A DNA stretch of 64,000 nt from positions 1 through 64,000 of the forward strand of contig JAKPCK010000141.1 in the NCBI GenBank assembly GCA_029553295.1, read 5' to 3'. The first letter of the stretch is position 1; the number at the start of each line of letters is the position of its first letter. Positions 1-64,000 of the stretch are shown piece by piece. The notes beneath the pieces were generated by a model. That model made no database searches. It was not told the DNA's origin and was given only the letters and a program-made list of their open reading frames with translations. This stretch comes from Deltaproteobacteria bacterium. GTDB taxonomy: Bacteria; Desulfobacterota; Syntrophorhabdia; Syntrophorhabdales; Syntrophorhabdaceae. A program made the position numbers and the translations under genes.

Positions 1-78
1 TTTGGGTAGCTATGTCAAACTATTTAATAATCCTGGATTTTCTATTAGAAACATACAGGTATTGTGCCATCCCTGTGT

Positions 79-261
79 TTATTCCCCGAACAGTATATCA
101 TCTGTAATGGCTGACATTAAACACCTGTCTTCAAAGTCATCGCCTTCTATGATTTCATAGTCGTCAAACTCTGTAAGATTTGCCTCCTTTAGAGGCTCAT
201 TGAGGTCAAAGGCATCTACTGTCCTGTATCCGTCGTTTATCCTGAATGTCCACTGCGGCAT
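79..261 (-). CDS. Small acidic hypothetical protein (60 aa)
   Basis: I do not recognise a family. The 60-residue product is strongly acidic, with an Asp/Glu cluster around residues 33-45 (FDDYEIIEGDDFED), and has no signal peptide or membrane segment. A purine-rich ribosome binding site (GGGGGTGAG, complement of 262-272) sits just upstream of the ATG, which supports real translation. The first 78 bases of the window, downstream of the stop, hold only weak inverted repeats and no clear U-tract terminator. The neighbour on the right is the autotransporter, transcribed in the same direction 200 bp upstream. Function is unknown. Confidence 0.6.
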   Translation of the reverse strand: MPQWTFRINDGYRTVDAFDLNEPLKEANLTEFDDYEIIEGDDFEDRCLMSAITDDILFGE

Positions 262-460
262 ACTCTCACCCCCATTGTTAATTGATTGAGGATTGGCTAC
301 CCTCCAACCTTCTTACATAAATTATATTACTCTATGGTGACAACAGTATGTCACTGGTGAAAATAATTTTTAAAATACCAAATTTTTGCATCTATATGCG
401 AAGCGATATACCCACTATATAATTAGTATCTTTCTCATTAATAACAACTTTGAGCTATAA

Positions 461-3400
461 TCAAAACTGCAGTCTTAATCCAGCATTTATCGTCTGTGCA
501 ATATAACGGCTGTTACCTGCCTGGAAGTTGTAATTACAGAATATCTGTGCATTATTTTTTAAGACAGCTGTGATGCCGGCACCCAGTGACACAAAGTTTC
601 TGTCAGGGGAGGCGGTCTCTATGCCTACTACAGAGCTTCCCTGGCTAAGGGATACATCTATGGTCTTGCTGTTGTTTAAGAACTCATGTCCATATGATGC
701 CCATATACTCGGTAGATATTCAGCGTTTTTGGTCTGCCATTTATATGTCATCCTGCCGCCTATGTTGCTCTGGAATGAATTCCCTGTCTGTCTTTCTACA
801 TCAAGGTTTAATGCCCCGGCACCAGATTCTGTGTAGCTATCTAAGTTGAGATACACATACTGCAGGGAGAGTGTTGGACCAAAAGAGAGGTTGCCTTTTT
901 TGAAGTCATATCCTGCCCCTCCATAGGCTGCAAACTGGTGGCCACTGGGCTTTGATGTTGCTGTCCTGTCTATCCCTGGGAACACTATCCTCCTTGTATT
1001 GTCATACCTGTTGTATGAATAGTTGATAAAGGCATCTGAATAGAATCCACCTGTATAGTATGATTTGTATAAACCAAGGGTATATCCGTCAAGCTTGACC
1101 TTGCTTCCTGCATCGCTTATATCGGTCTTTGAATTATAAAAGCCTGCCATAACACCGGCGATAAAATTATTTGAGAAGCGGTAGTCACTCCCTATGGTTA
1201 TCCCTGTGGTTGTAAATTTATAGCCTACCTCATCAGGGGATGTCCCTTTATCTCCCAATACTGTGCTGCCCCTTACAAAGAATCCCCATTTACCATCATA
1301 TTTTTGAGGGATAATACCTGTTAATTCCCTGCCTGAAGATGCAACCATAAAAGGTGCAAAGGAATAACCATTAACGCTGAATCCAGAAAAACCGCTCCTT
1401 AGCTCACCAAGGCGGCTTGATATATTCCCGGATTGGAAGTTTGCACTGTTTATAGCAACATTTGTAGAGACATTGGAGCTTATAGGCAGGAGCTGTTCCA
1501 GTGCAGATGCTGTCTGACTGTATGAGGTAAGGGAGTCTATGGCACCAAGGACAGTATTTAAGTCCCCTGTTGCTGTGTTGCCAACAGAGTTTAGCATAGA
1601 ACCTATTGCCTGCTGGTTAGCTGTTAAATAGGGCATGATGTTTTCATTTATATAGTCACGCTCTACCATAAGGTATATCTGGTTCGCTATATCGTATTTA
1701 GGCTTGAACATGACTGTGGGGGTTATGTTTGTTAATAGCCTTGAGAATCTCCCTGTAACCCCCGATGTGGCTGTAAGGATTGTCCCGAACCTGGTCCCTG
1801 GTTTTGGCGTTGCCCCACCTGTCCATGAGGTCTGGAGGATGCCTGCTATGTCTGCTGCCCCTGTTATGGCAAGGAGGTCGTTGCTTATTGGAGAGGCTAC
1901 CTCGATGAGGAGCTTGGCTGCAGAATCCTGGTAATAGTCACCAATAATTGTAAGGGTGCCGATGGAGTTGCCGGGCTTGATGGTGCCGTCTAAATGGTAG
2001 AAGCCATAGGGGGCTATAATCGTGCCTGCCCCTGATACAATACCTCCGTCAAGGACAAAGAAACCATCATCAGGGTCTTCATCATCCTCAGCACGCTCCA
2101 TCTCAACAATACCGTTTATATTCATCTCGCCCTTTGAGACCTGTAGTTTTTCATTTACTTTTACACTAAGGCCTGTCGGGTTGATAAAGACATCATTAGG
2201 GTCATTTAAAAACAAGCTCCTTGCCTTAATATCTGTATCCTGGGTGGTTGTCCCTGAATCCTTAAATATAAGGGCACCCATAAGGAGGGTAAGCTTATAG
2301 CTGTTCCATGTCCCTAATTCACTACCTGCCTTATTCACTGTATCACACATAGTAATCGTCCATGTCCCTGCAGTTTTATCCTTACCCCCCAGGGGGTCTT
2401 CGCCCCAGAAGGCATTGGATAGAAATGTCCAGCCAAAATTGGTAACACTTGCCTTATCCTGTTTGTTTTCATCAAGACTTGATGTGGGATACAATATTAT
2501 GCTCTTTGTATCATAAGGAGATGTTACAAAGGCTGCAAGGTCCCCCCTCTTTTTATGGGTGAAGTTGAGCTCCACCTCCACACCCTCGAGAGGTTGCCTC
2601 AGGGAGGCAGGCAGCTCTTTTGTGGTCAGGTTTATCTGTTTACTTGTCCCCCCGACACCGTTTTCGTCTAAATACTTAATGGTCTCGTTTACTGTCTTTG
2701 TTGCAGTGGAATATGATGTCTGGGTTGTGACGCCCATTACAGTCTTCAGCCTCTCTATAAATTTTCCGGCATTTATATTGCCGAAGCCATAGTTGGGATT
2801 AAACCAGTTCCCTGCCCCGTTTTTAACCCAGCCCCCGGTATCGCTTTTATCATCTGGGTCAACCCTCGTGCTTGTCTGGACAAGGACATGCTTTGCCATA
2901 CGGGTGTCCATATATCTATTTGCCTGCACACCCAGTGCAAGTATACCTGATACAAGGGGCGCGGCAGCGGATGTGCCACCGAACAGGGATGTATAATTTG
3001 TATCAGGAAATGTATCATATTTATCACCGGATGTGTTGGAATCTGAATATCTGTTATAACCCAAATCTGCGCCTGTTCTGTCTGTGGTTAATATACCAAA
3101 CCCTGTAAGGTCACTCCTGTTAGAAGGGGCAGTGACAAATATGCTGGCACCGTAACAGCTGTAATTGGCAAATTTACCGTCGCTTCCCAGGGCTGCTACA
3201 TTTATGACATCCCTATAGCTGTTTGCAGCTGCCTTGTTTGCATCCTCATTGGTTTTTCCCCTGTCATTGCCTGCAGCAAAGACATGTATTACACCGTTGG
3301 CAGATGTCTTGGAAAGGGCCTGAAGGACTATGTTCTCCTCCTCTACAAAAGGTGTATTTTCTCCATAGCTATGGTTCTTTATGACGATCTCAGGTCTGCT

Positions 3401-4003
3401 CTTAATGGTATATTTGCCTGTATTCCTATCAAATAAGACACCGCTTCCCCACATATAGGCATTGAATTCGTCTTCTTTTGTCAGATCACCACCTAAAATC
3501 TTGAGCCCTGCAAGACCGGCATAGGGGGCTGCACCTGTGCCACCTGTATTATTCCCCCCTCTTGCAGCAGCCACACCAGCCACGGCTGTCCCGTGGTTGT
3601 CACTTATTTTTACAGGCCCCTGGGTCTCTGATATTTTACCGTTCTCGAATGTACGGCTTAGCCTTGAAATGTAGTTGTCCTTGAGGTCTTCGTGGGTTCC
3701 TTCCACGCCATCGTCGACTATCCCTATCACGACCCCTTTTCCAGTATACCCTGCATCCCATGCACCTTTTAGATTGGCATCCACACCGGCATTTTTCATT
3801 GTCACACTTCCCTGTATATACTCTATATAAATAGTAATCTCTGAAGGTGCATTGTTGAGAAGGTGCCACTGACCAGGAAAACTGGGTCTAACAGTGCTGT
3901 TGTAAAGAAAATAAGGGTCATTGGGGACAAAAGGAGTCCCCTGGCAAAAGACACTGACAGGCAAAAATATCCCAAAACATAGAAAAAGTATTATTTTTTT
4001 CAT
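461..4003 (-). CDS. Kexin-like subtilase (S8) autotransporter
   Basis: Predicted secreted serine protease of about 1180 residues. The start chosen is the ATG at 4003 (MKKIILFL..., a clean signal peptide ending near FCQG), because AGGTAGG precedes it and an upstream in-frame ATG at 4030 would overlap the next gene. The subtilase domain carries the triad Asp97 (IVDDGVEG), His137 (DNHGTAVAG) and Ser345 (GGTSAAAP), with the oxyanion Asn in AAGND. The DDG and DNHGT contexts are those of kexin/furin-type S8 enzymes. A P/Homo B-like domain follows at roughly residues 450-560. Next come a passenger-associated repeat region (GAGTI...GTIKPGNSIGTL) and a C-terminal autotransporter beta-barrel of about 270 residues ending in Phe. 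It probably acts at the cell surface on unknown substrates. The 200 bp after the stop contain a short inverted repeat, GTGACA-N6-TGTCAC. Confidence 0.9.
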   Translation of the reverse strand: MKKIILFLCFGIFLPVSVFCQGTPFVPNDPYFLYNSTVRPSFPGQWHLLNNAPSEITIYIEYIQGSVTMKNAGVDANLKGAWDAGYTGKGVVIGIVDDGVEGTHEDLKDNYISRLSRTFENGKISETQGPVKISDNHGTAVAGVAAARGGNNTGGTGAAPYAGLAGLKILGGDLTKEDEFNAYMWGSGVLFDRNTGKYTIKSRPEIVIKNHSYGENTPFVEEENIVLQALSKTSANGVIHVFAAGNDRGKTNEDANKAAANSYRDVINVAALGSDGKFANYSCYGASIFVTAPSNRSDLTGFGILTTDRTGADLGYNRYSDSNTSGDKYDTFPDTNYTSLFGGTSAAAPLVSGILALGVQANRYMDTRMAKHVLVQTSTRVDPDDKSDTGGWVKNGAGNWFNPNYGFGNINAGKFIERLKTVMGVTTQTSYSTATKTVNETIKYLDENGVGGTSKQINLTTKELPASLRQPLEGVEVELNFTHKKRGDLAAFVTSPYDTKSIILYPTSSLDENKQDKASVTNFGWTFLSNAFWGEDPLGGKDKTAGTWTITMCDTVNKAGSELGTWNSYKLTLLMGALIFKDSGTTTQDTDIKARSLFLNDPNDVFINPTGLSVKVNEKLQVSKGEMNINGIVEMERAEDDEDPDDGFFVLDGGIVSGAGTIIAPYGFYHLDGTIKPGNSIGTLTIIGDYYQDSAAKLLIEVASPISNDLLAITGAADIAGILQTSWTGGATPKPGTRFGTILTATSGVTGRFSRLLTNITPTVMFKPKYDIANQIYLMVERDYINENIMPYLTANQQAIGSMLNSVGNTATGDLNTVLGAIDSLTSYSQTASALEQLLPISSNVSTNVAINSANFQSGNISSRLGELRSGFSGFSVNGYSFAPFMVASSGRELTGIIPQKYDGKWGFFVRGSTVLGDKGTSPDEVGYKFTTTGITIGSDYRFSNNFIAGVMAGFYNSKTDISDAGSKVKLDGYTLGLYKSYYTGGFYSDAFINYSYNRYDNTRRIVFPGIDRTATSKPSGHQFAAYGGAGYDFKKGNLSFGPTLSLQYVYLNLDSYTESGAGALNLDVERQTGNSFQSNIGGRMTYKWQTKNAEYLPSIWASYGHEFLNNSKTIDVSLSQGSSVVGIETASPDRNFVSLGAGITAVLKNNAQIFCNYNFQAGNSRYIAQTINAGLRLQF

Positions 4004-4010
4004 ATCCAGC

Positions 4011-4604
4011 CTACCTGTTTTCATGCTCACCTCTGATAGTTGATTTTAAAAGCAGATTAGCCTTTTCAGCAACCTCCTGCGCCTCCTTCTCCAGGGCAAG
4101 ACCTGACCCTCCAACACCAAAAGGGAATTTAGAGCTTTTACGTTTAATAGTCAAAAGCCATTGCCTCTTGCGCCATATCAAAGGCATAGATGGGTTTAGA
4201 TGCCAGAGGTAATTAAACCTTGCGCTATCCCCTCTGGTATAATAGAATCCCTCTATCTTGTGGGCATCTGGTTCAATACTTACAATCCCCTTGCCTTTAC
4301 GGTATATCCAAAGAGTGTCTGTTTTTAAATCAAAGCCGAGTCTATATTCGCCCATGCCTAATTTTTTGAGAGGTATATAAGAAAGAAATAAAATAGCCCC
4401 TAAAATAAAAAAAATCGGCGCCATCTTTGCATCCTCGGGTTTACTGAGTGCAGCAAGGCCAACAAAGAGGAAAAACCCCCCAACAGAGATAGGGGATGCC
4501 CTGGCAAAATCCCTCCAGCCAGGACTCCTCCAAGCCCTGACAGAAATCTGGGGTGAAGAAGCACCTGTTTCAATATGGTTATATCTACCTGTTATATCAC
4601 CCAT
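4011..4604 (-). CDS. Hypothetical membrane protein (197 aa)
   Basis: Family not recognised. Two adjacent hydrophobic segments (about residues 39-54 and 62-80, separated by SKPEDAK) predict a membrane hairpin. A basic, soluble C-terminal domain of about 110 residues follows. The stop lies 7 bp upstream of the chosen autotransporter start, so the two genes are probably co-transcribed and this one is translated first. A role in export or anchoring of the autotransporter is possible but is only a neighbourhood inference. The decayed autotransporter fragment lies directly upstream of its start. Confidence 0.65.
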   Translation of the reverse strand: MGDITGRYNHIETGASSPQISVRAWRSPGWRDFARASPISVGGFFLFVGLAALSKPEDAKMAPIFFILGAILFLSYIPLKKLGMGEYRLGFDLKTDTLWIYRKGKGIVSIEPDAHKIEGFYYTRGDSARFNYLWHLNPSMPLIWRKRQWLLTIKRKSSKFPFGVGGSGLALEKEAQEVAEKANLLLKSTIRGEHENR

Positions 4605-4637
4605 AATTCTTGATAAAGCCTTTTAGAATATTTATAG

Positions 4638-4774
4638 ACCATTAACGCTGGATCAAAAAACCGCTCCTTAGATCACTGAAAATCTCACTGAAAATCACCA
4701 AGGCGGCCGATATATTACCGGATTGGAAGTTTAGACTGTCTATACCAACATTTGTAGAGATATTGGAATTTATA
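4638..4774 (-). pseudogene. Decayed fragment of a second copy of the autotransporter gene
   Basis: This non-coding stretch aligns by eye with 1367-1485, inside the autotransporter gene and in the same orientation. Shared blocks include ACCATTAACGCTG, CCGCTCCTTAG, CACCAAGGCGG, CGGATTGGAAGTTT and CAACATTTGTAGAGA. The matching part encodes the linker just before the beta-barrel (around NVAINSANFQSG). The copy carries an extra block in which TCACTGAAAA occurs twice, plus scattered substitutions, and no continuous frame remains. It is best explained as the remnant of a tandem paralogue removed by deletion. Only this about 135 bp block is recognisable. Confidence 0.8.
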
Positions 4775-4779
4775 ATTAT

Positions 4780-5028
4780 CTATCCTTGTTTTTTAACCAA
4801 CTCTTTACCTTTATCGGTGAGCCAGCATGCCCTGTAGGTATCCCCTGCTACAGTTCCTCCAAGCCCTGTCTCGGCAAGACCTTTTTTGCATAGATTTTCA
4901 AGTATGAGCCTGTCAGCCCTTCCTCGGCAGACCTTGTCAATCCAGGTAGCCCTCCTGTAGCCCCCTCCTGTATACTGATTATCTTCAATTTTTTTGAGCA
5001 TTTCCATCTCTTCCTGGGTAATATCCAT
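4780..5028 (-). CDS. Small hypothetical protein, possible winged-helix fold (82 aa)
   Basis: No family recognised with certainty. The product has an acidic helical N-terminus (ITQEEMEMLKKIED), a middle region with two Cys residues (VCRGRAD, NLCKKG) and a C-terminal LTDKGKELVKK segment of the kind that ends small winged-helix regulators. A ribosome binding site (AGAAGG) lies 7-9 bases before the ATG. It is followed by the decayed autotransporter fragment. A DNA-binding role is only suggested by the C-terminal motif. Confidence 0.55.
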   Translation of the reverse strand: MDITQEEMEMLKKIEDNQYTGGGYRRATWIDKVCRGRADRLILENLCKKGLAETGLGGTVAGDTYRACWLTDKGKELVKKQG

Positions 5029-5100
5029 AAATACCTTCTTAAATCTCTCTTTTTTTTATTGAAAAATCAACATATTTTTCCAAATTTTAGATCATTGGGT

Positions 5101-6093
5101 TTAGCCCTTATATGCCTCGAGAAAGGATGCCATGTCTTCAGGGATAGGGGCCTCTATAAAGACAGGAATGCCCTTGATAGGATGGCTCAATTCTATCCTG
5201 AAGGCATGGAGCATAGGTCTTTCTGTTAGATGTCTTGTCCTCTTTCCGTATATCTCATCACCAACTATAGGGTTACCTATATGGGCAAGATGGACCCTTA
5301 TCTGATGTGTCCTCCCTGTCTTCGGGTATGCCTCAACATATGTGTAGCCTTTAAGTCTATCCAGAATCTTTACGGTTGTCAGGGCATCCCTTCCACCCTG
5401 TCTTGTGACAGCCATCTTTTTTCTCTCTACAGGATGCCTGCCTATATTACCCTCTATTATAAGGCTGTTATCTATTATGTTACCCTCTACTATAGCCCTG
5501 TACACCTTGATAAGACCCCTCTGTTTGAACATGGCCGATAGCATCTCCTGGGTCCTTGAATCCTTTGCTACAAGTATCACCCCTGTTGTCCCTTTATCGA
5601 GCCTGTGGACTATCCCTGGTCTTAAAGAGATCTGACAGGCTGCCTCATTGAATGGATTTTCACTGCCGGAAAGGTATACACCGTGTTTGAATGATGGGTC
5701 TTTCAGGTATCCCAAAACCGCATTTACCAGTGTCCCCTCTGGGTGACCGAAGGAAGGATGGACTACCATACCTGCAGGTTTATTTATGGCAAGAATGTAT
5801 TCATCCTCATAAAGGATCTGAAGGGGTATATCCTGGGGCTCAAGGTTTAAGGGTTCTTCCTCTGGTATAAACCCCTGTAAAACCATCCCCTTTTTGACCT
5901 TTTGAGATGGCCTTGGGGTCTTATTGTCCACCAGGATGTGGCCTTCCTCTATGGCCGACTTTACCTTTGTCCTTGTAACAGAGAACCTCTCGGAGATATA
6001 GACATCAAGCCTCTGGCCTGATGTCTCCATGACAGTATGGGAGATGTCTATCCTTTTCCTTGATGTTGTCCCCCCTTGGTCCTTTTTATCCAT
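5101..6093 (-). CDS. rluD: RluD/RluC-family 23S rRNA pseudouridine synthase
   Basis: This enzyme isomerises uridine to pseudouridine in RNA, most likely in 23S rRNA. The 330-residue product has an N-terminal S4 RNA-binding domain (about residues 27-72, RLDVYISERF...). The catalytic domain contains HRLDKGTTG with the nucleophile Asp166, and GRTHQIRVHLAHIG near residue 265. Length and order are typical of the RluA/C/D group. Fifteen bases separate it from selA upstream, so the two are probably one operon. The exact target uridines cannot be told from sequence; an RluD assignment is the most common for this architecture. Confidence 0.9.
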   Translation of the reverse strand: MDKKDQGGTTSRKRIDISHTVMETSGQRLDVYISERFSVTRTKVKSAIEEGHILVDNKTPRPSQKVKKGMVLQGFIPEEEPLNLEPQDIPLQILYEDEYILAINKPAGMVVHPSFGHPEGTLVNAVLGYLKDPSFKHGVYLSGSENPFNEAACQISLRPGIVHRLDKGTTGVILVAKDSRTQEMLSAMFKQRGLIKVYRAIVEGNIIDNSLIIEGNIGRHPVERKKMAVTRQGGRDALTTVKILDRLKGYTYVEAYPKTGRTHQIRVHLAHIGNPIVGDEIYGKRTRHLTERPMLHAFRIELSHPIKGIPVFIEAPIPEDMASFLEAYKG

Positions 6094-6108
6094 GTTTCGG
6101 GGATTACC

Positions 6109-7497
6109 CTATCCTGTGAGGGCCTCTTTTATGCCTGCAATCAGGTCTTTTTCATCCTCCCTCTGGAGCGTCCTCATATCCAACAGGAGCCTGTCCTTTT
6201 CTATCCTCCCTATTATAGGGATTTTAAGGGACCTTAGCCTCTTCTCAAACCTCTCTATGCCCATCTCAGGTTCCAGGGCAAGACCAAAAGAAGGTATGGA
6301 GACATCTGGGAGGGACCCGCCCCCTACCTCTGATGACATGGGGATCACTGCAACAGATGATAACCCCTTTAAATGCTTAATCTTTCTCAATAAGGCCCAT
6401 GCCCTCCTTCTCAGCCTGTCCTTGTCCTCAAATATCATGCGCATAGTGGGTATCTTCTGCCTTGCCCAAGATTCGTCGAGATAGAGTATCAATGTGCTCT
6501 CAAGCCCGGCAAGGGTAAATTTGTCAGGTCTAAGTGCCCTTGTCAGGGGATTTGATTTGCATGCCTCAATATATGCTGCCTTTCCTATTATTATACCTGC
6601 CTGGGGGGCACCGAGGAGCTTATCTCCGCTGAAGGATATGATGTCTATACCCTTTTTTAACTCCTGTATTATGGAGGGCTCTTCATGGGCGCCCCTGCCC
6701 ATGATGGGATATAAGAGCCCACTGCCTGCATCAAAATATGTGGGGATACTGTATTTGTTTCCCAGGGAGACTATCTCCTCTGTTGTCAACTGACGTGTAA
6801 ACCCCTTTATTACATAGTTGCTCGTATGTGCCTTCATAAATAGGCCTGTTGATAAGGTGACAGCCTCTTCATAGTCTCTTAAATGGGTCCTGTTTGTGGT
6901 CCCCACCTCTTTCAGGATTGCACCGCTCTTCTTCATTACATCTGGTATCCTGAATGAGCCACCTATCTCTATAAGTTCGCCCCTTGAGATGACCACCTCT
7001 TTACCATTGGCAAGGGTGTTTAAGACAAGGAGCACTGCCCCGGCATTGTTGTTCACCACAAGGGCATCCTCGGCCCCTGTAAGCCTCTTTATAATCTGTA
7101 GGCAGTGGTTGTGCCTGTCCCCTCTTGTGCCCTTTTCAAGGTCATATTCCAGATTTGTGTATGAAGATGCAGCGTTTTTTATGGCCTCAATGGCGCAATC
7201 AGCAAGGAGAGACCTGCCGAGGTTTGTATGGATGATTATGCCAGTGCCGTTTATAACCCTTTTTAGGCCCGGGGATACCTGCTCTTCAGCTAAGCGATAG
7301 GTAGAAGATATAATTTCCTCTAAAGGGGGTATGGATAAAACCCTTTCCTTTTTTATATCCTCCCGCAGGCTATCAAGGTATTGCCTCAGTGCATCCTTTG
7401 CCACGGTCTCCGGGTATCTCTTTATAATGTCCTGCCATGCCCTGTTTTTTATTATCTCGTCTACTTTGGGTATTTGCCTCAATAAATTTTTAGTCAT
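6109..7497 (-). CDS. selA: L-seryl-tRNA(Sec) selenium transferase SelA
   Basis: This PLP enzyme converts Ser-tRNA(Sec) to Sec-tRNA(Sec) using selenophosphate, so the organism is expected to make selenoproteins. I chose the ATG at 7497 (MTKNLLRQIPKVDEII), which matches the usual SelA N-terminus; a TTG start nine codons upstream is open. The PLP lysine is Lys293 in SFSGDKLLGAPQAG, and the INGTGIIIHTNLGRSLL and NNNAGAVLLVLNT segments are typical. selB, selD and tRNA-Sec are not in the window. It lies upstream of the pseudouridine synthase and divergent from the trp leader. Confidence 0.95.
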   Translation of the reverse strand: MTKNLLRQIPKVDEIIKNRAWQDIIKRYPETVAKDALRQYLDSLREDIKKERVLSIPPLEEIISSTYRLAEEQVSPGLKRVINGTGIIIHTNLGRSLLADCAIEAIKNAASSYTNLEYDLEKGTRGDRHNHCLQIIKRLTGAEDALVVNNNAGAVLLVLNTLANGKEVVISRGELIEIGGSFRIPDVMKKSGAILKEVGTTNRTHLRDYEEAVTLSTGLFMKAHTSNYVIKGFTRQLTTEEIVSLGNKYSIPTYFDAGSGLLYPIMGRGAHEEPSIIQELKKGIDIISFSGDKLLGAPQAGIIIGKAAYIEACKSNPLTRALRPDKFTLAGLESTLILYLDESWARQKIPTMRMIFEDKDRLRRRAWALLRKIKHLKGLSSVAVIPMSSEVGGGSLPDVSIPSFGLALEPEMGIERFEKRLRSLKIPIIGRIEKDRLLLDMRTLQREDEKDLIAGIKEALTG

Positions 7498-7522
7498 ATC
7501 AGGATAACCTGCATGGAATCTC

Positions 7523-7551
7523 AAGACCCTTGCAAATCAATACAGAGGTCT
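7523..7551. repeat. Degenerate copy of the AAGACCTTTGC palindromic repeat
   Basis: AAGACCCTTGCAAAT followed by CAGAGGTCT is an imperfect inverted repeat resembling the better copies at 19600-19637 and 59894-59922. The stem has two mismatched positions. It lies at the 5' side of selA, overlapping its alternative TTG start. Confidence 0.4.
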
Positions 7552-7656
7552 CGGGGTTTATTAAAGATGAACCTATACATTCTAAACATCATTGCGTCTG
7601 CTTATTTTGTATCATACAAATATACCTTTATCAACATACTAAATTCCATAAATTTG

Positions 7657-7686
7657 TTGACATGAAATATTGGATTGTGCTAAAAA
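7657..7686 (+). promoter_or_regulatory. Candidate promoter for the trp leader
   Basis: A perfect -35 box TTGACA (7657-7662) is followed after 18 bases by TAAAAA (7681-7686), a weak -10. The predicted transcription start (about 7692-7694) is only a few bases before the leader-peptide ATG at 7696, which would make the leader nearly leaderless. The strong -35 supports it; the -10 is uncertain. Confidence 0.5.
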
Positions 7687-7695
7687 TAGAACAAC

Positions 7696-7749
7696 ATGGA
7701 ACAGAACATAACTAAAATAAACAGAAATTGGTGGTGGCAGTTGTTATAG
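7696..7749 (+). CDS. trpL: Trp-rich leader peptide of the trpB attenuator (17 aa)
   Basis: The reading frame encodes [17 protein letters not shown] and then TAG. Three consecutive TGG codons occupy 7729-7737, and the frame is closed by an in-frame TAG at 7687-7689 just upstream. Runs of Trp codons in a short ORF before alternative RNA hairpins are the hallmark of ribosome-mediated trp attenuation. No good Shine-Dalgarno sequence is visible and the predicted transcript starts very near the ATG, so initiation may be weak or leaderless. The position of the Trp codons relative to the antiterminator fits the classical model: a ribosome stalled there leaves 7749-7760 free, while one at the stop codon covers it. 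Confidence 0.85.
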
Positions 7750-7805
7750 GTGTGAAACCGTGAACAACATGCCACAGGCGGTTTCACACCGCCTGTGGCT
7801 TTTTT
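7735..7805 (+). promoter_or_regulatory. Transcription attenuator of trpB: antiterminator and terminator
   Basis: Three competing pairings are visible. A pause-type stem pairs TGGCAGTTGTT (7735-7745) with AACAACATGCCA (7763-7774), with one bulged base. The antiterminator is a perfect 12 bp stem: GGTGTGAAACCG (7749-7760) with CGGTTTCACACC (7779-7790). The terminator is a perfect 12 bp GC-rich stem (7771-7782 with 7788-7799, loop TTCAC) followed by six T (7800-7805). Antiterminator and terminator share 7779-7790 and are mutually exclusive. With the WWW leader peptide just upstream, this is a tryptophan-responsive switch: low Trp-tRNA stalls the ribosome and allows readthrough. Confidence 0.9.
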
Positions 7806-7811
7806 GTTTAA

Positions 7812-7848
7812 GGGGCCATGGGCTTAAAAAACCCATGACCCCTTTTTT
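7812..7848 (+). terminator. Second intrinsic terminator before trpB
   Basis: GGGGCCATGGG (7812-7822) pairs with CCCATGACCCC (7832-7842) with one C/A mismatch, followed by TTTTTT (7843-7848). It stands directly behind the attenuator terminator, so it may act as a backup stop for leader transcripts. I see no separate antiterminator for it; a ribosome finishing upstream would not reach it. Confidence 0.75.
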
Positions 7849-7870
7849 ATTGAAAAAAGGAGGAAAAGAC

Positions 7871-9232
7871 ATGGAAAAGAAGATCTTTTTAAAGGAGAGC
7901 GAGATACCCAGGCAATGGTATAACATCCAGGCTGACCTGCCCACGCCCTTGCCGCCTCCCCTTAATCCTGCCACAGGTGAGCCTATTACACCGGATATGC
8001 TGGCGCCCATATTCCCCATGAACCTCATAGAGCAGGAGGTATCCGGGGAGCGTTTTATTGATATACCGGAAGAGGTCCTGGATAGGCTTTTGATCTGGAG
8101 GCCCACACCTCTTTGCAGGGCATACAGCCTTGAAAGATTCCTCGGGACGCCGGCAAGGATATATTTTAAAAATGAGGGGGTAAGCCCTCCAGGTAGCCAC
8201 AAACCCAATACTGCCATCCCTCAGGCATATTACAACAAGGTCTTTGGCATCAAGAGGCTCACCACAGAGACAGGTGCAGGTCAATGGGGCAGTGCCCTTG
8301 CCTTTGCCTGCCATCAGTTTGGCCTGGAGCTAAAGATATATATGGTAAGGGTAAGCTATAATCAGAAGCCATACAGGAGGGTTATGATGGAGGTATGGGG
8401 TGGCAGGTGCATCCCAAGTCCCAGCATGGACACAAACGCAGGCAGGAGGTTTCTTGATGAAAACCCAGAGCACCCCGGGAGTCTTGGCATTGCCATAAGC
8501 GAGGCAATAGAGGATGCAGTAACATCAAAGAACACAAAATACTCATTGGGGAGTGTCTTAAACCATGTGATGTTGCATCAAACCATCATCGGCCTTGAGG
8601 CACAGAAACAGCTTGCCTCTATTGGCGAGTACCCTGATGTGGTGATAGGTTGTGTCGGCGGAGGCAGTAACTTTGCCGGTATTGCATTCCCTTTTATCAG
8701 GGACAAGATAAACGGCAAGGACATAAAGATAATAGCGTCTGAACCTACATCTTGCCCTACCCTTACCAAAGGCCCCTATGTCTATGACTTCGGTGATACT
8801 GCTGAGACTACCCCTTTACTACCCATGCACTCCATAGGGCACGGTTTTGTCCCGGCACCTATCCATGCCGGGGGACTCAGGTATCATGGCATGGCACCCC
8901 TTGTGAGCAGGCTCTTGCTGGATGGCCTCATAGAGGCAAGGGCATATTCACAGCTTGAGACATTTGCAGCAGGCATTACCTTTGCCAGGACAGAGGGTTT
9001 TATCCCTGCCCCTGAGACAGACCATGCCATTGCATGTGTCATAGATGAGGCAAAAAAGGCAAAAGAGGAGGGAAGGGAAAAGGTCATACTGATGAACTGG
9101 AGCGGACACGGCGTTATAGACCTTGCCTCATATGATGCATATATGGCAGGGAGGCTTGAAAATTTTGAGCTCCCTGACGAAGATATAGCAAGGCTTATTA
9201 AAGACCTGGAGAAATTTCCAAAACCTGTATAA
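7871..9232 (+). CDS. trpB: Tryptophan synthase beta chain, TrpB2 type
   Basis: PLP enzyme that condenses indole with serine to give tryptophan. The start is the ATG at 7871 ([13 protein letters not shown]), preceded by AAGGAGGAAAAGAC; the longer frame from 7760 reads through both terminators and is not used. The 453-residue product has the PLP lysine Lys111 in [10 protein letters not shown] and the phosphate loop [11 protein letters not shown]. The long N-terminus and lack of a partner trpA mark the TrpB2 group, which works without TrpA. It stands outside a trp operon, under its own Trp attenuator, and is followed by an aminotransferase and arylpyruvate-type oxidoreductase genes. Salvage of indole is a reasonable role. 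Confidence 0.93.
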
Positions 9233-9294
9233 AATCTTTAGATGATGGGTGGTAAAAAAGATATACAGGAAAAGATATGGAAGGTTTAAGTGTT

Positions 9295-9324
9295 ATGGGT
9301 GATGGGCCATAGGCGATGGGTGAT
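9295..9324 (+). repeat. Degenerate ATGGGTGATGGGC repeat patch
   Basis: Three imperfect units of GATGGGYSAT-type sequence (ATGGGTGATGGGCCATAGG, then CGATGGGTGAT) lie between trpB and the next small gene, with a related GATGATGGGTGG at 9241-9252. It has no coding frame of note. It may be a decayed simple repeat. Confidence 0.45.
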
Positions 9325-9341
9325 ATTTTCAGGAGGTCTAT

Positions 9342-9581
9342 TTGGAAATATATTGCATACAGATGGGTAGTATAATAGAATTCTCTTATTGTATGTCTCA
9401 GGATAATGGATTACCCTGCAGGAACATAGTGGGGTGCTGGCAGGACAGGTTTGATATCCAGAGGTTTCTCAAATCAAAGTTCACCGAGGAGGAGATGATA
9501 AAGGTATTCGGTGGCCTGCCAAAAAATAAACTGGAGAGGATAATAGAGTGCCTGTCCCGTCATAGCGGGAGGATTAAATGA
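9342..9581 (+). CDS. Conserved small Cys-containing hypothetical protein (79 aa)
   Basis: The start is TTG at 9342, set by a perfect AGGAGG at 9331-9336. The product begins EIYCIQMG and contains SYCMSQDNGLPCRNIVGCW, then RFDIQRFLKSKFTEEEM and GGLPKNKLERIIECL. From memory, similar short proteins with this Cys pattern (YC...LPCRNI..CW) occur in other deltaproteobacterial genomes without an assigned function. The four spaced Cys could bind metal. It lies between trpB and the aminotransferase in the same direction. A coding-like stretch continues past its TGA (see next entry), so its true C-terminus is open to question. Confidence 0.7.
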   Translation: MEIYCIQMGSIIEFSYCMSQDNGLPCRNIVGCWQDRFDIQRFLKSKFTEEEMIKVFGGLPKNKLERIIECLSRHSGRIK

Positions 9582-9686
9582 ATACAATTCACAATAACGG
9601 GTCAAAAGGGTCTTAAGGATGTGTCCTTTCATCCTGGGCCATTTAAAAAGGCCATAGAATTAATGCATCTCGATAAGGAGGTTTGA
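9578..9686 (+). other. Coding-like tail after the 79-aa gene: frameshifted small gene or read-through
   Basis: After the TGA at 9579-9581 the same frame stays open for 34 codons. It has protein-like content (ITGQKGLKDVSFHPGP, then FKKAIELMHLDKEV) and ends at a TGA that overlaps the aminotransferase ATG (TGATG, 9684-9688). An ATG at 9578 overlaps the first TGA as ATGA, with GGGAGG at 9567-9572, but it lies in another frame and stops after 12 codons. A single extra base near 9586 would join this ATG to the 34-codon frame, giving a coupled small gene of about 36 residues. Alternatives are stop-codon read-through, including selenocysteine, since selA is 2 kb away, or chance. No convincing SECIS hairpin lies right after the TGA. 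Confidence 0.4.
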
Positions 9687-10786
9687 TGCAGCTTTCAGAT
9701 AGGGTAATGAATGTAAGACCTTCAGGGGTTAGAAAGATCTTTGACCTTGCAAGAAAGGTTAAAGACCCCATAAACTTAAGCATTGGCGAGCCTGACTTTG
9801 ATATACCTGAGCCCATAAAGGATGAGGGGATTGCATGGATAAAGGCAGGTTTTAACAAATACACGCCCTCTGGCGGTATACCTGAACTCAGGGAGATGCT
9901 CCTTAACCACCTGAAGCAAGACAAGGGGATAATATGCGATGATGTTATTATAACAGCAGGTGTAACAGGGGGACTGCTCCTCGCCCTGATGGTAACCCTA
10001 AACCCCCTTGATGAGGTCATCATCCCTGACCCGTATTTTGTCCTATACGAATATCAGGTCTTGCTTTTAGGGGGGAGGCCTGTTTTTATCGATACATACC
10101 CGGATTTTACCATAAAGGAGGATAGACTAAGGGCTGCCATAACAGACAGGACAAAGGTCATACTCGTCAACAGCCCCAATAACCCCACAGGCATGGTCTG
10201 CTCAAGGGAGGAGCTGGAGATGGTGGCAAGGGTGGCAAGGGAGAAAAACATCCTTTTATTCTCCGATGATATATATGACAGATTTGTTTATGAAAATGGA
10301 GATGAAAGGGTCTATCTTGGTTCGCTCTATGACAGGACCCTTACGTTTGGTGGTTTTTCAAAGACATGGGGTATGACAGGGTGGCGTCTTGGCTATGTGG
10401 CAGGGCCATCTGAGATAATCCAGTGTATGGTTACTATGCAGCAGTATGTCTTCAGTAGTGTCAACTCCTTTGCCCAAAAGGCAGCGCTTAAGGCACTAAG
10501 GTATAATACAGATAGCCTTATAGATGCCTATAAACGTAAGAGAGACCTTATATACGAAGGCCTGAAGGATAAATACAATGTATTAAAACCAAAGGGTGCG
10601 TATTTTATATTCCCCGAGGTGCCGGATGGCGATGGTGATAGGTTTGTGGAGAAGGCACTCAAAAAAAAGCTCTTTATAATACCCGGAAGTGTCTTTTCAA
10701 GCAGAAAGACAAATGTTAGGATATCCTTTGCAGCAAGTGAGGGGGATATCATAAAGGGTATAGAGATACTGAGGAAGATGGCATAA
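9686..10786 (+). CDS. Class I/II PLP aminotransferase, probably aromatic or aspartate type
   Basis: Transfers amino groups between amino acids and 2-oxoacids. The ATG at 9686 follows AAGGAGG (9675-9681); a TTG one codon earlier is also in frame. Family motifs are NLSIGEPDFDIP near the N-terminus, VNSPNNPTG, LLFSDDIYDRFVY, the PLP lysine Lys226 in FGGFSKTWGMTGWRLGY, and Arg in NVRISFA. The 366-residue length is typical of the I-gamma aminotransferases that accept aspartate, alanine or aromatic substrates. Its position between trpB and the 2-oxoacid oxidoreductase genes suggests it produces the 2-oxoacid (for example indolepyruvate or phenylpyruvate) that the next genes oxidise; this is inference. 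Confidence 0.88.
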   Translation: MQLSDRVMNVRPSGVRKIFDLARKVKDPINLSIGEPDFDIPEPIKDEGIAWIKAGFNKYTPSGGIPELREMLLNHLKQDKGIICDDVIITAGVTGGLLLALMVTLNPLDEVIIPDPYFVLYEYQVLLLGGRPVFIDTYPDFTIKEDRLRAAITDRTKVILVNSPNNPTGMVCSREELEMVARVAREKNILLFSDDIYDRFVYENGDERVYLGSLYDRTLTFGGFSKTWGMTGWRLGYVAGPSEIIQCMVTMQQYVFSSVNSFAQKAALKALRYNTDSLIDAYKRKRDLIYEGLKDKYNVLKPKGAYFIFPEVPDGDGDRFVEKALKKKLFIIPGSVFSSRKTNVRISFAASEGDIIKGIEILRKMA

Positions 10787-10853
10787 TGGATAAGGTCAGC
10801 TAAAGGTAAAGGGATTAAGCCCCAGATTACTGCCACACAGGAAAGGACAGTTT

Positions 10854-12101
10854 ATGTATGAGGATATATGCAAATCATTAATAGAAAACAACACAAGGCT
10901 AATATATATAACAAACAGGGCACTGGAAAAGACCCTGGAAAAGATGGACAGGGATAACAATCCTTTTCATCATGAGGTCTGTCTTAACGAAAAGATCGCC
11001 TTTGAGCTTGGTCTTGCCGGTGGTATTGCATCTAAAAGAACAGCATGCATATTCTCCACCGAAGGCATCTATGAGGCCCTCGACCCTATTATGAGCTCAG
11101 CCTACACCGGTGTAAAAAAAGGCCTCCTCATAGTATGCATACAGGATACCCCGCAGGATGTCACACCCCTTGGGCTTTTTTCAAAGATACCTGTAATTGT
11201 CGAGGATGGTAATAACCCTGTATCTGATACAATAGGTTATGCCTATTATATCTCAGAGAGATACGAGACCCCGGTGATACTCCAGATATGCCCGGAAGAT
11301 GAAGGCCACTGGTCAAGGACAGAAGATAAAGGCCTGGGTACAAAGGCAGAGATATTGGCCCAGCATGCAAGCCATGCCTCCCTTTTTATAAAAGACCCTG
11401 GCAGGTGGGCAGCAACGCCGAGCTTTAGATACCATCTCCATAAGGCCCTCAATGAAAAGGTGGAAAAGATAAGGGAGGAGTTTGAGACCTACAGGGGGAA
11501 CAAGTTGCAGATAAAGGGGAAAAACGGCGTTATAACAAGCAAGAAAGCATACCTTGACTTCTATGAAGAGGATACGAGCCTCCTTTTTATATCAACGGTA
11601 TTCCCCCTGCCCATAAAACTGGTAAACAGCTTTATAGAAAAGATGGATGATGTCCAGCTCATCGAGGGTGAATACCCTGCCATAGAACTCCAGATACCAG
11701 ACAGAAAAAAGATAACAGCAGAGCATATAAAGATCCCGTCGAGGATAAAAAGGCACGATGAGGACATGTTTGGATTTGAGATAATAAGAGACAGGCTCGG
11801 GCCTGCATCCTCCATTAACATGGCCCATGGTATAAAAAAAACAGAGCCCCAGAGGCATATCCTTGCTGTGACATATGAAGACCACTTTCTCCACTCCGGG
11901 ATGCCTGCATTTATAAATACCATGTATAACAATTCTGCCTATGCACTCCTTATCATGGTAAACAATCAAGAGGATGCCATAAAGAGGTTTATGGATGGAT
12001 GCGGATTCCATAATTATTTTCATCTCGATAAGGTGGAAGAGATAGAAAAATACAAAGATATGGATGGATTAACTGTGTTCTTCTGCAGGGGTATCATATA
12101 A
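10854..12101 (+). CDS. Degenerate IorA-like protein without iron-sulfur domain
   Basis: The 415-residue product aligns along its length with the first three quarters of the complete IorA at 16398. CLNEKIAFELGLAGGIAS matches its SVNERCSLEVALGAAM, and the following LLIVCIQDTPQD matches LVLVVCDDPGPQ. In the thiamine diphosphate region the usual GDSTFFHAG reads YEDHFLHSG, and MDNGTTAMTG reads VNNQEDAIKR. The C-terminal two-cluster ferredoxin domain is missing. It is therefore probably catalytically dead and may be a structural or regulatory partner of the oxidoreductase encoded downstream. The reading frame is intact and the next gene follows after 23 bases, so it is not an obvious pseudogene. 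Confidence 0.75.
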   Translation: MYEDICKSLIENNTRLIYITNRALEKTLEKMDRDNNPFHHEVCLNEKIAFELGLAGGIASKRTACIFSTEGIYEALDPIMSSAYTGVKKGLLIVCIQDTPQDVTPLGLFSKIPVIVEDGNNPVSDTIGYAYYISERYETPVILQICPEDEGHWSRTEDKGLGTKAEILAQHASHASLFIKDPGRWAATPSFRYHLHKALNEKVEKIREEFETYRGNKLQIKGKNGVITSKKAYLDFYEEDTSLLFISTVFPLPIKLVNSFIEKMDDVQLIEGEYPAIELQIPDRKKITAEHIKIPSRIKRHDEDMFGFEIIRDRLGPASSINMAHGIKKTEPQRHILAVTYEDHFLHSGMPAFINTMYNNSAYALLIMVNNQEDAIKRFMDGCGFHNYFHLDKVEEIEKYKDMDGLTVFFCRGII

Positions 12102-12124
12102 AAATGCGTCAAAAAGGAGAGTCT

Positions 12125-12697
12125 GTGAATATAGAGATTATATGTGCTGGCATCGGTGGGAGGGGGGTGCTTCTGGCATCAACAATCCTCATAGAGTGTG
12201 CTATCAAGGCAGGTCATCATGCCATGGCCTCAGACGAATACGGGATGAGCCAGAGGGGCGGTTCTGTTGTCTCCCACGTCAAGATTGGCAATATCAAGAG
12301 CCCTGTGATTGGAAGGGAGAATGCAGATGTCCTGCTGTCTTTTGAAGAGAGTGAGTTTTACAGAAACCTTAGCTTTCTGAAACAAGGGGGGCTCGCAATC
12401 ATAAACAGTAAAAGCAAGACAATCCCTGATTCTGTAAGAGACCTGTTAAACAGGAGGTCTTGCTCATCTTACCTGATAGACGGTGACGGCATAGCAAAAA
12501 AAATGGGTATGATACAGGCATCGAATATGGCGGTTCTCGGTTTTTTCTCAGCCTTTTCCATAGGGCCATATAACTATAAGTCTTTAAGCGATACCTTAAG
12601 AGAAAAGGTGCCGGAGAGGTTATTCGAGAAGAATATAGAGGTTTTTAAGGCAGGTTTTTCAGAGGCAGAAAAGGTCTTAAAATGTAAGGGGTTATAG
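12125..12697 (+). CDS. 2-oxoacid:ferredoxin oxidoreductase gamma subunit (IorB/PorG type)
   Basis: The gamma domain of the oxidoreductase helps bind CoA and interfaces with the alpha subunit. The start is GTG at 12125, because AAGGAG lies 5-6 bases before it; an ATG at 12104 is also open. The product starts NIEIICAGIGGRGVLLAS and has ASDEYGMSQRGGSVVSHVKIG, the signature of IorB and PorG/VorG chains. It is followed without a gap by delta, alpha and beta subunits, so it most simply serves as gamma of a four-subunit enzyme. Because the downstream IorA has no partner of its own, it may also act as its IorB. Confidence 0.85.
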   Translation: MNIEIICAGIGGRGVLLASTILIECAIKAGHHAMASDEYGMSQRGGSVVSHVKIGNIKSPVIGRENADVLLSFEESEFYRNLSFLKQGGLAIINSKSKTIPDSVRDLLNRRSCSSYLIDGDGIAKKMGMIQASNMAVLGFFSAFSIGPYNYKSLSDTLREKVPERLFEKNIEVFKAGFSEAEKVLKCKGL

Positions 12698-12931
12698 ATG
12701 AAAAAAGTATATATAGACAAAAGCAGGTGCAAAGGCTGTATGCTCTGCACATATTACTGTCCAAAAAAGATACTCATTGTATCGGATATGGTAAATCAGG
12801 ATGGATATAGGGTAGTAGCATGCACAGATGATGAAAGATGCATAGGGTGTCTAAGCTGCGCCCACATATGCCCCTGTGCATGTTTTGAGATATACAGGGA
12901 ACAGCCTGTGGTCACAGGAGGCTTGTTATGA
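12698..12931 (+). CDS. 2-oxoacid:ferredoxin oxidoreductase delta subunit, 2[4Fe-4S] ferredoxin
   Basis: A 77-residue ferredoxin with two full cluster motifs: Cys11, 14, 17, 21 (CKGCMLCTYYCP) and Cys48, 51, 54, 58 (CIGCLSCAHICP). It carries electrons out of the catalytic beta subunit. The gene starts directly after the gamma stop and overlaps the alpha gene by 4 bases (ATGA), giving the classic gamma-delta-alpha-beta order. An additional Cys in CPCACFE follows the second motif. Confidence 0.92.
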   Translation: MKKVYIDKSRCKGCMLCTYYCPKKILIVSDMVNQDGYRVVACTDDERCIGCLSCAHICPCACFEIYREQPVVTGGLL

Positions 12932-13923
12932 CAGGGTCTATGTTCATGCAAGGCAAGGCATCGGCAATACTGGGTGAGGCCATTGTAAGGCTTGTGGATA
13001 ATGGGAGGGTCTATGGTTTTTCCCACCCCCCGGTAAATGAGATATACGAATATATTGCAAAAAAAGGCATATTTGCCCCAGCATTCTCTATAAAGGAGAT
13101 GGCAGAAATAGGCCTCGGCATATCAACCGCTGGCAAGAGGACATTTGTCATCACCTCTGGGACAGGCATCTATGATTGTATGGAGGCCATATCCTATGCC
13201 ACATCATATGAGGTCCCGTTTTTATCCATCCATATAGGAAAAAGCATCCCTGGTTTTGGTAACCCATACCCTTATCAGGGTGACCTGGAGATACTAAAGG
13301 CCGGGGACTTCCCCCCCATCATATTCTGTCCTTATATGGTAGATGAGATACCGTTTCTGTTATCCCAGATGGTAGAGCTGTCAGAGAGATACAGGCACCC
13401 GGCAGTGTTTTATCTGGATAGTGCCTTGCTCAATATGACCGGGGGTGCAGACCTAAATCTCAAGGTACCCGAGGCATCGTGGGGCCTAAGGACAGAAAAA
13501 AGGGTCATAAGTAGCATCTACCTCGAGGTCAGGGATATGGAAAAAAGGCTATCAGGGCTTAAAGAAAAATATAACCTCATAAGGAAAGAGGCAAGGTCAC
13601 ATCTATATATGATGGAAGATGCTGAGTATGTTGTTGTTGCATATGGTATATGCGCCTATATAGCCAAGAAGGCTGTTGACGAGCTCAGACTCATGGATAT
13701 AAAGGCAGGGATGATTAATCCTGTAATTCTCTCGCCTCTATCAGACCTGAATGGGCAATTCGTGAGGGCAAAAAAGATATATGTTGTAGAGATGAGTAAC
13801 GGTCAGTTATACCGTTATATAAAAGGTTATGTCGGGGGTGTTGAGATGAAAACCTATAATGCTTACGGTGGATTGATCCCGGATAAGGGGGGTCTCATAG
13901 ATTATATAAAGGGGTCGCTCTGA
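12928..13923 (+). CDS. 2-oxoacid:ferredoxin oxidoreductase alpha subunit
   Basis: 331 residues of the pyrimidine-binding half of a thiamine-dependent 2-oxoacid:acceptor oxidoreductase. It begins GKASAILGEAIVRLVDNG. The segment after it (GFSHPPVNEIYEYIAKKG) corresponds to the GYPITPSSEI region of KorA/VorB, and KEMAEIGLGISTAGKRTFVITSGTGI carries the conserved Glu and the TSGPG-like turn. IHIGKSIPGFGNPYPYQGDLE replaces the usual RGGPSTGLPT substrate-side loop, so the substrate is probably not plain pyruvate. It overlaps both neighbours by 1-4 bases. In composition the cluster resembles phenylglyoxylate dehydrogenase (PadEFGHI) and branched-chain or aryl oxidoreductases. Confidence 0.88.
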   Translation: MTGSMFMQGKASAILGEAIVRLVDNGRVYGFSHPPVNEIYEYIAKKGIFAPAFSIKEMAEIGLGISTAGKRTFVITSGTGIYDCMEAISYATSYEVPFLSIHIGKSIPGFGNPYPYQGDLEILKAGDFPPIIFCPYMVDEIPFLLSQMVELSERYRHPAVFYLDSALLNMTGGADLNLKVPEASWGLRTEKRVISSIYLEVRDMEKRLSGLKEKYNLIRKEARSHLYMMEDAEYVVVAYGICAYIAKKAVDELRLMDIKAGMINPVILSPLSDLNGQFVRAKKIYVVEMSNGQLYRYIKGYVGGVEMKTYNAYGGLIPDKGGLIDYIKGSL

Positions 13924-14669
13924 TGGATGAGAAAAGAAAGATAGAAAAGGTCTATGGCTTTCCTGAGATATTAACAGAGAAAAAAGCCCACTTCTGTCCT
14001 GGTTGCTCCCATGGTATAATGACAAAGGTTATATCAGAGGCCATAGGCGAGATGGGGCTTGAAGATTCCTCAATAGGCGTATATGGCGCTGGATGTGCTG
14101 CTATTATGTATGACTATATAAACATAAAGGGTGTGGCTGCCCCACCTGGTGGTGCAGTAGGCATAGCTACCGGTATTAAATCCGCAGGAAAGGGCTCCCT
14201 TGTCTTTGCATATCAGGGGGAAGGTGACCTTTTTTATGGGTTATCATCCCTTATAGGTGCTGGGGTCAGGGGCGAAGGGATAACAATTATCTGTGAGAAT
14301 AACCTAAATATGGGGATATCAGGTGGTGCAATGAGCCCTGCAACACCTGTGGGTGTCATGACCACCACATCACCACAGGGGCGGCATATTGCATCATACG
14401 GTGCACCTGTAAGCATTGCAGAGATGCTCAAGGACATAAAGGGTATAAAATATATTGCCCGATGTTCTACCCATTCTCCAGGGGCTGTGAGAAAGACAAA
14501 GTCTATCATTAAAAAGGCATTTGAGCTACAACTATACGGTGAAGGTACAGCCTTTATCGAGGCCCTCGGCATGTGCCCCACAAACATGCACCTTACCCCG
14601 GTAGAGGCAGCATTAAAGATAAGAGAGGTCTATGGCGAATTACAGACAGGAGAGATTAAACACCCATGA
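13923..14669 (+). CDS. 2-oxoacid:ferredoxin oxidoreductase beta subunit (TPP-binding)
   Basis: The catalytic thiamine diphosphate subunit, 248 residues. FCPGCSHG near residue 25 is the CxGCG-type motif of the family, and YQGEGDLFYGLSSLI...ICENN is the GDG(x~25)NN cofactor motif, here intact. IYGAGCAAIM- and GGAMSPATP-like segments follow the KorB/VorA pattern. It starts in the overlap TGATG with alpha and overlaps the next ferredoxin gene by 4 bases, so translation is coupled through the whole block. Confidence 0.88.
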   Translation: MDEKRKIEKVYGFPEILTEKKAHFCPGCSHGIMTKVISEAIGEMGLEDSSIGVYGAGCAAIMYDYINIKGVAAPPGGAVGIATGIKSAGKGSLVFAYQGEGDLFYGLSSLIGAGVRGEGITIICENNLNMGISGGAMSPATPVGVMTTTSPQGRHIASYGAPVSIAEMLKDIKGIKYIARCSTHSPGAVRKTKSIIKKAFELQLYGEGTAFIEALGMCPTNMHLTPVEAALKIREVYGELQTGEIKHP

Positions 14670-15175
14670 AGGAGATACATTTCATAAAGGATAGATGCAT
14701 AAGGTGTGGTGCATGCAGTGTTGCCTGTGCTGCAGAACATAATAAAAATCATCATCTATACGATTCACTGATAAATATACCCTTTGCACCAAAACAAAAA
14801 ACTGTTTTTCAGGTTGAACAGGGAGAGGCTTTGCCTCACCCTTTGAGATGTAGAAATTGTGAGGAGCCTGCCTGCATGGAGGCATGTATATCCGGGGCAA
14901 TGAACAAGGAGCACAGGGTTTTTAGCAATTGGAAGAGGTGTATTGGTTGTTTTATGTGTGTAATGAACTGTCCCTACGGTGCAATACTGCCTTTTTTTGG
15001 AAAGGCAGTAAAGTGCGACCAGTGTCTTTTTACAGAAAAACCTGCATGCGTTAGGGCATGTCCTGTTAATGCGCTGGTATTTGTGGATTCTCACGACCTC
15101 TCTCTTGTAAGAAAACAAAAACGATGGCGCAATAGAAAAGATATGGATGCGCCGCTTCTCAGAGCAAGATATTGA
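14666..15175 (+). CDS. CooF-like iron-sulfur electron carrier (four [4Fe-4S] motifs)
   Basis: 169 residues with four Cys clusters: CIRCGACSVACAAEHN at residues 11-26, CRNCEEPACMEAC, CIGCFMCVMNCP and CDQCLFTEKPACVRACP. This is the layout of the CooF/HycB/DmsB family, proteins that pass electrons between a catalytic subunit and another carrier. No signal peptide is present, so it is cytoplasmic. It overlaps the beta subunit gene (ATGA) and the flavoprotein gene (TGATG), so it most likely carries electrons from the oxidoreductase to the flavoprotein. Confidence 0.88.
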   Translation: MKEIHFIKDRCIRCGACSVACAAEHNKNHHLYDSLINIPFAPKQKTVFQVEQGEALPHPLRCRNCEEPACMEACISGAMNKEHRVFSNWKRCIGCFMCVMNCPYGAILPFFGKAVKCDQCLFTEKPACVRACPVNALVFVDSHDLSLVRKQKRWRNRKDMDAPLLRARY

Positions 15176-16401
15176 TGGATTATATCATCCTCGGAAACGG
15201 TATAGCAGGGATTCAGGGTGCATTAAACATAAGAAGATACGACAGAGAGGGTGATATAACCATTATAACTGATGAAGAGTATGGGTTTTATTCAAGGCCT
15301 ATGATTACCGATATAATGACAGGGAAGAGACGGCCAGAAGAGATTATACTTATGGGAGAGGAAGGATATAGGGCCTTCGGGTTTAAGTTTATGAAAGGAC
15401 TGAGCATTAAGAGGATTGACCTTGAAAAAAGGTGCCTCTATTCATCCCAGGACAGGATAAAATTCCATAGACTCTTGATAGCCACAGGGGCAAGGCCAAA
15501 GAGGATAAAAAAACATAGGGACGGGGTATATTACCTCAGGTCTATTAAGGATGCGCTGGATATAAAAAGACAACTTAAAAACACAAAAAAGGCCATAGTC
15601 TATGGTGGCGGCCCAGTAGGCATAAAAGCTGCCTATGCCCTTTTATCGTGGGGGATGCCTGTGAGTATAATGGTAACCTCTCCCCAGATTATGTCACGGG
15701 TCTTTGATAAAAAAACAGCTTCTGTGTTCCAGCGTTTATTTGAGGAAAATGGTGCAAAATTCTATCTAGGCAGCTCTATTGAAGATTTGGTATGGCAAAA
15801 AGGCCTAAAGGGTGTGGTCACCGACAGGGGGGACTATATAGATGGGGGCATCCTTATAGTGGGGAAGGGGGTAGTTTCTCATACTGAGATTGCAGAAGAT
15901 GCAGGCATATCAGTAAATGAAGGTATAATCGTCAATGATATGATGGAGACAAGCGAGGATGGTATATACGCAGCCGGTGATGTGGCAGAGACGAATACGG
16001 GGCCAGGCAATAAAGGAAGGGTATTTGCCCTATGGCACACCGGGGCTGAGCAGGGGAAGGTGGCCGGGGCAAACATGGCAGGGGAAAAGAAGATATACAA
16101 TGGTTCTGTCAGTTCAAACAGTGTTGAGTATTTTGGCATGAAGGCCATATCCATGGGGACTATGGAAGGAGAAGGACTGAAGGAGGAGATATACGAGGAT
16201 AAAGATGGATACAGGAGGTTCATGTTCAGGGATGAACTCCTTGTGGGCGCCATACTTGTGGGGAATATCCAGGGTGCAGGGATACTCCTTAATGCCATAA
16301 AGAAAGGGACACCCCGTTCTATATGGAAAAGAGACTTTCTATCATCCCATTGGCCATGCCTGTCTATCCACCCCAACATAACAATGGAGGTCTTGTTTTG
16401 A
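15175..16401 (+). CDS. FAD-dependent NAD(P) oxidoreductase (NirB/rubredoxin-reductase fold)
   Basis: 408 residues from the ATG at 15175, overlapping the previous stop. An N-terminal FAD-binding motif (ILGNGIAGIQGALNI), a second dinucleotide motif (AIVYGGGPVGIKAAYAL, about residue 142) and the FAD-closing GIYAAGDVAE place it in the pyridine nucleotide-disulfide family without active-site Cys. Such flavoproteins link ferredoxin-type carriers to NAD(P). With the CooF-like protein it probably makes the oxidoreductase NAD-linked, as the flavoprotein subunit PadH does for phenylglyoxylate dehydrogenase (known for that system; the parallel here is inference). Confidence 0.87.
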   Translation: MDYIILGNGIAGIQGALNIRRYDREGDITIITDEEYGFYSRPMITDIMTGKRRPEEIILMGEEGYRAFGFKFMKGLSIKRIDLEKRCLYSSQDRIKFHRLLIATGARPKRIKKHRDGVYYLRSIKDALDIKRQLKNTKKAIVYGGGPVGIKAAYALLSWGMPVSIMVTSPQIMSRVFDKKTASVFQRLFEENGAKFYLGSSIEDLVWQKGLKGVVTDRGDYIDGGILIVGKGVVSHTEIAEDAGISVNEGIIVNDMMETSEDGIYAAGDVAETNTGPGNKGRVFALWHTGAEQGKVAGANMAGEKKIYNGSVSSNSVEYFGMKAISMGTMEGEGLKEEIYEDKDGYRRFMFRDELLVGAILVGNIQGAGILLNAIKKGTPRSIWKRDFLSSHWPCLSIHPNITMEVLF

Positions 16402-18224
16402 GGTTAAAACACGAAGTCATGATAGGAAATTTTGCAATTGCCCGAGGTCTTGTTGAGGCAGGTCTTGAGCTGGCAGCAGCATACCCAGGCACCCCGAGTT
16501 CAGAGATACTCCCCGGGATAATTGAATTTAACAGGCGGGAGAGAGGCAGTATTTATGCCGAGTGGTCTGTAAACGAAAGATGCAGCCTTGAGGTTGCCCT
16601 TGGTGCTGCCATGATAGGAAAGAAGGCAGCAGCCATGATGAAACAGGTCGGTCTAAATGTGGCATGCCCCCCTTTTTTAGGCGCCAAGGAGATGAAAATA
16701 AAGGGAGGGCTTGTCCTTGTGGTCTGCGATGACCCGGGACCCCAGTCATCACAGACAGAGCAGGATACAAGACTCATCTCAGCACTTTTTGGTGTGCCTG
16801 TATTTGACCCATCATCACCGGCAGAGGCAGCAGACATGGCCTATTATGCCCTCAACTATTCCTTTGAAAACAAGATGCCTGTAATCCTCCGCTCCACCCA
16901 CAGGGTAAGTCATTCAAGGGAGCCTGTGGCCATATTCCCAGTAGGCAAGAGGAGGCCTGATATAAAAGAGGGGGTGATAGGACTGAAAAAGGGCGAGAGA
17001 TACAGGACTTCAAGGCTGGGTATCGTAGCCTCTGGCATGTCCTTTTCTGTAGCCATGGATGTCCTCTCGGAAAAAGGCATTGAAAAGGATATCCCTGTCT
17101 ACAAGGTGTGGGCAATAAACCAGGGCAGGATAGTATGTAAAAATGGACAGGACATCTTGGACTTTATGGATAAGGCAGAGAAGGTACTGGTCCTTGAGGA
17201 GACAGATGCAGTCATTGAGCTTATAATAGGAAATAGAGATAAGGTCCTCGGCAGGAGAAACGGATATGTCCCTGGGGCAGGAGAGCTCACATACAATGTA
17301 ATAAGGGATGTTATAGAGAGGGCAGCAGGGGAAACAGGGGTCTTAAAAGACAGGTTCATCCCGGACAACACCATTGAAGATGCCTTAAAGGGGTTAGATA
17401 TACCACGGAGGCCCCCAAAGCTATGCGCAGGTTGTCCTCACAGGGCCTCATTCTATGCCATGAGATATTCCTTCCCCGATGCCATATTCCCCGGGGATAT
17501 AGGCTGTTATACCCTTGGTATCTCCCTTGGTGCTGTAGATACATGCATAGATATGGGTGGCGGCCTGAATCTTGCATCTGGCTTTTTTGAATCCTTTAGA
17601 CAGGACAAAAGCATTGTCCCCATAATTGCCACCATAGGCGACTCCACATTCTTCCATGCAGGCCTTGCGCCCCTGTATGATGCTGTAATCAAGAACAAAA
17701 GTATAGTCCTCGTTATTATGGATAACGGTACCACTGCCATGACAGGGATGCAGCCAACACCCCAGACAGGCATAACTGCCCAGGGAGAGAAAAATACCCC
17801 CATATTGATAGAGGAAATAGTCAAGGGCATGGGTATAAAATTTTTAAAGATAGTAGACCCCTATAACCTGCCGCTCATGATAGAGACCATAAAAGAGGCA
17901 TTTGGGTTTATATCATCAGGGGAAGAAGGCAGGGCAGGGCCTGCCATAATTATTGCAAGAAGGGAGTGTCTCCTTTACGGAAAAGGAAAGGATAGATCTA
18001 TTCTTGACAGTGTTGCCCTCGAGAAGAACTGTATAGGGTGCAGGAGCTGCCTTAACCTGTTTGACTGTCCTGCCTTTATATGGGACAAGAAGAACAACAG
18101 GGTATACATTGATGATGGTTTATGCACTCGGTGCGGGGTCTGCCTTTTTGTATGCCCCATGAATAGGCAGGGAAAGGGTGTTTTTGGATTCCAGGACAGC
18201 TATTTTATAAACCACAGGGTCTAA
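16398..18224 (+). CDS. iorA: Indolepyruvate ferredoxin oxidoreductase alpha subunit IorA
   Basis: Full-length IorA of about 608 residues. The start is TTG at 16398, 7 bases after GGAGG and overlapping the preceding stop; the in-frame ATG at 16323 would lie inside the flavoprotein gene. N-terminal AYPGTPSSEILP and WSVNERCSLEVALGAAM, the thiamine site ATIGDSTFFHAG...VIMDNGTTAMTG, and C-terminal clusters CIGCRSCLNLFDC and CTRCGVCLFVCP are all intact. IorA with IorB converts indolepyruvate and other arylpyruvates to aryl-acetyl-CoA. No IorB follows; the gamma gene at 12125 is the only candidate partner. It is the last gene of the block. Confidence 0.93.
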   Translation: MRLKHEVMIGNFAIARGLVEAGLELAAAYPGTPSSEILPGIIEFNRRERGSIYAEWSVNERCSLEVALGAAMIGKKAAAMMKQVGLNVACPPFLGAKEMKIKGGLVLVVCDDPGPQSSQTEQDTRLISALFGVPVFDPSSPAEAADMAYYALNYSFENKMPVILRSTHRVSHSREPVAIFPVGKRRPDIKEGVIGLKKGERYRTSRLGIVASGMSFSVAMDVLSEKGIEKDIPVYKVWAINQGRIVCKNGQDILDFMDKAEKVLVLEETDAVIELIIGNRDKVLGRRNGYVPGAGELTYNVIRDVIERAAGETGVLKDRFIPDNTIEDALKGLDIPRRPPKLCAGCPHRASFYAMRYSFPDAIFPGDIGCYTLGISLGAVDTCIDMGGGLNLASGFFESFRQDKSIVPIIATIGDSTFFHAGLAPLYDAVIKNKSIVLVIMDNGTTAMTGMQPTPQTGITAQGEKNTPILIEEIVKGMGIKFLKIVDPYNLPLMIETIKEAFGFISSGEEGRAGPAIIIARRECLLYGKGKDRSILDSVALEKNCIGCRSCLNLFDCPAFIWDKKNNRVYIDDGLCTRCGVCLFVCPMNRQGKGVFGFQDSYFINHRV

Positions 18225-18252
18225 TAAGGTTTGGCAGGAAACTCAATAAGGG

Positions 18253-19212
18253 ATGGCCTCAAAACTCTCCATCATCATAATCACAAGGAACACAAGGGAA
18301 CTCTTAAGGGGGCTCCTCGATTCCATAGAAAAAGACATATCCCTTAGACCTCTTTTAACAGAGACAATAATTGTAGATAATGCCTCTGATGACAACACAG
18401 AGGAGATGGTGAGGCTATCCTTTCCCCATGTCATCTATATAAAAAACAAAAAAAATATGGGTTTTGCCAAATCGGCAAACATGGGCTTCTCAAAGACAAC
18501 CGGGGACTATATACTCTTTTTAAACTCCGATACCATTGTCCTGCCCGGGGAGATAAAAAAAATAATAGATTTTATGGAAAAAGAGGGGTCAGCAGGGATA
18601 TGTGCACCCCAGCTCGTATACAGCGATATGAGACCCCAACGATCATTCGCCTATGTCCCGAGGCTCTTATTCGAGATTGTCCCCAGGTCCTTCCTTGAGT
18701 TTCTATTTCCTAAGAAATATGAAAGGAAAAACAGGACATTTATTGGGCCAAAAGAGGTGGAGTCGCTGATAGGGGCTGCCTTTATGGTAAGGAGGAAGAC
18801 ATTTGAGATGCTCTCCGGCTTTGATGAAAGGTTCTTCTTTTTTCTCGAGGAGACTGATCTATGCGTGAGGGCAAGAAAAGAAAACCAGGGCGTTGTGTTT
18901 TATCCTGATGCAAAGATAATCCATCTCCAGGGCAAGACAGTGTCAAAGATGTGGATAAAGGGCAGGATAGAATACAATATATCCCTTTATAAATTCATAA
19001 GAAAACATCATTCTCTTTTTTATTACAGTGTATTTAAATCCATAAGGTTTACAAAGGCAGTATTTTTGATAGTCTTTTTGACAGTGTTTCCAGTGCTGCT
19101 TCTGGGTAGACATACAAAAAGAAGCTATAGGTATTACTGGAGACTTTTTGTCTGGCACATTAAGGGGTGCCAGGAGGATGCAGGACTAAATGATTTAGAC
19201 CTAAAGGCCTAA
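18253..19212 (+). CDS. Family 2 glycosyltransferase (rhamnosyltransferase-like)
   Basis: 319 residues with a GT-A fold start (SIIIITRNTRELLRGLLDSI), NASDDNTEEM, NMGFAKSANMG, the metal-binding FLNSDT motif and GFDERFFFFLEETDLCVRARK, all typical of WbbL-like GT2 enzymes that add sugars to surface polysaccharide. A hydrophobic segment near residue 275 (AVFLIVFLTVFPVLLLG) suggests membrane association. It starts 28 bases after iorA and may be read with it, but no functional link is evident. The donor and acceptor sugars are unknown. Confidence 0.87.
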   Translation: MASKLSIIIITRNTRELLRGLLDSIEKDISLRPLLTETIIVDNASDDNTEEMVRLSFPHVIYIKNKKNMGFAKSANMGFSKTTGDYILFLNSDTIVLPGEIKKIIDFMEKEGSAGICAPQLVYSDMRPQRSFAYVPRLLFEIVPRSFLEFLFPKKYERKNRTFIGPKEVESLIGAAFMVRRKTFEMLSGFDERFFFFLEETDLCVRARKENQGVVFYPDAKIIHLQGKTVSKMWIKGRIEYNISLYKFIRKHHSLFYYSVFKSIRFTKAVFLIVFLTVFPVLLLGRHTKRSYRYYWRLFVWHIKGCQEDAGLNDLDLKA

Positions 19213-19263
19213 CCCTTGAGATATACCACTACCACTAAAGCAGGATGGTATTAGAATCAAAGA

Positions 19264-19288
19264 AGTCTTTAGTCTGTTGTCTATTGGT
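19264..19288 (+). repeat. Dispersed GTCTTTAGTCTGTTGTCTAT patch
   Basis: AGTCTTTAGTCTGTTGTCTATTGGT belongs to a repeat type seen again at 21366, 30446 and 35292. An AGCAGGATGGT block at 19239-19249 precedes it, as it also does before the 30446 copy. Confidence 0.5.
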
Positions 19289-19294
19289 TATAAA

Positions 19295-19510
19295 TTAGGT
19301 CTCCAAGACAAAGATAACCTCGAGGGTCACCCTGTATTCCACTATCTTGCCATCCTCTACCCTTGCCCTCTGTTCCTTCACCCTTAGCCCTGTAATGCCC
19401 CTTAATGTCTTGGCAGCCCTTTTAAAGCCTATGTGTATCGCATCCTCGAAACTCTTGGGCGAGCCGGCAATAACCTCAGTCACCCTTGCAACTCTTCCTT
19501 CGGACCTCAT
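19295..19510 (-). CDS. Dodecin-family flavin-binding protein
   Basis: 71 residues, the usual dodecin length. VTEVIAGSPKSFEDAIHIGFKRAAKTLRGI and then GLRVKEQRARVEDGKIVEYRVTLEVIFVLE follow the dodecin beta-alpha-beta-beta pattern, here split by me for reading. Dodecins assemble as dodecamers that store or buffer flavins. A strong ribosome binding site, GGAGGAGGG, lies 7 bases before the ATG. It is a single-gene unit between convergent glycosyltransferase and divergent HD-GYP genes. The ligand (FMN, FAD or riboflavin) cannot be told: the usual Trp of archaeal-type dodecins is absent. Confidence 0.9.
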   Translation of the reverse strand: MRSEGRVARVTEVIAGSPKSFEDAIHIGFKRAAKTLRGITGLRVKEQRARVEDGKIVEYRVTLEVIFVLET

Positions 19511-19599
19511 TGGAAACCCTCCTCCTTTTTACATATCTTCTTTATGTCATTAATATTTTTTAAAACCTAACAGGAACTATAGCCTCTGTCAACTAATTT

Positions 19600-19637
19600 T
19601 TCTAAGACTTTTGCAAAACCCAGCAAAGGTCTTAGAA
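19600..19637. repeat. REP-like palindrome AAGACTTTTGC / GCAAAGGTCTT
   Basis: A 15 bp stem with one G-T wobble (19600-19614 with 19623-19637) and an 8-base loop AAAACCCA. It lies in the 265 bp gap between the dodecin and HD-GYP genes and has no U-tract of terminator type. Best member, with 59894-59922, of a dispersed family in this window. The rest of the gap holds AT-rich sequence without recognisable genes. Confidence 0.8.
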
Positions 19638-19775
19638 TTTATCCTGTTTTTTAGCTAAATTTTTATAACTATATGAAGAATATACTACTAACTATGGATG
19701 GGTGGCTTGATTATTTAATAATATTAATAAAATCTCATTGCCAAACTGATTCATTTTTTATATGATTGTTAAATC

Positions 19776-21380
19776 ATGGTCTCAGGGGCAAAAAAAGGGC
19801 ATAAAGCACTTAACTATGTCTCTGAACTCATCAAGATAGGTATAGCCTTATCCTCTGAACATAATATAGAAAGGCTCCTTGAGATGATTGTTGATCAGGC
19901 AAGGAGACTTACCAATGCCGATGGCGGCACCCTCTACATATTAAATGATGAAAAAACAGCCCTGGATTTTGCTATTGTCCAGAATGCATCTTTGAATGTC
20001 CGCATGGGTGGGTCAGGAAAACCTATGAAATGGAAGCCTGTTAACCTTAAAAACATAGACGGCAGCCCCAACTATACCAATGTCTCATCTTATGTGGCAC
20101 TATCAGGGGAGGTTATTAATATATCCGATGTATATAATGCAAAAGGATTCAATTTCGATGGCACAAAAAGGTTTGATGCAGGGACAGGATACCGTTCCAA
20201 GTCCATGCTCGTTGTGCCCATGCGTAACCACGAGAACGATATTATTGGTGTCCTGCAGCTTTTAAATGCCATAGACAAGAAAACAGGTAAGATAATAAAA
20301 TTTTCCCGAACAAGCCAGGATATAACCCTCTCCCTTGCCTCACAGGCAGCCATTGCCCTTACTAACAACAGGCTTATTCAGGACCTTGCCAACCTATTAG
20401 AATCTTTTATAAGGTCCATTGCCGCTGCCATAGATGAGAAATCACCATACACAGGTGGCCACGTAAAGAGGGTAGCAGGGCTGGTAATGGACATAGCGGA
20501 GAGGATAAACCAATGTACAGAGGGATATTTTAAAGACATACATTTTTCTGCTGATGAGCTCAATGAATTGAGGATTGCAGCATGGCTCCATGATGTGGGA
20601 AAGATCACCATGCCAGAACATGTTGTGGACAAGGCTACAAAGCTTGAGACCGTATGCGACAGGGTCATGCTTTTAAAGACACGCTTTGAGATATTAAAAA
20701 GGGACTATGAGATAAAGCTCCTAAAGGAGAAGATCATCAGCGAATATGGGGAAAACTCAATAAAAAAAGAGATGACAGAAGATATTTTTTACAGGACCCT
20801 CCAGGATGACCTGGACTTTATTATAAACCTGAATAAAGGGAGTGAATTTGTAGATGATGCCATGATTGAAAGGCTAAACTCCATAAAGACAAAAACGCTC
20901 TTTATAGATGGGAAGCCCATGCCCCTTATTACAGACGATGAGTTATATAACCTGAGCATAAAGAGGGGGACCCTAAATTGTGAGGAAAGGGCAATAATCA
21001 ATAATCATGCTGCCCTTACATACAAGATGCTGTCGCAATTACCATTTCCTAAGAAATTAAGACGTGTCCCCGAGTATGCATCAGCCCATCATGAGTGCCT
21101 TAATGGAACAGGTTATCCATTCGGGTTAAAAGAAGAACAGATACCCCTTCAGGCAAGAATAATTGCCCTTGCAGATGTCTTTGAGGCCTTAACTGCCAAA
21201 GACAGGCCATACAAAAAGGCAAAGACCCTGTCAGAGGCCATTAAGATAATGACCTTTATGGTAAAAGACAGGCACATTGACCCTAATCTATTTGATTTTT
21301 TTGTAAAGGAGAAGATATATCTCGATTACGCAAAAAAAGAGCTCTCCCCAACACAGATAGATATAGAGACCATAGACTAA
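19776..21380 (+). CDS. GAF and HD-GYP domain protein, probable c-di-GMP phosphodiesterase
   Basis: 534 residues. An N-terminal GAF domain (about residues 10-200; NADGGTLYILNDEKTALDF...MLVVPMRNHENDIIGVLQLLN) precedes an HD-GYP domain with PYTGGHVKRV, WLHDVGKI and HHECLNGTGYP. HD-GYP proteins hydrolyse c-di-GMP. About 110 residues rich in charged helices are inserted between the HDVGK part and the HHE...GYP part. No receiver domain or membrane segment is present, so the GAF domain probably senses a cytosolic ligand. No clear ribosome binding site precedes the ATG. The last codons (IETID) and stop lie within a dispersed repeat. Confidence 0.9.
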   Translation: MVSGAKKGHKALNYVSELIKIGIALSSEHNIERLLEMIVDQARRLTNADGGTLYILNDEKTALDFAIVQNASLNVRMGGSGKPMKWKPVNLKNIDGSPNYTNVSSYVALSGEVINISDVYNAKGFNFDGTKRFDAGTGYRSKSMLVVPMRNHENDIIGVLQLLNAIDKKTGKIIKFSRTSQDITLSLASQAAIALTNNRLIQDLANLLESFIRSIAAAIDEKSPYTGGHVKRVAGLVMDIAERINQCTEGYFKDIHFSADELNELRIAAWLHDVGKITMPEHVVDKATKLETVCDRVMLLKTRFEILKRDYEIKLLKEKIISEYGENSIKKEMTEDIFYRTLQDDLDFIINLNKGSEFVDDAMIERLNSIKTKTLFIDGKPMPLITDDELYNLSIKRGTLNCEERAIINNHAALTYKMLSQLPFPKKLRRVPEYASAHHECLNGTGYPFGLKEEQIPLQARIIALADVFEALTAKDRPYKKAKTLSEAIKIMTFMVKDRHIDPNLFDFFVKEKIYLDYAKKELSPTQIDIETID

Positions 21381-21394
21381 AGACCACAGACTCA
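21366..21394 (+). repeat. Dispersed AGACCATAGACTAAAGACC patch overlapping a stop codon
   Basis: GAGACCATAGACTAAAGACCACAGACTCA is the reverse-complement type of the GTCTATAGTCTG patches at 19264, 30446 and 35292. It spans the stop codon of the HD-GYP gene, so the repeat supplies that protein's last residues. Confidence 0.5.
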
Positions 21395-21498
21395 AAAACT
21401 TGAGTGATTCCAAAGGGTTTATTTGCCTTAATCCATTTTGGATTTACGATTTGCATTTATTAATGGTGGTCTCAGGGAAATGACCCGCAGTTATGCTG

Positions 21499-22659
21499 TT
21501 ATTTAAGTAAAAATGTCAACCCGCTGGACAGACAGACCAAAACACCATAGAGAAAAATACCCATACGAAAACTGTATATATCCCCTGCCACACCGAGAAG
21601 ATAGGGGACAATGCCGAGTCCAAAGATAACACCCAGTGTTACTATAAAGCCTGTAGCCATGCTCCTGTGCTCTTTATCAAAAATCTTTGATATATAGACA
21701 AGGCCAATGGGAAAGAAACCAGTGGATATGCTTGCCTGGAGAAACAGCATGATCTTTACTATACCTATGTCCCTATATGCCAGAAGCATGGTTAATACGC
21801 CGGTTATAAGTATGAGAAAAAACAACAGCCTCTTGATGCTAAACCTATCAACTACAAAGCCTGTGGAGATTGCCACAAAAATGCCTCCAAGCCTTGATAT
21901 CCCGAAGATTTTGTTGGCATAGTCAACAGGAAGGGCCAGTTCTTTGGAGAGATAAAGGGGGATAACGAAATATACACCAAGACATGCACCGGCAGCAGAT
22001 ATCCATACGAGACCCATGAGCCAGAGGTATCTATCTCTAAAGAGGTTCCCAAGGGACTCGGCCTTTATCCTGGGCACCTTTAGTTCCTTGGAGATAAGAG
22101 AAAACAACACAGTCAGGATAATAAAGATTACCCCAAAGACAATAAACATCTGACGCCAGTTCATAAGACCCAGTAAAAATATGGCAATAAAAGGTGCGCT
22201 GAATATGCTCAAAGAGGCTGCTGAGTCGTGTATTGCCAGTACCCGCCCCCATGTGTTTCCCTCGAAATAGTCTGTTATCAGAGGTATTATGGAGGGGAGG
22301 TATATGCCTGTTGATATGCCAAGCATAAAACTTATTAATATCAAGGGGTTAAATTCCTTTACAAAGGATATGGTGAAAAAACATATGGTAGAGATAATCA
22401 AAGAAAATATAATGGAGCGCTTGTATCCAAAGAAGCCGGATAAAAGACCTGATAGGAAAAGGGATGTCCCGTATCCTATGGATGTAAATGTAAAAAGACT
22501 GCTCGCCTTTCCGTGGCTTACAAGAAACTCATCCTCTATTAAAGGCATAATGGGTGAATAGATGGTCCTGACGCTGAAGTTCATAAACCAGATAAACCAG
22601 AAGAACATGATGAGGGCAAGCGCCCTGCCCCTCACAGATGTATATCGATGCATTATCAT
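21499..22659 (-). CDS. Major facilitator superfamily transporter
   Basis: 386 residues with about 12 hydrophobic segments. The loop GYGTSLFLSGLLSGFFGYKR between TM2 and TM3 is an MFS motif A variant, and TGIYLPSIIPLITDYFEG is like TM4-5 of metabolite:H+ symporters. FVVDRFSIKRLL is the second-half counterpart. Substrate cannot be inferred. The gene is divergent from the aminotransferase at 22759, sharing a 99 bp AT-rich promoter region. ATG codons at 22659 and 22653 are both possible starts. Confidence 0.87.
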   Translation of the reverse strand: MIMHRYTSVRGRALALIMFFWFIWFMNFSVRTIYSPIMPLIEDEFLVSHGKASSLFTFTSIGYGTSLFLSGLLSGFFGYKRSIIFSLIISTICFFTISFVKEFNPLILISFMLGISTGIYLPSIIPLITDYFEGNTWGRVLAIHDSAASLSIFSAPFIAIFLLGLMNWRQMFIVFGVIFIILTVLFSLISKELKVPRIKAESLGNLFRDRYLWLMGLVWISAAGACLGVYFVIPLYLSKELALPVDYANKIFGISRLGGIFVAISTGFVVDRFSIKRLLFFLILITGVLTMLLAYRDIGIVKIMLFLQASISTGFFPIGLVYISKIFDKEHRSMATGFIVTLGVIFGLGIVPYLLGVAGDIYSFRMGIFLYGVLVCLSSGLTFLLK

Positions 22660-22758
22660 AATTTATACTTTTATCAAGGAAAGATTTCAATGTATTATTG
22701 CGAATTTCAATGTTTATATGTTAAAAACAATCATCAGTTAAAAATAAAAGGAAGAGAT

Positions 22759-23877
22759 ATGATGAACATACCCATGATTAATCTAAAGGCCCAGTACAGG
22801 AAGACAAAAAAGGATATAATGAAAAATCTAACAGAGATACTTTCAGAGCAGAGGCTCATATTGGGCAAATACTGCAGGCTCCTGGAGGAATCCATATCTG
22901 CCTATGTAGGTGTACCAGAGGCCATTTCCTGTGCCAATGGGACGGATGCCCTTATACTATCCCTTATGGCACTGGGGATTAAAGAGGGTGACGAGGTCAT
23001 AACAACTCCCTACACATTTTTTGCAACAGCGAGCTCAATAGCCCTCGTAGGGGGAAGGCCTGTCTTTGTTGATGTAAAAGAAAAAGACCTAAATATTGAC
23101 CCTGAGCTTATATCCAGGGCAATAACAAAAAAGACAAAGGCCATAATCATTGTCCATCTGTTTGGCAGGCTCTGTGATATGGATGAGATATTAAAAATCA
23201 GCAAGGCCCACAATATCCCTGTGGTAGAGGATATGGCCCAGGCCCTTGGCTCAGGCAATGCCAATGGAAAGGCAGGAAGTTTTGGCGATATAGCTGCCTT
23301 GAGTTTCTATCCTACTAAAAATCTGGGCGGTATAGGTGAGGGCGGCATGGTCCTGACAAAAAGGCATGACCTTGGTAAAAAAGTGAGAAAATTGAGGGTC
23401 CACGGTATGGGTGATACAACTTATCACCACGAGATGATAGGCATGAACAGCAGGCTCGACGAGATAAAGGCGGCAGCACTTGTGGCAAAGTTTCCATTTC
23501 TTGAGGAGTGGAACAGGAAAAGGATTGATAATGCCATATTTTATAACACGAACCTTAAAGACCTCCCCCTTATCCTCCCTGAGATACCGGATGACGGCTC
23601 TCATATATTTCACCATTATGTTGTAAGGACAGAGAAAAGGGACGGCCTCCAGTCTTTTCTCAAAGAAAAGGGGATACAGACAGGTATATACTATCCCATC
23701 CCCCTCCATCTCCAGGAATGCTTCCGGTATCTTGGTTACAGAGATGGTTCATTCCCCATTTCAGAGCGTGCGGCAAAGGAGAGTCTGGCAATACCCGTAT
23801 ATCCAGAGCTGAAAAAGACAGAAAAAGACTATATTGTCAGGATGATAAGGGGATATTTTAAAGAGCATGGTTTATAA
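22759..23877 (+). CDS. DegT/DnrJ/EryC1/StrS-family sugar aminotransferase
   Basis: PLP enzyme that aminates keto-sugar nucleotides for surface glycans. The start is ATG 22759 (MMNIPMINLKAQY), preceded by AAAGGAAGAG; an in-frame ATG at 22648 lies inside the divergent promoter and is unlikely. Motifs are ANGTDALILSLMALGI, TTPYTFFATASSIALVGG, VEDMAQALGS, and the PLP lysine in LSFYPTKNLGG. The 372-residue length is standard. An adjoining glycosyltransferase 3.5 kb away is the only other sugar gene nearby. Confidence 0.9.
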   Translation: MMNIPMINLKAQYRKTKKDIMKNLTEILSEQRLILGKYCRLLEESISAYVGVPEAISCANGTDALILSLMALGIKEGDEVITTPYTFFATASSIALVGGRPVFVDVKEKDLNIDPELISRAITKKTKAIIIVHLFGRLCDMDEILKISKAHNIPVVEDMAQALGSGNANGKAGSFGDIAALSFYPTKNLGGIGEGGMVLTKRHDLGKKVRKLRVHGMGDTTYHHEMIGMNSRLDEIKAAALVAKFPFLEEWNRKRIDNAIFYNTNLKDLPLILPEIPDDGSHIFHHYVVRTEKRDGLQSFLKEKGIQTGIYYPIPLHLQECFRYLGYRDGSFPISERAAKESLAIPVYPELKKTEKDYIVRMIRGYFKEHGL

Positions 23878-23892
23878 TCTTACATATACATG

Positions 23893-23921
23893 TTGACAAA
23901 TATAAAATCATTTTACAAAAT
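23893..23921 (+). promoter_or_regulatory. Candidate promoter of the small lipoprotein gene
   Basis: TTGACA (23893-23898), a 17-base spacer and CAAAAT (23916-23921) precede the ATG at 23930 by only 8 bases. An alternative is TTACAT (23880-23885) with TAAAAT (23903-23908), which leaves a longer 5' UTR. Either supports a separate transcript for the next gene. Confidence 0.45.
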
Positions 23922-23929
23922 AGGTTGAT

Positions 23930-24205
23930 ATGAAACTGTTAAGTGTTGTTTTTGCCTGCTTTTTTTTAGCCTTTTTCTCTGCATCGTGCAACAAAGAGCT
24001 CAAGAGCCTGAAGGAAGAGGTAAGGCTCCTAAAGGAAGAGAACAACTTTTTAAAGGCTGAGAATATAAGCCTGAAAAAGGAGATAGAGGAGCTCTATAAA
24101 AAATTAGACGAGAGGCTTGAAAAAGAAAAAGAGGCTCAAAAGTTAAAAGAAGGGGCAAAGGAACATACCCAGGCCAAAGAGACAGCCACAAAAAAGACAA
24201 GATAG
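23930..24205 (+). CDS. Small coiled-coil lipoprotein (91 aa)
   Basis: The N-terminus is a hydrophobic signal ending FFSASC, an acceptable lipobox with Cys at residue 20. Residues 23-75 form a continuous charged coiled coil in which leucines recur every three to four residues (LKSLKEEVRLLKEENNFLK). A Lys/Thr-rich tail follows. It resembles small periplasmic Lpp- or cell-division-type coiled-coil lipoproteins in layout only; no family is recognised. truA starts 48 bases downstream. Confidence 0.75.
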   Translation: MKLLSVVFACFFLAFFSASCNKELKSLKEEVRLLKEENNFLKAENISLKKEIEELYKKLDERLEKEKEAQKLKEGAKEHTQAKETATKKTR

Positions 24206-24253
24206 CCTTTTTAGCGTTGCAAAAAGGGTATCTCAAATCCATTAAAGCCAGAT

Positions 24254-24988
24254 ATGAGGAATATTAAACTTGTTATATCCTATGATGGGACATGTTATCA
24301 TGGATGGCAGTGTCAGCCTGATTTGATTACTGTCCAGGAGACGCTGATAAAGGCAGTAGAAAGGATTGTCAACCACAAGATAAAGCTCTATGGGGGGGCA
24401 AGGACAGACAGTGGTGTCCATGCCATGGCACAGGTAGCCAATTTCCATACCGTAAGCAAGATAGAGACAAAAAACCTCTTAAGGGGTTTAAACAGCCTCC
24501 TGCCAGGGGATATACGTATAAAGGGGGTCTATGATGTAGAAGAATCCTTCCATTCAAGATATTCAGCGAGGAGTAAGACCTATGTCTATACCATATTGAA
24601 CCGGCCCTTTGATTCACCCTTCTATACCCGCTATGTATGGCATATCCCTTATCCCCTTGATGTCCCATCCATGAACAGGGCCGTAAAATATATCAAAGGT
24701 GAGCACGATTTTTCTGCCTTCAAAAAGAAAAATGAATCATATAGTAGTCACATTAGGTGTGTATTAAGGTCAGGGGTCAAAAAAAGGGGGGATTTTATCT
24801 ATGTATTCATAGAGGCCACGGGTTTCTTAAGGTATATGGTCCGTAATATTACAGGGACTCTGGTGCTTATAGGGCAAGGGAGATTAAAAGAGGACTCCAT
24901 ATCAGAGATACTGGCCTCAAAAGACAGGGACATGGCAGGACCTACTGCACCGGCCAGGGGTTTATTCCTTAAGGAGATATACTACTGA
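24254..24988 (+). CDS. truA: tRNA pseudouridine(38-40) synthase TruA
   Basis: 244 residues. The catalytic Asp lies in GGARTDSGVHAMAQVANF (about residue 52), and YDGTCYHGWQCQPD, SARSKTYVYTILNRP, HDFSAFKK and GTGFLRYMVRNI-type segments (here ATGFLRYMVRNITG) are all present. It modifies the tRNA anticodon stem. The gene is a complete, standard-length family member with no clear ribosome binding site. Confidence 0.95.
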   Translation: MRNIKLVISYDGTCYHGWQCQPDLITVQETLIKAVERIVNHKIKLYGGARTDSGVHAMAQVANFHTVSKIETKNLLRGLNSLLPGDIRIKGVYDVEESFHSRYSARSKTYVYTILNRPFDSPFYTRYVWHIPYPLDVPSMNRAVKYIKGEHDFSAFKKKNESYSSHIRCVLRSGVKKRGDFIYVFIEATGFLRYMVRNITGTLVLIGQGRLKEDSISEILASKDRDMAGPTAPARGLFLKEIYY

Positions 24989-25072
24989 TGAGAGGCCTCA
25001 TTTTTGTAGAATTTAAGCAAAAAAATTGCTAATATTTCCAGTGATAAAAAAGACTGTTAACAGGAGGTAGTG

Positions 25073-25552
25073 ATGAACATTTTTTCAGCAGGTGATATAT
25101 TTCAGTTTGCCATGAGGATAGAAGAATATGGTGAGATATTCTATCACAAGGCAGCCCTAAACGCAGAGAATGAGGAGGTAAGCAGGATATTTAACCGCCT
25201 CGCCGATGAAGAGGCAAAACACAAGACCATATTCCAGGACCTTTATTCAAAGGTTAAGGATAACAGGCCTGCAGAGAGCTATCCCGGGGAGTACATGGCC
25301 AATCTCAGGGCATTTCTTGACGGAAAGGTGATATTTATAAAAGAATCACAGGAAAAGGAGCTTGCCATTATAAAAGACACAGCCTCTGCAATAGATTTTG
25401 CCATCCAGAGGGAGCTCGATTCTATACTCTACTATCAGGAGTCAAAGCAGTTTGTCCACGAAAATCAGCAAAAACTTATAGACGATATTATCAATGAGGA
25501 GAGAAAGCACTTTGCTGTCCTCTCTGACCTGAAAAAATCGCTAAACAAATAA
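25073..25552 (+). CDS. Ferritin-like diiron protein (rubrerythrin-type domain without rubredoxin)
   Basis: A four-helix protein of about 159 residues. Diiron ligands are visible as EEYGEIFYHKA, DEEAKHKTIF, a third-helix Glu in QRELDSILYYQE and NEERKHF, that is two ExxH pairs. No rubredoxin Cys motifs follow, unlike classical rubrerythrin. The role is probably peroxide reduction or iron handling in an anaerobe. AGGAGG precedes the start; GTG at 25070 or ATG at 25073 are both possible. It is convergent with the M24 peptidase. Confidence 0.88.
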   Translation: MNIFSAGDIFQFAMRIEEYGEIFYHKAALNAENEEVSRIFNRLADEEAKHKTIFQDLYSKVKDNRPAESYPGEYMANLRAFLDGKVIFIKESQEKELAIIKDTASAIDFAIQRELDSILYYQESKQFVHENQQKLIDDIINEERKHFAVLSDLKKSLNK

Positions 25553-25577
25553 CAGGTTAAGGCCTTTAAAAAAACTT

Positions 25578-26780
25578 TTAAATAAAGACCAGGTCAATAG
25601 GGGCGTCTGTCACCCTCTCCAGGCAGTCCTTTCGTACTATAAAGTCTACCTCTATACCTATAGCGCCCCTGCCTGGGAATATGAATTTAGGCTCAAAGGC
25701 AAAGACCATACCCTCCTGCAGGATAATACTGTGCCTCGGTGTTATCACCGGGAGCTCGTTGATCTCAAGCCCGAGGCCATGGCCTATGAAACCCACCTTA
25801 CCCTTGCCATGACCCATAAAATGGTCATCAAGATCTGCCTTTTTAACTATGCTGTGCGCCCTTTCATAGACCTCTTTTCCATTGATGCCCTCTTTTGCAA
25901 AATCCATGGTAGTCTCTACTATCTCTCTGGCAATATCATAGGGTTTTCTAAAAAATTCATCGATGTTCCCTATCACATATGCCCTTGTCTCATCGGTTAT
26001 ATAGCCATTATAACCACCACCGTAATCAAGTAGTATTGGTATACCCCTTCTGATTACATTCATTGATGCGCCCTGGGCTATGGCATGGGTGATTCCTACA
26101 CCGGCTATGGGTACATCGCCTGATGACGGTATAGTGCAAGACCTTTCATGGGTTATGTATATATTCATCATCTCCTGATTAAGGCCCCTCATCCTTAAAA
26201 ATCCCTGATGCCCTTTTTTTCTGCCCTCTGCCCCCAGTATGGCATCTATCTCAAGCTCTGTCATCCCCTCTCTTATAACATCCTTTGCCCTACCGAGGAC
26301 AAAGGATGTGACCTCCCCGGATTTTTTTATCTGTTCAATCTCAAAAGGGCTCTTGATGAGTCTTAAATCCTTTATCTCATTGGATATGTCCACTACATTG
26401 CCTATTTTTAGGATATCCCTCCACCTCTCAAAGAGTGCCACAGGGACCACATCAAACTCCATCCCCAAAGTAGTGCCTTTTATACCCCTCTCATTGAGGA
26501 TATCCCTTATATCCCTTTCCCTCTTGATAGGTATGAAATCAAAAGGTGTCTCGTATCTTACCCTGTCTGCATTTCTCTCCACAAAGAGCATGGGCTCTCC
26601 ATCTACAGGGACAATGAGTGCGCCCTTCTGGACAGTCCCGGCAAAATAGAAGAGGTCTACATTCTGTATTATAAGGGATAAATCAACACCCTTTGCCTCC
26701 ATCTTTTTCTTGAGGTTTAATATCCGCTTTTCCAGTTCCTCTTTAGGTGTCAGTTCACCAACGCTTAAGTTCCTCAACAT
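25578..26780 (-). CDS. M24-family Xaa-Pro aminopeptidase-like metallopeptidase
   Basis: 400 residues: a creatinase-type N-terminal domain and a pita-bread catalytic domain. Metal ligands are seen as the two Asp in LDYGGGYNGYITDETR, His in GFIGHGLGLEINE, and Glu in FEPKFIFPG and GIEVDF. It releases N-terminal residues before proline or cleaves a related substrate. The start overlaps the last 26 bases of proS, with GAGGAAT inside proS acting as ribosome binding site, so translation is coupled. The combination of prolyl-tRNA synthetase and a proline peptidase in one transcript is suggestive. Confidence 0.88.
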   Translation of the reverse strand: MLRNLSVGELTPKEELEKRILNLKKKMEAKGVDLSLIIQNVDLFYFAGTVQKGALIVPVDGEPMLFVERNADRVRYETPFDFIPIKRERDIRDILNERGIKGTTLGMEFDVVPVALFERWRDILKIGNVVDISNEIKDLRLIKSPFEIEQIKKSGEVTSFVLGRAKDVIREGMTELEIDAILGAEGRKKGHQGFLRMRGLNQEMMNIYITHERSCTIPSSGDVPIAGVGITHAIAQGASMNVIRRGIPILLDYGGGYNGYITDETRAYVIGNIDEFFRKPYDIAREIVETTMDFAKEGINGKEVYERAHSIVKKADLDDHFMGHGKGKVGFIGHGLGLEINELPVITPRHSIILQEGMVFAFEPKFIFPGRGAIGIEVDFIVRKDCLERVTDAPIDLVFI

Positions 26781-28467
26781 ATTCCTCGACCCTCCTCACA
26801 ACTTCTTCTTTTTTAACCCTGATAGATTCTTTCTTGTCCCTTTCCTTGATCTCAACAAGGCCTTCTTTAAGGTTCCTCTCACCTATGGTTACCCTCAAGG
26901 GGATACCCATTAAGTCACAGTCTTTAAACTTTACACCCGGTCTCTCCTGCCTGTCATCAAAAATAACATCTATATTCTTTTCGAGAAGCTGTCTGTATAT
27001 AGCCTCGGCAAGCTCCATGCTCTCGGCATGGGAGCTATTTACAGGCAGTACATCTACCTCAAATGGTGCAATGGCAGCAGGGAGTATCATGCCGTTCTCG
27101 TCATTGCCCTGTTCTATGGCTGCTGCCACAATCCTGCTGACACCAATGCCATAGCAGCCCATGACCATGTATCTCTCCTCGCCGTTTTTATCGAGGAATG
27201 TTGCCTTCATGGCCTTGCTGTATTTAAGGCCGAGCTTAAAGATATGACCTACCTCTATACCCCTTGTAGAGGTAAGTGTGCCAGGACAACGGGGGCATCT
27301 ATCGCCTTCCCGGGCAATCTTTATGTCATAAAAGCCTTCTGCAGTAAAATCACCGAGATTGGCGTTTATTATATGGACATCTCTTTCATTGCCCCCTACT
27401 ACAAAATCCTCCATATATAGAATATCCCTGTCTGCATATAGGGGTATCTTTAAACCGATGGGGCCGGAAAAACCTAGGGGTCCTCCTGTAACATCCTCTA
27501 TGGTTGTCTCATCGGCAAGCTCCATATAGTCCAGCGACAGGAGGTTTCTCATCTTTGTTTCATTTATCTCCCTGTCGCCCCTGATAAGGACGCCTATAAC
27601 ACCTCTATCTGTATTATATATAATGGTCTTGATAAGCTCACCGGGAGAGACATTTAGAAAAGATGAGACCTCATCTATCCTTCTCTGGCCTGGGGTATCT
27701 ACTTTTTTAAAATAGCCTTTTTTAGATGAATGGGGTACTGTATCTGGATAACCTACCTCTGCCCTTTCAAGGTTTGCAGCATATCCACAGGCATCGCAGG
27801 ATATTATTATATCCTCTCCTGTATCGGCAAGGACCATGAACTCATGGGAAAAACTGCCTCCAATCTGTCCTGTATCTGCCTCCACAACCCTGAATCTAAA
27901 ACCGCATCTCTTGAATATATTTGTATATGCATCATACATATCCCTGTAGCTCTTCTCTGCACCCTCCTCATCCACATCAAAGCTATAGGCATCTTTCATC
28001 AAAAACTCCCTGCCCCTCATAACACCAAACCTGGGCCTTATCTCATCCCTGAATTTGGTCTGTATCTGATAGAGATTTACAGGGAGCTCCCTGTATGAGC
28101 GTATCTCCCTCCTCACAAGGTCTGTTACCACCTCTTCATGGGTAGGGCCGAGACAGAGCTCTCTGTTGTTTCTATCGAAAAACCTTAAGAGCTCTTTGCC
28201 ATATTTATCCCATCTTGTGCTCTCCTCCCATAGTTCTTTTGGCTGAACAAAGGGCATGAGTATCTCCTGTGCACCCTTTTTGTTCATCTCCTCCCTTATG
28301 ATATTTTCAACCTTTCTTAGGGATTTTAGTCCCAGGGGCAACCAGGTATATATACCGGATGCAAGCCTCCTTATAAAGCCAGCCCTTAGCATGAGCCTAT
28401 GGCTTATTACCTCTGCCTCTTTTGGATCCTCTTTCACTGTGGGGATAAACATCTTTGAAAAAAGCAT
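26755..28467 (-). CDS. proS: Prolyl-tRNA synthetase ProS (bacterial type)
   Basis: 570 residues with class II motifs: GIYTWLPLGLKSLRKVENIIR, FRDEIRPRFGVMRGREFLMKDAYSF and the motif 3 region GCYGIGVSRIVAAAIEQ. An editing (INS/YbaK) domain sits between motifs 2 and 3 (about residues 230-400), as in the E. coli type. The C-terminal anticodon-binding domain ends the protein. It is flanked by two peptidase genes in the same direction, 35 bases from the M20 peptidase. Confidence 0.96.
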   Translation of the reverse strand: MLFSKMFIPTVKEDPKEAEVISHRLMLRAGFIRRLASGIYTWLPLGLKSLRKVENIIREEMNKKGAQEILMPFVQPKELWEESTRWDKYGKELLRFFDRNNRELCLGPTHEEVVTDLVRREIRSYRELPVNLYQIQTKFRDEIRPRFGVMRGREFLMKDAYSFDVDEEGAEKSYRDMYDAYTNIFKRCGFRFRVVEADTGQIGGSFSHEFMVLADTGEDIIISCDACGYAANLERAEVGYPDTVPHSSKKGYFKKVDTPGQRRIDEVSSFLNVSPGELIKTIIYNTDRGVIGVLIRGDREINETKMRNLLSLDYMELADETTIEDVTGGPLGFSGPIGLKIPLYADRDILYMEDFVVGGNERDVHIINANLGDFTAEGFYDIKIAREGDRCPRCPGTLTSTRGIEVGHIFKLGLKYSKAMKATFLDKNGEERYMVMGCYGIGVSRIVAAAIEQGNDENGMILPAAIAPFEVDVLPVNSSHAESMELAEAIYRQLLEKNIDVIFDDRQERPGVKFKDCDLMGIPLRVTIGERNLKEGLVEIKERDKKESIRVKKEEVVRRVEEYVEELKRW

Positions 28468-28502
28468 CTATTAGCCTCCTCTTCCTGTGTATATCTTATA
28501 GG

Positions 28503-29813
28503 TCAATCTTTATAGGCAGCGAGAAACTCCACTATCTCATGGGTCCTCTCAACAGCATCACAGAAGCCTTCTATGGGTATCCTTTCATTCCTGCCGTGCA
28601 TCCTCACTACATCGTCTTTGGATAAGACCACAGGGAAGAATCCATAGGATGGTATGCCGAGGTTCCTGAAGTAACGGAGGTCTGATGCACCTGTGAGAAG
28701 AGATGGCAAAACAGGTATCTCCCCCATAGACCCCTCTATGACCTTTTTAATGCCCTTAAAATAACCGGTATTATAGGGCGATGGAATAGGGTCAGATGTC
28801 CCGCTGCTTATCCTTACAATCTCTATATCCCTTCCACATAGTCTCTCTATCTTTTTCATAAAGGCCTCTCTATCCTCCTGGGGAAGCAGCCTTGCATCAA
28901 AGTATGCCTCTGACTCAGATGGTATTACATTTATCTTCTCGCCGCTTTTCAATATGGTAAGGGTCACTGTGTTTTTTATAAGGGCATTATAAAAGGGGTT
29001 GTCTTCTATTGCCTTCTTGAACCTCTTATCTTTCAATGCCTCTTTGAGAGACGGAAACTTAAAGCCCCCGAGCCCCTTTCCTTTCAGTATCCCGGTAAGA
29101 TAGGTATTCACAACGCCTGTTACCCTCACAGGCCATTCATACGATAGTATAGAATGACATGCCCTTATAATCTTTTCATTGGCAGTGTCTTTTGTGGGCA
29201 TAGAACCATGACCACCTGTGCCCCTTGCCTTTATCATAAACTGGCTCAATTTTTTTTCTGCCACTGCTATCTGGGCATGGATAAAGCCATCCTCCTCTAT
29301 AATACAACCGCCTTCGCTTAAGACAAAGGATGCATCTTTGAGGTCTTTCACCTCGTTGAGCATAAATTCCACACCGTATTGACCCCCCACCTCTTCATCG
29401 CATGTGGCAAGGAATACAATGTCTCTCTCCGGTATAATTCCTTTTTTCTTAAGACCTATAAAGGCAAGGAGATGACATATAATCTGTGATTTCATGTCTA
29501 TAGTACCCCTGCCATATATAAAACCGTCCTTTAGCTCCCCTGAGAATGGATGGACCTCCCATTCGTCAGGGTTTGCTGGGACCACATCTATATGACCTAA
29601 AAGTATTATAGGCCTGCCCTTTTCCCTTCCTTTTATCCTTGATATGAGGTTGGCCCTCTTTTTAACCGGTAGATAGACCTGTGTCTCCATACCCTCTCTT
29701 CTCAATATATCCTCGAGAAAGGCAACGGCATCCTCCTCATTACCCGGGGGGTTGGTTGTGTTTATCCTTATAAAATCTGTAAGTAGTTTTACTGCATATT
29801 CTCTCTCTGTCAT
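28503..29813 (-). CDS. M20-family metallopeptidase (ArgE/DapE/carboxypeptidase type)
   Basis: 436 residues. Zinc ligands and catalytic residues are in LLGHIDVVPAN, GRGTIDMKSQ, and ATCDEEVGGQYG; a dimerisation domain interrupts the catalytic fold and a late His lies near the C-terminus (VRMHGRNERIP). It probably hydrolyses peptides or N-acyl amino acids. It is the first gene of a peptidase-proS-peptidase transcript. Confidence 0.88.
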   Translation of the reverse strand: MTEREYAVKLLTDFIRINTTNPPGNEEDAVAFLEDILRREGMETQVYLPVKKRANLISRIKGREKGRPIILLGHIDVVPANPDEWEVHPFSGELKDGFIYGRGTIDMKSQIICHLLAFIGLKKKGIIPERDIVFLATCDEEVGGQYGVEFMLNEVKDLKDASFVLSEGGCIIEEDGFIHAQIAVAEKKLSQFMIKARGTGGHGSMPTKDTANEKIIRACHSILSYEWPVRVTGVVNTYLTGILKGKGLGGFKFPSLKEALKDKRFKKAIEDNPFYNALIKNTVTLTILKSGEKINVIPSESEAYFDARLLPQEDREAFMKKIERLCGRDIEIVRISSGTSDPIPSPYNTGYFKGIKKVIEGSMGEIPVLPSLLTGASDLRYFRNLGIPSYGFFPVVLSKDDVVRMHGRNERIPIEGFCDAVERTHEIVEFLAAYKD

Positions 29814-29890
29814 ATTATCCTCTCAACAAAATTTTTATTGACTTGAAAAAAGTAAAGGCTGGTATTGAAAAAGCGTAAAACAGGGCATAA

Positions 29891-29918
29891 AAAATAAAAA
29901 GGGGGTTACCCCCCCTTA
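29891..29918 (-). terminator. Intrinsic terminator of the microprotein gene
   Basis: Read on the minus strand, a G-run (complement of 29909-29915) pairs with CCCCC (complement of 29901-29905) across a short TAA-containing loop. TTTTTATTTT follows. It lies 12 bases after the stop of the 24-residue gene and marks its transcript end. Confidence 0.75.
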
Positions 29919-29929
29919 AAGCTGCTTAG

Positions 29930-30004
29930 TTATTTCTTGGTCTTTTTCTCCTTTTTTGTGGTCTTCTTTGTGTCCTTTTTTGGTGCAGCCTTTTTGCAAC
30001 CCAT
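29930..30004 (-). CDS. Lysine-rich microprotein (24 aa)
   Basis: This 24-codon ORF is too short for most gene finders. It begins MGCKKAAPKK and ends KKEKKTKK; 13 of 24 residues are Lys, with a single Cys at position 3 and no hydrophobic stretch. AGGAGG with a 6-8 base spacer precedes the ATG, and an intrinsic terminator follows, so the unit looks like a complete small gene. The leader AGGAGGTGTTATT resembles that of hsp20 at 30976 (AGGAGGTGCTATT). A nucleic-acid- or ribosome-binding role would fit the charge but is speculative. Confidence 0.7.
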   Translation of the reverse strand: MGCKKAAPKKDTKKTTKKEKKTKK

Positions 30005-30090
30005 AATAACACCTCCTGTTTTTTAAGACCATATTATTTTAATGGGCAATATTTGTCAATAGGAATAATGAAAAAAAAATATAAATTATT

Positions 30091-30309
30091 TCAGCCTGCT
30101 ACAACCTCTTTGACCTCAGGGATCTCCTGTTTTAACTGCTTTTCTACGCCCATCTTCAGTGTCATCATGCTCATGGGGCAGCTACCGCATGCACCACGGA
30201 GTTTCACCTTGACAACCCCGTCGACCACATCTATAAGCTCTATGTCTCCCCCATCTCTCTGTAAAAAAGGTCTTATCTTATTAATCACAGCCTCTACCTT
30301 TTCTCTCAT
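30091..30309 (-). CDS. NifU C-terminal-domain (Nfu-type) iron-sulfur scaffold protein
   Basis: 72 residues consisting of one Nfu domain: RPFLQRDGGDIELIDV, then GACGSCPMSMMTLK with the cluster-binding pair Cys41 and Cys44. It carries a [4Fe-4S] cluster for delivery to apoproteins. GGAGG lies 6-8 bases before the ATG. It stands alone, with the microprotein gene 87 bp downstream and a repeat-bearing gap upstream. Confidence 0.93.
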   Translation of the reverse strand: MREKVEAVINKIRPFLQRDGGDIELIDVVDGVVKVKLRGACGSCPMSMMTLKMGVEKQLKQEIPEVKEVVAG

Positions 30310-30445
30310 CTATGCCTCCATATAATTTTTACCCGTTAAGGGGGTAGAAGAATTATAAACATATTTTGTGGATATGTAAATAGAGAGCTTTGAAAAATGT
30401 GTTACCCTGGGGGATAATCCTCACGAATAGCAGGATGGTTTTTTT

Positions 30446-30493
30446 GAGTCTGTAGCCATTTGTCTGTTGTCTATAGTCTTGCTATTAGTCCCT
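30446..30493 (+). repeat. Dispersed GTCTGTTGTCTATAGTCTTG patch
   Basis: GAGTCTGTAGCCATT, TGTCTGTTGTCTATAGTCTTG and CTATTAGTCCCTG follow one another. It matches the patch at 19264, including the preceding AGCAGGATGGT block (30429-30439). The 217 bp gap between nfu and hsp20 holds nothing else recognisable. Confidence 0.5.
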
Positions 30494-30526
30494 GCAATCT
30501 GTTCAAAGGGAAGGGGATTTATAGCC

Positions 30527-30976
30527 CTACTCAATCTCTACCTTTATCTCTTTTGGCATTGCCTTCTGGGTCTTGGGAACTGTTATCTTGAGTACACCGT
30601 CTTTATATGTTGCCTTGGCTTTATCTGCAACCACCTCTGTGGGGAGCTGAACAACCCTCTGAAATGCCCCGTAAACCCTCTCGGACCTGAAGTAATCTGT
30701 CTCTTTTATCTCCTCTTCTCTCTTACGCTCACCCTTCACAGTGAGTCTATCTTCTACTATGGATATAGATACATCTTTCGGGTCAATAGACGGGAGGTCA
30801 AAGGTCACAACAACATCCTTTTTTGTCTCATGGACATCTACTGCTGGAAGCCATGTCCCTTCCTTTATGGCAGAAAAGCCTGTCTTGTCAAAAAAGTCTT
30901 CAAAAAGCTTGTCCATCTCTTCCCTTAGGGTTGGAAACCTTAATTCCCATAAGCTCTTCCATGGTGTCAGTGTCAT
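30527..30976 (-). CDS. Hsp20 family small heat shock protein
   Basis: 149 residues with an alpha-crystallin domain (about residues 42-138). WLPAVDVHETKKDVVVTFDLP opens it, ERVYGAFQRVVQLP is the conserved middle, and YKDGVLKITVPK is the A-x-x-x-n-GVL box. It holds unfolding proteins in a refoldable state. A strong GGAGG precedes the ATG; no CIRCE-like inverted repeat is visible in the 33 bp to the next gene. Confidence 0.95.
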   Translation of the reverse strand: MTLTPWKSLWELRFPTLREEMDKLFEDFFDKTGFSAIKEGTWLPAVDVHETKKDVVVTFDLPSIDPKDVSISIVEDRLTVKGERKREEEIKETDYFRSERVYGAFQRVVQLPTEVVADKAKATYKDGVLKITVPKTQKAMPKEIKVEIE

Positions 30977-31009
30977 AATAGCACCTCCTTTTTTATTATT
31001 TTGATATGT

Positions 31010-31276
31010 CTAATCCCCTTCCCTTATCTGTCTTTTCCAGAAACTAACTATACCAAGGGGTCGGAAAAATAGCTGTATCAACTCCCACCCCTGTCTGCCA
31101 AAATCATTAAATAGACCGGACAGCTTGTCAATCTGTTCTACGCCCACATCATGGACCTCACATTCACCATCGGGCCTGCAGGCATACACGATATTCTTTT
31201 CAGGGTCTATAACTATACCTTTTTTTTCCAGGTCATCCATAGAAAAGATCTTTATTGTGTATTCGAATTTTTCCAT
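31010..31276 (-). CDS. Small hypothetical protein, DUF4177-like (88 aa)
   Basis: The sequence ends with LFNDFGRQGWELIQLFFRPLGIVSFWKR, like the LNELGxEGWELV...FKR core of DUF4177 proteins; the first half (YTIKIFSMDDLEKKGIVIDPE) is variable. A GGAG-rich ribosome binding site precedes the ATG. It lies 33 bp upstream of hsp20 in the same direction. Function is unknown. Confidence 0.65.
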   Translation of the reverse strand: MEKFEYTIKIFSMDDLEKKGIVIDPEKNIVYACRPDGECEVHDVGVEQIDKLSGLFNDFGRQGWELIQLFFRPLGIVSFWKRQIREGD

Positions 31277-31350
31277 CTCCCTATCTCCGATTGTTTTTTT
31301 CTAAGTTTTAATATAATATTAATGCATCCGTTTTTATTTTTAAAGCCCCT

Positions 31351-32262
31351 ATGAAAGATTTACCTGTATATATAGAAACTAAATCCCGGGGCAGGCTCGA
31401 CGAGATAATAGAAGAACTCGAAGATAGGCTTAACCCCTGTGTCCTGTGTCCGAGACAATGCCGGGCAAATAGATATGCAGGCGAGACAGGATACTGCAGG
31501 GCCCCTTATGATTTATACATATCCTCTGTCTTTCCCCATTTTGGTGAAGAGTCACCCCTTGTAGGAAAAAAAGGCTCTGGCACCATATTTTTCACACACT
31601 GTAATCTAAGGTGCATATTCTGCCAGAACTATGACATAAGCCTCTTTGGTGAAGGCCAGAGATACCCATACAGTATGCTTGCCAGTGCCATGATACAGCT
31701 CCAGGAGAGGGGATGCCACAATATAAATCTTGTGACCCCAACCCACTATGTACCCCAGATTATAAAGGCATTGAACATGGCCATAGATAATGGTCTTCAT
31801 ATACCCACTGTATATAACTGCGGGGGCTACGAATCTTTAGAGGTTATAATGCTTTTAGAGGGTGTAATAGACATATACATGCCGGATATAAAATTTCTCA
31901 ACAGAGAGCTGGCAAAAAGATACTGCAAGGCAGAGGATTATCCTGATGTGGTGAGGTCTGTCTTAAAGGAGATGCAAAGACAGGTTGGTGACCTCAAGAC
32001 CGATGAAGATGGCATAGCAAAAAGAGGGCTTATTATAAGGCACCTTGTAATGCCATCCTCCGTGGAGAACACAAAAGAGGTCTTAACCTTCATAAGGGAG
32101 GAGATATCAGAGGATGCCTTTGTCAATATCATGTCTCAATACCATCCCTGTCTCGGTACAGATGACTTCCCTGAGCTTTCCAGGAGGATTACCAATAAAG
32201 AATACACAGATGCACTATACTATGCAGAATCCATAGGCCTTAAAAGGGCCTCTAATCACTGA
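31351..32262 (+). CDS. Radical SAM protein of the PflA-like (AmmeMemoRadiSam-related) group
   Basis: 303 residues. CNLRCIFCQNYDIS at about residue 90 is the CxxxCxxC radical SAM motif. An extra N-terminal Cys set (NPCVLCPRQCRANRYAGETG) binds a further feature seen in this subgroup. Later ILRHLVMP-like (LIIRHLVMPSSVENT) and MSQYHPC segments match proteins annotated as pyruvate formate-lyase activating enzyme-like. No glycyl radical enzyme gene is adjacent, so the substrate is open. Its 3' end overlaps the convergent lipoprotein gene by 11 bases. Confidence 0.87.
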   Translation: MKDLPVYIETKSRGRLDEIIEELEDRLNPCVLCPRQCRANRYAGETGYCRAPYDLYISSVFPHFGEESPLVGKKGSGTIFFTHCNLRCIFCQNYDISLFGEGQRYPYSMLASAMIQLQERGCHNINLVTPTHYVPQIIKALNMAIDNGLHIPTVYNCGGYESLEVIMLLEGVIDIYMPDIKFLNRELAKRYCKAEDYPDVVRSVLKEMQRQVGDLKTDEDGIAKRGLIIRHLVMPSSVENTKEVLTFIREEISEDAFVNIMSQYHPCLGTDDFPELSRRITNKEYTDALYYAESIGLKRASNH

Positions 32263-32536
32263 GCTTTTTCCTCAGTGTATCATTGGCCTTCAGGACCTCC
32301 CCGGCATCCTTTCCTGTAATCTCCCAGCTATAGCCACCCTTTGAATCCTTTTTCAGTTTTATCTTTATGTCGCCCCTTAGGTTTTTCTTTATCTCCTCCA
32401 GCTCCCTCTTATACTGGGTATCATTCGCGCCTGCCTCCTCTTGAGTCTTCTTGGGAAGGGTCTCCGTTGGCTTACTACAGGAGATGCCAGATAAAAGGAT
32501 AAATACGGAAAAAAAGAATACGGAAAAAAACCTCAT
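32252..32536 (-). CDS. Hypothetical lipoprotein (94 aa)
   Basis: From the ATG at 32536 the product starts with [20 protein letters not shown], a signal peptide with lipobox SGISC. A longer TTG start at 32572 is open but adds a polar stretch before the signal. A charged helical part ([21 protein letters not shown]) and [17 protein letters not shown] follow. No family recognised. It is convergent with the radical SAM gene and divergent from the release-factor-like gene. Confidence 0.6.
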
Positions 32537-32625
32537 GGATTCATAATACAATCTATTTTTTGTTGTTTTCAACTAAATTGTTGTCTTTGAACATCCAAAC
32601 AGGGTATAAATGGAATGGACGAGCC

Positions 32626-33060
32626 ATGGGTGTTACAAAGTTTATGATAAGCCCTGAAAAGGAGAGGGCACTCCAGGATAAGATGGCCAGACTGGGTATA
32701 AAAGAGGAAGACATCATAGAAAAATTTATCCGCTCCGGGGGCCCAGGGGGTCAAAACGTCAACAAGACATCTACCTGTGTATACCTGAAGCACCTCCCCA
32801 CAGGCATTGAGGTAAAGTGTCAGAGCGAGCGTTCCCAGGCCCTCAACCGTTTTCTTGCCAGGAGGAGGCTTGTGGAAAAGATAGAGTCACAGGTCCTTGG
32901 CAGGGAGAGCGAAAAACAGCGTATGATAGAGAAGATAAAGAGACAGAAACGCAGACGCTCCAGGAGGGCAAAGGAAAAGGTCCTTGCCCTAAAACACATC
33001 CAGTCTGAAAAGAAGAAATCCAGGGGTTTTAGGGTAGACCCTTCTGAATTAATCCCTTAA
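32626..33060 (+). CDS. Orphan class I release-factor-domain protein (ArfB/RF-like)
   Basis: About 145 residues from ATG 32626 ([16 protein letters not shown]); upstream ATG 32560 is also in frame. The core is [24 protein letters not shown] with the catalytic GGQ, followed by [20 protein letters not shown] and a very basic tail ([16 protein letters not shown]). It lacks the codon-recognition domains of RF1 and RF2, so it probably hydrolyses peptidyl-tRNA on stalled ribosomes, the basic tail entering the empty mRNA channel as in ArfB. The 3' end overlaps recD2 by 12 bases. Confidence 0.85.
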
Positions 33061-35247
33061 GAGCCTCTCCCTGAGCATGGTGAACCTATTTAAGGGCTTG
33101 TTGTTCCTGATGGCTATTGACAGTGCTTTTTTTGTCCCTACTATAAAGACAAGCCTCTTACCCCTTGTGATACCCGTATATATGAGGTTTCTCTGGAGGA
33201 GCATATAGTGCTGGGTAAGTACAGGCATGATTATTACAGGGTATTCGCTACCCTGGGACTTGTGGACAGATATGGCGTATGCAAGGATTATCTCATCGAG
33301 CTCTAAAAACTCGTATTTTATAATCCTGCTGTCATAGTCCACACAGACCTCCTGCACCTCCTGGTCTATTGAGACAATCCTCCCTATATCACCGTTATAG
33401 ACATCTTTTTCATAATTATTCCTTATCTGCATCACCTTATCGCCTACCCTGAAGACCTTCCCTGCCCTTACAAGCTCCATGCCGTCCGGGTTTAATGCCT
33501 GTTGTAGTTCTCTATTCAGGTTGGCAACACCTGCCAGTCCCTTGTGCATGGGCGTAAGGACCTGTATATCATCCACAGGGTTAAACCCGAACCTACTGGG
33601 CACAGCCTCCCTGCACAGATACACTATATATCTTACCACCTCCTCCGGGTCTTCAATCTCTGCAAAGAAGAAGTCTTCATTCTTATTAAAACCCCTTTTT
33701 AAATATGGCATCTCGCCTTTATTCACCCTATGGGCATTGACTATTATCATGCTCTCCTTTGACTGCCTGAATATTTCATTAAGCCTCACCGTAGGTATAT
33801 ATCCTGAATCTATTATATCCTTCAGGGTATTGCCCGCCCCTACAGAAGGCAACTGGTCTGCGTCACCAACAAATATCAATGTTGTTTTTGTCTTAACTGC
33901 CTTTAATAGGTGATACATCATGATGGTATCTATCATGGATGCCTCGTCTATTATTAAGAGGTCTCCATCAAGGGGGTTGGTCTCGTTTTTCTTAAACTGC
34001 CCGTTACTGGGGCTATATTCAAGGAGGCGGTGGATGGTCTTTGCCTCATGTTCTGTGGCCTCTGTCATCCTCTTGGCTGCCCTGCCTGTTGGTGCTGCCA
34101 AAAGAACTCTCTGTCCCATCTTCTCGTATATGCTTATGATTGCCTTTATTATAGTAGTCTTTCCAGTGCCCGGTCCGCCGGTTATAATCATAACCTTTGA
34201 GTGTATTGCATCCCTGACTGCCTCCAGTTGTTTCGGAGAGAACTCTATCCTTAGAACCCTCTGAACCCAGGTCATGGCATCATCTATGTTGACGAGCCTC
34301 ATCTGTTTTGGTGTGGATAGGAGCTTTTTTAGCCTCTGGGCAATACCTGTCTCTGAGACATGATATTTGGCGAGATAGACAGCCTTTGATTTATGGTCTC
34401 CATCTTTTTCCTTATCTATAAATCTGTCATCGATAATAACCTTGCCTTCCCTGGAGATGGCATCAAGGGCAAGGGGTATTTTATCCCCCTCCACATCAAG
34501 GGCCTCACAGCATTTTTCTATAAGGGGTCCGTAGGGATAATAGACATGGCCGTCATCTGATAGCTCATGGAGTATGTGCATGATGCCTGCCTCTGACCTT
34601 ATCTGTGAATCCTTGGGTATCCCCATCTTTTCTGCTATCTTGTCTGCGGTCTTAAAGCCTATGCCAAAGATGTCCATGGCAAGCCTGTATGGGTTTTCCC
34701 TGACTACCCTTATTGAATCATTTTTATAGTGTCTATAAATCTTTACTGCATAGGTAGGGCTTACCCCATTGCCCTGGAGGAATATCATAACATCCCTTAT
34801 CTCTTTCTGCTCCTCCCAGGCCTTTTTTATCATCTCTACCCTCTTTTCCCCTATACCTTCCACCTCTTTGAGCCTCTCTATGTCCTCCTCTATAATCCTT
34901 AAGGTCTCCTCTTTGAACCTCGATACAAGACGTTTAGCCATAACAGGGCCTATGCCTTTTATCATCCCTGAGCCAAGGTATCTTTCTATACCCTTGGATG
35001 TAGCAGGGAGAAGGGTCTCGTAAGAGGTGATCCTGAATTGTTCTCCATATTTAGGGTGGTTATCCCAGTAGCCATATGCCTTTAAGACCTCTCCCGGTGA
35101 TATAGAATACATGGTCCCTATCACAGTGATAAGGTCTTTTCTCCCCTGAATCCTCATCCTGGCTATGGTATAGCCGTTTTCCTCATTGTTGAAGGTAATT
35201 CTCTCTATCTGGCCTTTTATCTCGAGTTTTGTCCGTTTATTATCCAT
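33049..35247 (-). CDS. recD2: RecD2-type ATP-dependent DNA helicase
   Basis: 732 residues. N-terminal OB-like domain, tandem helix-hairpin-helix elements ([23 protein letters not shown]), then a superfamily 1B helicase core: Walker [16 protein letters not shown] near residue 350, [12 protein letters not shown], and motif [19 protein letters not shown]. The 5'-3' helicase acts in replication-stress response without RecBC. It overlaps the release-factor gene at its 3' end. The 264 bp upstream of its start hold two dispersed repeats and no gene. Confidence 0.93.
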
Positions 35248-35291
35248 AGGGTATTGCTCTGGGGCACATCCTTGTGTAGCTCTTTTATTAA

Positions 35292-35318
35292 GTCGGTAGT
35301 CTATAGTCTGTGTCTCTA
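35292..35318 (+). repeat. Dispersed GTCGGTAGTCTATAGTCTGTGTCTC patch
   Basis: AAGTCGGTAGTCTATAGTCTGTGTCTC is the fourth copy of the GTCTATAGTCTG-type patch, in the gap between the divergent recD2 and response regulator genes. Confidence 0.5.
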
Positions 35319-35450
35319 AAACTCAGGCCCTAATAAGCTCCATAAATCTGCAGGGTTGTTCAAGGGCATTGAATATAATATAAAATATCCATGCAAAATG
35401 AAAGTTAATAAATGCTTGTTATTTTTTATCCCTTAATATAAATTAATTAT

Positions 35451-35477
35451 AGGCCTTTACAAAAATTATAAAGGTGT
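35451..35477. repeat. Degenerate copy of the CCTTTRCAAAA palindromic repeat
   Basis: AGGCCTTTACAAAAATTATAAAGGTGTC resembles the complement of the 59894-59922 element. The core stem is CCTTTA/TAAAGG. It lies 35 bp before the response regulator-cyclase gene. Confidence 0.4.
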
Positions 35478-35511
35478 CAATAATAAAAAATCTATAGAGA
35501 AAAGGTGGATT

Positions 35512-36501
35512 ATGAAACTCGGTATCCTTGTTATAGACGATGAGGATGGTATCAGGAGGTCCCTAACAAGGATACTCAGGGAAGATGGATATATTGTCCA
35601 TACTGCACCCAACGGCGAAGAGGCGTTGAGCCTTGTAAGAAACAATCCATCCAATCTCGATGTCATAATATGTGACCTGATTATGCCGGGCATAGACGGC
35701 ATAAGGACCATAGAGGAGATAGGCAAGATACACCACGAGGCCACAAAGATAATCCTTACAGGATATGGCACCCTTGAGTCATCTATAAAGGCCATCGAGG
35801 CCGGTATAGACGGTTTCATAACCAAGCCCTTTGAAAACAAGGAACTTAAATGGAAGATAAGGGAGTATTACATAAAGAGGAAGATGAGGCAGTTTATTGC
35901 CCCTGATGTATTCAATGAGCTCTTGAATGAGCCTGCCCAGCTCGAACCCAGGATATCCCTGATAACCATACTATTCTCTGATATAAGGGGCTTTACCAGG
36001 TTGTCCTCCCTTGTCCCTCCAGATGACCTTGCCGTACTCTTAAACAGGTATTATTTTCAACCTATGAGCGAGATAATAAAGAGACACAGGGGTATGATAG
36101 ATAAATATATAGGGGATAGCATAATGGCCTTGTTCGGTGTACCCGTGTATCAAGAAAGGCATGAGGAAAATGCGGTCAACTGTGCCATAGAGATGATGGA
36201 GCTTATAAGGCAGCTCAATAAGGGATTTGAAATAGGCATAGGTATCAGCACAGGCCATGTGGTTACAGGGATATTCGGTTCTGTAAATAAAAAGGAATAT
36301 ACCGCCTTTGGGATGCCTGTCAACATCGCTGCAAGGCTACAAAAACTTGCTTTACCTGGTGAGGTGGTTATCTCTGAGGACACAAAAAAGGCCTTAAACA
36401 ACAACATCCCCTTTGAAAGGGGTGGTCTTTTAAGGGTCTCTTCATCATCCGCCCCTGTCACATACTATAAATGGATTGGAAATGGAAATAATACGATTTA
36501 A
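35512..36501 (+). CDS. Response regulator fused to class III adenylate cyclase
   Basis: 329 residues. The receiver domain has the phospho-acceptor Asp55 (IICDLIMPG), LTGYGT and TKPF. A class III cyclase domain from about residue 145 has metal ligands Asp157 (FSDIRGFT) and Asp202 (IGDSIMALFG), Lys198, the purine-side Thr264 (KEYTAFG), and Asn271/Arg275 (VNIAAR). All catalytic residues are present, and Thr in the purine position favours ATP. It should make cAMP under control of an unseen histidine kinase. AAAGGTGG precedes the ATG. It overlaps the relA/spoT-like gene. Confidence 0.9.
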   Translation: MKLGILVIDDEDGIRRSLTRILREDGYIVHTAPNGEEALSLVRNNPSNLDVIICDLIMPGIDGIRTIEEIGKIHHEATKIILTGYGTLESSIKAIEAGIDGFITKPFENKELKWKIREYYIKRKMRQFIAPDVFNELLNEPAQLEPRISLITILFSDIRGFTRLSSLVPPDDLAVLLNRYYFQPMSEIIKRHRGMIDKYIGDSIMALFGVPVYQERHEENAVNCAIEMMELIRQLNKGFEIGIGISTGHVVTGIFGSVNKKEYTAFGMPVNIAARLQKLALPGEVVISEDTKKALNNNIPFERGGLLRVSSSSAPVTYYKWIGNGNNTI

Positions 36502-38623
36502 TGACATAGTAGAGGAGATTACAAAGTATAATCCCGGTGCAGATGTAGAGATGCTCGAGAAGGCATATATCTTCTCTGCCAAGGCCCACAGGGGACAGAC
36601 CAGGCTATCTGGGGAACCGTACCTGATACACCCCCTTCAGGTTGCATATACCCTTACCAAGATGAATCTCGATGTCCCCAGCATTGTATCCGGGCTCCTC
36701 CATGACACTATTGAGGACTCCTACGTAAGCAAGGAGGAGATAGAGAGGTATTTCGGCAAAGAGGTGGCAGAGATTGTAGACGGTGTAACCAAGATAAGCA
36801 AGATCCATCTAAGACCTGCCGAGGACTCAAGGGCAGAGAACATAAGAAAGATGATACTTGCCATGAGCAAGGATATAAGGGTCATATTGATAAAACTGGC
36901 AGACAGGTACCACAATATGCAGACCCTTAATTTCCTCTCCGAGGAAAAACAGATTGAGATAGCAAGGGAGGCCCTCGAAATATATGCACCCCTTGCCCAC
37001 AGGCTCGGCATAGAGTGGCTAAAGGGGGAACTCGAGGACACAGCCTTTAAATACCTAAAACCCCTGGAATACAATATAGTCAGCCAAAAGCTCGCAAAGA
37101 AAAGAAAGGAGAGGGAGCAGTATATAAACGAGGTAAAAGACCTCATCAAAAAAAGGCTCGAGGAATCAGGTATAAATGCCGAGGTATATGGCAGGGCAAA
37201 AAGGTTGTACAGCATCTATAAAAAGATGTTAAACGAAGGCATAGATGTCAATGACATATACGACCTTACTGCCTTCCGTGTAATAGTCAATACCGTGAAG
37301 GAGTGTTACGAGGCCTTAGGCTACATACACTCATTCTTTAAACCCATACCTGGAAAATTCAGTGATTATATAGCCCTTCCAAAGGCAAATATGTATCAAT
37401 CCCTCCACACAAAGGTAGTAGGCCCACACGGGGAAAAGATAGAGATACAGATAAGGACCCACGAGATGCATAGACTGGCCGAGGATGGGATTGCAGCGCA
37501 CTGGAAATACAAAGAGGGTAAGCTCTTTGATGCCAAGGAGGACAAGATATTCCAGTGGTTGAGGAGGATAATAGAGTGGCAGCAGGAACTCAAGGACAAC
37601 AAGGAATTCCTCGAGATATTCAAGATAGATCTCTTCCCGGATGACATATATGTCTTTACGCCGAGAGGGGATGTAAAGGAGTTGCCAAAAGGGGCAACCC
37701 CGGTTGACTTTGCCTATGCCATCCATACACAACTCGGTCATACATGTGTTGGGGCCAAGGTGAATGGCAAGCTTGTCCCCCTGAGGCATGTACTGAAGAG
37801 TGGCGATATAGTGGATATACAGACCAACCCATCCCATAAACCAAGCAAAGACTGGCTTGGATTTGTAAAGACCTCAAGGGCAAAGGCAAAGATTAGACAG
37901 TGGATAAAGACCGAACAACGAGAAAAAAGCATAGAACTCGGCAGGGTTTTACTGGAGAAAGAACTTGCCAAACATGACCTCAGCTTCTCAAAGATGCTGA
38001 AATCAGGGGAGCTTGAGGGTCTTGCAAAGGATTTCAGCTATGAGACCATAGAAGACCTTTTTGCCGGTATAGGCTATGGCATCCACACGCCCCTACAGAT
38101 TATAGGCAAATATGTCCCGGACGAGGAAAAACCGGGCAAGATTAAACAGATAATCAAGACCATTACAAAAACCAGGGATAGCTCTATAAAGATAAAGGGC
38201 GTAGATGGTCTGGTGATAAAGTTTGCAAGATGCTGTAACCCTATACCAGGGGACAAGATATTCGGGTTTATAACAAGGGGCAGGGGCCTGACAATCCATG
38301 TGGAGGATTGCCCCAATGTCCATACCTACGATGCACAGAGGAGGGTGGAGGTCTCATGGGAGCTCAACAAAGACATGACATATCCTGTAAGGCTAAGGGT
38401 TGCCGGTGAAGACAGGAAGGGTCTCTTATCTGATATAAGCACCATTATGTCATCGCACAAGGCAAACATAATAAGCGCCCAGGCCACTACAAACCCAGAC
38501 AGGTCTGCCGTAGGTGTATATGAGATAGAGATAAAGCACATGTCACAGCTTCAGAAGATTATAAAATCCATACAAAAGGTCAAGGGCGTAAGGACAGTAG
38601 AGAGGCTGAGGGGTACAGGTTAA
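36482..38623 (+). CDS. relA: RelA/SpoT-family (p)ppGpp synthetase/hydrolase
   Basis: About 713 residues with all domains of a bifunctional long RSH enzyme. The HD hydrolase domain has GLLHDTIEDSY near residue 68. The synthetase has GRAKRLYSIYKKM, YDLTAFRVIV and EDGIAAHWKYKEG; TGS (DIYVFTPRGDVKELPKGATPVDF), a Cys-containing linker (RCCNPIPGD) and a C-terminal ACT domain follow. It controls the stringent response. ATG 36482 (or TTG 36476) lies inside the cyclase gene, so the two are co-translated. Its 3' end overlaps the convergent lpxC fusion by 4 bases. Confidence 0.95.
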   Translation: MEIIRFNDIVEEITKYNPGADVEMLEKAYIFSAKAHRGQTRLSGEPYLIHPLQVAYTLTKMNLDVPSIVSGLLHDTIEDSYVSKEEIERYFGKEVAEIVDGVTKISKIHLRPAEDSRAENIRKMILAMSKDIRVILIKLADRYHNMQTLNFLSEEKQIEIAREALEIYAPLAHRLGIEWLKGELEDTAFKYLKPLEYNIVSQKLAKKRKEREQYINEVKDLIKKRLEESGINAEVYGRAKRLYSIYKKMLNEGIDVNDIYDLTAFRVIVNTVKECYEALGYIHSFFKPIPGKFSDYIALPKANMYQSLHTKVVGPHGEKIEIQIRTHEMHRLAEDGIAAHWKYKEGKLFDAKEDKIFQWLRRIIEWQQELKDNKEFLEIFKIDLFPDDIYVFTPRGDVKELPKGATPVDFAYAIHTQLGHTCVGAKVNGKLVPLRHVLKSGDIVDIQTNPSHKPSKDWLGFVKTSRAKAKIRQWIKTEQREKSIELGRVLLEKELAKHDLSFSKMLKSGELEGLAKDFSYETIEDLFAGIGYGIHTPLQIIGKYVPDEEKPGKIKQIIKTITKTRDSSIKIKGVDGLVIKFARCCNPIPGDKIFGFITRGRGLTIHVEDCPNVHTYDAQRRVEVSWELNKDMTYPVRLRVAGEDRKGLLSDISTIMSSHKANIISAQATTNPDRSAVGVYEIEIKHMSQLQKIIKSIQKVKGVRTVERLRGTG

Positions 38624-39870
38624 TGGTAAAAATGAGACTTGAGTTCCTTGACAAGGCCTATGTTTTCCATGTGGCCTGTCTGTTTTGCCACGACCCGTCC
38701 TATAATTGGCCTGTTTAATAGATAGAGGTCTCCTATAAGGTCTAAAACCTTATGTCTTACAAACTCATCCTTATATCTCAGTTTGGTATTTACAACGCCT
38801 GTATCGCTGAGCAGTATCACGTTGTTTACCCTGCCCCCGGAGCCAAGGCCCATCTGGTTCAGCCTCTCAAAGTCTTTTAGAAAGCCGAAGGTCCTTGCAG
38901 GGGCTATATCTGTCCTGAAGGCGTTTTTCTCATCTATAAAATGATAGTGCTGGATACCTATGGGTTCCGGGTGCACCAGGTCATAGATAACCTCAAAGTG
39001 TTCGGCCGGCTCTATATACAGGTGCTTATCATCGGGGAGGTTTTTCAGGGATATGACCTCATTTATCTTCAGGGGTTCAACCCCCTCCTTCTGTTCTACA
39101 ATCTCTGCCTCCTCTATCTTTTTACAGAGCTCTATGGCTGAGCCATCGAGTATGGGCACCTCCTCGCTCACCTTAATAAGGAGGTTTGTAATACCATACA
39201 TATGACAGGTTGCCATTAGATGTTCTATAGTCCTGACTATGCATGTCTTCCCCTTGACCGATGATGCATAGCCTATGGAATATACGTAATCTATAAAGGC
39301 AGGTATCCTCTCCCCTTCCGGGACGTGTTCGAATACAATGCCCGTGTCCTCTGGCATGGGTAGAAGTATCATCCCGGTCTTGACACCGGAGTGGAGACCT
39401 ACACCATAGACAACGATGCTCTTACCAATGGTCTTCTGCTTGCATATGTTAGGGCCCTTTGATATGCCTATTCTAAAGTCATCCTTTTTGTCCTGTTGGG
39501 GCTCTTTTCCAGCAAGACCCCTTGATATGACCTCAAGGACCTTCTCTATGGTCAGGGGCTTCTCCAGGAAATCAAAGGCACCCATCTTGACGGCCTCCAC
39601 TGCTGTTGAGATTGTCCCGTGCCCGGAGATGACAATGACAACAGGGTCATTATCCCTTTTCTTTATCTCCCTTAAGATCTGTATACCATCCATCTCTGGC
39701 ATCCATATATCAAGAAAGACTATATCCGGCCTTTCCTTCTCAAAAATGGATAACCCCATCTTGCCATCCGTTGCCTTAAATACTATAAACCCCTCATCCT
39801 CGAGCATGGAAGAGAGGATATCGAGTATGTTCTTCTCGTCGTCTATAATAAGGAGTTTTTTCATAGCCAT
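38620..39870 (-). CDS. lpxC: Response regulator receiver domain fused to LpxC
   Basis: 416 residues. Residues 1-120 are a receiver domain with Asp54 (VFLDIWMPEMDG), SGHGT and EKPL. After a linker of about 20 residues, LpxC starts at KQKTIGKSIVVYGVGLHSG. The deacetylase residues correspond to E. coli Glu78, His79, His238, Asp242 and His265: Glu216-His217 (TIEHLMAT), His373, Asp377 (RHKVLDLIGD) and His400 (QTGHMENIGLV), with the 238-265 spacing exactly kept. LpxC performs the committed step of lipid A synthesis; here it could be gated by phosphorylation. Convergent with the RSH gene. No clear ribosome binding site. Confidence 0.93.
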   Translation of the reverse strand: MAMKKLLIIDDEKNILDILSSMLEDEGFIVFKATDGKMGLSIFEKERPDIVFLDIWMPEMDGIQILREIKKRDNDPVVIVISGHGTISTAVEAVKMGAFDFLEKPLTIEKVLEVISRGLAGKEPQQDKKDDFRIGISKGPNICKQKTIGKSIVVYGVGLHSGVKTGMILLPMPEDTGIVFEHVPEGERIPAFIDYVYSIGYASSVKGKTCIVRTIEHLMATCHMYGITNLLIKVSEEVPILDGSAIELCKKIEEAEIVEQKEGVEPLKINEVISLKNLPDDKHLYIEPAEHFEVIYDLVHPEPIGIQHYHFIDEKNAFRTDIAPARTFGFLKDFERLNQMGLGSGGRVNNVILLSDTGVVNTKLRYKDEFVRHKVLDLIGDLYLLNRPIIGRVVAKQTGHMENIGLVKELKSHFYH

Positions 39871-39931
39871 GGTATTCTACTTTAAATAAAGGGAATTTAC
39901 AACAAAATCAGAAGATTGCCGCAAGGCATTT

Positions 39932-39961
39932 AAAAAACTTTGCAAAAATTATGAGGTTTTT
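39932..39961. repeat. Degenerate copy of the palindromic repeat
   Basis: AAAAAACTTTGCAAAAATT followed by ATGAGGTTTTT shares the CTTTGCAAAA core and imperfect symmetry with the 19600 element. It reaches the 3' end of the restriction gene. Confidence 0.3.
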
Positions 39962-40571
39962 ATGCATCAATACCTATAAGGATAAGTGGTACAGCTGGGA
40001 CACCACGACCTTGACGAACTATATTATAAAACTCGCCTTCGTAGTATGCGATACCAGAACTCATTTGACTTTGCAATGACTTCATTGGGAGTATCTCGAT
40101 CCCTACATCAATAAGATCACCTATATAAAAGGCCAAATGTTTCACAAAAAGATCATAGGCAACAAATGCATATTTCCCAAATTGGACCTCAACGGCAACT
40201 CGATCTTTAACAAAATCAGTCTGATTGTAACTAAAAATTGGCTTTTCACCTGCCTCCTCTATTTCTCTTTTTTGTTCCTCTGGTGACATGGTTAATGTCT
40301 TTCTGATAAGCCTCTCATTTTTTGTTACCCAATAACTTACCCGATTTTCTTGCCATTTTTTTGAACGTAAAAGCTGTTTGAAAGCTGCATTTATATCAAT
40401 AGGGCTGAATAAAAGCCTCCCCTTCATTTTCTTCTCATTGGAAATCTTGGTTCTGCAATTCTGTGCATCTACTGCCGAAACAACATCCTTTATTTCTTTC
40501 CAAAGAGCCGGTTTATGAACGAGAAGAAATTCAAGTCCGTTAAGATGTGAGTATACTTCAACAATCTTCAA
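39960..40571 (-). CDS. Type II restriction endonuclease, BglII/BstYI-like
   Basis: 203 residues from a TTG start at 40571, overlapping the methylase stop, with AAGGAGGATAA as ribosome binding site. The sequence closely recalls BstYI: it opens KIVEVYSHLNGLEFL, and DFVKDRVAVEVQFGKYAF carries the Asp...Glu-x-Gln active site of BglII-type enzymes. BstYI cuts RGATCY; the same site is a fair guess here, not shown. Codons (more ATT/ATC and CGT, less ATA/AGG) differ from the neighbourhood, which points to transfer together with the methylase. Confidence 0.87.
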   Translation of the reverse strand: MKIVEVYSHLNGLEFLLVHKPALWKEIKDVVSAVDAQNCRTKISNEKKMKGRLLFSPIDINAAFKQLLRSKKWQENRVSYWVTKNERLIRKTLTMSPEEQKREIEEAGEKPIFSYNQTDFVKDRVAVEVQFGKYAFVAYDLFVKHLAFYIGDLIDVGIEILPMKSLQSQMSSGIAYYEGEFYNIVRQGRGVPAVPLILIGIDA

Positions 40572-41542
40572 TTATCCTCCTTGTCTCCCTTGCTATCTCT
40601 TTTTTCGAATAGCATCATCTGATTGGTCTCTTTTTTCCATGGGGCATCGGTAAGTCTGTTACCCGATGTAACAGGGTCATATATTGGTTTGTCCATAGGC
40701 CTAGTGCGCAAAGTGCCTTCCATCTCTTGTTGTATTCTCTTTAATGCAATCTCAACATATCTATGAACTATTTCTGCCCCAACACCACGTCTTCCATGAC
40801 GTATAGCAGCAATCATTGATGTACCTGTCCCAAGAAAAGGATCTAATACCCAATCATTCTCATTTGTAAGAGAAAGGACTAAACGCTCAATCAATTCTAC
40901 TGGAAACTGACAGGGGTGTTCTGTCTTTTCTACGTGGTTGCTCTTGACATTCGGGATCATCCACAAGTCGCCCGGGTTTTTGCCAAGCGGATTGCATGAA
41001 TATTGTCCTGCTTTTGGACCTTTAAAATATTTCTTTCCAGGGTATTTTTGTGGGATTCGAACAGGGTCAAGATTGAAAACATAATTATCATTCTTTGTGA
41101 ACCAGATGATTGTTTCATAACGGCCTGAAAAACGGCGCCTACAATGCAGACCATGTTCAAAGTGCCAGATGATACGGTTACGCATACGTAGGCCGAGGTT
41201 TGCAAAAATAGGATATAAAATATTGTCCAGTGGTATTATAGCACCTTTTTCTACATAATTTCCCACCTGCCAGCAAATGCTTCCTCTTGGTGTTAATATA
41301 CGCACACATTCGGCGATTACCTGGGATTGTTGATGCAGATATAGGTCAAGATTAAGTCTTTTTTCATATTCCTTGCCAATATTGTAAGGGGGTGAGGTAA
41401 CAACAAGCTGTATTGATTCATCAGGTATGCTTCTCATTAGTTCAAGGCAGTCACCGGGGTATAAGACTATAGACTCTGCTAAAGAGAATTCATTGGCTAT
41501 TTTATAATGCTTGCCAAATAAGGTCTGGGCGTAAGTCTTCAT
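40568..41542 (-). CDS. Type II DNA methyltransferase paired with the BstYI-like enzyme
   Basis: 324 residues. Motif IV TSPPYNIGKEYE (about residue 50) precedes the SAM-binding DPFLGTGTSMIAA (about residue 235), the beta-class order for amino (N6-adenine or N4-cytosine) methylases; SPPY is most common among N4-cytosine enzymes. It protects host DNA from the partner nuclease. Codon choice includes CGT, CGC and ATT, unusual here. Methylase first and nuclease second, with a one-codon overlap, allows protection to come first. Confidence 0.9.
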   Translation of the reverse strand: MKTYAQTLFGKHYKIANEFSLAESIVLYPGDCLELMRSIPDESIQLVVTSPPYNIGKEYEKRLNLDLYLHQQSQVIAECVRILTPRGSICWQVGNYVEKGAIIPLDNILYPIFANLGLRMRNRIIWHFEHGLHCRRRFSGRYETIIWFTKNDNYVFNLDPVRIPQKYPGKKYFKGPKAGQYSCNPLGKNPGDLWMIPNVKSNHVEKTEHPCQFPVELIERLVLSLTNENDWVLDPFLGTGTSMIAAIRHGRRGVGAEIVHRYVEIALKRIQQEMEGTLRTRPMDKPIYDPVTSGNRLTDAPWKKETNQMMLFEKRDSKGDKEDN

Positions 41543-41713
41543 TTCTTTTTCATTAATTTAATAAATCAGATTAATTATCTTATCGTGATTTATGGATGTC
41601 AAGGGAAAATAGATGGTCTTTTGTGCGTCTCTATCTTAGCCGCCAACAGGCAAGGTCTTGTTGCCTTAGAAAAACAATGGAATTTTTCCATTAAACCTGC
41701 TAATTTATAGCTA

Positions 41714-41789
41714 CGGGATGTAGCTCAGTATGGTTTAGAGCGCTTGCTTCGGGAGCAAGAGGCCGCTGGTTCAAATCCAGTCATCCCGA
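41714..41789 (+). tRNA. tRNA-Pro (anticodon CGG)
   Basis: The cloverleaf is complete: acceptor CGGGATG pairs with CATCCCG, D arm GCTC/GAGC, anticodon stem CTTGC/GCAAG with loop TTCGGGA (anticodon CGG), and T arm GCTGG/CCAGT with TTCAAAT. The discriminator base is A and CCA is not encoded. It stands 170 bp from the restriction-modification genes and 28 bp before the cytochrome gene. Confidence 0.95.
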
Positions 41790-41817
41790 TTTAATCCTTT
41801 AGAAGGAGGTCTCAGCG

Positions 41818-42201
41818 GTGAAAAAAGCGCTTTTTATTGTTTTAATCGCCCTTGTCTTTGCAACTATATCCACATTCAGTATGGTATCTGCACAGAAAAA
41901 AGCCCCTGAACCCATGTCGCTCAAGATAGAGGGTGGGAAGCTACCGGCTGTCAGCTTTTCCCACATAACCCATACAGAAAAAACAAAGATCGAGTGTATT
42001 ACCTGTCACCACAAGGATAAAGACCCTAAAAACCCTGAACCCTGTATCCAGTGTCACCTCATCAAAGAGGTAAAGGACAATGCACCCATAGCAAAAGAGG
42101 CATACCACAAAAACTGTATAGACTGCCACAAAGAGAGCACAGCAAAAGGAAAGGCAGCACCTACAAAGTGTAATGAGTGTCATAAAAAACAACAGGGGTG
42201 A
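41818..42201 (+). CDS. Tetraheme class III cytochrome c (cytochrome c3 type)
   Basis: 127 residues from a GTG start with AAGGAGG upstream. A signal peptide (residues 1-25, ending VSAQ) sends it to the periplasm. Four heme sites are Cys60-Cys63-His64, Cys76-Cys79-His80, Cys100-Cys103-His104 and Cys118-Cys121-His122; His49, 52, 65 and 97 are available as second axial ligands. Such cytochromes carry low-potential electrons for hydrogenases, formate dehydrogenases or membrane complexes. The resB and ccsA genes needed for heme attachment follow directly, overlapping by 29 bases. Confidence 0.93.
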   Translation: MKKALFIVLIALVFATISTFSMVSAQKKAPEPMSLKIEGGKLPAVSFSHITHTEKTKIECITCHHKDKDPKNPEPCIQCHLIKEVKDNAPIAKEAYHKNCIDCHKESTAKGKAAPTKCNECHKKQQG

Positions 42202-43495
42202 GCCTCTTCCTGCAAAGGAAAAAAGCCTTAAGAATATAATACTTGGTTTTTTCGGTTCTGTTAGGCTTGCTGTAGCTGTCCTCACCTTTATTGCTCTTGT
42301 ATCTATTCTGGGGACAATTATAAAACAGAATGCCCCACCGGATGAGTATCTATCCCTTTATTCCCAGACATCCCTAAAGATAATATCCCTTTTCGGGCTT
42401 GATGATGTATTTCATGCACCGTGGTTTATAGGGGCTATAGTGCTTTTTGTCATCAACCTTTTGGTGTGCACATATAACAGGTTTTTTAGTTACTTTAGGG
42501 CAGAGAAAAAAGTAAGACTACCGGAAGAAAAAGCCCTTATGTCCTTGCATATGTGCTTTAAGCTAAATCTGGAGAGAGAAAAAGATGCCATTGCCATAAT
42601 AAAAAAGAGGTTCAGGAGGATATTATATCAGGGCGAGGATGGGGTTGTGCTGGAGCGGGCTCCATATGCGAAATACGGTGTCCTTCTGATACATGGGAGC
42701 ATATTCATCATCCTCATAGGCAGCCTCATAGGTCTTTTATGGGGTTATAAGGGGTTTATTGTCCTCCACCGTGGTGAGGTAAAGGATATGATGGTTGTAA
42801 GGGGCAGGGCACCAAAAGAGATACCCCTTGGTTTTGCCTTAAAGTGCCGGGACTTTAATGTGAGCTTCTATCCCAATGGTGCGCCCAGGGACTATGTGAG
42901 CAGGCTTGAGGTCATAGAAAAGGACAGGGTCATCCTCGAAAAGGATGTAAGGGTAAACAGCCCTTTGAGCCACAAGGGCATGCACATATACCAATCCAGC
43001 TATGGTGCAAGCCCTACATTTGTCTTTAGGGTGGATGGGGAACCTGTATCCCTAAGGGAGCAGGATTCCCATGAAGACGACGGCTTTATAATGATTGCCA
43101 TGAGGTTTGAAAAGGCCATACATGATTTCGGCCCCGGGGTTCAGGTGGCATTCCTTGACAATGGTGAGCCAAGGACTACATGGTTTTTAAGGGACATCCC
43201 AAGGATGAGACAGAGGGATCTGGGTGGAAAAAAGGTTGTCCTTGAGGACATAAAAGAGGACCTCTGGACAGGGCTCGAGGTATCCTATGACCCCGGTATC
43301 CCCTTTGTATGGACAGGATTTGGCCTTATGATGTTGGGGCTCTATATCAATTTCTTTGTTGTACCTGGCAAGATTTTTTTAAGGAGGCTGCCAGACAGTA
43401 TCATCGTGGCCGGGGTAGGCTCAAGACACATTGACCGATTTGGGGAGATATTTGAAAAGATAAAAGGGAATCTATATGACACTGATGCATCATAA
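42173..43495 (+). CDS. resB: Cytochrome c biogenesis protein ResB (System II)
   Basis: 440 residues. Three hydrophobic segments lie in the first 190 residues (LAVAVLTFIALVSILGTII, FIGAIVLFVINLLVCTYNRF and YGVLLIHGSIFIILIGSLIG). A long periplasmic domain and a last segment near residue 385 (PFVWTGFGLMMLGLYINF) complete the ResB layout. With CcsA it transports and attaches heme to apocytochromes. The ATG at 42173 lies inside the cytochrome gene in another frame, without a clear ribosome binding site, so it probably depends on coupling. Confidence 0.92.
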   Translation: MSVIKNNRGEPLPAKEKSLKNIILGFFGSVRLAVAVLTFIALVSILGTIIKQNAPPDEYLSLYSQTSLKIISLFGLDDVFHAPWFIGAIVLFVINLLVCTYNRFFSYFRAEKKVRLPEEKALMSLHMCFKLNLEREKDAIAIIKKRFRRILYQGEDGVVLERAPYAKYGVLLIHGSIFIILIGSLIGLLWGYKGFIVLHRGEVKDMMVVRGRAPKEIPLGFALKCRDFNVSFYPNGAPRDYVSRLEVIEKDRVILEKDVRVNSPLSHKGMHIYQSSYGASPTFVFRVDGEPVSLREQDSHEDDGFIMIAMRFEKAIHDFGPGVQVAFLDNGEPRTTWFLRDIPRMRQRDLGGKKVVLEDIKEDLWTGLEVSYDPGIPFVWTGFGLMMLGLYINFFVVPGKIFLRRLPDSIIVAGVGSRHIDRFGEIFEKIKGNLYDTDAS

Positions 43496-44297
43496 GATAT
43501 TAGGACTCGTTACTGCCTTATATCTCGCTATATTCTTTCTCCATATCCTCTATTTTGCCATAAAAAAAGAGGTTCTTGTGAGGTCTATATGGATTTTTCT
43601 CTATATAACCCTTGCCCTACATACAGGGGGGATTATATTTAGGTGGGTTGATTCATACAGGGTGGATATGGGCCACGCACCCCTTTCCAACTTCTATGAG
43701 TCCCTCATATTTTTTTCATGGTGTATAACCTTTATGCTCGTATTGATGAAAAAAAGGCTCTCCTATCCTGTAATTACCCTGTTTGCCTCTCTCATATCCC
43801 TTATATTAATGGGCTATGCCTCCATCTCGCCTGGTGTAGACAAAAACATCCAGCCCCTTATCCCGGCGCTGCAGAGCAACTGGCTCCACATACACGTTAT
43901 AACATGCTTTATATCCTATGCTGCCTTTGTAGTCTCCTTTATATGCGGTCTTTTGTATTTTTTTAATATGGCCTGGACAGGGTCACCCTCAAGGTCAACC
44001 TTAGAAGAGATTAACTACAAGAGCGTAATGGTGGGGTTTCCCATGCTCACTGCCGGCATATTAACAGGTGCTGTATGGGCGCACTATGCCTGGGGGTCAT
44101 ACTGGAGCTGGGACCCAAAAGAGACCTGGTCACTCATAACATGGATTATATATGCCCTTTTTCTCCATGCCAGGTTTGTAAAGGGATGGAGGGGGAAAAA
44201 GATTGCCATAATATCCATCATAGGTTTTTTTAGTGTAATATTCACCTATTTTGGTGTAAATTTTATACTGTCCGGTCTCCATAGCTATGCGACCTGA
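43476..44297 (+). CDS. ccsA: Cytochrome c biogenesis protein CcsA/ResC (System II)
   Basis: 273 residues, about eight transmembrane segments. The tryptophan-rich heme-handling motif WAHYAWGSYWSWDPKETWSL near residue 210 defines the family; His residues flanking it (WLHIHVITCF, LFLHARF and LSGLHSY) are heme ligands. It overlaps resB by 20 bases. Together they form the heme lyase for the cytochrome c3 encoded just upstream. Confidence 0.95.
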   Translation: MTLMHHKILGLVTALYLAIFFLHILYFAIKKEVLVRSIWIFLYITLALHTGGIIFRWVDSYRVDMGHAPLSNFYESLIFFSWCITFMLVLMKKRLSYPVITLFASLISLILMGYASISPGVDKNIQPLIPALQSNWLHIHVITCFISYAAFVVSFICGLLYFFNMAWTGSPSRSTLEEINYKSVMVGFPMLTAGILTGAVWAHYAWGSYWSWDPKETWSLITWIIYALFLHARFVKGWRGKKIAIISIIGFFSVIFTYFGVNFILSGLHSYAT

Positions 44298-44425
44298 TTG
44301 TTGTGGATTTTTTGAAATAAGATTAATTTTCCATTGTATTTTTGAATAAAATATAGATAAAATCTATTCCTCTGAATTTAAACAGGGATTATAGGGATAA
44401 GCCAACATGAACAGGAGGTATTTTT

Positions 44426-44704
44426 ATGAATAAACTGGACATAATAAACAAACTCGCAGCAGACCTGGGTCTCAACCAGAAGATAGCCAAGATAGCCGTT
44501 GACACCATTGTAGACACCATAAAAAAGGCAATAATAGACGGTGAGAGGGTCGAGATAAGGGGCTTCGGCAGCTTCACATTGAGGAGTTATAAGGGCTATA
44601 AAGGCAGAAACCCAAAGAGCGGAGAGGTGGTTGAGGTCAGCCCAAAGAGACTCCCCTATTTCAAGGTGGGCAAAGAACTCAAAGATATGATATGGAAGGG
44701 TTAA
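44426..44704 (+). CDS. HU/IHF-family DNA-binding protein
   Basis: 92 residues. MNKLDIINKLAADLGL is the N-terminal helical part, GERVEIRGFGSFTLRS and GRNPKSGEVVEVSPKR the DNA-gripping beta arm. The RNPKSGE arm with VEVSPKRLPYFK is closer to IHF than HU, but a distinction is not safe. AGGAGG lies 7 bases before the ATG. The last 4 bases overlap the convergent HDAC-like gene. The 128 bp upstream are AT-rich and hold its promoter, which I cannot define precisely. Confidence 0.93.
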   Translation: MNKLDIINKLAADLGLNQKIAKIAVDTIVDTIKKAIIDGERVEIRGFGSFTLRSYKGYKGRNPKSGEVVEVSPKRLPYFKVGKELKDMIWKG

Positions 44705-45732
44705 AAGACCCCCCAATAAGGGCTTAGTGCCCTCTTCAGTCTCTCCACAACCTTGACAGCTTCATTGGAAGGGGCATCCTGTTTATAGTCTGTATAGGCA
44801 GGCGTGCCCTTCATCTCTTTTACAACAGCCCTTACAGAGTTTGTAAGGCCATCTAAACCATAACCGCCTTCGAGGGCATAGAGTATCCTTCCTTTACAGT
44901 GCCTTTGTGCTATCTCAAGCATGGCATGGGTCATCATTGCATAACCCTTCTCCGTAACCCTCATGCCGCCCAAGGGGTCGTTGTAGTGGGCATCAAACCC
45001 GGCAGAGACAAGTATTATCTCAGGCTTATACATATCAGCCACAGGCACCAACACCTCTTTAAAGGCAAACATATAGTCATCATCGCCCATGCCATAGGAA
45101 AAGGGGACGTTCACCGTATAACCCCTGCCTTCCCCATCGCCTGTCTCATCTACCCAGCCCGTTCCCGGGTAGTATGGATACTGGTGTGTGGAAAAATAAA
45201 GGACAGTAGAATCCCTATAGAAGCTATGCTGTGTGCCGTTTCCATGATGGAGGTCAAAGTCTACTATTATTATCCTCTTCAGGTTGTATCTTTTCTCCAG
45301 GTATCTTGCGCCTATGGCAATATTGTTGAAGAGACAGAACCCCATTGCCCTGTTTCTCTCTGCATGATGTCCCGGAGGCCTGATAAAGGCAAATCCATTG
45401 TCTATCTCGCCTGCCATAAGGGCATCTATGAGGCTTAAAAAACCCCCTGCTGCCATGAGTGCTGCCTCATAGCTCTTTGGTGATGTGGATGTATCAGGGT
45501 CAAGCCTTACACTCTTTCCTTTTGTGGCATGGATGGATTCGATGTATTTAGGGTCATGGACCATGGCCAGCTCTTCATGGGTGGCGCTTCGGGCTGGTAT
45601 CCTTATTATATCTGTATTGCCCAACTCATCGAGCATAGCATATATGTGTTTTAACCTCTCCGGGCTTTCAGGGTGGTAGTAGTCTATTACATGTTCCAAG
45701 TATATGTCTTCTCTTGCTATACCTGTCTTCAT
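44701..45732 (-). CDS. Histone deacetylase/AcuC-family deacetylase
   Basis: 343 residues of the arginase-deacetylase fold. RPPGHHAERNRAMGFCLFNN carries the catalytic His pair, VDFDLHHGNGTQ the zinc Asp and His, and SAGFDAHYNDPLGG the second Asp. Bacterial members deacetylate acetyl-CoA synthetase (AcuC), acetylated polyamines or proteins; substrate unknown here. GGAGGATAAG precedes the ATG. It is the last gene of the long minus-strand block starting at dnaA, 20 bp after hisB. Confidence 0.92.
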   Translation of the reverse strand: MKTGIAREDIYLEHVIDYYHPESPERLKHIYAMLDELGNTDIIRIPARSATHEELAMVHDPKYIESIHATKGKSVRLDPDTSTSPKSYEAALMAAGGFLSLIDALMAGEIDNGFAFIRPPGHHAERNRAMGFCLFNNIAIGARYLEKRYNLKRIIIVDFDLHHGNGTQHSFYRDSTVLYFSTHQYPYYPGTGWVDETGDGEGRGYTVNVPFSYGMGDDDYMFAFKEVLVPVADMYKPEIILVSAGFDAHYNDPLGGMRVTEKGYAMMTHAMLEIAQRHCKGRILYALEGGYGLDGLTNSVRAVVKEMKGTPAYTDYKQDAPSNEAVKVVERLKRALSPYWGVF

Positions 45733-45752
45733 CTTATCCTCCCTCCTTAATT

Positions 45753-46337
45753 TTAAAGCACCCCTTTTGTGGAAAGGGGCCCTTTAATCTCCTTATCCTT
45801 TGTTACAGCCTCTCTCAGTGCCCTGCCAAATGCCTTGAATATGGACTCTACCTTGTGGTGTATGTTTTCCCCGTACAAAAGATTTATATGGACTGTAACC
45901 CTTGCCTCGTTAACAAAACCCTTAAAGAATTCCTTTATAAGTGTAACATCAAAATCACCGGTATACCCCTTGAGTTTTCCATTAAAGACAAATGTGGGTC
46001 TACCGCTTATATCCACTGCAAAAAGACACAGCGCCTCGTCCATGGGCACAACAGCATGACCGTATCTCCTTATGCCGCTGAAATCTGAAAGGGCATCCTT
46101 TAATGCCCTGCCCATTCCAATGCCTATATCCTCTATGGTGTGATGGTGGTCTACCTCAATGTCGCCTGATGCATCTATCTGGAGATCGAAAAATCCGTGT
46201 CTGGCAAAGAGCTCGAGCATATGGTCGAAAAAAGGTATCTCTGTGTTGATGGCTGCATTGCCGCTGCCGTCTAATCCCCATTTTATCTTGATATCTGTCT
46301 CCTTTGTCTTTCTCTCAATGCTTGAACCCCTCTTCAT
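45753..46337 (-). CDS. hisB: Imidazoleglycerol-phosphate dehydratase HisB
   Basis: 194 residues, the stand-alone form without a phosphatase domain. The two metal-binding motifs are FFDHMLELFARHG with DHHHTIEDIGIGMG, and a mirrored second half with HINLLYGENIHHKVESIFKAFGRALREA (quoted in part as NIHHKVE). It performs the sixth step of histidine synthesis. AAGGGGGG precedes the ATG; 13 bp separate it from hisG. Confidence 0.95.
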   Translation of the reverse strand: MKRGSSIERKTKETDIKIKWGLDGSGNAAINTEIPFFDHMLELFARHGFFDLQIDASGDIEVDHHHTIEDIGIGMGRALKDALSDFSGIRRYGHAVVPMDEALCLFAVDISGRPTFVFNGKLKGYTGDFDVTLIKEFFKGFVNEARVTVHINLLYGENIHHKVESIFKAFGRALREAVTKDKEIKGPLSTKGVL

Positions 46338-46350
46338 TGTCCCCCCTTGA

Positions 46351-47220
46351 TTAAGGTATAACCTTGTTGAGCGGATACTCTACAATGCCCTGGGCGCCGG
46401 CCCTTTTAAGCTCCGGTACGATATCACGGACAGTCTTTTCATCGATGATTACCTCCATGGCAACCCACCTGTCGTCGGCAAGATTGGATATGGTAGGCGT
46501 ATGGAGGGATGTGAGTATCTTGGATATCCTTTCTATCTTGTTTCTCGGCAGGTTCATCTTGAGCCCTACCTTCTCCTCTGCCATGAGTGCGCCTTTTAAA
46601 AGTATGGTGAGGTTTTCCATCTTCTTCTTTTTCCAAGGGTCGTGCCATGCATTTTTATTGGCTATAAGCACTGTCTCTGATTCCAGTATGGTCTCTATAA
46701 TCCTCAGGTTATTTGCCCTAAGTGACGCCCCTGTCTCTGTAACCTCCACAATGGCATCGGCAAGGAGCGGCGGCTTAACCTCTGTTGCCCCCCATGAAAA
46801 CTCAATGGTCACATCTATCCCTTTTTTCCTGAAGTATCTCTTTGTAAACCCTACAAGCTCTGTGGCTATTTTTTTCCCCTTCAGGTCCTCTACCTTCTGA
46901 ACCGGTGAATCAGCAGGGACAGCCACGACCCATTTGACACCCCTAAAACCGACCTTGCCGTATTTTAGCCTTATAAGCTCCACTACCTTGGCATCCTGTT
47001 CAAGGACCCAGTCATAACCTGTGATGCCCATGTCGAGTATGCCATCCTGGACATATCTCGCCATCTCCTGTGCCCTTATAAGAAGGCCCTCTATCTCCGG
47101 GTCGTCTATGACAGGGACATAAGACCTCTCCAGGACCTTGATATCATACCCTGCATTTTTAAACAGTTTAAAGGTGGTATCCTGAAGGCTACCCTTTGGC
47201 AATCCTATCTTGAGTTTCAT
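46351..47220 (-). CDS. hisG: ATP phosphoribosyltransferase HisG (long form)
   Basis: 289 residues. [22 protein letters not shown] opens the catalytic domain in two lobes with the PRPP-binding [17 protein letters not shown] (near residue 175). About 80 further residues form the regulatory domain of the long type, so no HisZ is required and histidine feedback is expected. It catalyses the first committed step. Its ATG overlaps the hisD stop. Confidence 0.95.
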
Positions 47221-48497
47221 ATCTTCGCCCCTTTTCTTGCCTTAATTGATTCTCCGTGGGCAAAAAGCCCCTCTATCCTTGCCAATCTTACCGCTTTATC
47301 CCCGTATCTTTCAAGAAAATCTCTATCTATCTCTACCTGAACCCTTCTCCTTTTGAAGCTGTCAACAGAGAGCCCTCCTGTGAACCTCCCTGCACCGCCT
47401 GTGGGGAGGACATGGTTTGTCCCTATATAATAGTCACCCATGGCAACAGGCGTCATAGGGCCTATATATATAATCCCGGGGTATAGTATCTTCTCCCCAA
47501 TGGCCTTATGACCTATTAACTCCATATGTTCAGGGGCTACGGCATTTATAAAATCAACGGCCTTATCTATATCTTCAAAATAGACAAAAAAACTGTTTGC
47601 CTTTAAGGCATTTTCTATAATATCCCTTCTCTCGTTGGTTGCCTTCAAGCGATCTATGCTCTTTATTACCTCTTCTATGTGTGCCCTGGAGTTGGAGAGG
47701 AGGCCCACTGTTGCCATCTCGTCGTGTTCTGCCTGGGAAAAGAGGTCTTTTGCCACTAAATCGGGTGAAAAACCATCTGTGCATAGCACTATCAGCTCTG
47801 AAGGACCTGCAAGCATATCAATACCTACTGTCCCGTAGACATCCCTTTTTGCCTCATCTACATAGGCATTGCCTGGACCCACAATCATATCAACCTTTGG
47901 TATACTGCCTATCCCATAGGAAAAGGCATATACTGCCTGTGCACCACCTATCCTGTATATCTCTGTTGTGCCGAGGAGCATTGCTGTTGCCGCCACATAG
48001 GGGTGTAACACCCCGCCCGGTGTTGGTGTTGTTATATAGATATCCCTGACCCCGGCGATCCTGGCAGGGACAACGCCCATAATCATGGAGGAGGGGTATG
48101 CTGCCTTACCACCGGGGACATAAACCAGTGCCCTTTCAACAGGGACAATGGTCTCCTCTACAATAAGCCCCTTTCTTTTATAGACCCTTGTTTTTAAACC
48201 CTGATTTTTGTGGTAGAGGCCCACGTTTCTTATCATGCCTTTGATGACAGACAGGTCTTGTCTGCTGACCCCTGACGCTGCCCTCTCTATGTCTTTTTTA
48301 TCTATTTTGAGGTCATAATCGCCTTCCCATCTGTCAAATCTCCTGCACAGGCCCTTTATGGCCTCCTCACCGCCCTCTTTAACCTCCTGTCTTATTGCCT
48401 CTACCCTGCTTTTTATATCCCCCCTGTTCTGTTCCCTGCATCTCATAATGAAAGAGAGGATTGCCTGATAATCCTTTTCAAGCTCCCATACCTTCAT
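47217..48497 (-). CDS. hisD: Histidinol dehydrogenase HisD
   Basis: 426 residues; oxidises histidinol to histidine with NAD in two steps. [54 protein letters not shown] and SQAEHDEMA are family motifs; the last supplies zinc and catalytic His. It overlaps murA by 20 bases, tying histidine genes to the murein gene in one transcript. Confidence 0.96.
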
Positions 48498-49752
48498 CCT
48501 TCCTCCTCTCTATCTTTGCCCCCAGCGCCCTGAGTTTCTCCTCTATGGATTCGTAGCCCCTGTCAAGGTGATAGATCCTCGATATCTCTGTGGTCCCATA
48601 GGCTGTAAGGCCTGTCAGGATAAGCGATGCGCTTGCCCTTAAATCCGTTGCCATGACCTTGGCCCCGGAGAGCATCTTTACACCCCTGACTATGGCTGTA
48701 TTGCCGATTACCTTTATATCTGCACCCATCCGCCTCATCTCTGCCACATGCATCATCCTGTTTTCAAATATGGTCTCTGTTATGGCGCTCACACCCCTTG
48801 ACACGGTCATGAGTGCCATTATCTGTGCCTGCATGTCTGTGGGAAAACCGGGATATGGCGCTGTCTTTACATCTACTGCCATGGGTCTTTTTTTTGTCAT
48901 GGCCACCTTTATGGTGTCCTCGTTTTCTATAATATCCATGCCTGCCTCCCGGAGCTTGTCTATGAGAGACTTGACATGGCCGGGCATACAACCCTCTATA
49001 ACCATGTTACCCCTTGTTATACCGCAGGCTATTAAGAATGTCCCTGTCTCTATCCTGTCCGGTATGACCTTATAATTACAGGGTGTAAGTTCGTCAACGC
49101 CATTGATCCTTATAATCTCTGTCCCCTCGCCATCTATCCTTGCACCCATCTTCTTGAGCATCCTGGCAAGGTCAACAACCTCTGGTTCCCGGGCTGCATT
49201 CTCTATAATCGTCTCACCCCTTGCCTTGACTGCTGCCATCATAATGTTTTCTGTCCCACCCACTGTTGTTGTGTCAAACCTTATCCTCGCACCTTTTAGC
49301 CTTTTTGCTGTTACATCTACATACCCCTCTTTTATGTTTACATCACACCCTAATGCCTGGAGCCCTTTTATATGCAGGTTTATAGGCCTCTCGCCTATGG
49401 CGCAGCCACCGGGGTATGACACTGTTGCCCTCCTCAACCCCCCTGTAAGAGAGCCAAGGACAAGGACAGATGCCCTCATCTGTTTAACAAGCTCATAAGG
49501 GGCGATGTGGTTATCAAGGTCATTGGTATCGACCTGGAGTGTATTTTTGTCTGTCCATTCTGTCTTGGCGCCGAGGATGTTCAAGAGCCTTGTCATTGTC
49601 CCTATATCCCTTAGCCTCGGGACGTTTTCTATCTGATAGATGCCCTTTTTTAGAATGGTTGCAGCAAGAAGGGGTAGGGCAGCATTCTTTGACCCGCTTA
49701 TCTTAACCGTGCCCTTTAGCCTCTCTCCGCCCTCTATGACAAATTTATCCAC
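48478..49752 (-). CDS. murA: UDP-N-acetylglucosamine 1-carboxyvinyltransferase MurA
   Basis: 424 residues. First committed step of peptidoglycan synthesis, adding enolpyruvate to UDP-GlcNAc. The catalytic Cys117 is in SYPGGCAIGERPINLH, so the enzyme keeps the residue targeted by fosfomycin. SGSKNAALPLLAA and PTDMQAQIMAL are typical. It overlaps prmC by 19 bases and hisD by 20. Confidence 0.96.
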   Translation of the reverse strand: MDKFVIEGGERLKGTVKISGSKNAALPLLAATILKKGIYQIENVPRLRDIGTMTRLLNILGAKTEWTDKNTLQVDTNDLDNHIAPYELVKQMRASVLVLGSLTGGLRRATVSYPGGCAIGERPINLHIKGLQALGCDVNIKEGYVDVTAKRLKGARIRFDTTTVGGTENIMMAAVKARGETIIENAAREPEVVDLARMLKKMGARIDGEGTEIIRINGVDELTPCNYKVIPDRIETGTFLIACGITRGNMVIEGCMPGHVKSLIDKLREAGMDIIENEDTIKVAMTKKRPMAVDVKTAPYPGFPTDMQAQIMALMTVSRGVSAITETIFENRMMHVAEMRRMGADIKVIGNTAIVRGVKMLSGAKVMATDLRASASLILTGLTAYGTTEISRIYHLDRGYESIEEKLRALGAKIERRKDEGMGA

Positions 49753-50567
49753 TGTCCCTTCACTATCCTTTCTGTACCGCTGTAGTCTCGCTTAATAGAC
49801 ACATCAAGGCCTCTCTGGACAAGCATATCTTTTATTGCCCTGGCCTGTTGGCTACCCCCAACCTCGCACAAAAACCACCCATTGTTGTTGAGGGTACCCG
49901 GCAGGGTATCTATAAGCCTCCTGTAGACCTCAAGCCCGTCTTCACCACCTAATAGCGCACACCTGGGCTCATAACCTTTCACCTCTTCTGAGATATCATC
50001 CCACTCCTTAAGAGATATATAGGGCAGGTTTGCCACTATTACATCGTATCCCACATGGTTTTTTATGCTGCCCATCAAATCCGTGCATACAAACCCTATG
50101 TTTTCTGATATGCCCAATCTCCTGCTGTTTATGTATGCTACCTTTAGGGCGTCCAGGGATATGTCTGTACAGATAACCCTTTGGCCTGTGTGTCGGGCAA
50201 TGGTTATACCTATGATGCCTGAGCCTGTCCCCACATCTATAATCCTTAGAGGGCTGGGTAGCCCTTTTATAATCTTGATGGCCTCCTCTACGAGGAGCTC
50301 TGTCTCCGGTCTTGGTATGAGAACAGATTCGTCTACATAGAACTCCTCTGAATAGAACTCCTTTGTCTTCGTAATATAGGCTATGGGCATGCCATTTTTT
50401 CTTTTCTCCATGAGGCTGCCTATAAACTCCATGTCCTTAAAATCGAGTGTCTTTTCTGGCTTTGTTAAGACATCCTCCTTTTTCATGGAGAGGGCAAAAG
50501 ACAGTATACAGAGCCTGTCAGCTATATCAAGACCCCTTGTCCCCTTTATAATATCAGAAATATTCAA
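49734..50567 (-). CDS. prmC: Release factor glutamine N5-methyltransferase PrmC
   Basis: 277 residues. The N-terminal helical domain precedes a Rossmann methylase with IDVGTGSGIIGITIAR and the NPPY-type motif NLPYIS. It methylates the GGQ glutamine of the release factors. It lies 5 bp after prfA, its substrate gene, which is the usual arrangement. Confidence 0.94.
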   Translation of the reverse strand: MNISDIIKGTRGLDIADRLCILSFALSMKKEDVLTKPEKTLDFKDMEFIGSLMEKRKNGMPIAYITKTKEFYSEEFYVDESVLIPRPETELLVEEAIKIIKGLPSPLRIIDVGTGSGIIGITIARHTGQRVICTDISLDALKVAYINSRRLGISENIGFVCTDLMGSIKNHVGYDVIVANLPYISLKEWDDISEEVKGYEPRCALLGGEDGLEVYRRLIDTLPGTLNNNGWFLCEVGGSQQARAIKDMLVQRGLDVSIKRDYSGTERIVKGQWINLS

Positions 50568-50572
50568 TCTTC

Positions 50573-51637
50573 TTAACCTGTCTTTAAGGCCTCTGCCTGA
50601 AAATGGGCAATCAATGGGTTCAGTATGTCCTCTATGTCGCCGTTTAGTATATTCTGGAGCTTGTATAGGGTCAGCCCTATCCTGTGGTCTGTTACCCTGC
50701 CCTGGGGAAAATTATATGTCCTTATGCGCTCGCTCCTGTCACCTGTCCCTACCTGCTTCCTTCTCTCCTGGGATATCTCCTGCTCCTTTTCCATCTCCAT
50801 CTTCTCTTTAAGCCTTGCCCTCAAGACCCTTATGGCCTTTGCCTTATTTTTATGCTGGGATTTCTCATCCTGACATGTAACTACAATGCCGGTGGGGATA
50901 TGTGTTATCCTTACCGCTGAATCTGTGGTGTTTACGTGTTGTCCCCCTGGCCCGCTGGAGCGGAAGACGTCTATCCTCAGTTCCTCTGGGTTTATATCTA
51001 CCTCGAGTTCTTCTGGCTCAGGGAGCACAGCCACGGTCACTGTGGAGGTGTGTATCCTGCCCTGGGCCTCTGTTACAGGGACCCTCTGTACCCTGTGGAC
51101 ACCGCTTTCGTATCTGAGCATATTATAGGCATCTCTGGAATCGATGAGGACTATGATCTCTTTTATGCCCCCTAAATCAGATAGGCTTGTCCCCATGACC
51201 TCTGTCTTCCACCTCATCTTCTCTGCGAACTTCATATACATGCCGAACAGGTCCCGTGCGAAGAGTGCTGCCTCTTCGCCCCCAGCGCCTGCCCTTATCT
51301 CGAGGAACATACTCTTTACATTCTCTTCGTGCATCTTAAGGAGCATATCCCTTAATCGGGATTCTATATCTGACCTTGTCTGTTCAAGCTGGGATGCCTC
51401 CTCCTTTATCAATACCCTCATGTCGTCGTCTTTTTCTGTAGTGAGCATGGCAAGGGTCTTTTCCATCTCCTCGCCCTTTTTCTTCCACTCCCTGTAGACC
51501 TCTACGATGTCCTTGAGTTCATTGTATTCCTTGGCAATCTTTTTATAGGCATCCATATTTGCCATGGTCTCGGGCCTGGCAAGCTCTGCCTCAAGCTCTT
51601 GGTATCTTGATTCTATGTTTTCTAATCTCTCGAACAT
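50573..51637 (-). CDS. prfA: Peptide chain release factor 1
   Basis: 354 residues. [10 protein letters not shown] holds the PxT codon-recognition motif of RF1 (UAA/UAG), and [20 protein letters not shown] the GGQ catalytic loop. Its start overlaps the rpmE stop (TAATG). Neighbours prmC and rpmE make a classical translation cluster. Confidence 0.97.
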
Positions 51638-51843
51638 TACTGGGTCTTTTTACCGTAACGCTTTTCAAACTTCTCTACCTGTCCGGCAGAGTCAATGCGC
51701 TTTTCCTTTCCTGTAAATATGGGGTGGCATTTGGCACATATCTCTACGCTTATTTTTTCTCTTGTGGAAAGGGTCTCAAAGGTGTTGCCACACGCACATT
51801 TTACCGTTGCCCTCTTTAGATTGGGGTGTATGTTTTTCTTCAT
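51637..51843 (-). CDS. rpmE: 50S ribosomal protein L31 (zinc form)
   Basis: 68 residues with zinc ligands Cys16, Cys18 (CACGN) and Cys36, Cys39 (CAKCHP). GGGAGGATAAA precedes the ATG. The presence of the Cys form rather than the Cys-free type suggests zinc is normally available. Confidence 0.96.
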
Positions 51844-51844
51844 T

Positions 51845-53087
51845 TTATCCTCCCTTACTCATAGAATATAGAAACTCTCTGTTTGTCTTTGTATCTTCAA
51901 GCTTTTCTAGTAGAAACTCCATTGCCTCTACAGGGTTCATGGGCTGGAGCACCTTTCTCAAAAGCCATATCCTTGATAGGTCGTCCTTTTCTAAAAGCAG
52001 CTCTTCCTTCCTCGTACCAGATTTATTTATATCTATGGCAGGGAAAACCCTCTTCTCTGCCAGCTTCCTGTCTAGATATATCTCCATGTTGCCTGTGCCT
52101 TTGAACTCCTCAAATATTACCTCGTCCATCCTGCTCCCTGTATCGATGAGGGCTGTGGCTATGATGGTAAGGCTACCTCCCTCCTCTATGTTCTTTGCTG
52201 CGCCGAAAAACCTCCTCGGCTTCTGCATGGCCGAGGCGTCTATACCGCCAGAGAGTATCTTGCCGCTGGAGGGAACAACAGTATTGTATGCCCTTGCAAG
52301 CCTCGTTATGCTGTCGAGGAGTATAACCACATCATGCTTATGTTCTACGAGTCTCTTTGCCTTTTCTATGACTATCTCGGCGACCTGAACATGCCTTGTT
52401 GCAGGCTCATCGAATGTAGAGCTTATCACCTCGCCCTTGACCGACCTTGTCATATCTGTTACCTCCTCCGGTCTCTCATCGATGAGGAGGACTATGAGGT
52501 CTATCTCTTTGTGGTTCTGGGTTATGCTGTTGGCTATAAGCTGTAGAAGTATGGTCTTTCCTGTCCTGGGAGGTGCCACTATAAGACCCCTCTGTCCTTT
52601 TCCAATGGGTGTAAAGAGGTCCATAACCCTTGTGGAGAGGTTATCCGGTGTTGTCTCGAGGACAATCCTCTCGTCGGGGTAAAGTGGTGTCAGGTTGTCA
52701 AAGATTATCTTGTCTTTTGCTACATCCGGGTCATCGAAGTTGATGGTCTCCACCCTCAGGAGGGCAAAATACTTCTCATTGTCCTTGGGTGGTCTTATCT
52801 GGCCTGATATTATATCGCCTGTCCTCAGGCCGAATCTTTTAATCTGGGAAGGGGATATGTAGATATCGTCAGGGCCCGGCATATAGTTTGAGTCCGGCGA
52901 CCTTAAAAAGCCAAAACCCTCTGGGATGACCTCTAAGACGCCCTCTCCATAAACAGATTCGTTTTTATCCAGGAGCCCCTGCAGTATAGCAAATATGAGC
53001 TCCTGTTTTTTTAGCCCAGCTGCATTCTCTATATTCAAACCCCTGGCAAGCTGTGTGAGCTCCCCTATCCTCTTCCTCTTCATTTCA

Positions 53088-53098
<11 letters not shown>
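51845..53098 (-). CDS. rho: Transcription termination factor Rho
   Basis: 417 residues. The N-terminal RNA-binding domain ([20 protein letters not shown]) and the ATPase with Walker [15 protein letters not shown] and [13 protein letters not shown]-loop and R-loop regions are complete. The first residues ([18 protein letters not shown]) match the family start, so the 11 bp overlap with coaE is real. Confidence 0.97.
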
Positions 53099-57135
<4,037 letters not shown>

Positions 57136-57253
57136 ATATATACCCCTTATTAGTAGTATATGCTGTTGAATTGTTGAAAAGTACGAGAACCATTTGAAAT
57201 ACAAGAAAAAACAGAGTTAACAAAAGGTATAAAAAAATAATTTCTTTGTGGAT

Positions 57254-58570
57254 TCATATGGATTTTAATTTTGTCTCTATCTTTTCAACAATAGTTTTCA
57301 GGTCACTTTTCCACTTTATCTCCTCTTCGATCTTCTTTATAGAGTGTATTATAGTGGAATGGTCTTTTCCCCCAAATTTATTACCTATGTCAACTAGGGA
57401 GCTATCAGTGAGTTTACGGGCAAGATAGATTGCTATCTGACGGGTAAGCATAATAGATTTTGTCCTCTTGTTCGATTTTATATCAGAGGATTTTATATTA
57501 AAATACGATGATACCTCTTTTATTATGGATTCTATGGTAATCTCCTTGTTCTTTTCCTTTATGATATGCCCCATAACCTCACTGGCAAGCTTTATATCTA
57601 TGGGTGTGTTATGAAGGGATGCATAGGCACCTATGCGTATTAAGGCACCCTCAAGGGACCTCACACTGTTTTCTGCCCTGGACGCTATATAAAAAGCTAC
57701 ATCCAGAGGGAGCTGGATGTTTTCTATCTCTGCCTTTTTATTTAAGATAGCCACCTTTGTCTCTATATCCGGCGGTTGTATATCTGCGATGAGTCCCCAT
57801 TCAAACCGGGAACGGAGCCTCTCCTCTATGTTTTCTAAATCCCTTGGAAATTTATCACAGGTTACTACAACCTGTTTCATATTATCATACAGTGTATTGA
57901 AGGTATGAAAGAACTCCTCCTGTGTCCTGTCTTTTCCTGCTATAAACTGTATATCGTCTATCAAAAGCACATCCATCTTCCTGAATCTATTTCTGAATTC
58001 ATCCATCTTACTATACTTTAGGGAATTAATAAGCTCGTTGGTGAAGACCTCTGCAGTAATATAACATATATGTTCAGGGCTAACACCACTATGTTTTATC
58101 AGAAAATTACCTATGGCATTTAAGAGATGGGTCTTGCCAAGCCCTACACCACCGTATATAAAAAGGGGATTATATGTCTTGCCCGGGTTTGTAGCCACTG
58201 CAAGACAAGCTGCATTGGCAAACTGGTTGCATGAACCTACAACAAATGTCTCGAATGTATATTTGGGATTAAAGAGGTTGTATGTGCTCTTTTTTACAAC
58301 AAAGTCCTTCTTTATATCCCCATTTTTTTCTTCTTTGGCTGTAATATATTCCATCTTCACATCCTGGCCAACAGTGTCTTTTATTATAGCGAGGAGTATA
58401 GGTTCAAAATTTTTTATAACCCAGTCTTTAAAAAACTCATTAGGGACAACCACAGAGAATATACCCTCTTTATATCCTGAAAACTTTATGGGTTCTATCC
58501 ATGTCTTAAAGCTGTCCTGGCTTATGATGCTGGCTACCTTTGGTTTTATTTGTTGGAGAAGATCCGCCAT
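57254..58570 (-). CDS. dnaA: Chromosomal replication initiator DnaA
   Basis: 438 residues. Domain I, a short linker, the AAA+ domain (FIYGGVGLGKTHLLNAIGN and LLIDDIQFIAGKD, LRSRFEWGLIADIQPPD) and domain IV with the DNA-contact motif FGGKDHSTIIHSIKKIE are all present. It is followed by dnaN after a 118 bp gap that holds a GTGGATTCA sequence only distantly like a DnaA box. Confidence 0.97.
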   Translation of the reverse strand: MADLLQQIKPKVASIISQDSFKTWIEPIKFSGYKEGIFSVVVPNEFFKDWVIKNFEPILLAIIKDTVGQDVKMEYITAKEEKNGDIKKDFVVKKSTYNLFNPKYTFETFVVGSCNQFANAACLAVATNPGKTYNPLFIYGGVGLGKTHLLNAIGNFLIKHSGVSPEHICYITAEVFTNELINSLKYSKMDEFRNRFRKMDVLLIDDIQFIAGKDRTQEEFFHTFNTLYDNMKQVVVTCDKFPRDLENIEERLRSRFEWGLIADIQPPDIETKVAILNKKAEIENIQLPLDVAFYIASRAENSVRSLEGALIRIGAYASLHNTPIDIKLASEVMGHIIKEKNKEITIESIIKEVSSYFNIKSSDIKSNKRTKSIMLTRQIAIYLARKLTDSSLVDIGNKFGGKDHSTIIHSIKKIEEEIKWKSDLKTIVEKIETKLKSI

Positions 58571-58715
58571 TTCTTAGACCACTTTAAACATCTTTTCAAC
58601 ATATGTGGAAAACTTTAGGTTTCCTAAGGGTAAGATTAATATAAAACATAATAATATAAAAAAGACTCAAATTCAACTCTTTTTAGATAAAACTTAAAGG
58701 CCGTATACTCTAAGG
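58571..58715. other. Candidate replication origin region upstream of dnaA
   Basis: A 145 bp gap with a near-palindrome TTTTCAACATATGTGGAAAA (58593-58612). Its right arm on the minus strand, TTTTCCACA, differs from the DnaA box TTATCCACA by one base; the left arm, TTTTCAACA, is weaker. An AT-rich run (58632-58660) could serve as unwinding element. The gap is short for a full origin, and no other good boxes are seen. Confidence 0.35.
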
Positions 58716-59165
58716 CTATAAGACACTGCGATAACCTATAATAGATTTTTTCCAGTAAGGATCTTCGGTGTTGTCTATTGCCACACCCCTTGAGCTCGAG
58801 GCATGGATAAACTCGTTCCTGTTGAGCATTATCCCGGAATGGAGGGCTTTTTTAATCCTGAAGATTACAATATCCCCGGGTCTTATGTTATATCTGCCTA
58901 TACTATAGCCAACCTTCATAAGGCCCTCTGTATTCACAGGTAATATTATCCCCCATCTTTTATATACATAATAGATAAACCCGCTACAGTCAAAGGCATC
59001 GGGCCCTTTAGCCCCGCTTCTATATGGCTTCCCATGCATCTCTACAGCTGTTCTTACGATATTGTTCCTTAACTGTAAATCCTGGTCATATATCTTAACC
59101 TGTTTCGGGGCACACCCGGCCAAGATCATTAGGGCTATAAAAAATAAGAAAAGATATCTCTTCAA
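58716..59165 (-). CDS. NlpC/P60-family (C40) lipoprotein peptidase
   Basis: 149 residues from TTG 59165, chosen because it follows the upstream stop directly and AAGGGG lies 8 bases before it; a longer start at 59228 would overlap the phosphatase by 61 bp. The signal ends in LAGC (Cys18). The catalytic Cys60 is in DAFDCSGFIYYVY, with His in LHSGIML and FIHASS. Such enzymes cut murein peptide cross-links. It lies just upstream of dnaA, same direction. Confidence 0.88.
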   Translation of the reverse strand: MKRYLFLFFIALMILAGCAPKQVKIYDQDLQLRNNIVRTAVEMHGKPYRSGAKGPDAFDCSGFIYYVYKRWGIILPVNTEGLMKVGYSIGRYNIRPGDIVIFRIKKALHSGIMLNRNEFIHASSSRGVAIDNTEDPYWKKSIIGYRSVL

Positions 59166-59167
59166 AA

Positions 59168-59821
59168 TCAACCCCTTGCATCCATGTATCTCTTCAGAAC
59201 CTCTTTTGCCTGAAAAAGAGACCCGCATCTTATAAACCCTTCTCCCTCTTCAATACCATCTAAGCCCTCTATCAATCTTATGCCAACACCAACAGACTCG
59301 AATAGCCCCCCATCGCCCTCCCCATCACCAATGGCACAGGCCTGGTTTTTTTTAAGGCCAAGACCCTCCAGGACCTCTTTAACATATCGGTCCTTTTTAT
59401 TGTATTCCACACGGACCCTTGTCTTGCCTGTTAGAAAACCATTATCTGACAGGAGTTCATTGGATATGGCCATATCTATACCCAGCTCGCCCCTTACCCT
59501 CTCCACAACCATAGAAAGCCCTGTAGATACTATCACCGTATATATATCCATGGATTTCAAGAAATCTACAAACCCCTGGGCATAGTCCTGATAATCTATA
59601 TCCCTTACAATATTCCATATCTTCTCTGTAGATATACCCCTCCACAGGATGGCGTCTCTTTCACAGAATTCCTGGTAGCTAATCTTACCAGCCCTGAAAA
59701 GCTCCTGATACCTATCTGCCATATTATCCCAGATGTTAAGCCTTCGATGGAGGTATTCCCAGCTACTCTTTACCTTTGTAAGCGTGCCGTCACAATCTAT
59801 AAATGCCACCCTTATATCCAT
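59168..59821 (-). CDS. HAD-superfamily (SerB-like, subfamily IB) phosphatase
   Basis: 217 residues. AFIDCDGTLT holds the nucleophile Asp9 and acid Asp11; VIVSTGLSMVVERV, KKDRYVKEVLEG and AIGDGEGDGGLFE supply the Ser, Lys and Asp of motifs II-IV. The order matches phosphoserine phosphatase-like HAD-IB enzymes, but the substrate is not certain. Probably co-transcribed with the lipoprotein peptidase. Confidence 0.88.
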   Translation of the reverse strand: MDIRVAFIDCDGTLTKVKSSWEYLHRRLNIWDNMADRYQELFRAGKISYQEFCERDAILWRGISTEKIWNIVRDIDYQDYAQGFVDFLKSMDIYTVIVSTGLSMVVERVRGELGIDMAISNELLSDNGFLTGKTRVRVEYNKKDRYVKEVLEGLGLKKNQACAIGDGEGDGGLFESVGVGIRLIEGLDGIEEGEGFIRCGSLFQAKEVLKRYMDARG

Positions 59822-59893
59822 AGATTCTTTATAACATACAAAAAATAAGAAAATCTATCCCAATGGACAATAGAAATTCATCTTCCATGAATC

Positions 59894-59922
59894 AAGACCT
59901 TTGCACATTTTGTAAAGGTCTT
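59894..59922. repeat. REP-like palindrome AAGACCTTTGCA / TGTAAAGGTCTT
   Basis: A 12 bp stem with one G-T wobble (59894-59905 with 59911-59922) and loop CATTT. It lies in the divergent gap between the phosphatase and amidohydrolase genes, 14 bp before the latter, so it could also affect its expression. Same family as 19600-19637. Confidence 0.8.
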
Positions 59923-59936
59923 ATATAATATTGTCC

Positions 59937-60770
59937 ATGGACATAATGGACTGTCATACCCATATATTCCCACCAGAGGTTATATCAGACCGGGAGGTGA
60001 CAATATCTAAGGACAAGAGGTTCGCAGCCATTTATGGGGGTTCAAAGGAGAGGCTTATAGATGCCCAGGGCCTTATAAAATACATGGATGATAATAATAT
60101 AGCCGGCTGCATTGCCTGTGGGTTTCCCTTTATGGACAGGGGCTTACTTAAACTATCCAATGATTACATAATAGAGGCATCAAGACTTGATGCAAGGATC
60201 ATACCATTTATAGCATGTGATCTGGATAAAAGGGCGTTGTCCGTCAAAGAGATAGAGAGATGCTACAAAAAAGGTGCAAAAGGTATAGGCGAGATAGGGG
60301 TCTATGAAAAAGGACTGGGGGAAGGGGAGCTAAAGGGGCTTGAGCATGTGGCAAATATAGCGGAAGAGGTAGGTATACCAATAATTATCCATGTCAATGA
60401 ACAGGTTGGCCACATCTATAACGGCAAGATCCCAATAGATTTTGTTGCCCTGACAGATTTTATAAAAAGACACCCCTTTCTGAAGATCGTGCTTGCCCAC
60501 CTCGGGGGAGGGCTTTGTTTCTATGAAATTATGCCTGAGATAAAAGATATTTTCAGGAATGTCTACTATGATACCGCTGCCCTGCCTTTTATATATTCAG
60601 CGGAGATTTACAGGTACATAGAGGCCTTTATCTCTAAAAAGGTGCTTTTTGGGACAGACTACCCGCTTTTGGGTCCAAGGCGATACATGCATGCTATAGA
60701 ACTTATGGGAAAAGAGGCACAGGGAGATATACTCTTTATGAATGCCAGGAGGTTTCTTGGGAGAGGTTGA
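59937..60770 (+). CDS. Amidohydrolase_2/TatD-like metal-dependent hydrolase
   Basis: 277 residues from ATG 59937; a TTG two codons upstream is open. MDIMDCHTHIFPPE holds the HxH metal pair, IIIHVNEQVGHIYNGKIP and IVLAHLGGG further His ligands, and LFGTDYPLLG the late Asp. The TIM-barrel family includes hydrolases and decarboxylases such as ACMSD. Substrate unknown. The ribosome binding site is poor. Confidence 0.85.
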   Translation: MDIMDCHTHIFPPEVISDREVTISKDKRFAAIYGGSKERLIDAQGLIKYMDDNNIAGCIACGFPFMDRGLLKLSNDYIIEASRLDARIIPFIACDLDKRALSVKEIERCYKKGAKGIGEIGVYEKGLGEGELKGLEHVANIAEEVGIPIIIHVNEQVGHIYNGKIPIDFVALTDFIKRHPFLKIVLAHLGGGLCFYEIMPEIKDIFRNVYYDTAALPFIYSAEIYRYIEAFISKKVLFGTDYPLLGPRRYMHAIELMGKEAQGDILFMNARRFLGRG

Positions 60771-61320
60771 CTGGGACAGGCGATACAGGGAGGGTTTTTA
60801 CAATGGGGTTCTGGAGCCCCATGATTTGATTAAGAGATTCTATCATGAGATACCAAAAGGGGTTGTTATAGATATTGCCATGGGCACAGGCAGGGACGCT
60901 GCTTTTTTGTCTGCCAAGGGCTATAACGTTATAGGTATTGAAAAATCAAGAGAGGCCATCAAGGTCTTTCAAAGGGAGTTTGGGGGACATCACAGCGAGG
61001 TATCCTGTATAATAGGCGATGCAGATTTTCTACCTTTTAGAGATAATATTGCCCAGGGGGTAGTTGTTTTCTATTTTCTCATCAGGGGGATAATGGGTGA
61101 TATAAAGGCCATGTTAAAAAAAGGCGGCATACTTATATACGAGACCTTCCTTAAAAGGCAGAACACTATAGATAGGTGGCGAAATCCTGAATATCTCCTA
61201 AACGATGGTGAGCTATACAGCTATTTTTCCGACCTTGAACTTCTGTTCTATGAAGAGGTAATATCAAGGGCAGGAAAAAAGGACAAGGCCATAGCAAGAT
61301 TTGTAGGGAGGAAGATATGA
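60757..61320 (+). CDS. Class I SAM-dependent methyltransferase (TehB/UbiE-like)
   Basis: About 187 residues. The start is probably TTG 60757, 4 bases after AGGAGG, within the end of the amidohydrolase gene; ATG 60742 is also open. DWDRRYREGFYNG, then VVIDIAMGTGRDAAFLSAKG is the SAM-binding loop, and IGDADFLPFRDNIAQGVVVFY the second part. Substrate unknown, though TehB-like enzymes methylate small toxic ions. It overlaps the following gene by 4 bases. Confidence 0.82.
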   Translation: MGEVDWDRRYREGFYNGVLEPHDLIKRFYHEIPKGVVIDIAMGTGRDAAFLSAKGYNVIGIEKSREAIKVFQREFGGHHSEVSCIIGDADFLPFRDNIAQGVVVFYFLIRGIMGDIKAMLKKGGILIYETFLKRQNTIDRWRNPEYLLNDGELYSYFSDLELLFYEEVISRAGKKDKAIARFVGRKI

Positions 61321-61934
61321 TAGTAGAATGGGATCCTAAAAGGCCGAGAAAAAAGATCACAGAGCTTATCAAAAACACACTGCTCGAGGGCGGGGTTATT
61401 GCATATCCAACAGACACATTCTATGGTATGGGCTGCGACCTATTTAATATAAAGGCCATAAGGCGTCTTTATCAGATAAAGAGGCTAAACAGCAAGAGGC
61501 CCATGAGTATAATATGTAATGATTTCAAAGAGATAAGCACTTACGGTGTAATCAGTGACTTTGCCTTTAATATCTTGAGGGGTTGTCTGCCAGGTCCGTA
61601 TACATTTGTATTAAAGGCAAAAAAGATAATGCCCAAGCTCCTTATGACAGAAAAAAAAGAGGTGGGTATAAGGGTTCCAGACCACCCTGTGCCTGTAGGG
61701 GTTGCGCACCTCATTGAGAGGCCCATTATTAACACCAGCGCAAGGATTGCCGGGGAAGAGATACTTACAGACCCGAAACAGATAGAAAGACTGTTTAAGG
61801 GCAGCGTTGATGTGGTCATAGACGGCGGTATCATAATCGGTGAACCCTCAACCATTATAAGACTGGTGGACGATAAGGTAGAGGTGCTAAGGGAGGGTAA
61901 GGGGGTCTTTATATATCCACCTCACCAGAGGTAG
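61317..61934 (+). CDS. Threonylcarbamoyl-AMP synthase-family protein (YrdC/Sua5)
   Basis: 205 residues. GGVIAYPTDTFYGMGCDL, KRLNSKRPMSII, LPGPYTFVLKA and VGIRVPDHPV are the classical YrdC motifs. It makes threonylcarbamoyl-AMP for tRNA t6A37, or is the YciO paralogue: the window cannot tell. No Sua5 C-terminal domain is present. Its 3' end overlaps the convergent FmdB gene by 26 bases. Confidence 0.92.
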   Translation: MIVEWDPKRPRKKITELIKNTLLEGGVIAYPTDTFYGMGCDLFNIKAIRRLYQIKRLNSKRPMSIICNDFKEISTYGVISDFAFNILRGCLPGPYTFVLKAKKIMPKLLMTEKKEVGIRVPDHPVPVGVAHLIERPIINTSARIAGEEILTDPKQIERLFKGSVDVVIDGGIIIGEPSTIIRLVDDKVEVLREGKGVFIYPPHQR

Positions 61935-62262
61935 AATCCCCGGAACACTCGGCTGCCATGGCCTCCTCTATGGACTCTTCAAAGCCCTCGCCCAGCTCAT
62001 CGCCCAGCTCCCTGCCCATTTTCTTCATGAACCTCTCTATGCTCCTTGGGTCGTTCTCATCAAGACCGGAGAGATTGGACGGGTCGAGGAGACTCTCCAT
62101 CCTCTTTTCCTCACCCCTTATAACCGCCACCCTTGAGATTATGCGCACCACATCACGACTACCGCATGCCTTGCAAAATGGCTCTATCTCCTCTGTGGTC
62201 CTCAAGAGCAGAAAAGACGATATCTTTTTGCACCCCCTACACTGATATTCATATATAGGCAT
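61909..62262 (-). CDS. FmdB-family zinc ribbon protein
   Basis: 117 residues. MPIYEYQCRGCKK and FCKACGS give the CxxC...CxxC zinc ribbon. A long acidic tail (IERFMKKMGRELGDELGEGF...) follows, common in deltaproteobacterial members. Function is unknown; a regulatory role has been proposed for the family. Confidence 0.87.
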   Translation of the reverse strand: MPIYEYQCRGCKKISSFLLLRTTEEIEPFCKACGSRDVVRIISRVAVIRGEEKRMESLLDPSNLSGLDENDPRSIERFMKKMGRELGDELGEGFEESIEEAMAAECSGDSTSGEVDI

Positions 62263-62518
62263 ATTTGACCCTTAAATGATTTAATTATCAAGACCCATTA
62301 GAGGGCCTCATACTATGGAAATGTAACCCTGACCTAGCAGGATTTGCAAGTATTATAATCACTTTTTACGCACCTTTCAATGCGTTATATAGGGCCATGA
62401 CAGGCCAAGGTTGCAACAAGACCTTTATTTTTCTCTATATTGGGTGTATATTTCCAAAAGAAACCAATTAGCCATATACCCAAATAAAAGGTGGGGCACG
62501 AAAAAAAGGGGGGGCAAA
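62263..62518 (+). other. Long 5' gap before the metallo-beta-lactamase gene with possible RNA structure
   Basis: 255 bp without a gene between divergent starts. Inverted segments are GGCC-ATGACA-GGCC (62392-62405), AAGGT...ACCTT followed by TATTTTT (62408-62431, a weak terminator shape), and TTGGGTGTATAT...ATATACCCAA (62439-62483). It does not match a riboswitch class that I know. Confidence 0.3.
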
Positions 62519-63484
62519 ATGAAGGTCTATTTCTGGGGGACAAAGGGCTCACTTCCATCATCGTCTTTAGCAGAAGAGATACAGAGAAAGATTTTTTTTG
62601 CCATTAAGGAATCAATGGCATATGACCTCAAAACCGATTCAGACATAGAGGCATTTATAAAAGAGCACCTCCCATTTTATATAAAAGGCAGTTATGGCAC
62701 AAATACATCGTGTATAGAGATTAAAGGCGGAAATGAGTATGTATTATGTGATGCAGGGACAGGCATCAGGGATTTTGGTAACCGCCTCATAAAAAATAAG
62801 GCAGCAAAAAAAGACAGACAACCCGATACATTCCACATATTTCTGTCCCATCTCCACTGGGACCATATCCACGGCTTTCCATTCTTTACCCCTGCATATA
62901 TACTAGGCAACAGGATAAATATATACGGCTTTCATGAAAATATAGGGGATGCCTTTGAGGCACAGCAGTCACAGCCGTTTTTCCCTGTGCCCCTGAGATA
63001 TATGAGTGCAGATATAAGATTCTCAACACTTGAGCCTGACAGGGAGTATCACATTGCCGGGCTTGGGGTCAGGGGGTTTAAACAAGACCACCCCGGGGTC
63101 TCCTATGGCTACAGGTTTGAAAGGGAAGGAAAGGCTATAGTATATTCCAGTGACTGCGAGCACAGAGAGGGCATTGAAAGGGATGACTATGTATTTCTCA
63201 ATTTCTTCAGGGACGCAGACCTCCTGATATTTGATGCCCAGTATTCCCTCCTCGATGCCATATATACAAAGGAGAACTGGGGCCACTCCAACAACATAAT
63301 AGCCGTAGAACTGAGCGTCAAGGCAGGGGTTAAAAGACTGTGTATGTTTCACAATGAGCCTACATGCGATGACAGGAGTCTATGGGACTTTCTCGAGGAT
63401 ACGAGAAAATACCTCCGCCTCTACGATGAATCATATCCCCTGATTATAGACCTGGCATATGATGGGATGGAGATAGAGGTTTAG
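62519..63484 (+). CDS. Metallo-beta-lactamase fold hydrolase
   Basis: 321 residues from ATG 62519, with AAAGGGGGGG upstream; the longer frame from 62411 lacks support. LSHLHWDHIHGFPFF gives His111, His113, Asp115 and His116. YSSDCEHREG supplies the bridging Asp and HNEPTCDD the late His. GTNTSCIEIKG near residue 60 is typical of the PhnP/cyclic-phosphodiesterase-like branch. Substrate unknown. Its end overlaps the convergent dehydrogenase by 41 bases. Confidence 0.87.
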   Translation: MKVYFWGTKGSLPSSSLAEEIQRKIFFAIKESMAYDLKTDSDIEAFIKEHLPFYIKGSYGTNTSCIEIKGGNEYVLCDAGTGIRDFGNRLIKNKAAKKDRQPDTFHIFLSHLHWDHIHGFPFFTPAYILGNRINIYGFHENIGDAFEAQQSQPFFPVPLRYMSADIRFSTLEPDREYHIAGLGVRGFKQDHPGVSYGYRFEREGKAIVYSSDCEHREGIERDDYVFLNFFRDADLLIFDAQYSLLDAIYTKENWGHSNNIIAVELSVKAGVKRLCMFHNEPTCDDRSLWDFLEDTRKYLRLYDESYPLIIDLAYDGMEIEV

Positions 63485-64000
63485 TATATATCCCACTTTT
63501 TGAACGGCCCTTTTTTGCCTCAGGGTTTACACAATAAAGCGGTTTTTTCCCTCCAATACCCAGCAAGAGGTTTTTTGCTGCTATGTGGGCCATCATCCTC
63601 CTTGTCTCTGAGGTAGCACTGCCTATGTGGGGCAGGAGGACCACATTGTCAAGTCCTATAAGGGGGTTATCCATCTGGATGGGCTCTTTCTGGAAGACAT
63701 CAAGCCCTGCACCGGCTATCCAGCCCTCTTTTAGTGCCCTTGCGAGAGACGCCTCATCTACAGTTGCCCCCCTTGATGTATTTATAAGGATGGCATCCCT
63801 CTTCATAAGCCTCAGGCGCCCCTCATCTATAATATGATAGGTGTCCTTGGTCAGGGGCGTATGGATGGTGACAAAATCAGACCGTTTAAGGAGGGTATCT
63901 AAAGTGGCATATCTAACGCCGAGCCTTTTTTCCTCATCACGGGGTATCCTTGTCCTGCTGTTATAAAGGACATTCATGTTAAACCCCTTAGCCCTTTTTG
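63444..64000 (-). CDS. D-2-hydroxyacid dehydrogenase, partial (N-terminus outside window)
   Basis: The frame is open to the window edge; KRAKGFNMNVLYNSR just inside it is the Rossmann-adjacent segment of glyoxylate/hydroxypyruvate reductases, so at least 140 residues lie beyond. LINTSRGATVDEASL, GAGLDVFQKEP and VVLLPHIGSAT carry the Glu-His relay. It reduces a 2-oxoacid with NAD(P)H. The last residues lie antisense to the metallo-beta-lactamase gene. Confidence 0.9.
   Translation of the reverse strand, partial: KRAKGFNMNVLYNSRTRIPRDEEKRLGVRYATLDTLLKRSDFVTIHTPLTKDTYHIIDEGRLRLMKRDAILINTSRGATVDEASLARALKEGWIAGAGLDVFQKEPIQMDNPLIGLDNVVLLPHIGSATSETRRMMAHIAAKNLLLGIGGKKPLYCVNPEAKKGRSKSGIYTKPLSPSHHMPGL

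Follow-up and report, generated by a model that had tools for sequence, protein, structure and literature searches.

A predicted ribosome-mediated tryptophan attenuator with two serial terminators upstream of trpB2 in a Syntrophorhabdaceae genome

In the 64,000-nt window, as we call the whole stretch of DNA analysed here, the gene trpB2 is preceded by an element that we read, with a probability of roughly 0.9, as a ribosome-mediated tryptophan attenuator whose six segments form a cascade with two serial terminators; attenuation taken alone, apart from the cascade, is if anything slightly more secure. Sequence comparison among relatives shows the leader, its Trp codons, the stems 2:3, 3:4 and 5:6 and the association with trpB2, and readthrough is predicted to rise when charged tRNA-Trp is low. 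The mechanism belongs to a known type; within the literature searched, what is new is TrpB2 as the client, the serial terminators with a relay stem, and the sharing of the switch by an aminotransferase operon and a transporter.

The features of the element all lie on the + strand. A predicted sigma-70 promoter (7657–7686), read from the sequence, comprises TTGACA (7657–7662) and, at 18 nt, the extended −10 TGC-TAAAAA (7678–7686); it is absent from the output of an automatic promoter scan because its −10 lacks the final T. The putative leader peptide that follows has 17 codons (7696–7749; ATG at 7696, TAG at 7747–7749) and no Shine–Dalgarno sequence, and its codons 12–14 are three consecutive Trp codons, TGG TGG TGG (7729–7737), the predicted ribosome stall site; leaders with WWW also occur in relatives. 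The first-pass annotation had described this leader, and did so exactly, along with two perfect 12-bp helices that we likewise find. Segment 2 (7749–7760), the 5′ arm of the antiterminator, overlaps the leader stop codon and pairs at 12 of 12 positions with segment 3 (7779–7790), the 3′ arm, which overlaps the loop and inner stem of terminator T1. T1 (7771–7805) consists of the 3:4 stem (7771–7782/7788–7799, 12/12 pairs) followed by T6 (7800–7805), and a terminator scan picks it up, with 2 matches over both strands against 0.2 expected. A second terminator, which the annotation had simply placed behind the first, is indeed present (T2, 5:6; 7812–7848, its inverted repeat read with arms 7810–7825/7829–7844 and T6 at 7843–7848, and with U-tracts in relatives), but it probably belongs to the switch, through pairing of the T1 3′ arm with the T2 5′ arm. 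The outer part of segment 4, CCTGTGGC (7792–7799), is complementary at 8 of 8 positions to the core of segment 5, GCCATGGG (7815–7822), which lies within the T2 5′ arm, and the two would pair in the antiterminated state. The folding energy of 7680–7810 has z = −5.0, a value equalled by none of 200 shuffles.

In the mechanism that we propose, a ribosome would start on a nearly leaderless message. Where charged tRNA-Trp is scarce, we infer that it would stall at Trp codons 12–14 and leave segment 2 free to pair with segment 3, blocking T1; segment 4, thereby free, would pair with segment 5 ahead of the synthesis of segment 6, so that T2 would be blocked too and polymerase would read into trpB2 and probably also into the aminotransferase and oxidoreductase genes behind it. 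With ample tryptophan, the ribosome would reach the stop codon and cover segment 2, 3:4 would form, and segment 5 would be left free for 5:6, with termination at T1, or at T2 for polymerases that pass T1. An untranslated leader would pair with the downstream region, and T1 would form anyway. Tryptophan shortage would in this way induce TrpB2 and the making of tryptophan from indole.

That the antiterminator and terminator exclude each other, with segment 2 freed by a stalled ribosome and covered by one at the stop codon, is supported by the coordinates, by covariation and by folds computed from a masked 5′ end. Prefix folding with the RNA free from 7746 (stalled ribosome) makes 2:3 + 4:5 dominant (0.93–0.99) at 3′ ends 7822–7836, and, when 7762 is the first free nucleotide (ribosome at the stop), gives 3:4 (0.97–0.99) from 7793 on and then 5:6, these being equilibrium folds with masking positions of our choosing. 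By equilibrium stability 3:4 is stronger than 2:3 (−25.4 versus −19.4 kcal/mol), the terminators are preferred at 3′ ends 7799–7815 and after 7842, and 3:4 + 5:6 outweighs 2:3 + 4:5 once segment 6 has been made; the antiterminated state must therefore be kinetic, as in attenuation generally. A pseudoknot in which 2:3 coexists with the outer T1 stem was rejected by reasoning as sterically unlikely, since 1 nt would have to span a 12-bp helix.

Across trpB2 relatives, a comparison that the first-pass annotation had suggested, both the leader peptide and the stems proved to be conserved, with compensatory changes. A short ORF with at least three consecutive Trp codons stands within 600 nt upstream of trpB2 at 27 of 30 loci in the order and at 16 of 72 outside it, compared with 2 of 1630 control windows, and the leader with both hairpins is present in nearly all genomes of the family. 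The Trp run is kept while the leader codons outside it vary. In 26 aligned family leaders, 98.4% of the cells of the 2:3 stem are paired, two-sided changes fall at 5 pairs (GTGTGA/TCACAC, GTATGA/TCATAC, GTGCGA/TTGCAC and others), and the covariation score of 0.240 lies above all 500 shuffles (0.155 shuffled); the 3:4 stem behaves similarly (98.1% of cells paired, two-sided changes at 5 pairs, covariation again above all 500 shuffles), and in 5:6, with 86.7% of cells paired, 24 cells are altered on both sides compared with 10.6 when shuffled. A chance origin of the element is excluded by the counts of loci and control windows together with the folding z-score.

The same rarity of WWW ORFs in control windows tells against terminators whose sole task is to shield trpB2 from transcription arriving from upstream, or to end an antisense transcript, with the Trp run there by chance, a reading that we find scarcely credible. 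T1 and T2 are partly symmetric, the T1 stem being matched on both strands, and selA does lie upstream of trpB2; however, selA is encoded on the − strand and points away from trpB2, and a promoter-like site stands at a fixed distance before the leader in 26 of 26 relatives. Very improbable too, if by a shade less, is an RNA that senses a ligand or protein (of the riboswitch, T-box or TRAP-protein type) and in which the short ORF is incidental. In its favour is the unrelated 'trpB motif' of Firmicutes and Fusobacteria, a proposed riboswitch candidate (PMC11109978), but what is conserved here is the ORF, the Trp run and the alternative stems rather than a folded aptamer. No Rfam family reaches threshold in the element: at the gathering score Rfam finds only a tRNA in the whole window, and at a permissive threshold the weak matches in 7600–7900 include no trp leader and no tryptophan-related family.

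A few relatives depart from the pattern: the Trp codons are missing in L021 and L027, and the whole leader in L038, L039, L041, L042 and L043. L021 (G007:C68) no longer has the Trp run or the antiterminator arm but retains both terminators, and its segments 4, 5 and 6 have changed together (CCATGGTC, GACCATGG and CATGGTC); from its sequence it is a decaying switch that appears still to keep the 4:5 pairing. The five loci lacking the leader lie on contigs labelled Nitrospirae, Nitrospira or Thermodesulfovibrionales and carry a trpB2 78–83% identical to that of the window, plus a 79-aa ORF, without an attenuator; horizontal transfer, or mis-binning, with different control is possible.

T2 is probably part of the switch, with 2:3 + 4:5 set against 3:4 + 5:6, and we hold the operation of the 4:5 relay in vivo to be likely. 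In the 26 relatives, 99% of the 4:5 cells are paired, and the pairing is kept even though segment 4 takes seven forms. Inside the family, segment 5 is nearly invariant, the changes are G-U shifts and 1 compensatory pair, and 47 of 500 shuffles reach the score, so that 4:5 appears there to be maintained and not strongly covarying. Among 33 distant leaders, 4:5 pairing is better between cognate arms than between permuted ones (5 of 5000 permutations reach the value, in controls that leave the relatedness among leaders in place), and a residue flanking the 4:5 core, in the T2 loop, swaps T-A for C-G jointly with segment 4. The distant trpB2 leaders follow the same segment plan as the window, and about 25 out of 35 of them lack a U-tract at the 3:4 stem (0–4 T in 8 nt) and have one at 5:6. 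Since only 5:6 can terminate in most of them, ribosome control must pass via 2:3 and then 4:5. The pairing in relatives, the cognate-arm test and the folding intermediates are compatible with a probable six-segment relay of the his type.

The similarity of the T1 and T2 arms means that the 4:5 complementarity could partly be a by-product, and together with the weak 4:5 covariation inside the family, and with T2 folding well by itself (−17.0 kcal/mol), it fits a classic three-element attenuator (2:3 versus 3:4) in which T2 is an independent, constitutive backup that trims expression. We consider this unlikely, if still deserving of some weight. Such a T2 would lower expression in starvation too, yet it is conserved; in the distant leaders with a U-less T1, 2:3 would be powerless without 4:5; and the advantage of cognate over permuted arms includes T2-loop residues that are dispensable for 5:6. 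The linked two-terminator design would be a compact means to tight shut-off with full release.

The leader ATG lies 35–40 nt downstream of the start of the −35 box in 26 of 26 family leaders, which at normal promoter spacing would place the transcript start about 0–4 nt from the ATG, and a Shine–Dalgarno-like match precedes the leader ORF in only 1 of 26; the leader mRNA is accordingly predicted to be leaderless. The trp leader RNA of Sinorhizobium meliloti likewise starts at its own leader ATG (PMC7298713). A terminated leader that acts in trans as well, like rnTrpL/peTrpL of S. meliloti, would share this predicted leaderless message with that system, and a stable terminated RNA is expected. 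We nevertheless think it improbable: beyond the Trp run, the peptide differs in sequence from relative to relative and gives no hint of a conserved peptide function.

trpB2 itself (7871–9232, + strand) starts at ATG 7871 behind a Shine–Dalgarno sequence, AAGGAGG (7857–7863), read from the sequence, and encodes a TrpB-like PLP enzyme of 453 aa (TIGR01415 / PRK12391). An open frame from GTG 7760, continuous with trpB2, was considered as an N-terminal extension; it crosses both terminators, and ATG 7871 with its Shine–Dalgarno sequence is preferred. The product scores 669 bits against TIGR01415 (cut-off 518.85) versus 146 bits against the TrpB1 model TIGR00263 (cut-off 392), and by these scores is clearly a TrpB2, nearer that class than TrpB1. 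Among solved structures it comes nearest to 6hul_B, 4qys_B and 6hte_B, all tryptophan synthase beta chains. Syntrophorhabdaceae and other deltaproteobacterial (Thermodesulfobacteriota) genomes are the closest named relatives. Family and structures together suggest that the target of the switch is a tryptophan-acquisition gene.

Neither the source genome nor two same-genus relatives yielded trpA, trpD or trpB1, which family relatives carry; the source genome is a draft of 157 contigs, 96.8% complete, which makes gene absence likely rather than proven. The search for trpA there gave one 46-residue match, far under the cut-off. trpE is absent from the two same-genus genomes, and in the source genome it is a 159-aa fragment (L209, G000:C123, 5807–6508) at the end of an aroE/K-aroA-aroC-pheA-tyrA cluster, an apparent trace of the loss of the trp operon; a helix-turn-helix ORF that overlaps it on the opposite strand may be a transposase remnant. 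With trpB2 the only complete trp gene found in the source genome, the route is probably tryptophan salvage, with imported indole or related compounds as the probable starting material. For stand-alone TrpB2 a role as serine deaminase has been proposed, and the function for which it is selected in a genome missing the remaining trp genes has been described as still to be identified (PMC1854888). The conservation of a Trp-codon attenuator before trpB2 in many families speaks directly, on evolutionary grounds, for TrpB2 being used by cells to supply tryptophan, and it opens the role to testing.

The first-pass annotation had the attenuator controlling a single trpB2, which is probably too narrow. 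On the + strand behind trpB2 follow a conserved 79-aa ORF with a TTG start (9342–9581), a class I/II aminotransferase gene (9683–10786) and, as the likely remainder of the operon, genes for 2-oxoacid (indolepyruvate-like) ferredoxin oxidoreductase subunits, an Fe-S protein and an FAD oxidoreductase (10854–16401). The 79-aa ORF has conserved cysteines (MEIYCIQ...LPCRNIVGCWQ...), matched no Pfam family and adjoins trpB2 in many genomes, and its position before the aminotransferase is kept in relatives; its product is a putative partner of TrpB2. The order trpB2, 79-aa ORF, aminotransferase and oxidoreductase subunit recurs in L034, L035 and L036, and in L045 without the 79-aa ORF. From trpB2 to 16401 there are only weak + strand terminator-like matches, mostly inside genes, none of them a strong terminator, and trpB2 thus likely heads an operon with the aminotransferase and 2-oxoacid:ferredoxin oxidoreductase genes, as judged from gene order. 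Because in other genera the aminotransferase operon is preceded by a switch copy of its own, tryptophan co-regulation of these genes is likely. The oxidoreductase subunits score below the curated cut-offs, and their substrate is therefore a guess; on one reading, tryptophan would have a second source in indolepyruvate or, through reductive carboxylation, in indoleacetate. For Methanococcus maripaludis, an aryl-acid route leading to aromatic amino acids is mentioned (PMC4162585). Elsewhere in the window, 461–4030 on the − strand encodes, judged by eye from the translation, a large S8-type serine protease with an autotransporter-like C-terminus.

In the his operon attenuator, stems A:B, C:D and E:F alternate with B:C and D:E. 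The present element would resemble it in a proposed relay from the ribosome through several alternative stems to a distal terminator; the his system, however, has His codons, his genes and one terminator, whereas here 3:4 and 5:6 both have U-tracts. With E. coli trpL and the Corynebacterium/Streptomyces trp leaders (PMC1262725), the element shares a leader ORF with a Trp run, a stop near segment 2, and an exclusive antiterminator and terminator. Those trpE-led attenuators control trpE, whereas the client here is trpB2 and, in relatives, the aminotransferase operon and a TRAP transporter; the two terminators joined by a probable extra 4:5 pairing and the predicted leaderless leader also belong to the present element. 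In Corynebacterium diphtheriae, with trpB1EDGC and 'trpB2A', a Trp attenuator does precede a gene named trpB2 (PMC1262725), but trpA follows that gene. S. meliloti trpLE(G) is alike in its leader mRNA beginning at the leader ATG, its Trp codons and transcription attenuation, and differs in being alphaproteobacterial with trpE(G) as target and in that the accessible part of its report describes no six-segment pairing (PMC7298713). The Firmicutes/Fusobacteria 'trpB motif' is a structured leader with a terminator, sometimes upstream of trpB, and is set apart by its proposal as a riboswitch candidate and by its occurrence in other phyla (PMC11109978). A literature search on trpB2 attenuation, tandem terminators and Geobacter trp attenuation, mostly among open-access papers, did not find the element described.

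To look beyond trpB2, we scanned all 46 genomes of the order with a covariance model of the family leaders, and the 50 strongest matches (E below 1e-10) were assigned by coordinates and fetched loci. About 36 of them precede trpB2, as expected of a model trained on those leaders, 9 a DctP-DctQ-DctM TRAP transporter operon (L156–L160 and L165–L168; genes Pfam-confirmed for one locus, L157) and 4 an aminotransferase/oxidoreductase operon (L161, L162, L164 and L171); 1 runs off the fetched stretch. The attenuator at the nine DctPQM loci is of the WWW type and closely similar to that of trpB2, and the substrate of the transporter may be tryptophan or an indolic acid. Many weak matches of model R1 (E above about 1e-9) fall on both strands, look like ordinary bidirectional terminators and were left uncounted.

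A second model, from the distant trpB2 leaders, was run against 395 genomes of the phylum and gave matches with E up to 1e-6 in 55 of them. Its strongest matches directly precede trpB2, the gene whose leaders it was trained on: among the best 30 loci, 21 have trpB2 directly downstream and 2 a trpB2 fragment, while 3 stand before a DAHP synthase-trpE pair or trpE, 1 before an aro-type gene and 1 before trpD. The trpE-associated leaders L197 and L200 have the same 3:4/4:5/5:6 layout. With the switch before trpB2 and before trpE, trpD and aro loci, trp attenuation is therefore general in the phylum, with trpB2 as a main client.

We give even odds to a wider Thermodesulfobacteriota tryptophan-salvage regulon, in which the six-segment attenuator, with a single stalled ribosome opening both serial terminators, would govern trpB2, a TRAP importer, and an aminotransferase together with an oxidoreductase of the indolepyruvate type that runs in the synthesis direction. 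If it exists, such a regulon would demonstrate that tryptophan is what orphan TrpB2 enzymes produce in vivo. The sharing of one switch also directs attention to a transporter and to an oxidoreductase route, and makes it possible to guess at their substrates.

Short ORFs rich in Phe, Tyr and Trp were also seen before DAHP synthase genes in L169 (G012:C33), L210 (G005:C64), L211 (G010:C7) and L212 (G042:C9), with aromatic-rich leaders such as GYWYFYW (L211) and YWWFYFY (L212) followed by terminator hairpins. They are candidate attenuators that would sense Phe, Tyr and Trp together; those of L210–L212 lie about 7–11 kb upstream of trpE/trpD on the same contig.

What the first reader, a model, noticed from the sequence alone, without database searches (positions are those of the whole stretch)
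38620..39870. LpxC with an N-terminal response regulator receiver domain
Both halves keep all key residues: Asp54 and the LpxC set Glu216, His217, His373, Asp377, His400, with E. coli spacing. In E. coli LpxC is controlled by FtsH proteolysis; a direct phosphorelay input into lipid A synthesis would be a different control principle. The convergent neighbours encode receiver-cAMP and (p)ppGpp enzymes.
Basis: partly seen in the sequence, partly recalled or inferred. Interest (0 to 1): 0.7.

Follow-up and report, generated by a model that had tools for sequence, protein, structure and literature searches.

The report
NtrX-type receiver fused to LpxC
In a large group of uncultured anaerobic bacteria the enzyme that commits the cell to making the lipid anchor of its outer membrane carries a phosphorylation switch borrowed from a regulator called NtrX, while the separate NtrX gene is missing, so a sensor kinase probably controls the enzyme itself rather than its gene.

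Summary
ORF 38620-39870 (-) is a 416-aa fusion of an intact receiver (residues 7-115) and an intact LpxC (145-411), and it is the only LpxC in a 96.8% complete genome. It is no assembly join: I recovered 55 such fusions (Syntrophorhabdales, other Desulfobacterota families, Binatia-type MAGs, one Oligoflexia MAG). Their LpxC halves form one clade (100/100), apart from 38 single-domain LpxCs of the same phylum. The phospho-acceptor set is invariant (Asp54 55/55), as is the catalytic set.

The receiver is of NtrX type. Single-LpxC relatives carry ntrY-ntrX, in 5 of 16 directly after lpxC. In 12 fusion loci an NtrY-type kinase gene lies directly upstream. True NtrX (484-533 bits) occurs in 12/12 single-LpxC genomes tested and in 0/24 fusion genomes, whereas NtrY is kept. 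Some lineages keep a relic REC-AAA-LpxC whose sigma-54 (GAFTGA) and Walker B motifs are destroyed.

Best reading: transcriptional NtrYX control became direct phospho-control of LpxC. Sign and mechanism (allostery or turnover) are untested. The kinase partner in Syntrophorhabdales is inferred; ntrY was not found in this assembly, nor was its usual neighbour pgeF. I found no paper describing the fusion.

The parts
38620..39870 (-). rec-lpxC fusion gene, 416 aa
   Evidence: conserved fusion
39526..39852 (-). NtrX-type receiver domain (residues 7-115)
   Evidence: Pfam PF00072, 110 bits; best NCBIfam regulator match NtrX; tree
39709..39711 (-). Asp54 codon, phospho-acceptor
   Evidence: invariant in 55/55 fusions
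39439..39525 (-). linker (residues 116-144); part of it (122-132) predicted disordered
   Evidence: variable in length and sequence; pLDDT under 50 at 122-132
38638..39438 (-). LpxC deacetylase domain (residues 145-411)
   Evidence: PF03331 260.6 bits; model matches solved LpxC structures, E about 1e-29
39220..39225 (-). Glu216-His217 of the LpxC active site
   Evidence: invariant 55/55
38740..38754 (-). His373...Asp377 of the LpxC active site
   Evidence: invariant 55/55
38671..38673 (-). His400 of the LpxC active site
   Evidence: 54/55; the one gap is a contig end

Best explanation
The protein is this lineage's sole LpxC, carrying at its N terminus a working receiver derived from the response regulator NtrX. 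An NtrY-family membrane histidine kinase phosphorylates Asp54, and phosphorylation changes LpxC output directly, most likely by changing activity, self-association or membrane placement of the tethered enzyme. A transcriptional NtrYX circuit acting on lpxC has thus become a post-translational one. Shown here: architecture, intact sites, sole copy, single origin, NtrY operon linkage in sister lineages, absence of separate NtrX, decay of the sigma-54 module in the AAA-bearing fusions. Inferred: phosphotransfer, kinase identity in Syntrophorhabdales, sign (slightly favoured: phosphorylation activates), physical mechanism.
For: Sole LpxC in the genome, with lpxD and lpxB present. Fusion across families f1-f3. 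Receiver sites D10, D11, D54, K104 and catalytic E216, H217, H373, K374, D377 invariant in 55/55; receiver and enzyme diverge equally (mean 63.6% and 63.8% identity to the window). One LpxC clade, 100/100. NtrY (NtrY_N, HAMP, PAS, HisKA, HATPase) directly upstream of the fusion in 12 loci. lpxC-(DUF4390)-ntrY-ntrX or lpxC-ntrY-ntrX operons in unfused relatives. NtrX beside NtrY in 14/16 unfused genomes, 0/15 other fusion genomes, 0/19 Syntrophorhabdales. NtrX model best scores 484-533 bits in 12/12 unfused, at most 423 in 24/24 fused. GAFTGA lost and Walker B broken in 5/5 REC-AAA-LpxC; Walker B intact and GAFTGA loop present in 11/11 stand-alone NtrX, with variants GSFTGA and GAFPGA. NtrYX affects lpxC transcription in R. 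sphaeroides and Caulobacter (PMC12444477, PMC7240162); a D. vulgaris regulator has lpxC as its only target (PMC3333781).
Against: No biochemical data. In Syntrophorhabdales NtrY is unlinked and divergent (30-34% identity, long branch), so another of the 34 HisKA matches in this genome could be the partner. The window assembly shows no NtrY; its neighbour pgeF is missing too, so a gap is likely but unproven. The NtrY tree does not unite the kinases of fusion genomes. In the LpxC tree the AAA-bearing fusions nest among REC-only ones, so a simple REC-AAA-LpxC to REC-LpxC reduction is not demonstrated. Genomes are related, so the 12/12 versus 0/24 contrast is not 36 independent events.
Confidence: 0.72

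Rival explanations
1. The receiver controls LpxC stability, not catalysis: phosphorylation decides whether a protease destroys the protein, replacing the FtsH route of E. coli.
For: LpxC is controlled by turnover in E. coli (PMC13333357, PMC12444477). The fusions end 1-21 residues after the LpxC domain, so there is little C-terminal tail. Receivers serve as protease adaptors elsewhere (RssB, CpdR; my knowledge).
Against: No degron or adaptor site identified; not testable from sequence. Many LpxCs without the tail lack any receiver.
Confidence: 0.2
2. The receiver is only structural (dimerisation or folding) and is not phosphorylated in vivo.
For: Some receivers work without phosphorylation (my knowledge). 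The linker is not conserved.
Against: All phosphorylation residues invariant in 55/55 across several phyla; operon with a kinase in 12 loci; loss of the competing NtrX.
Confidence: 0.07
3. Sequencing or assembly join, or a redundant second LpxC beside an essential one.
For: None found.
Against: 55 fused loci from independent assemblies, including a contig of chromosome size (L103, OX638375.1); sole LpxC in the window genome and in 11/11 genomes of the outside loci.
Confidence: 0.01

Closest known systems
NtrYX two-component system and lpxC (R. sphaeroides, C. crescentus; PMC7240162, PMC12444477)
   Same: Same kinase family and receiver type, same target step, lipid A commitment.
   Different: There NtrX is a separate protein affecting lpxC transcription, indirectly in R. 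sphaeroides; here the receiver is part of LpxC and separate NtrX is absent.
DVU2934 of Desulfovibrio vulgaris (PMC3333781)
   Same: A response regulator whose only mapped target is lpxC, in a related phylum; the paper notes lpxC directly upstream of the orthologous regulator operon in S. fumaroxidans.
   Different: DNA-binding control. That DVU2934 is an NtrX ortholog was not tested here.
Canonical single-domain LpxC (E. coli, P. aeruginosa, A. aeolicus)
   Same: Catalytic domain, active-site residues and fold.
   Different: No receiver; E. coli control is FtsH/LapB/YejM proteolysis.
Response regulators with enzymatic output (CheB, RpfG-type HD-GYP, PorX; from my knowledge)
   Same: Receiver controlling a covalently attached enzyme.
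   Different: Those outputs act on receptors, second messengers or phosphodiesters, not on the committed step of an essential envelope lipid pathway.
LpxC-FabZ bifunctional fusion (NCBIfam PRK13188)
   Same: LpxC fused to another domain.
   Different: Partner is a second enzyme (dehydratase), not a signalling domain.

Membership tests
LpxC (PF03331 / TIGR00325) | Full-length domain over curated cut-off | tested here: met
   260.6 bits vs 27, positions 1-267/268; TIGR00325 218.4 vs 187.25
LpxC (PF03331 / TIGR00325) | Zn ligands and catalytic residues | tested here: met
   E216, H217, H373, K374, D377, H400
LpxC (PF03331 / TIGR00325) | Deacetylase activity | not testable with these tools
   needs enzymology
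Phosphorylatable receiver (PF00072) | Acidic pair, phospho-Asp, Ser/Thr, Lys | tested here: met
   D10, D11, D54, S82, K104; 55/55 with S or T at 82
NtrX | NtrX-type receiver | tested here: met
   best regulator family in NCBIfam; groups with NtrX receivers, weak support
NtrX | Sigma-54 AAA+ domain and Fis-type HTH | tested here: not met
   absent in the window protein; so it is not an NtrX, only NtrX-derived at its N terminus
NtrYX two-component pair | Cognate NtrY next to the receiver gene | tested here: inconclusive
   not in the window and unlinked in Syntrophorhabdales; met in 12 loci of sister lineages
NtrYX two-component pair | Phosphotransfer from NtrY | not testable with these tools
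   needs purified proteins

The most novel reading that the evidence does not exclude
[quoted passage not shown] It replaced NtrX transcription control and spread over several phyla as the sole LpxC control circuit.
Probability: 0.65. Interest if true: 0.82.

Novelty: new variant of a known kind. Interest (0 to 1): 0.73.

Why it matters
LpxC is the main control point of outer-membrane biogenesis and an antibiotic target, and how it is regulated outside gammaproteobacteria is largely open. A receiver fused to LpxC names the input (a two-component kinase), ties NtrYX to lipid A across phyla, and gives a compact system in which direct phospho-control of LpxC can be tested. It also shows a transcription circuit apparently turned into an enzyme switch, with broken sigma-54 modules left in some lineages.

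Tried and rejected
Assembly join and second lpxC: rejected. Neighbouring RelA/SpoT, receiver-cyclase and BglII restriction-modification genes as functional partners: rejected, since none clustered with genes beside the fusion in relatives. NtrY in the window genome: not found (best match 1.4e-44, partial); pgeF, its neighbour in relatives, is also missing. NtrY tree to show co-inheritance: unresolved. Receiver tree: fusions lie close to NtrX receivers but with weak support, and the comparison set was drawn by similarity to the query. The structure model gives good domains and a disordered linker, but no inter-domain error is reported, so docking cannot be read. Literature searches for a receiver-LpxC fusion found none; subscription papers are not in the library, so an earlier mention elsewhere is possible.

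Full report
Observation. The window holds at 38620-39870 (-) a 416-codon ORF. Pfam gives a receiver (7-115, 110 bits) and a nearly full-length LpxC (145-411, 260.6 bits); NCBIfam calls the second half lpxC over its cut-off and gives NtrX as the best regulator match to the first. An AlphaFold model from 17 natural sequences has two confident domains and a disordered stretch at 122-132; its LpxC part matches solved LpxC structures at E about 1e-29. PF03331 finds one LpxC in the 96.8% complete genome. lpxD and lpxB are present, so a lipid A pathway is implied.

Not an artefact, and not rare. PF03331 over 99 relatives shows open frames of about 415-611 aa around complete LpxC matches throughout the window's family and the two other families of its order, against about 280-390 aa in most other families of the phylum. 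Reading the loci confirmed receiver-LpxC fusions. A scan of named genome contigs identified the closest relatives as Syntrophorhabdales MAGs and added Binatia-type and 'Deltaproteobacteria' MAGs and one Oligoflexia MAG. In the genomes of 11 of these outside loci the fusion is again the only LpxC.

Conservation. Over 55 fusions Asp10, Asp11, Asp54, Lys104 and the catalytic Glu216, His217, His373, Lys374, Asp377 never vary; position 82 is Ser or Thr; His400 is missing only at a contig end. Receiver and LpxC have the same mean identity to the window protein, 63.6% and 63.8%, so the receiver is held about as tightly as an enzyme expected to be essential.

Origin. In a tree of 75 LpxC domains all fused ones form one side of a branch with 100/100 support, on a long stem, against 38 single-domain LpxCs from the same phylum. 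One fusion origin is the simplest reading. Four members carry REC-AAA+-LpxC (725-776 aa) and form a group inside the REC-only ones (94/92), so whether AAA+ is ancestral or a later insertion is open. In five REC-AAA+-LpxC proteins (a fifth, L209, was found later) the GAFTGA loop is gone and the Walker B Asp-Glu is broken, while Walker A remains. In 11 stand-alone NtrX proteins from the same phylum the loop is present (some as GSFTGA or GAFPGA) and Walker B is intact. The fused forms have therefore probably given up sigma-54 activation.

The NtrY link. In Binatia-type loci and in families f6, f21 and f36 an NtrY-type kinase (NtrY_N, HAMP, PAS, HisKA, HATPase_c) lies directly upstream on the same strand, from a 44-base overlap to gaps under 100 bases; 12 loci in all. 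In unfused relatives ntrY is followed by ntrX in 14 of 16 genomes, and in 5 of 16 lpxC lies just before ntrY, in two of these with a DUF4390 gene between. In fusion genomes NtrY persists without a separate NtrX beside it: 0/15 in other families, 0/19 in Syntrophorhabdales. Genome-wide, the NtrX model scores 484-533 bits in all 12 unfused genomes tested, at the gene next to ntrY. In all 24 fusion genomes the best score is at most 423 bits, the range of ordinary paralogs. The separation is complete, though the genomes are related and so not independent.

Syntrophorhabdales and the window. Relatives of the window keep one full-length NtrY-like kinase (E 1e-119 to 1e-176), typically in a pgeF-ntrY-smpB context, unlinked to the fusion. 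It retains the HEIKNPLTPI phospho-acceptor motif and NtrY domains but is divergent. The window genome shows neither this kinase nor pgeF; both neighbours missing together suggests an assembly gap, which only a closed genome can prove. The partner kinase of the window's protein is therefore an inference.

Mechanism. I propose that NtrY phosphorylates Asp54 and that this changes the output of the attached LpxC. NtrYX is already known to affect lpxC: in R. sphaeroides loss of ntrYX raises lpxC transcript 8.8-fold and raises LPS, without NtrX sites at lpxC (PMC7240162), and a review reports the same direction in Caulobacter (PMC12444477). In D. vulgaris a response regulator has lpxC as its only mapped target, and the paper notes lpxC directly upstream of the orthologous regulator operon in S. 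fumaroxidans (PMC3333781). The fusion would turn this into direct control. Whether phosphorylation raises or lowers activity cannot be read from sequence. Control of turnover instead of catalysis is the main rival; the fusions have only 1-21 residues after the LpxC domain.

Novelty. LpxC and receivers are known; enzymatic response regulators are known; LpxC-FabZ is a known fusion. In the open-access library I found no description of a receiver-LpxC fusion, and term searches in two recent reviews of LpxC control found no mention of one. I file it as a new variant of a known kind: a response regulator with an essential biosynthetic enzyme as output, and a new mode of LpxC control if the phosphotransfer is confirmed.

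Noticed in passing
window 39960-41542 (-): A BglII-type restriction endonuclease (PF09195) and an N4/N6 DNA methylase sit directly upstream of rec-lpxC on the same strand; not seen beside the fusion in relatives.
   Followed up: partly
window 35512-36501 (+): Receiver fused to an adenylate/guanylate cyclase domain, overlapping the start of a RelA/SpoT-family gene; the RelA/SpoT gene and rec-lpxC are convergent and overlap by 4 bases.
   Followed up: partly
L083:8192-8758 and L084:6683-7255 (and a similar-sized ORF in L076): A DUF4390 protein of about 190 aa (Pfam match in L083 and L084) is encoded between lpxC and ntrY; a possible partner or sensor of NtrY.
   Followed up: partly
L064, L065, L071, L072, L209: REC-AAA+-LpxC fusions with Walker A kept but GAFTGA lost and Walker B broken: an apparent relic sigma-54 module.
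   Followed up: yes
L035-L060, upstream of rec-lpxC: In 17-18 of 31 Syntrophorhabdales loci the fusion is divergent to a conserved block that looks like phoH - pgpH-type HD protein - ybeY - lnt (names from reading the sequences, not from a family search).
   Followed up: partly
L074 and L076 (genome G091): One MAG holds both a fused and a single LpxC; at 5.9 Mb and 5% contamination the single one may be foreign.
   Followed up: no
L195-L199 and related loci: NtrY-like kinase in a conserved selA - rluD - pgeF - ntrY - smpB order in Syntrophorhabdales, without NtrX (gene names of the neighbours from reading the sequences).
   Followed up: partly
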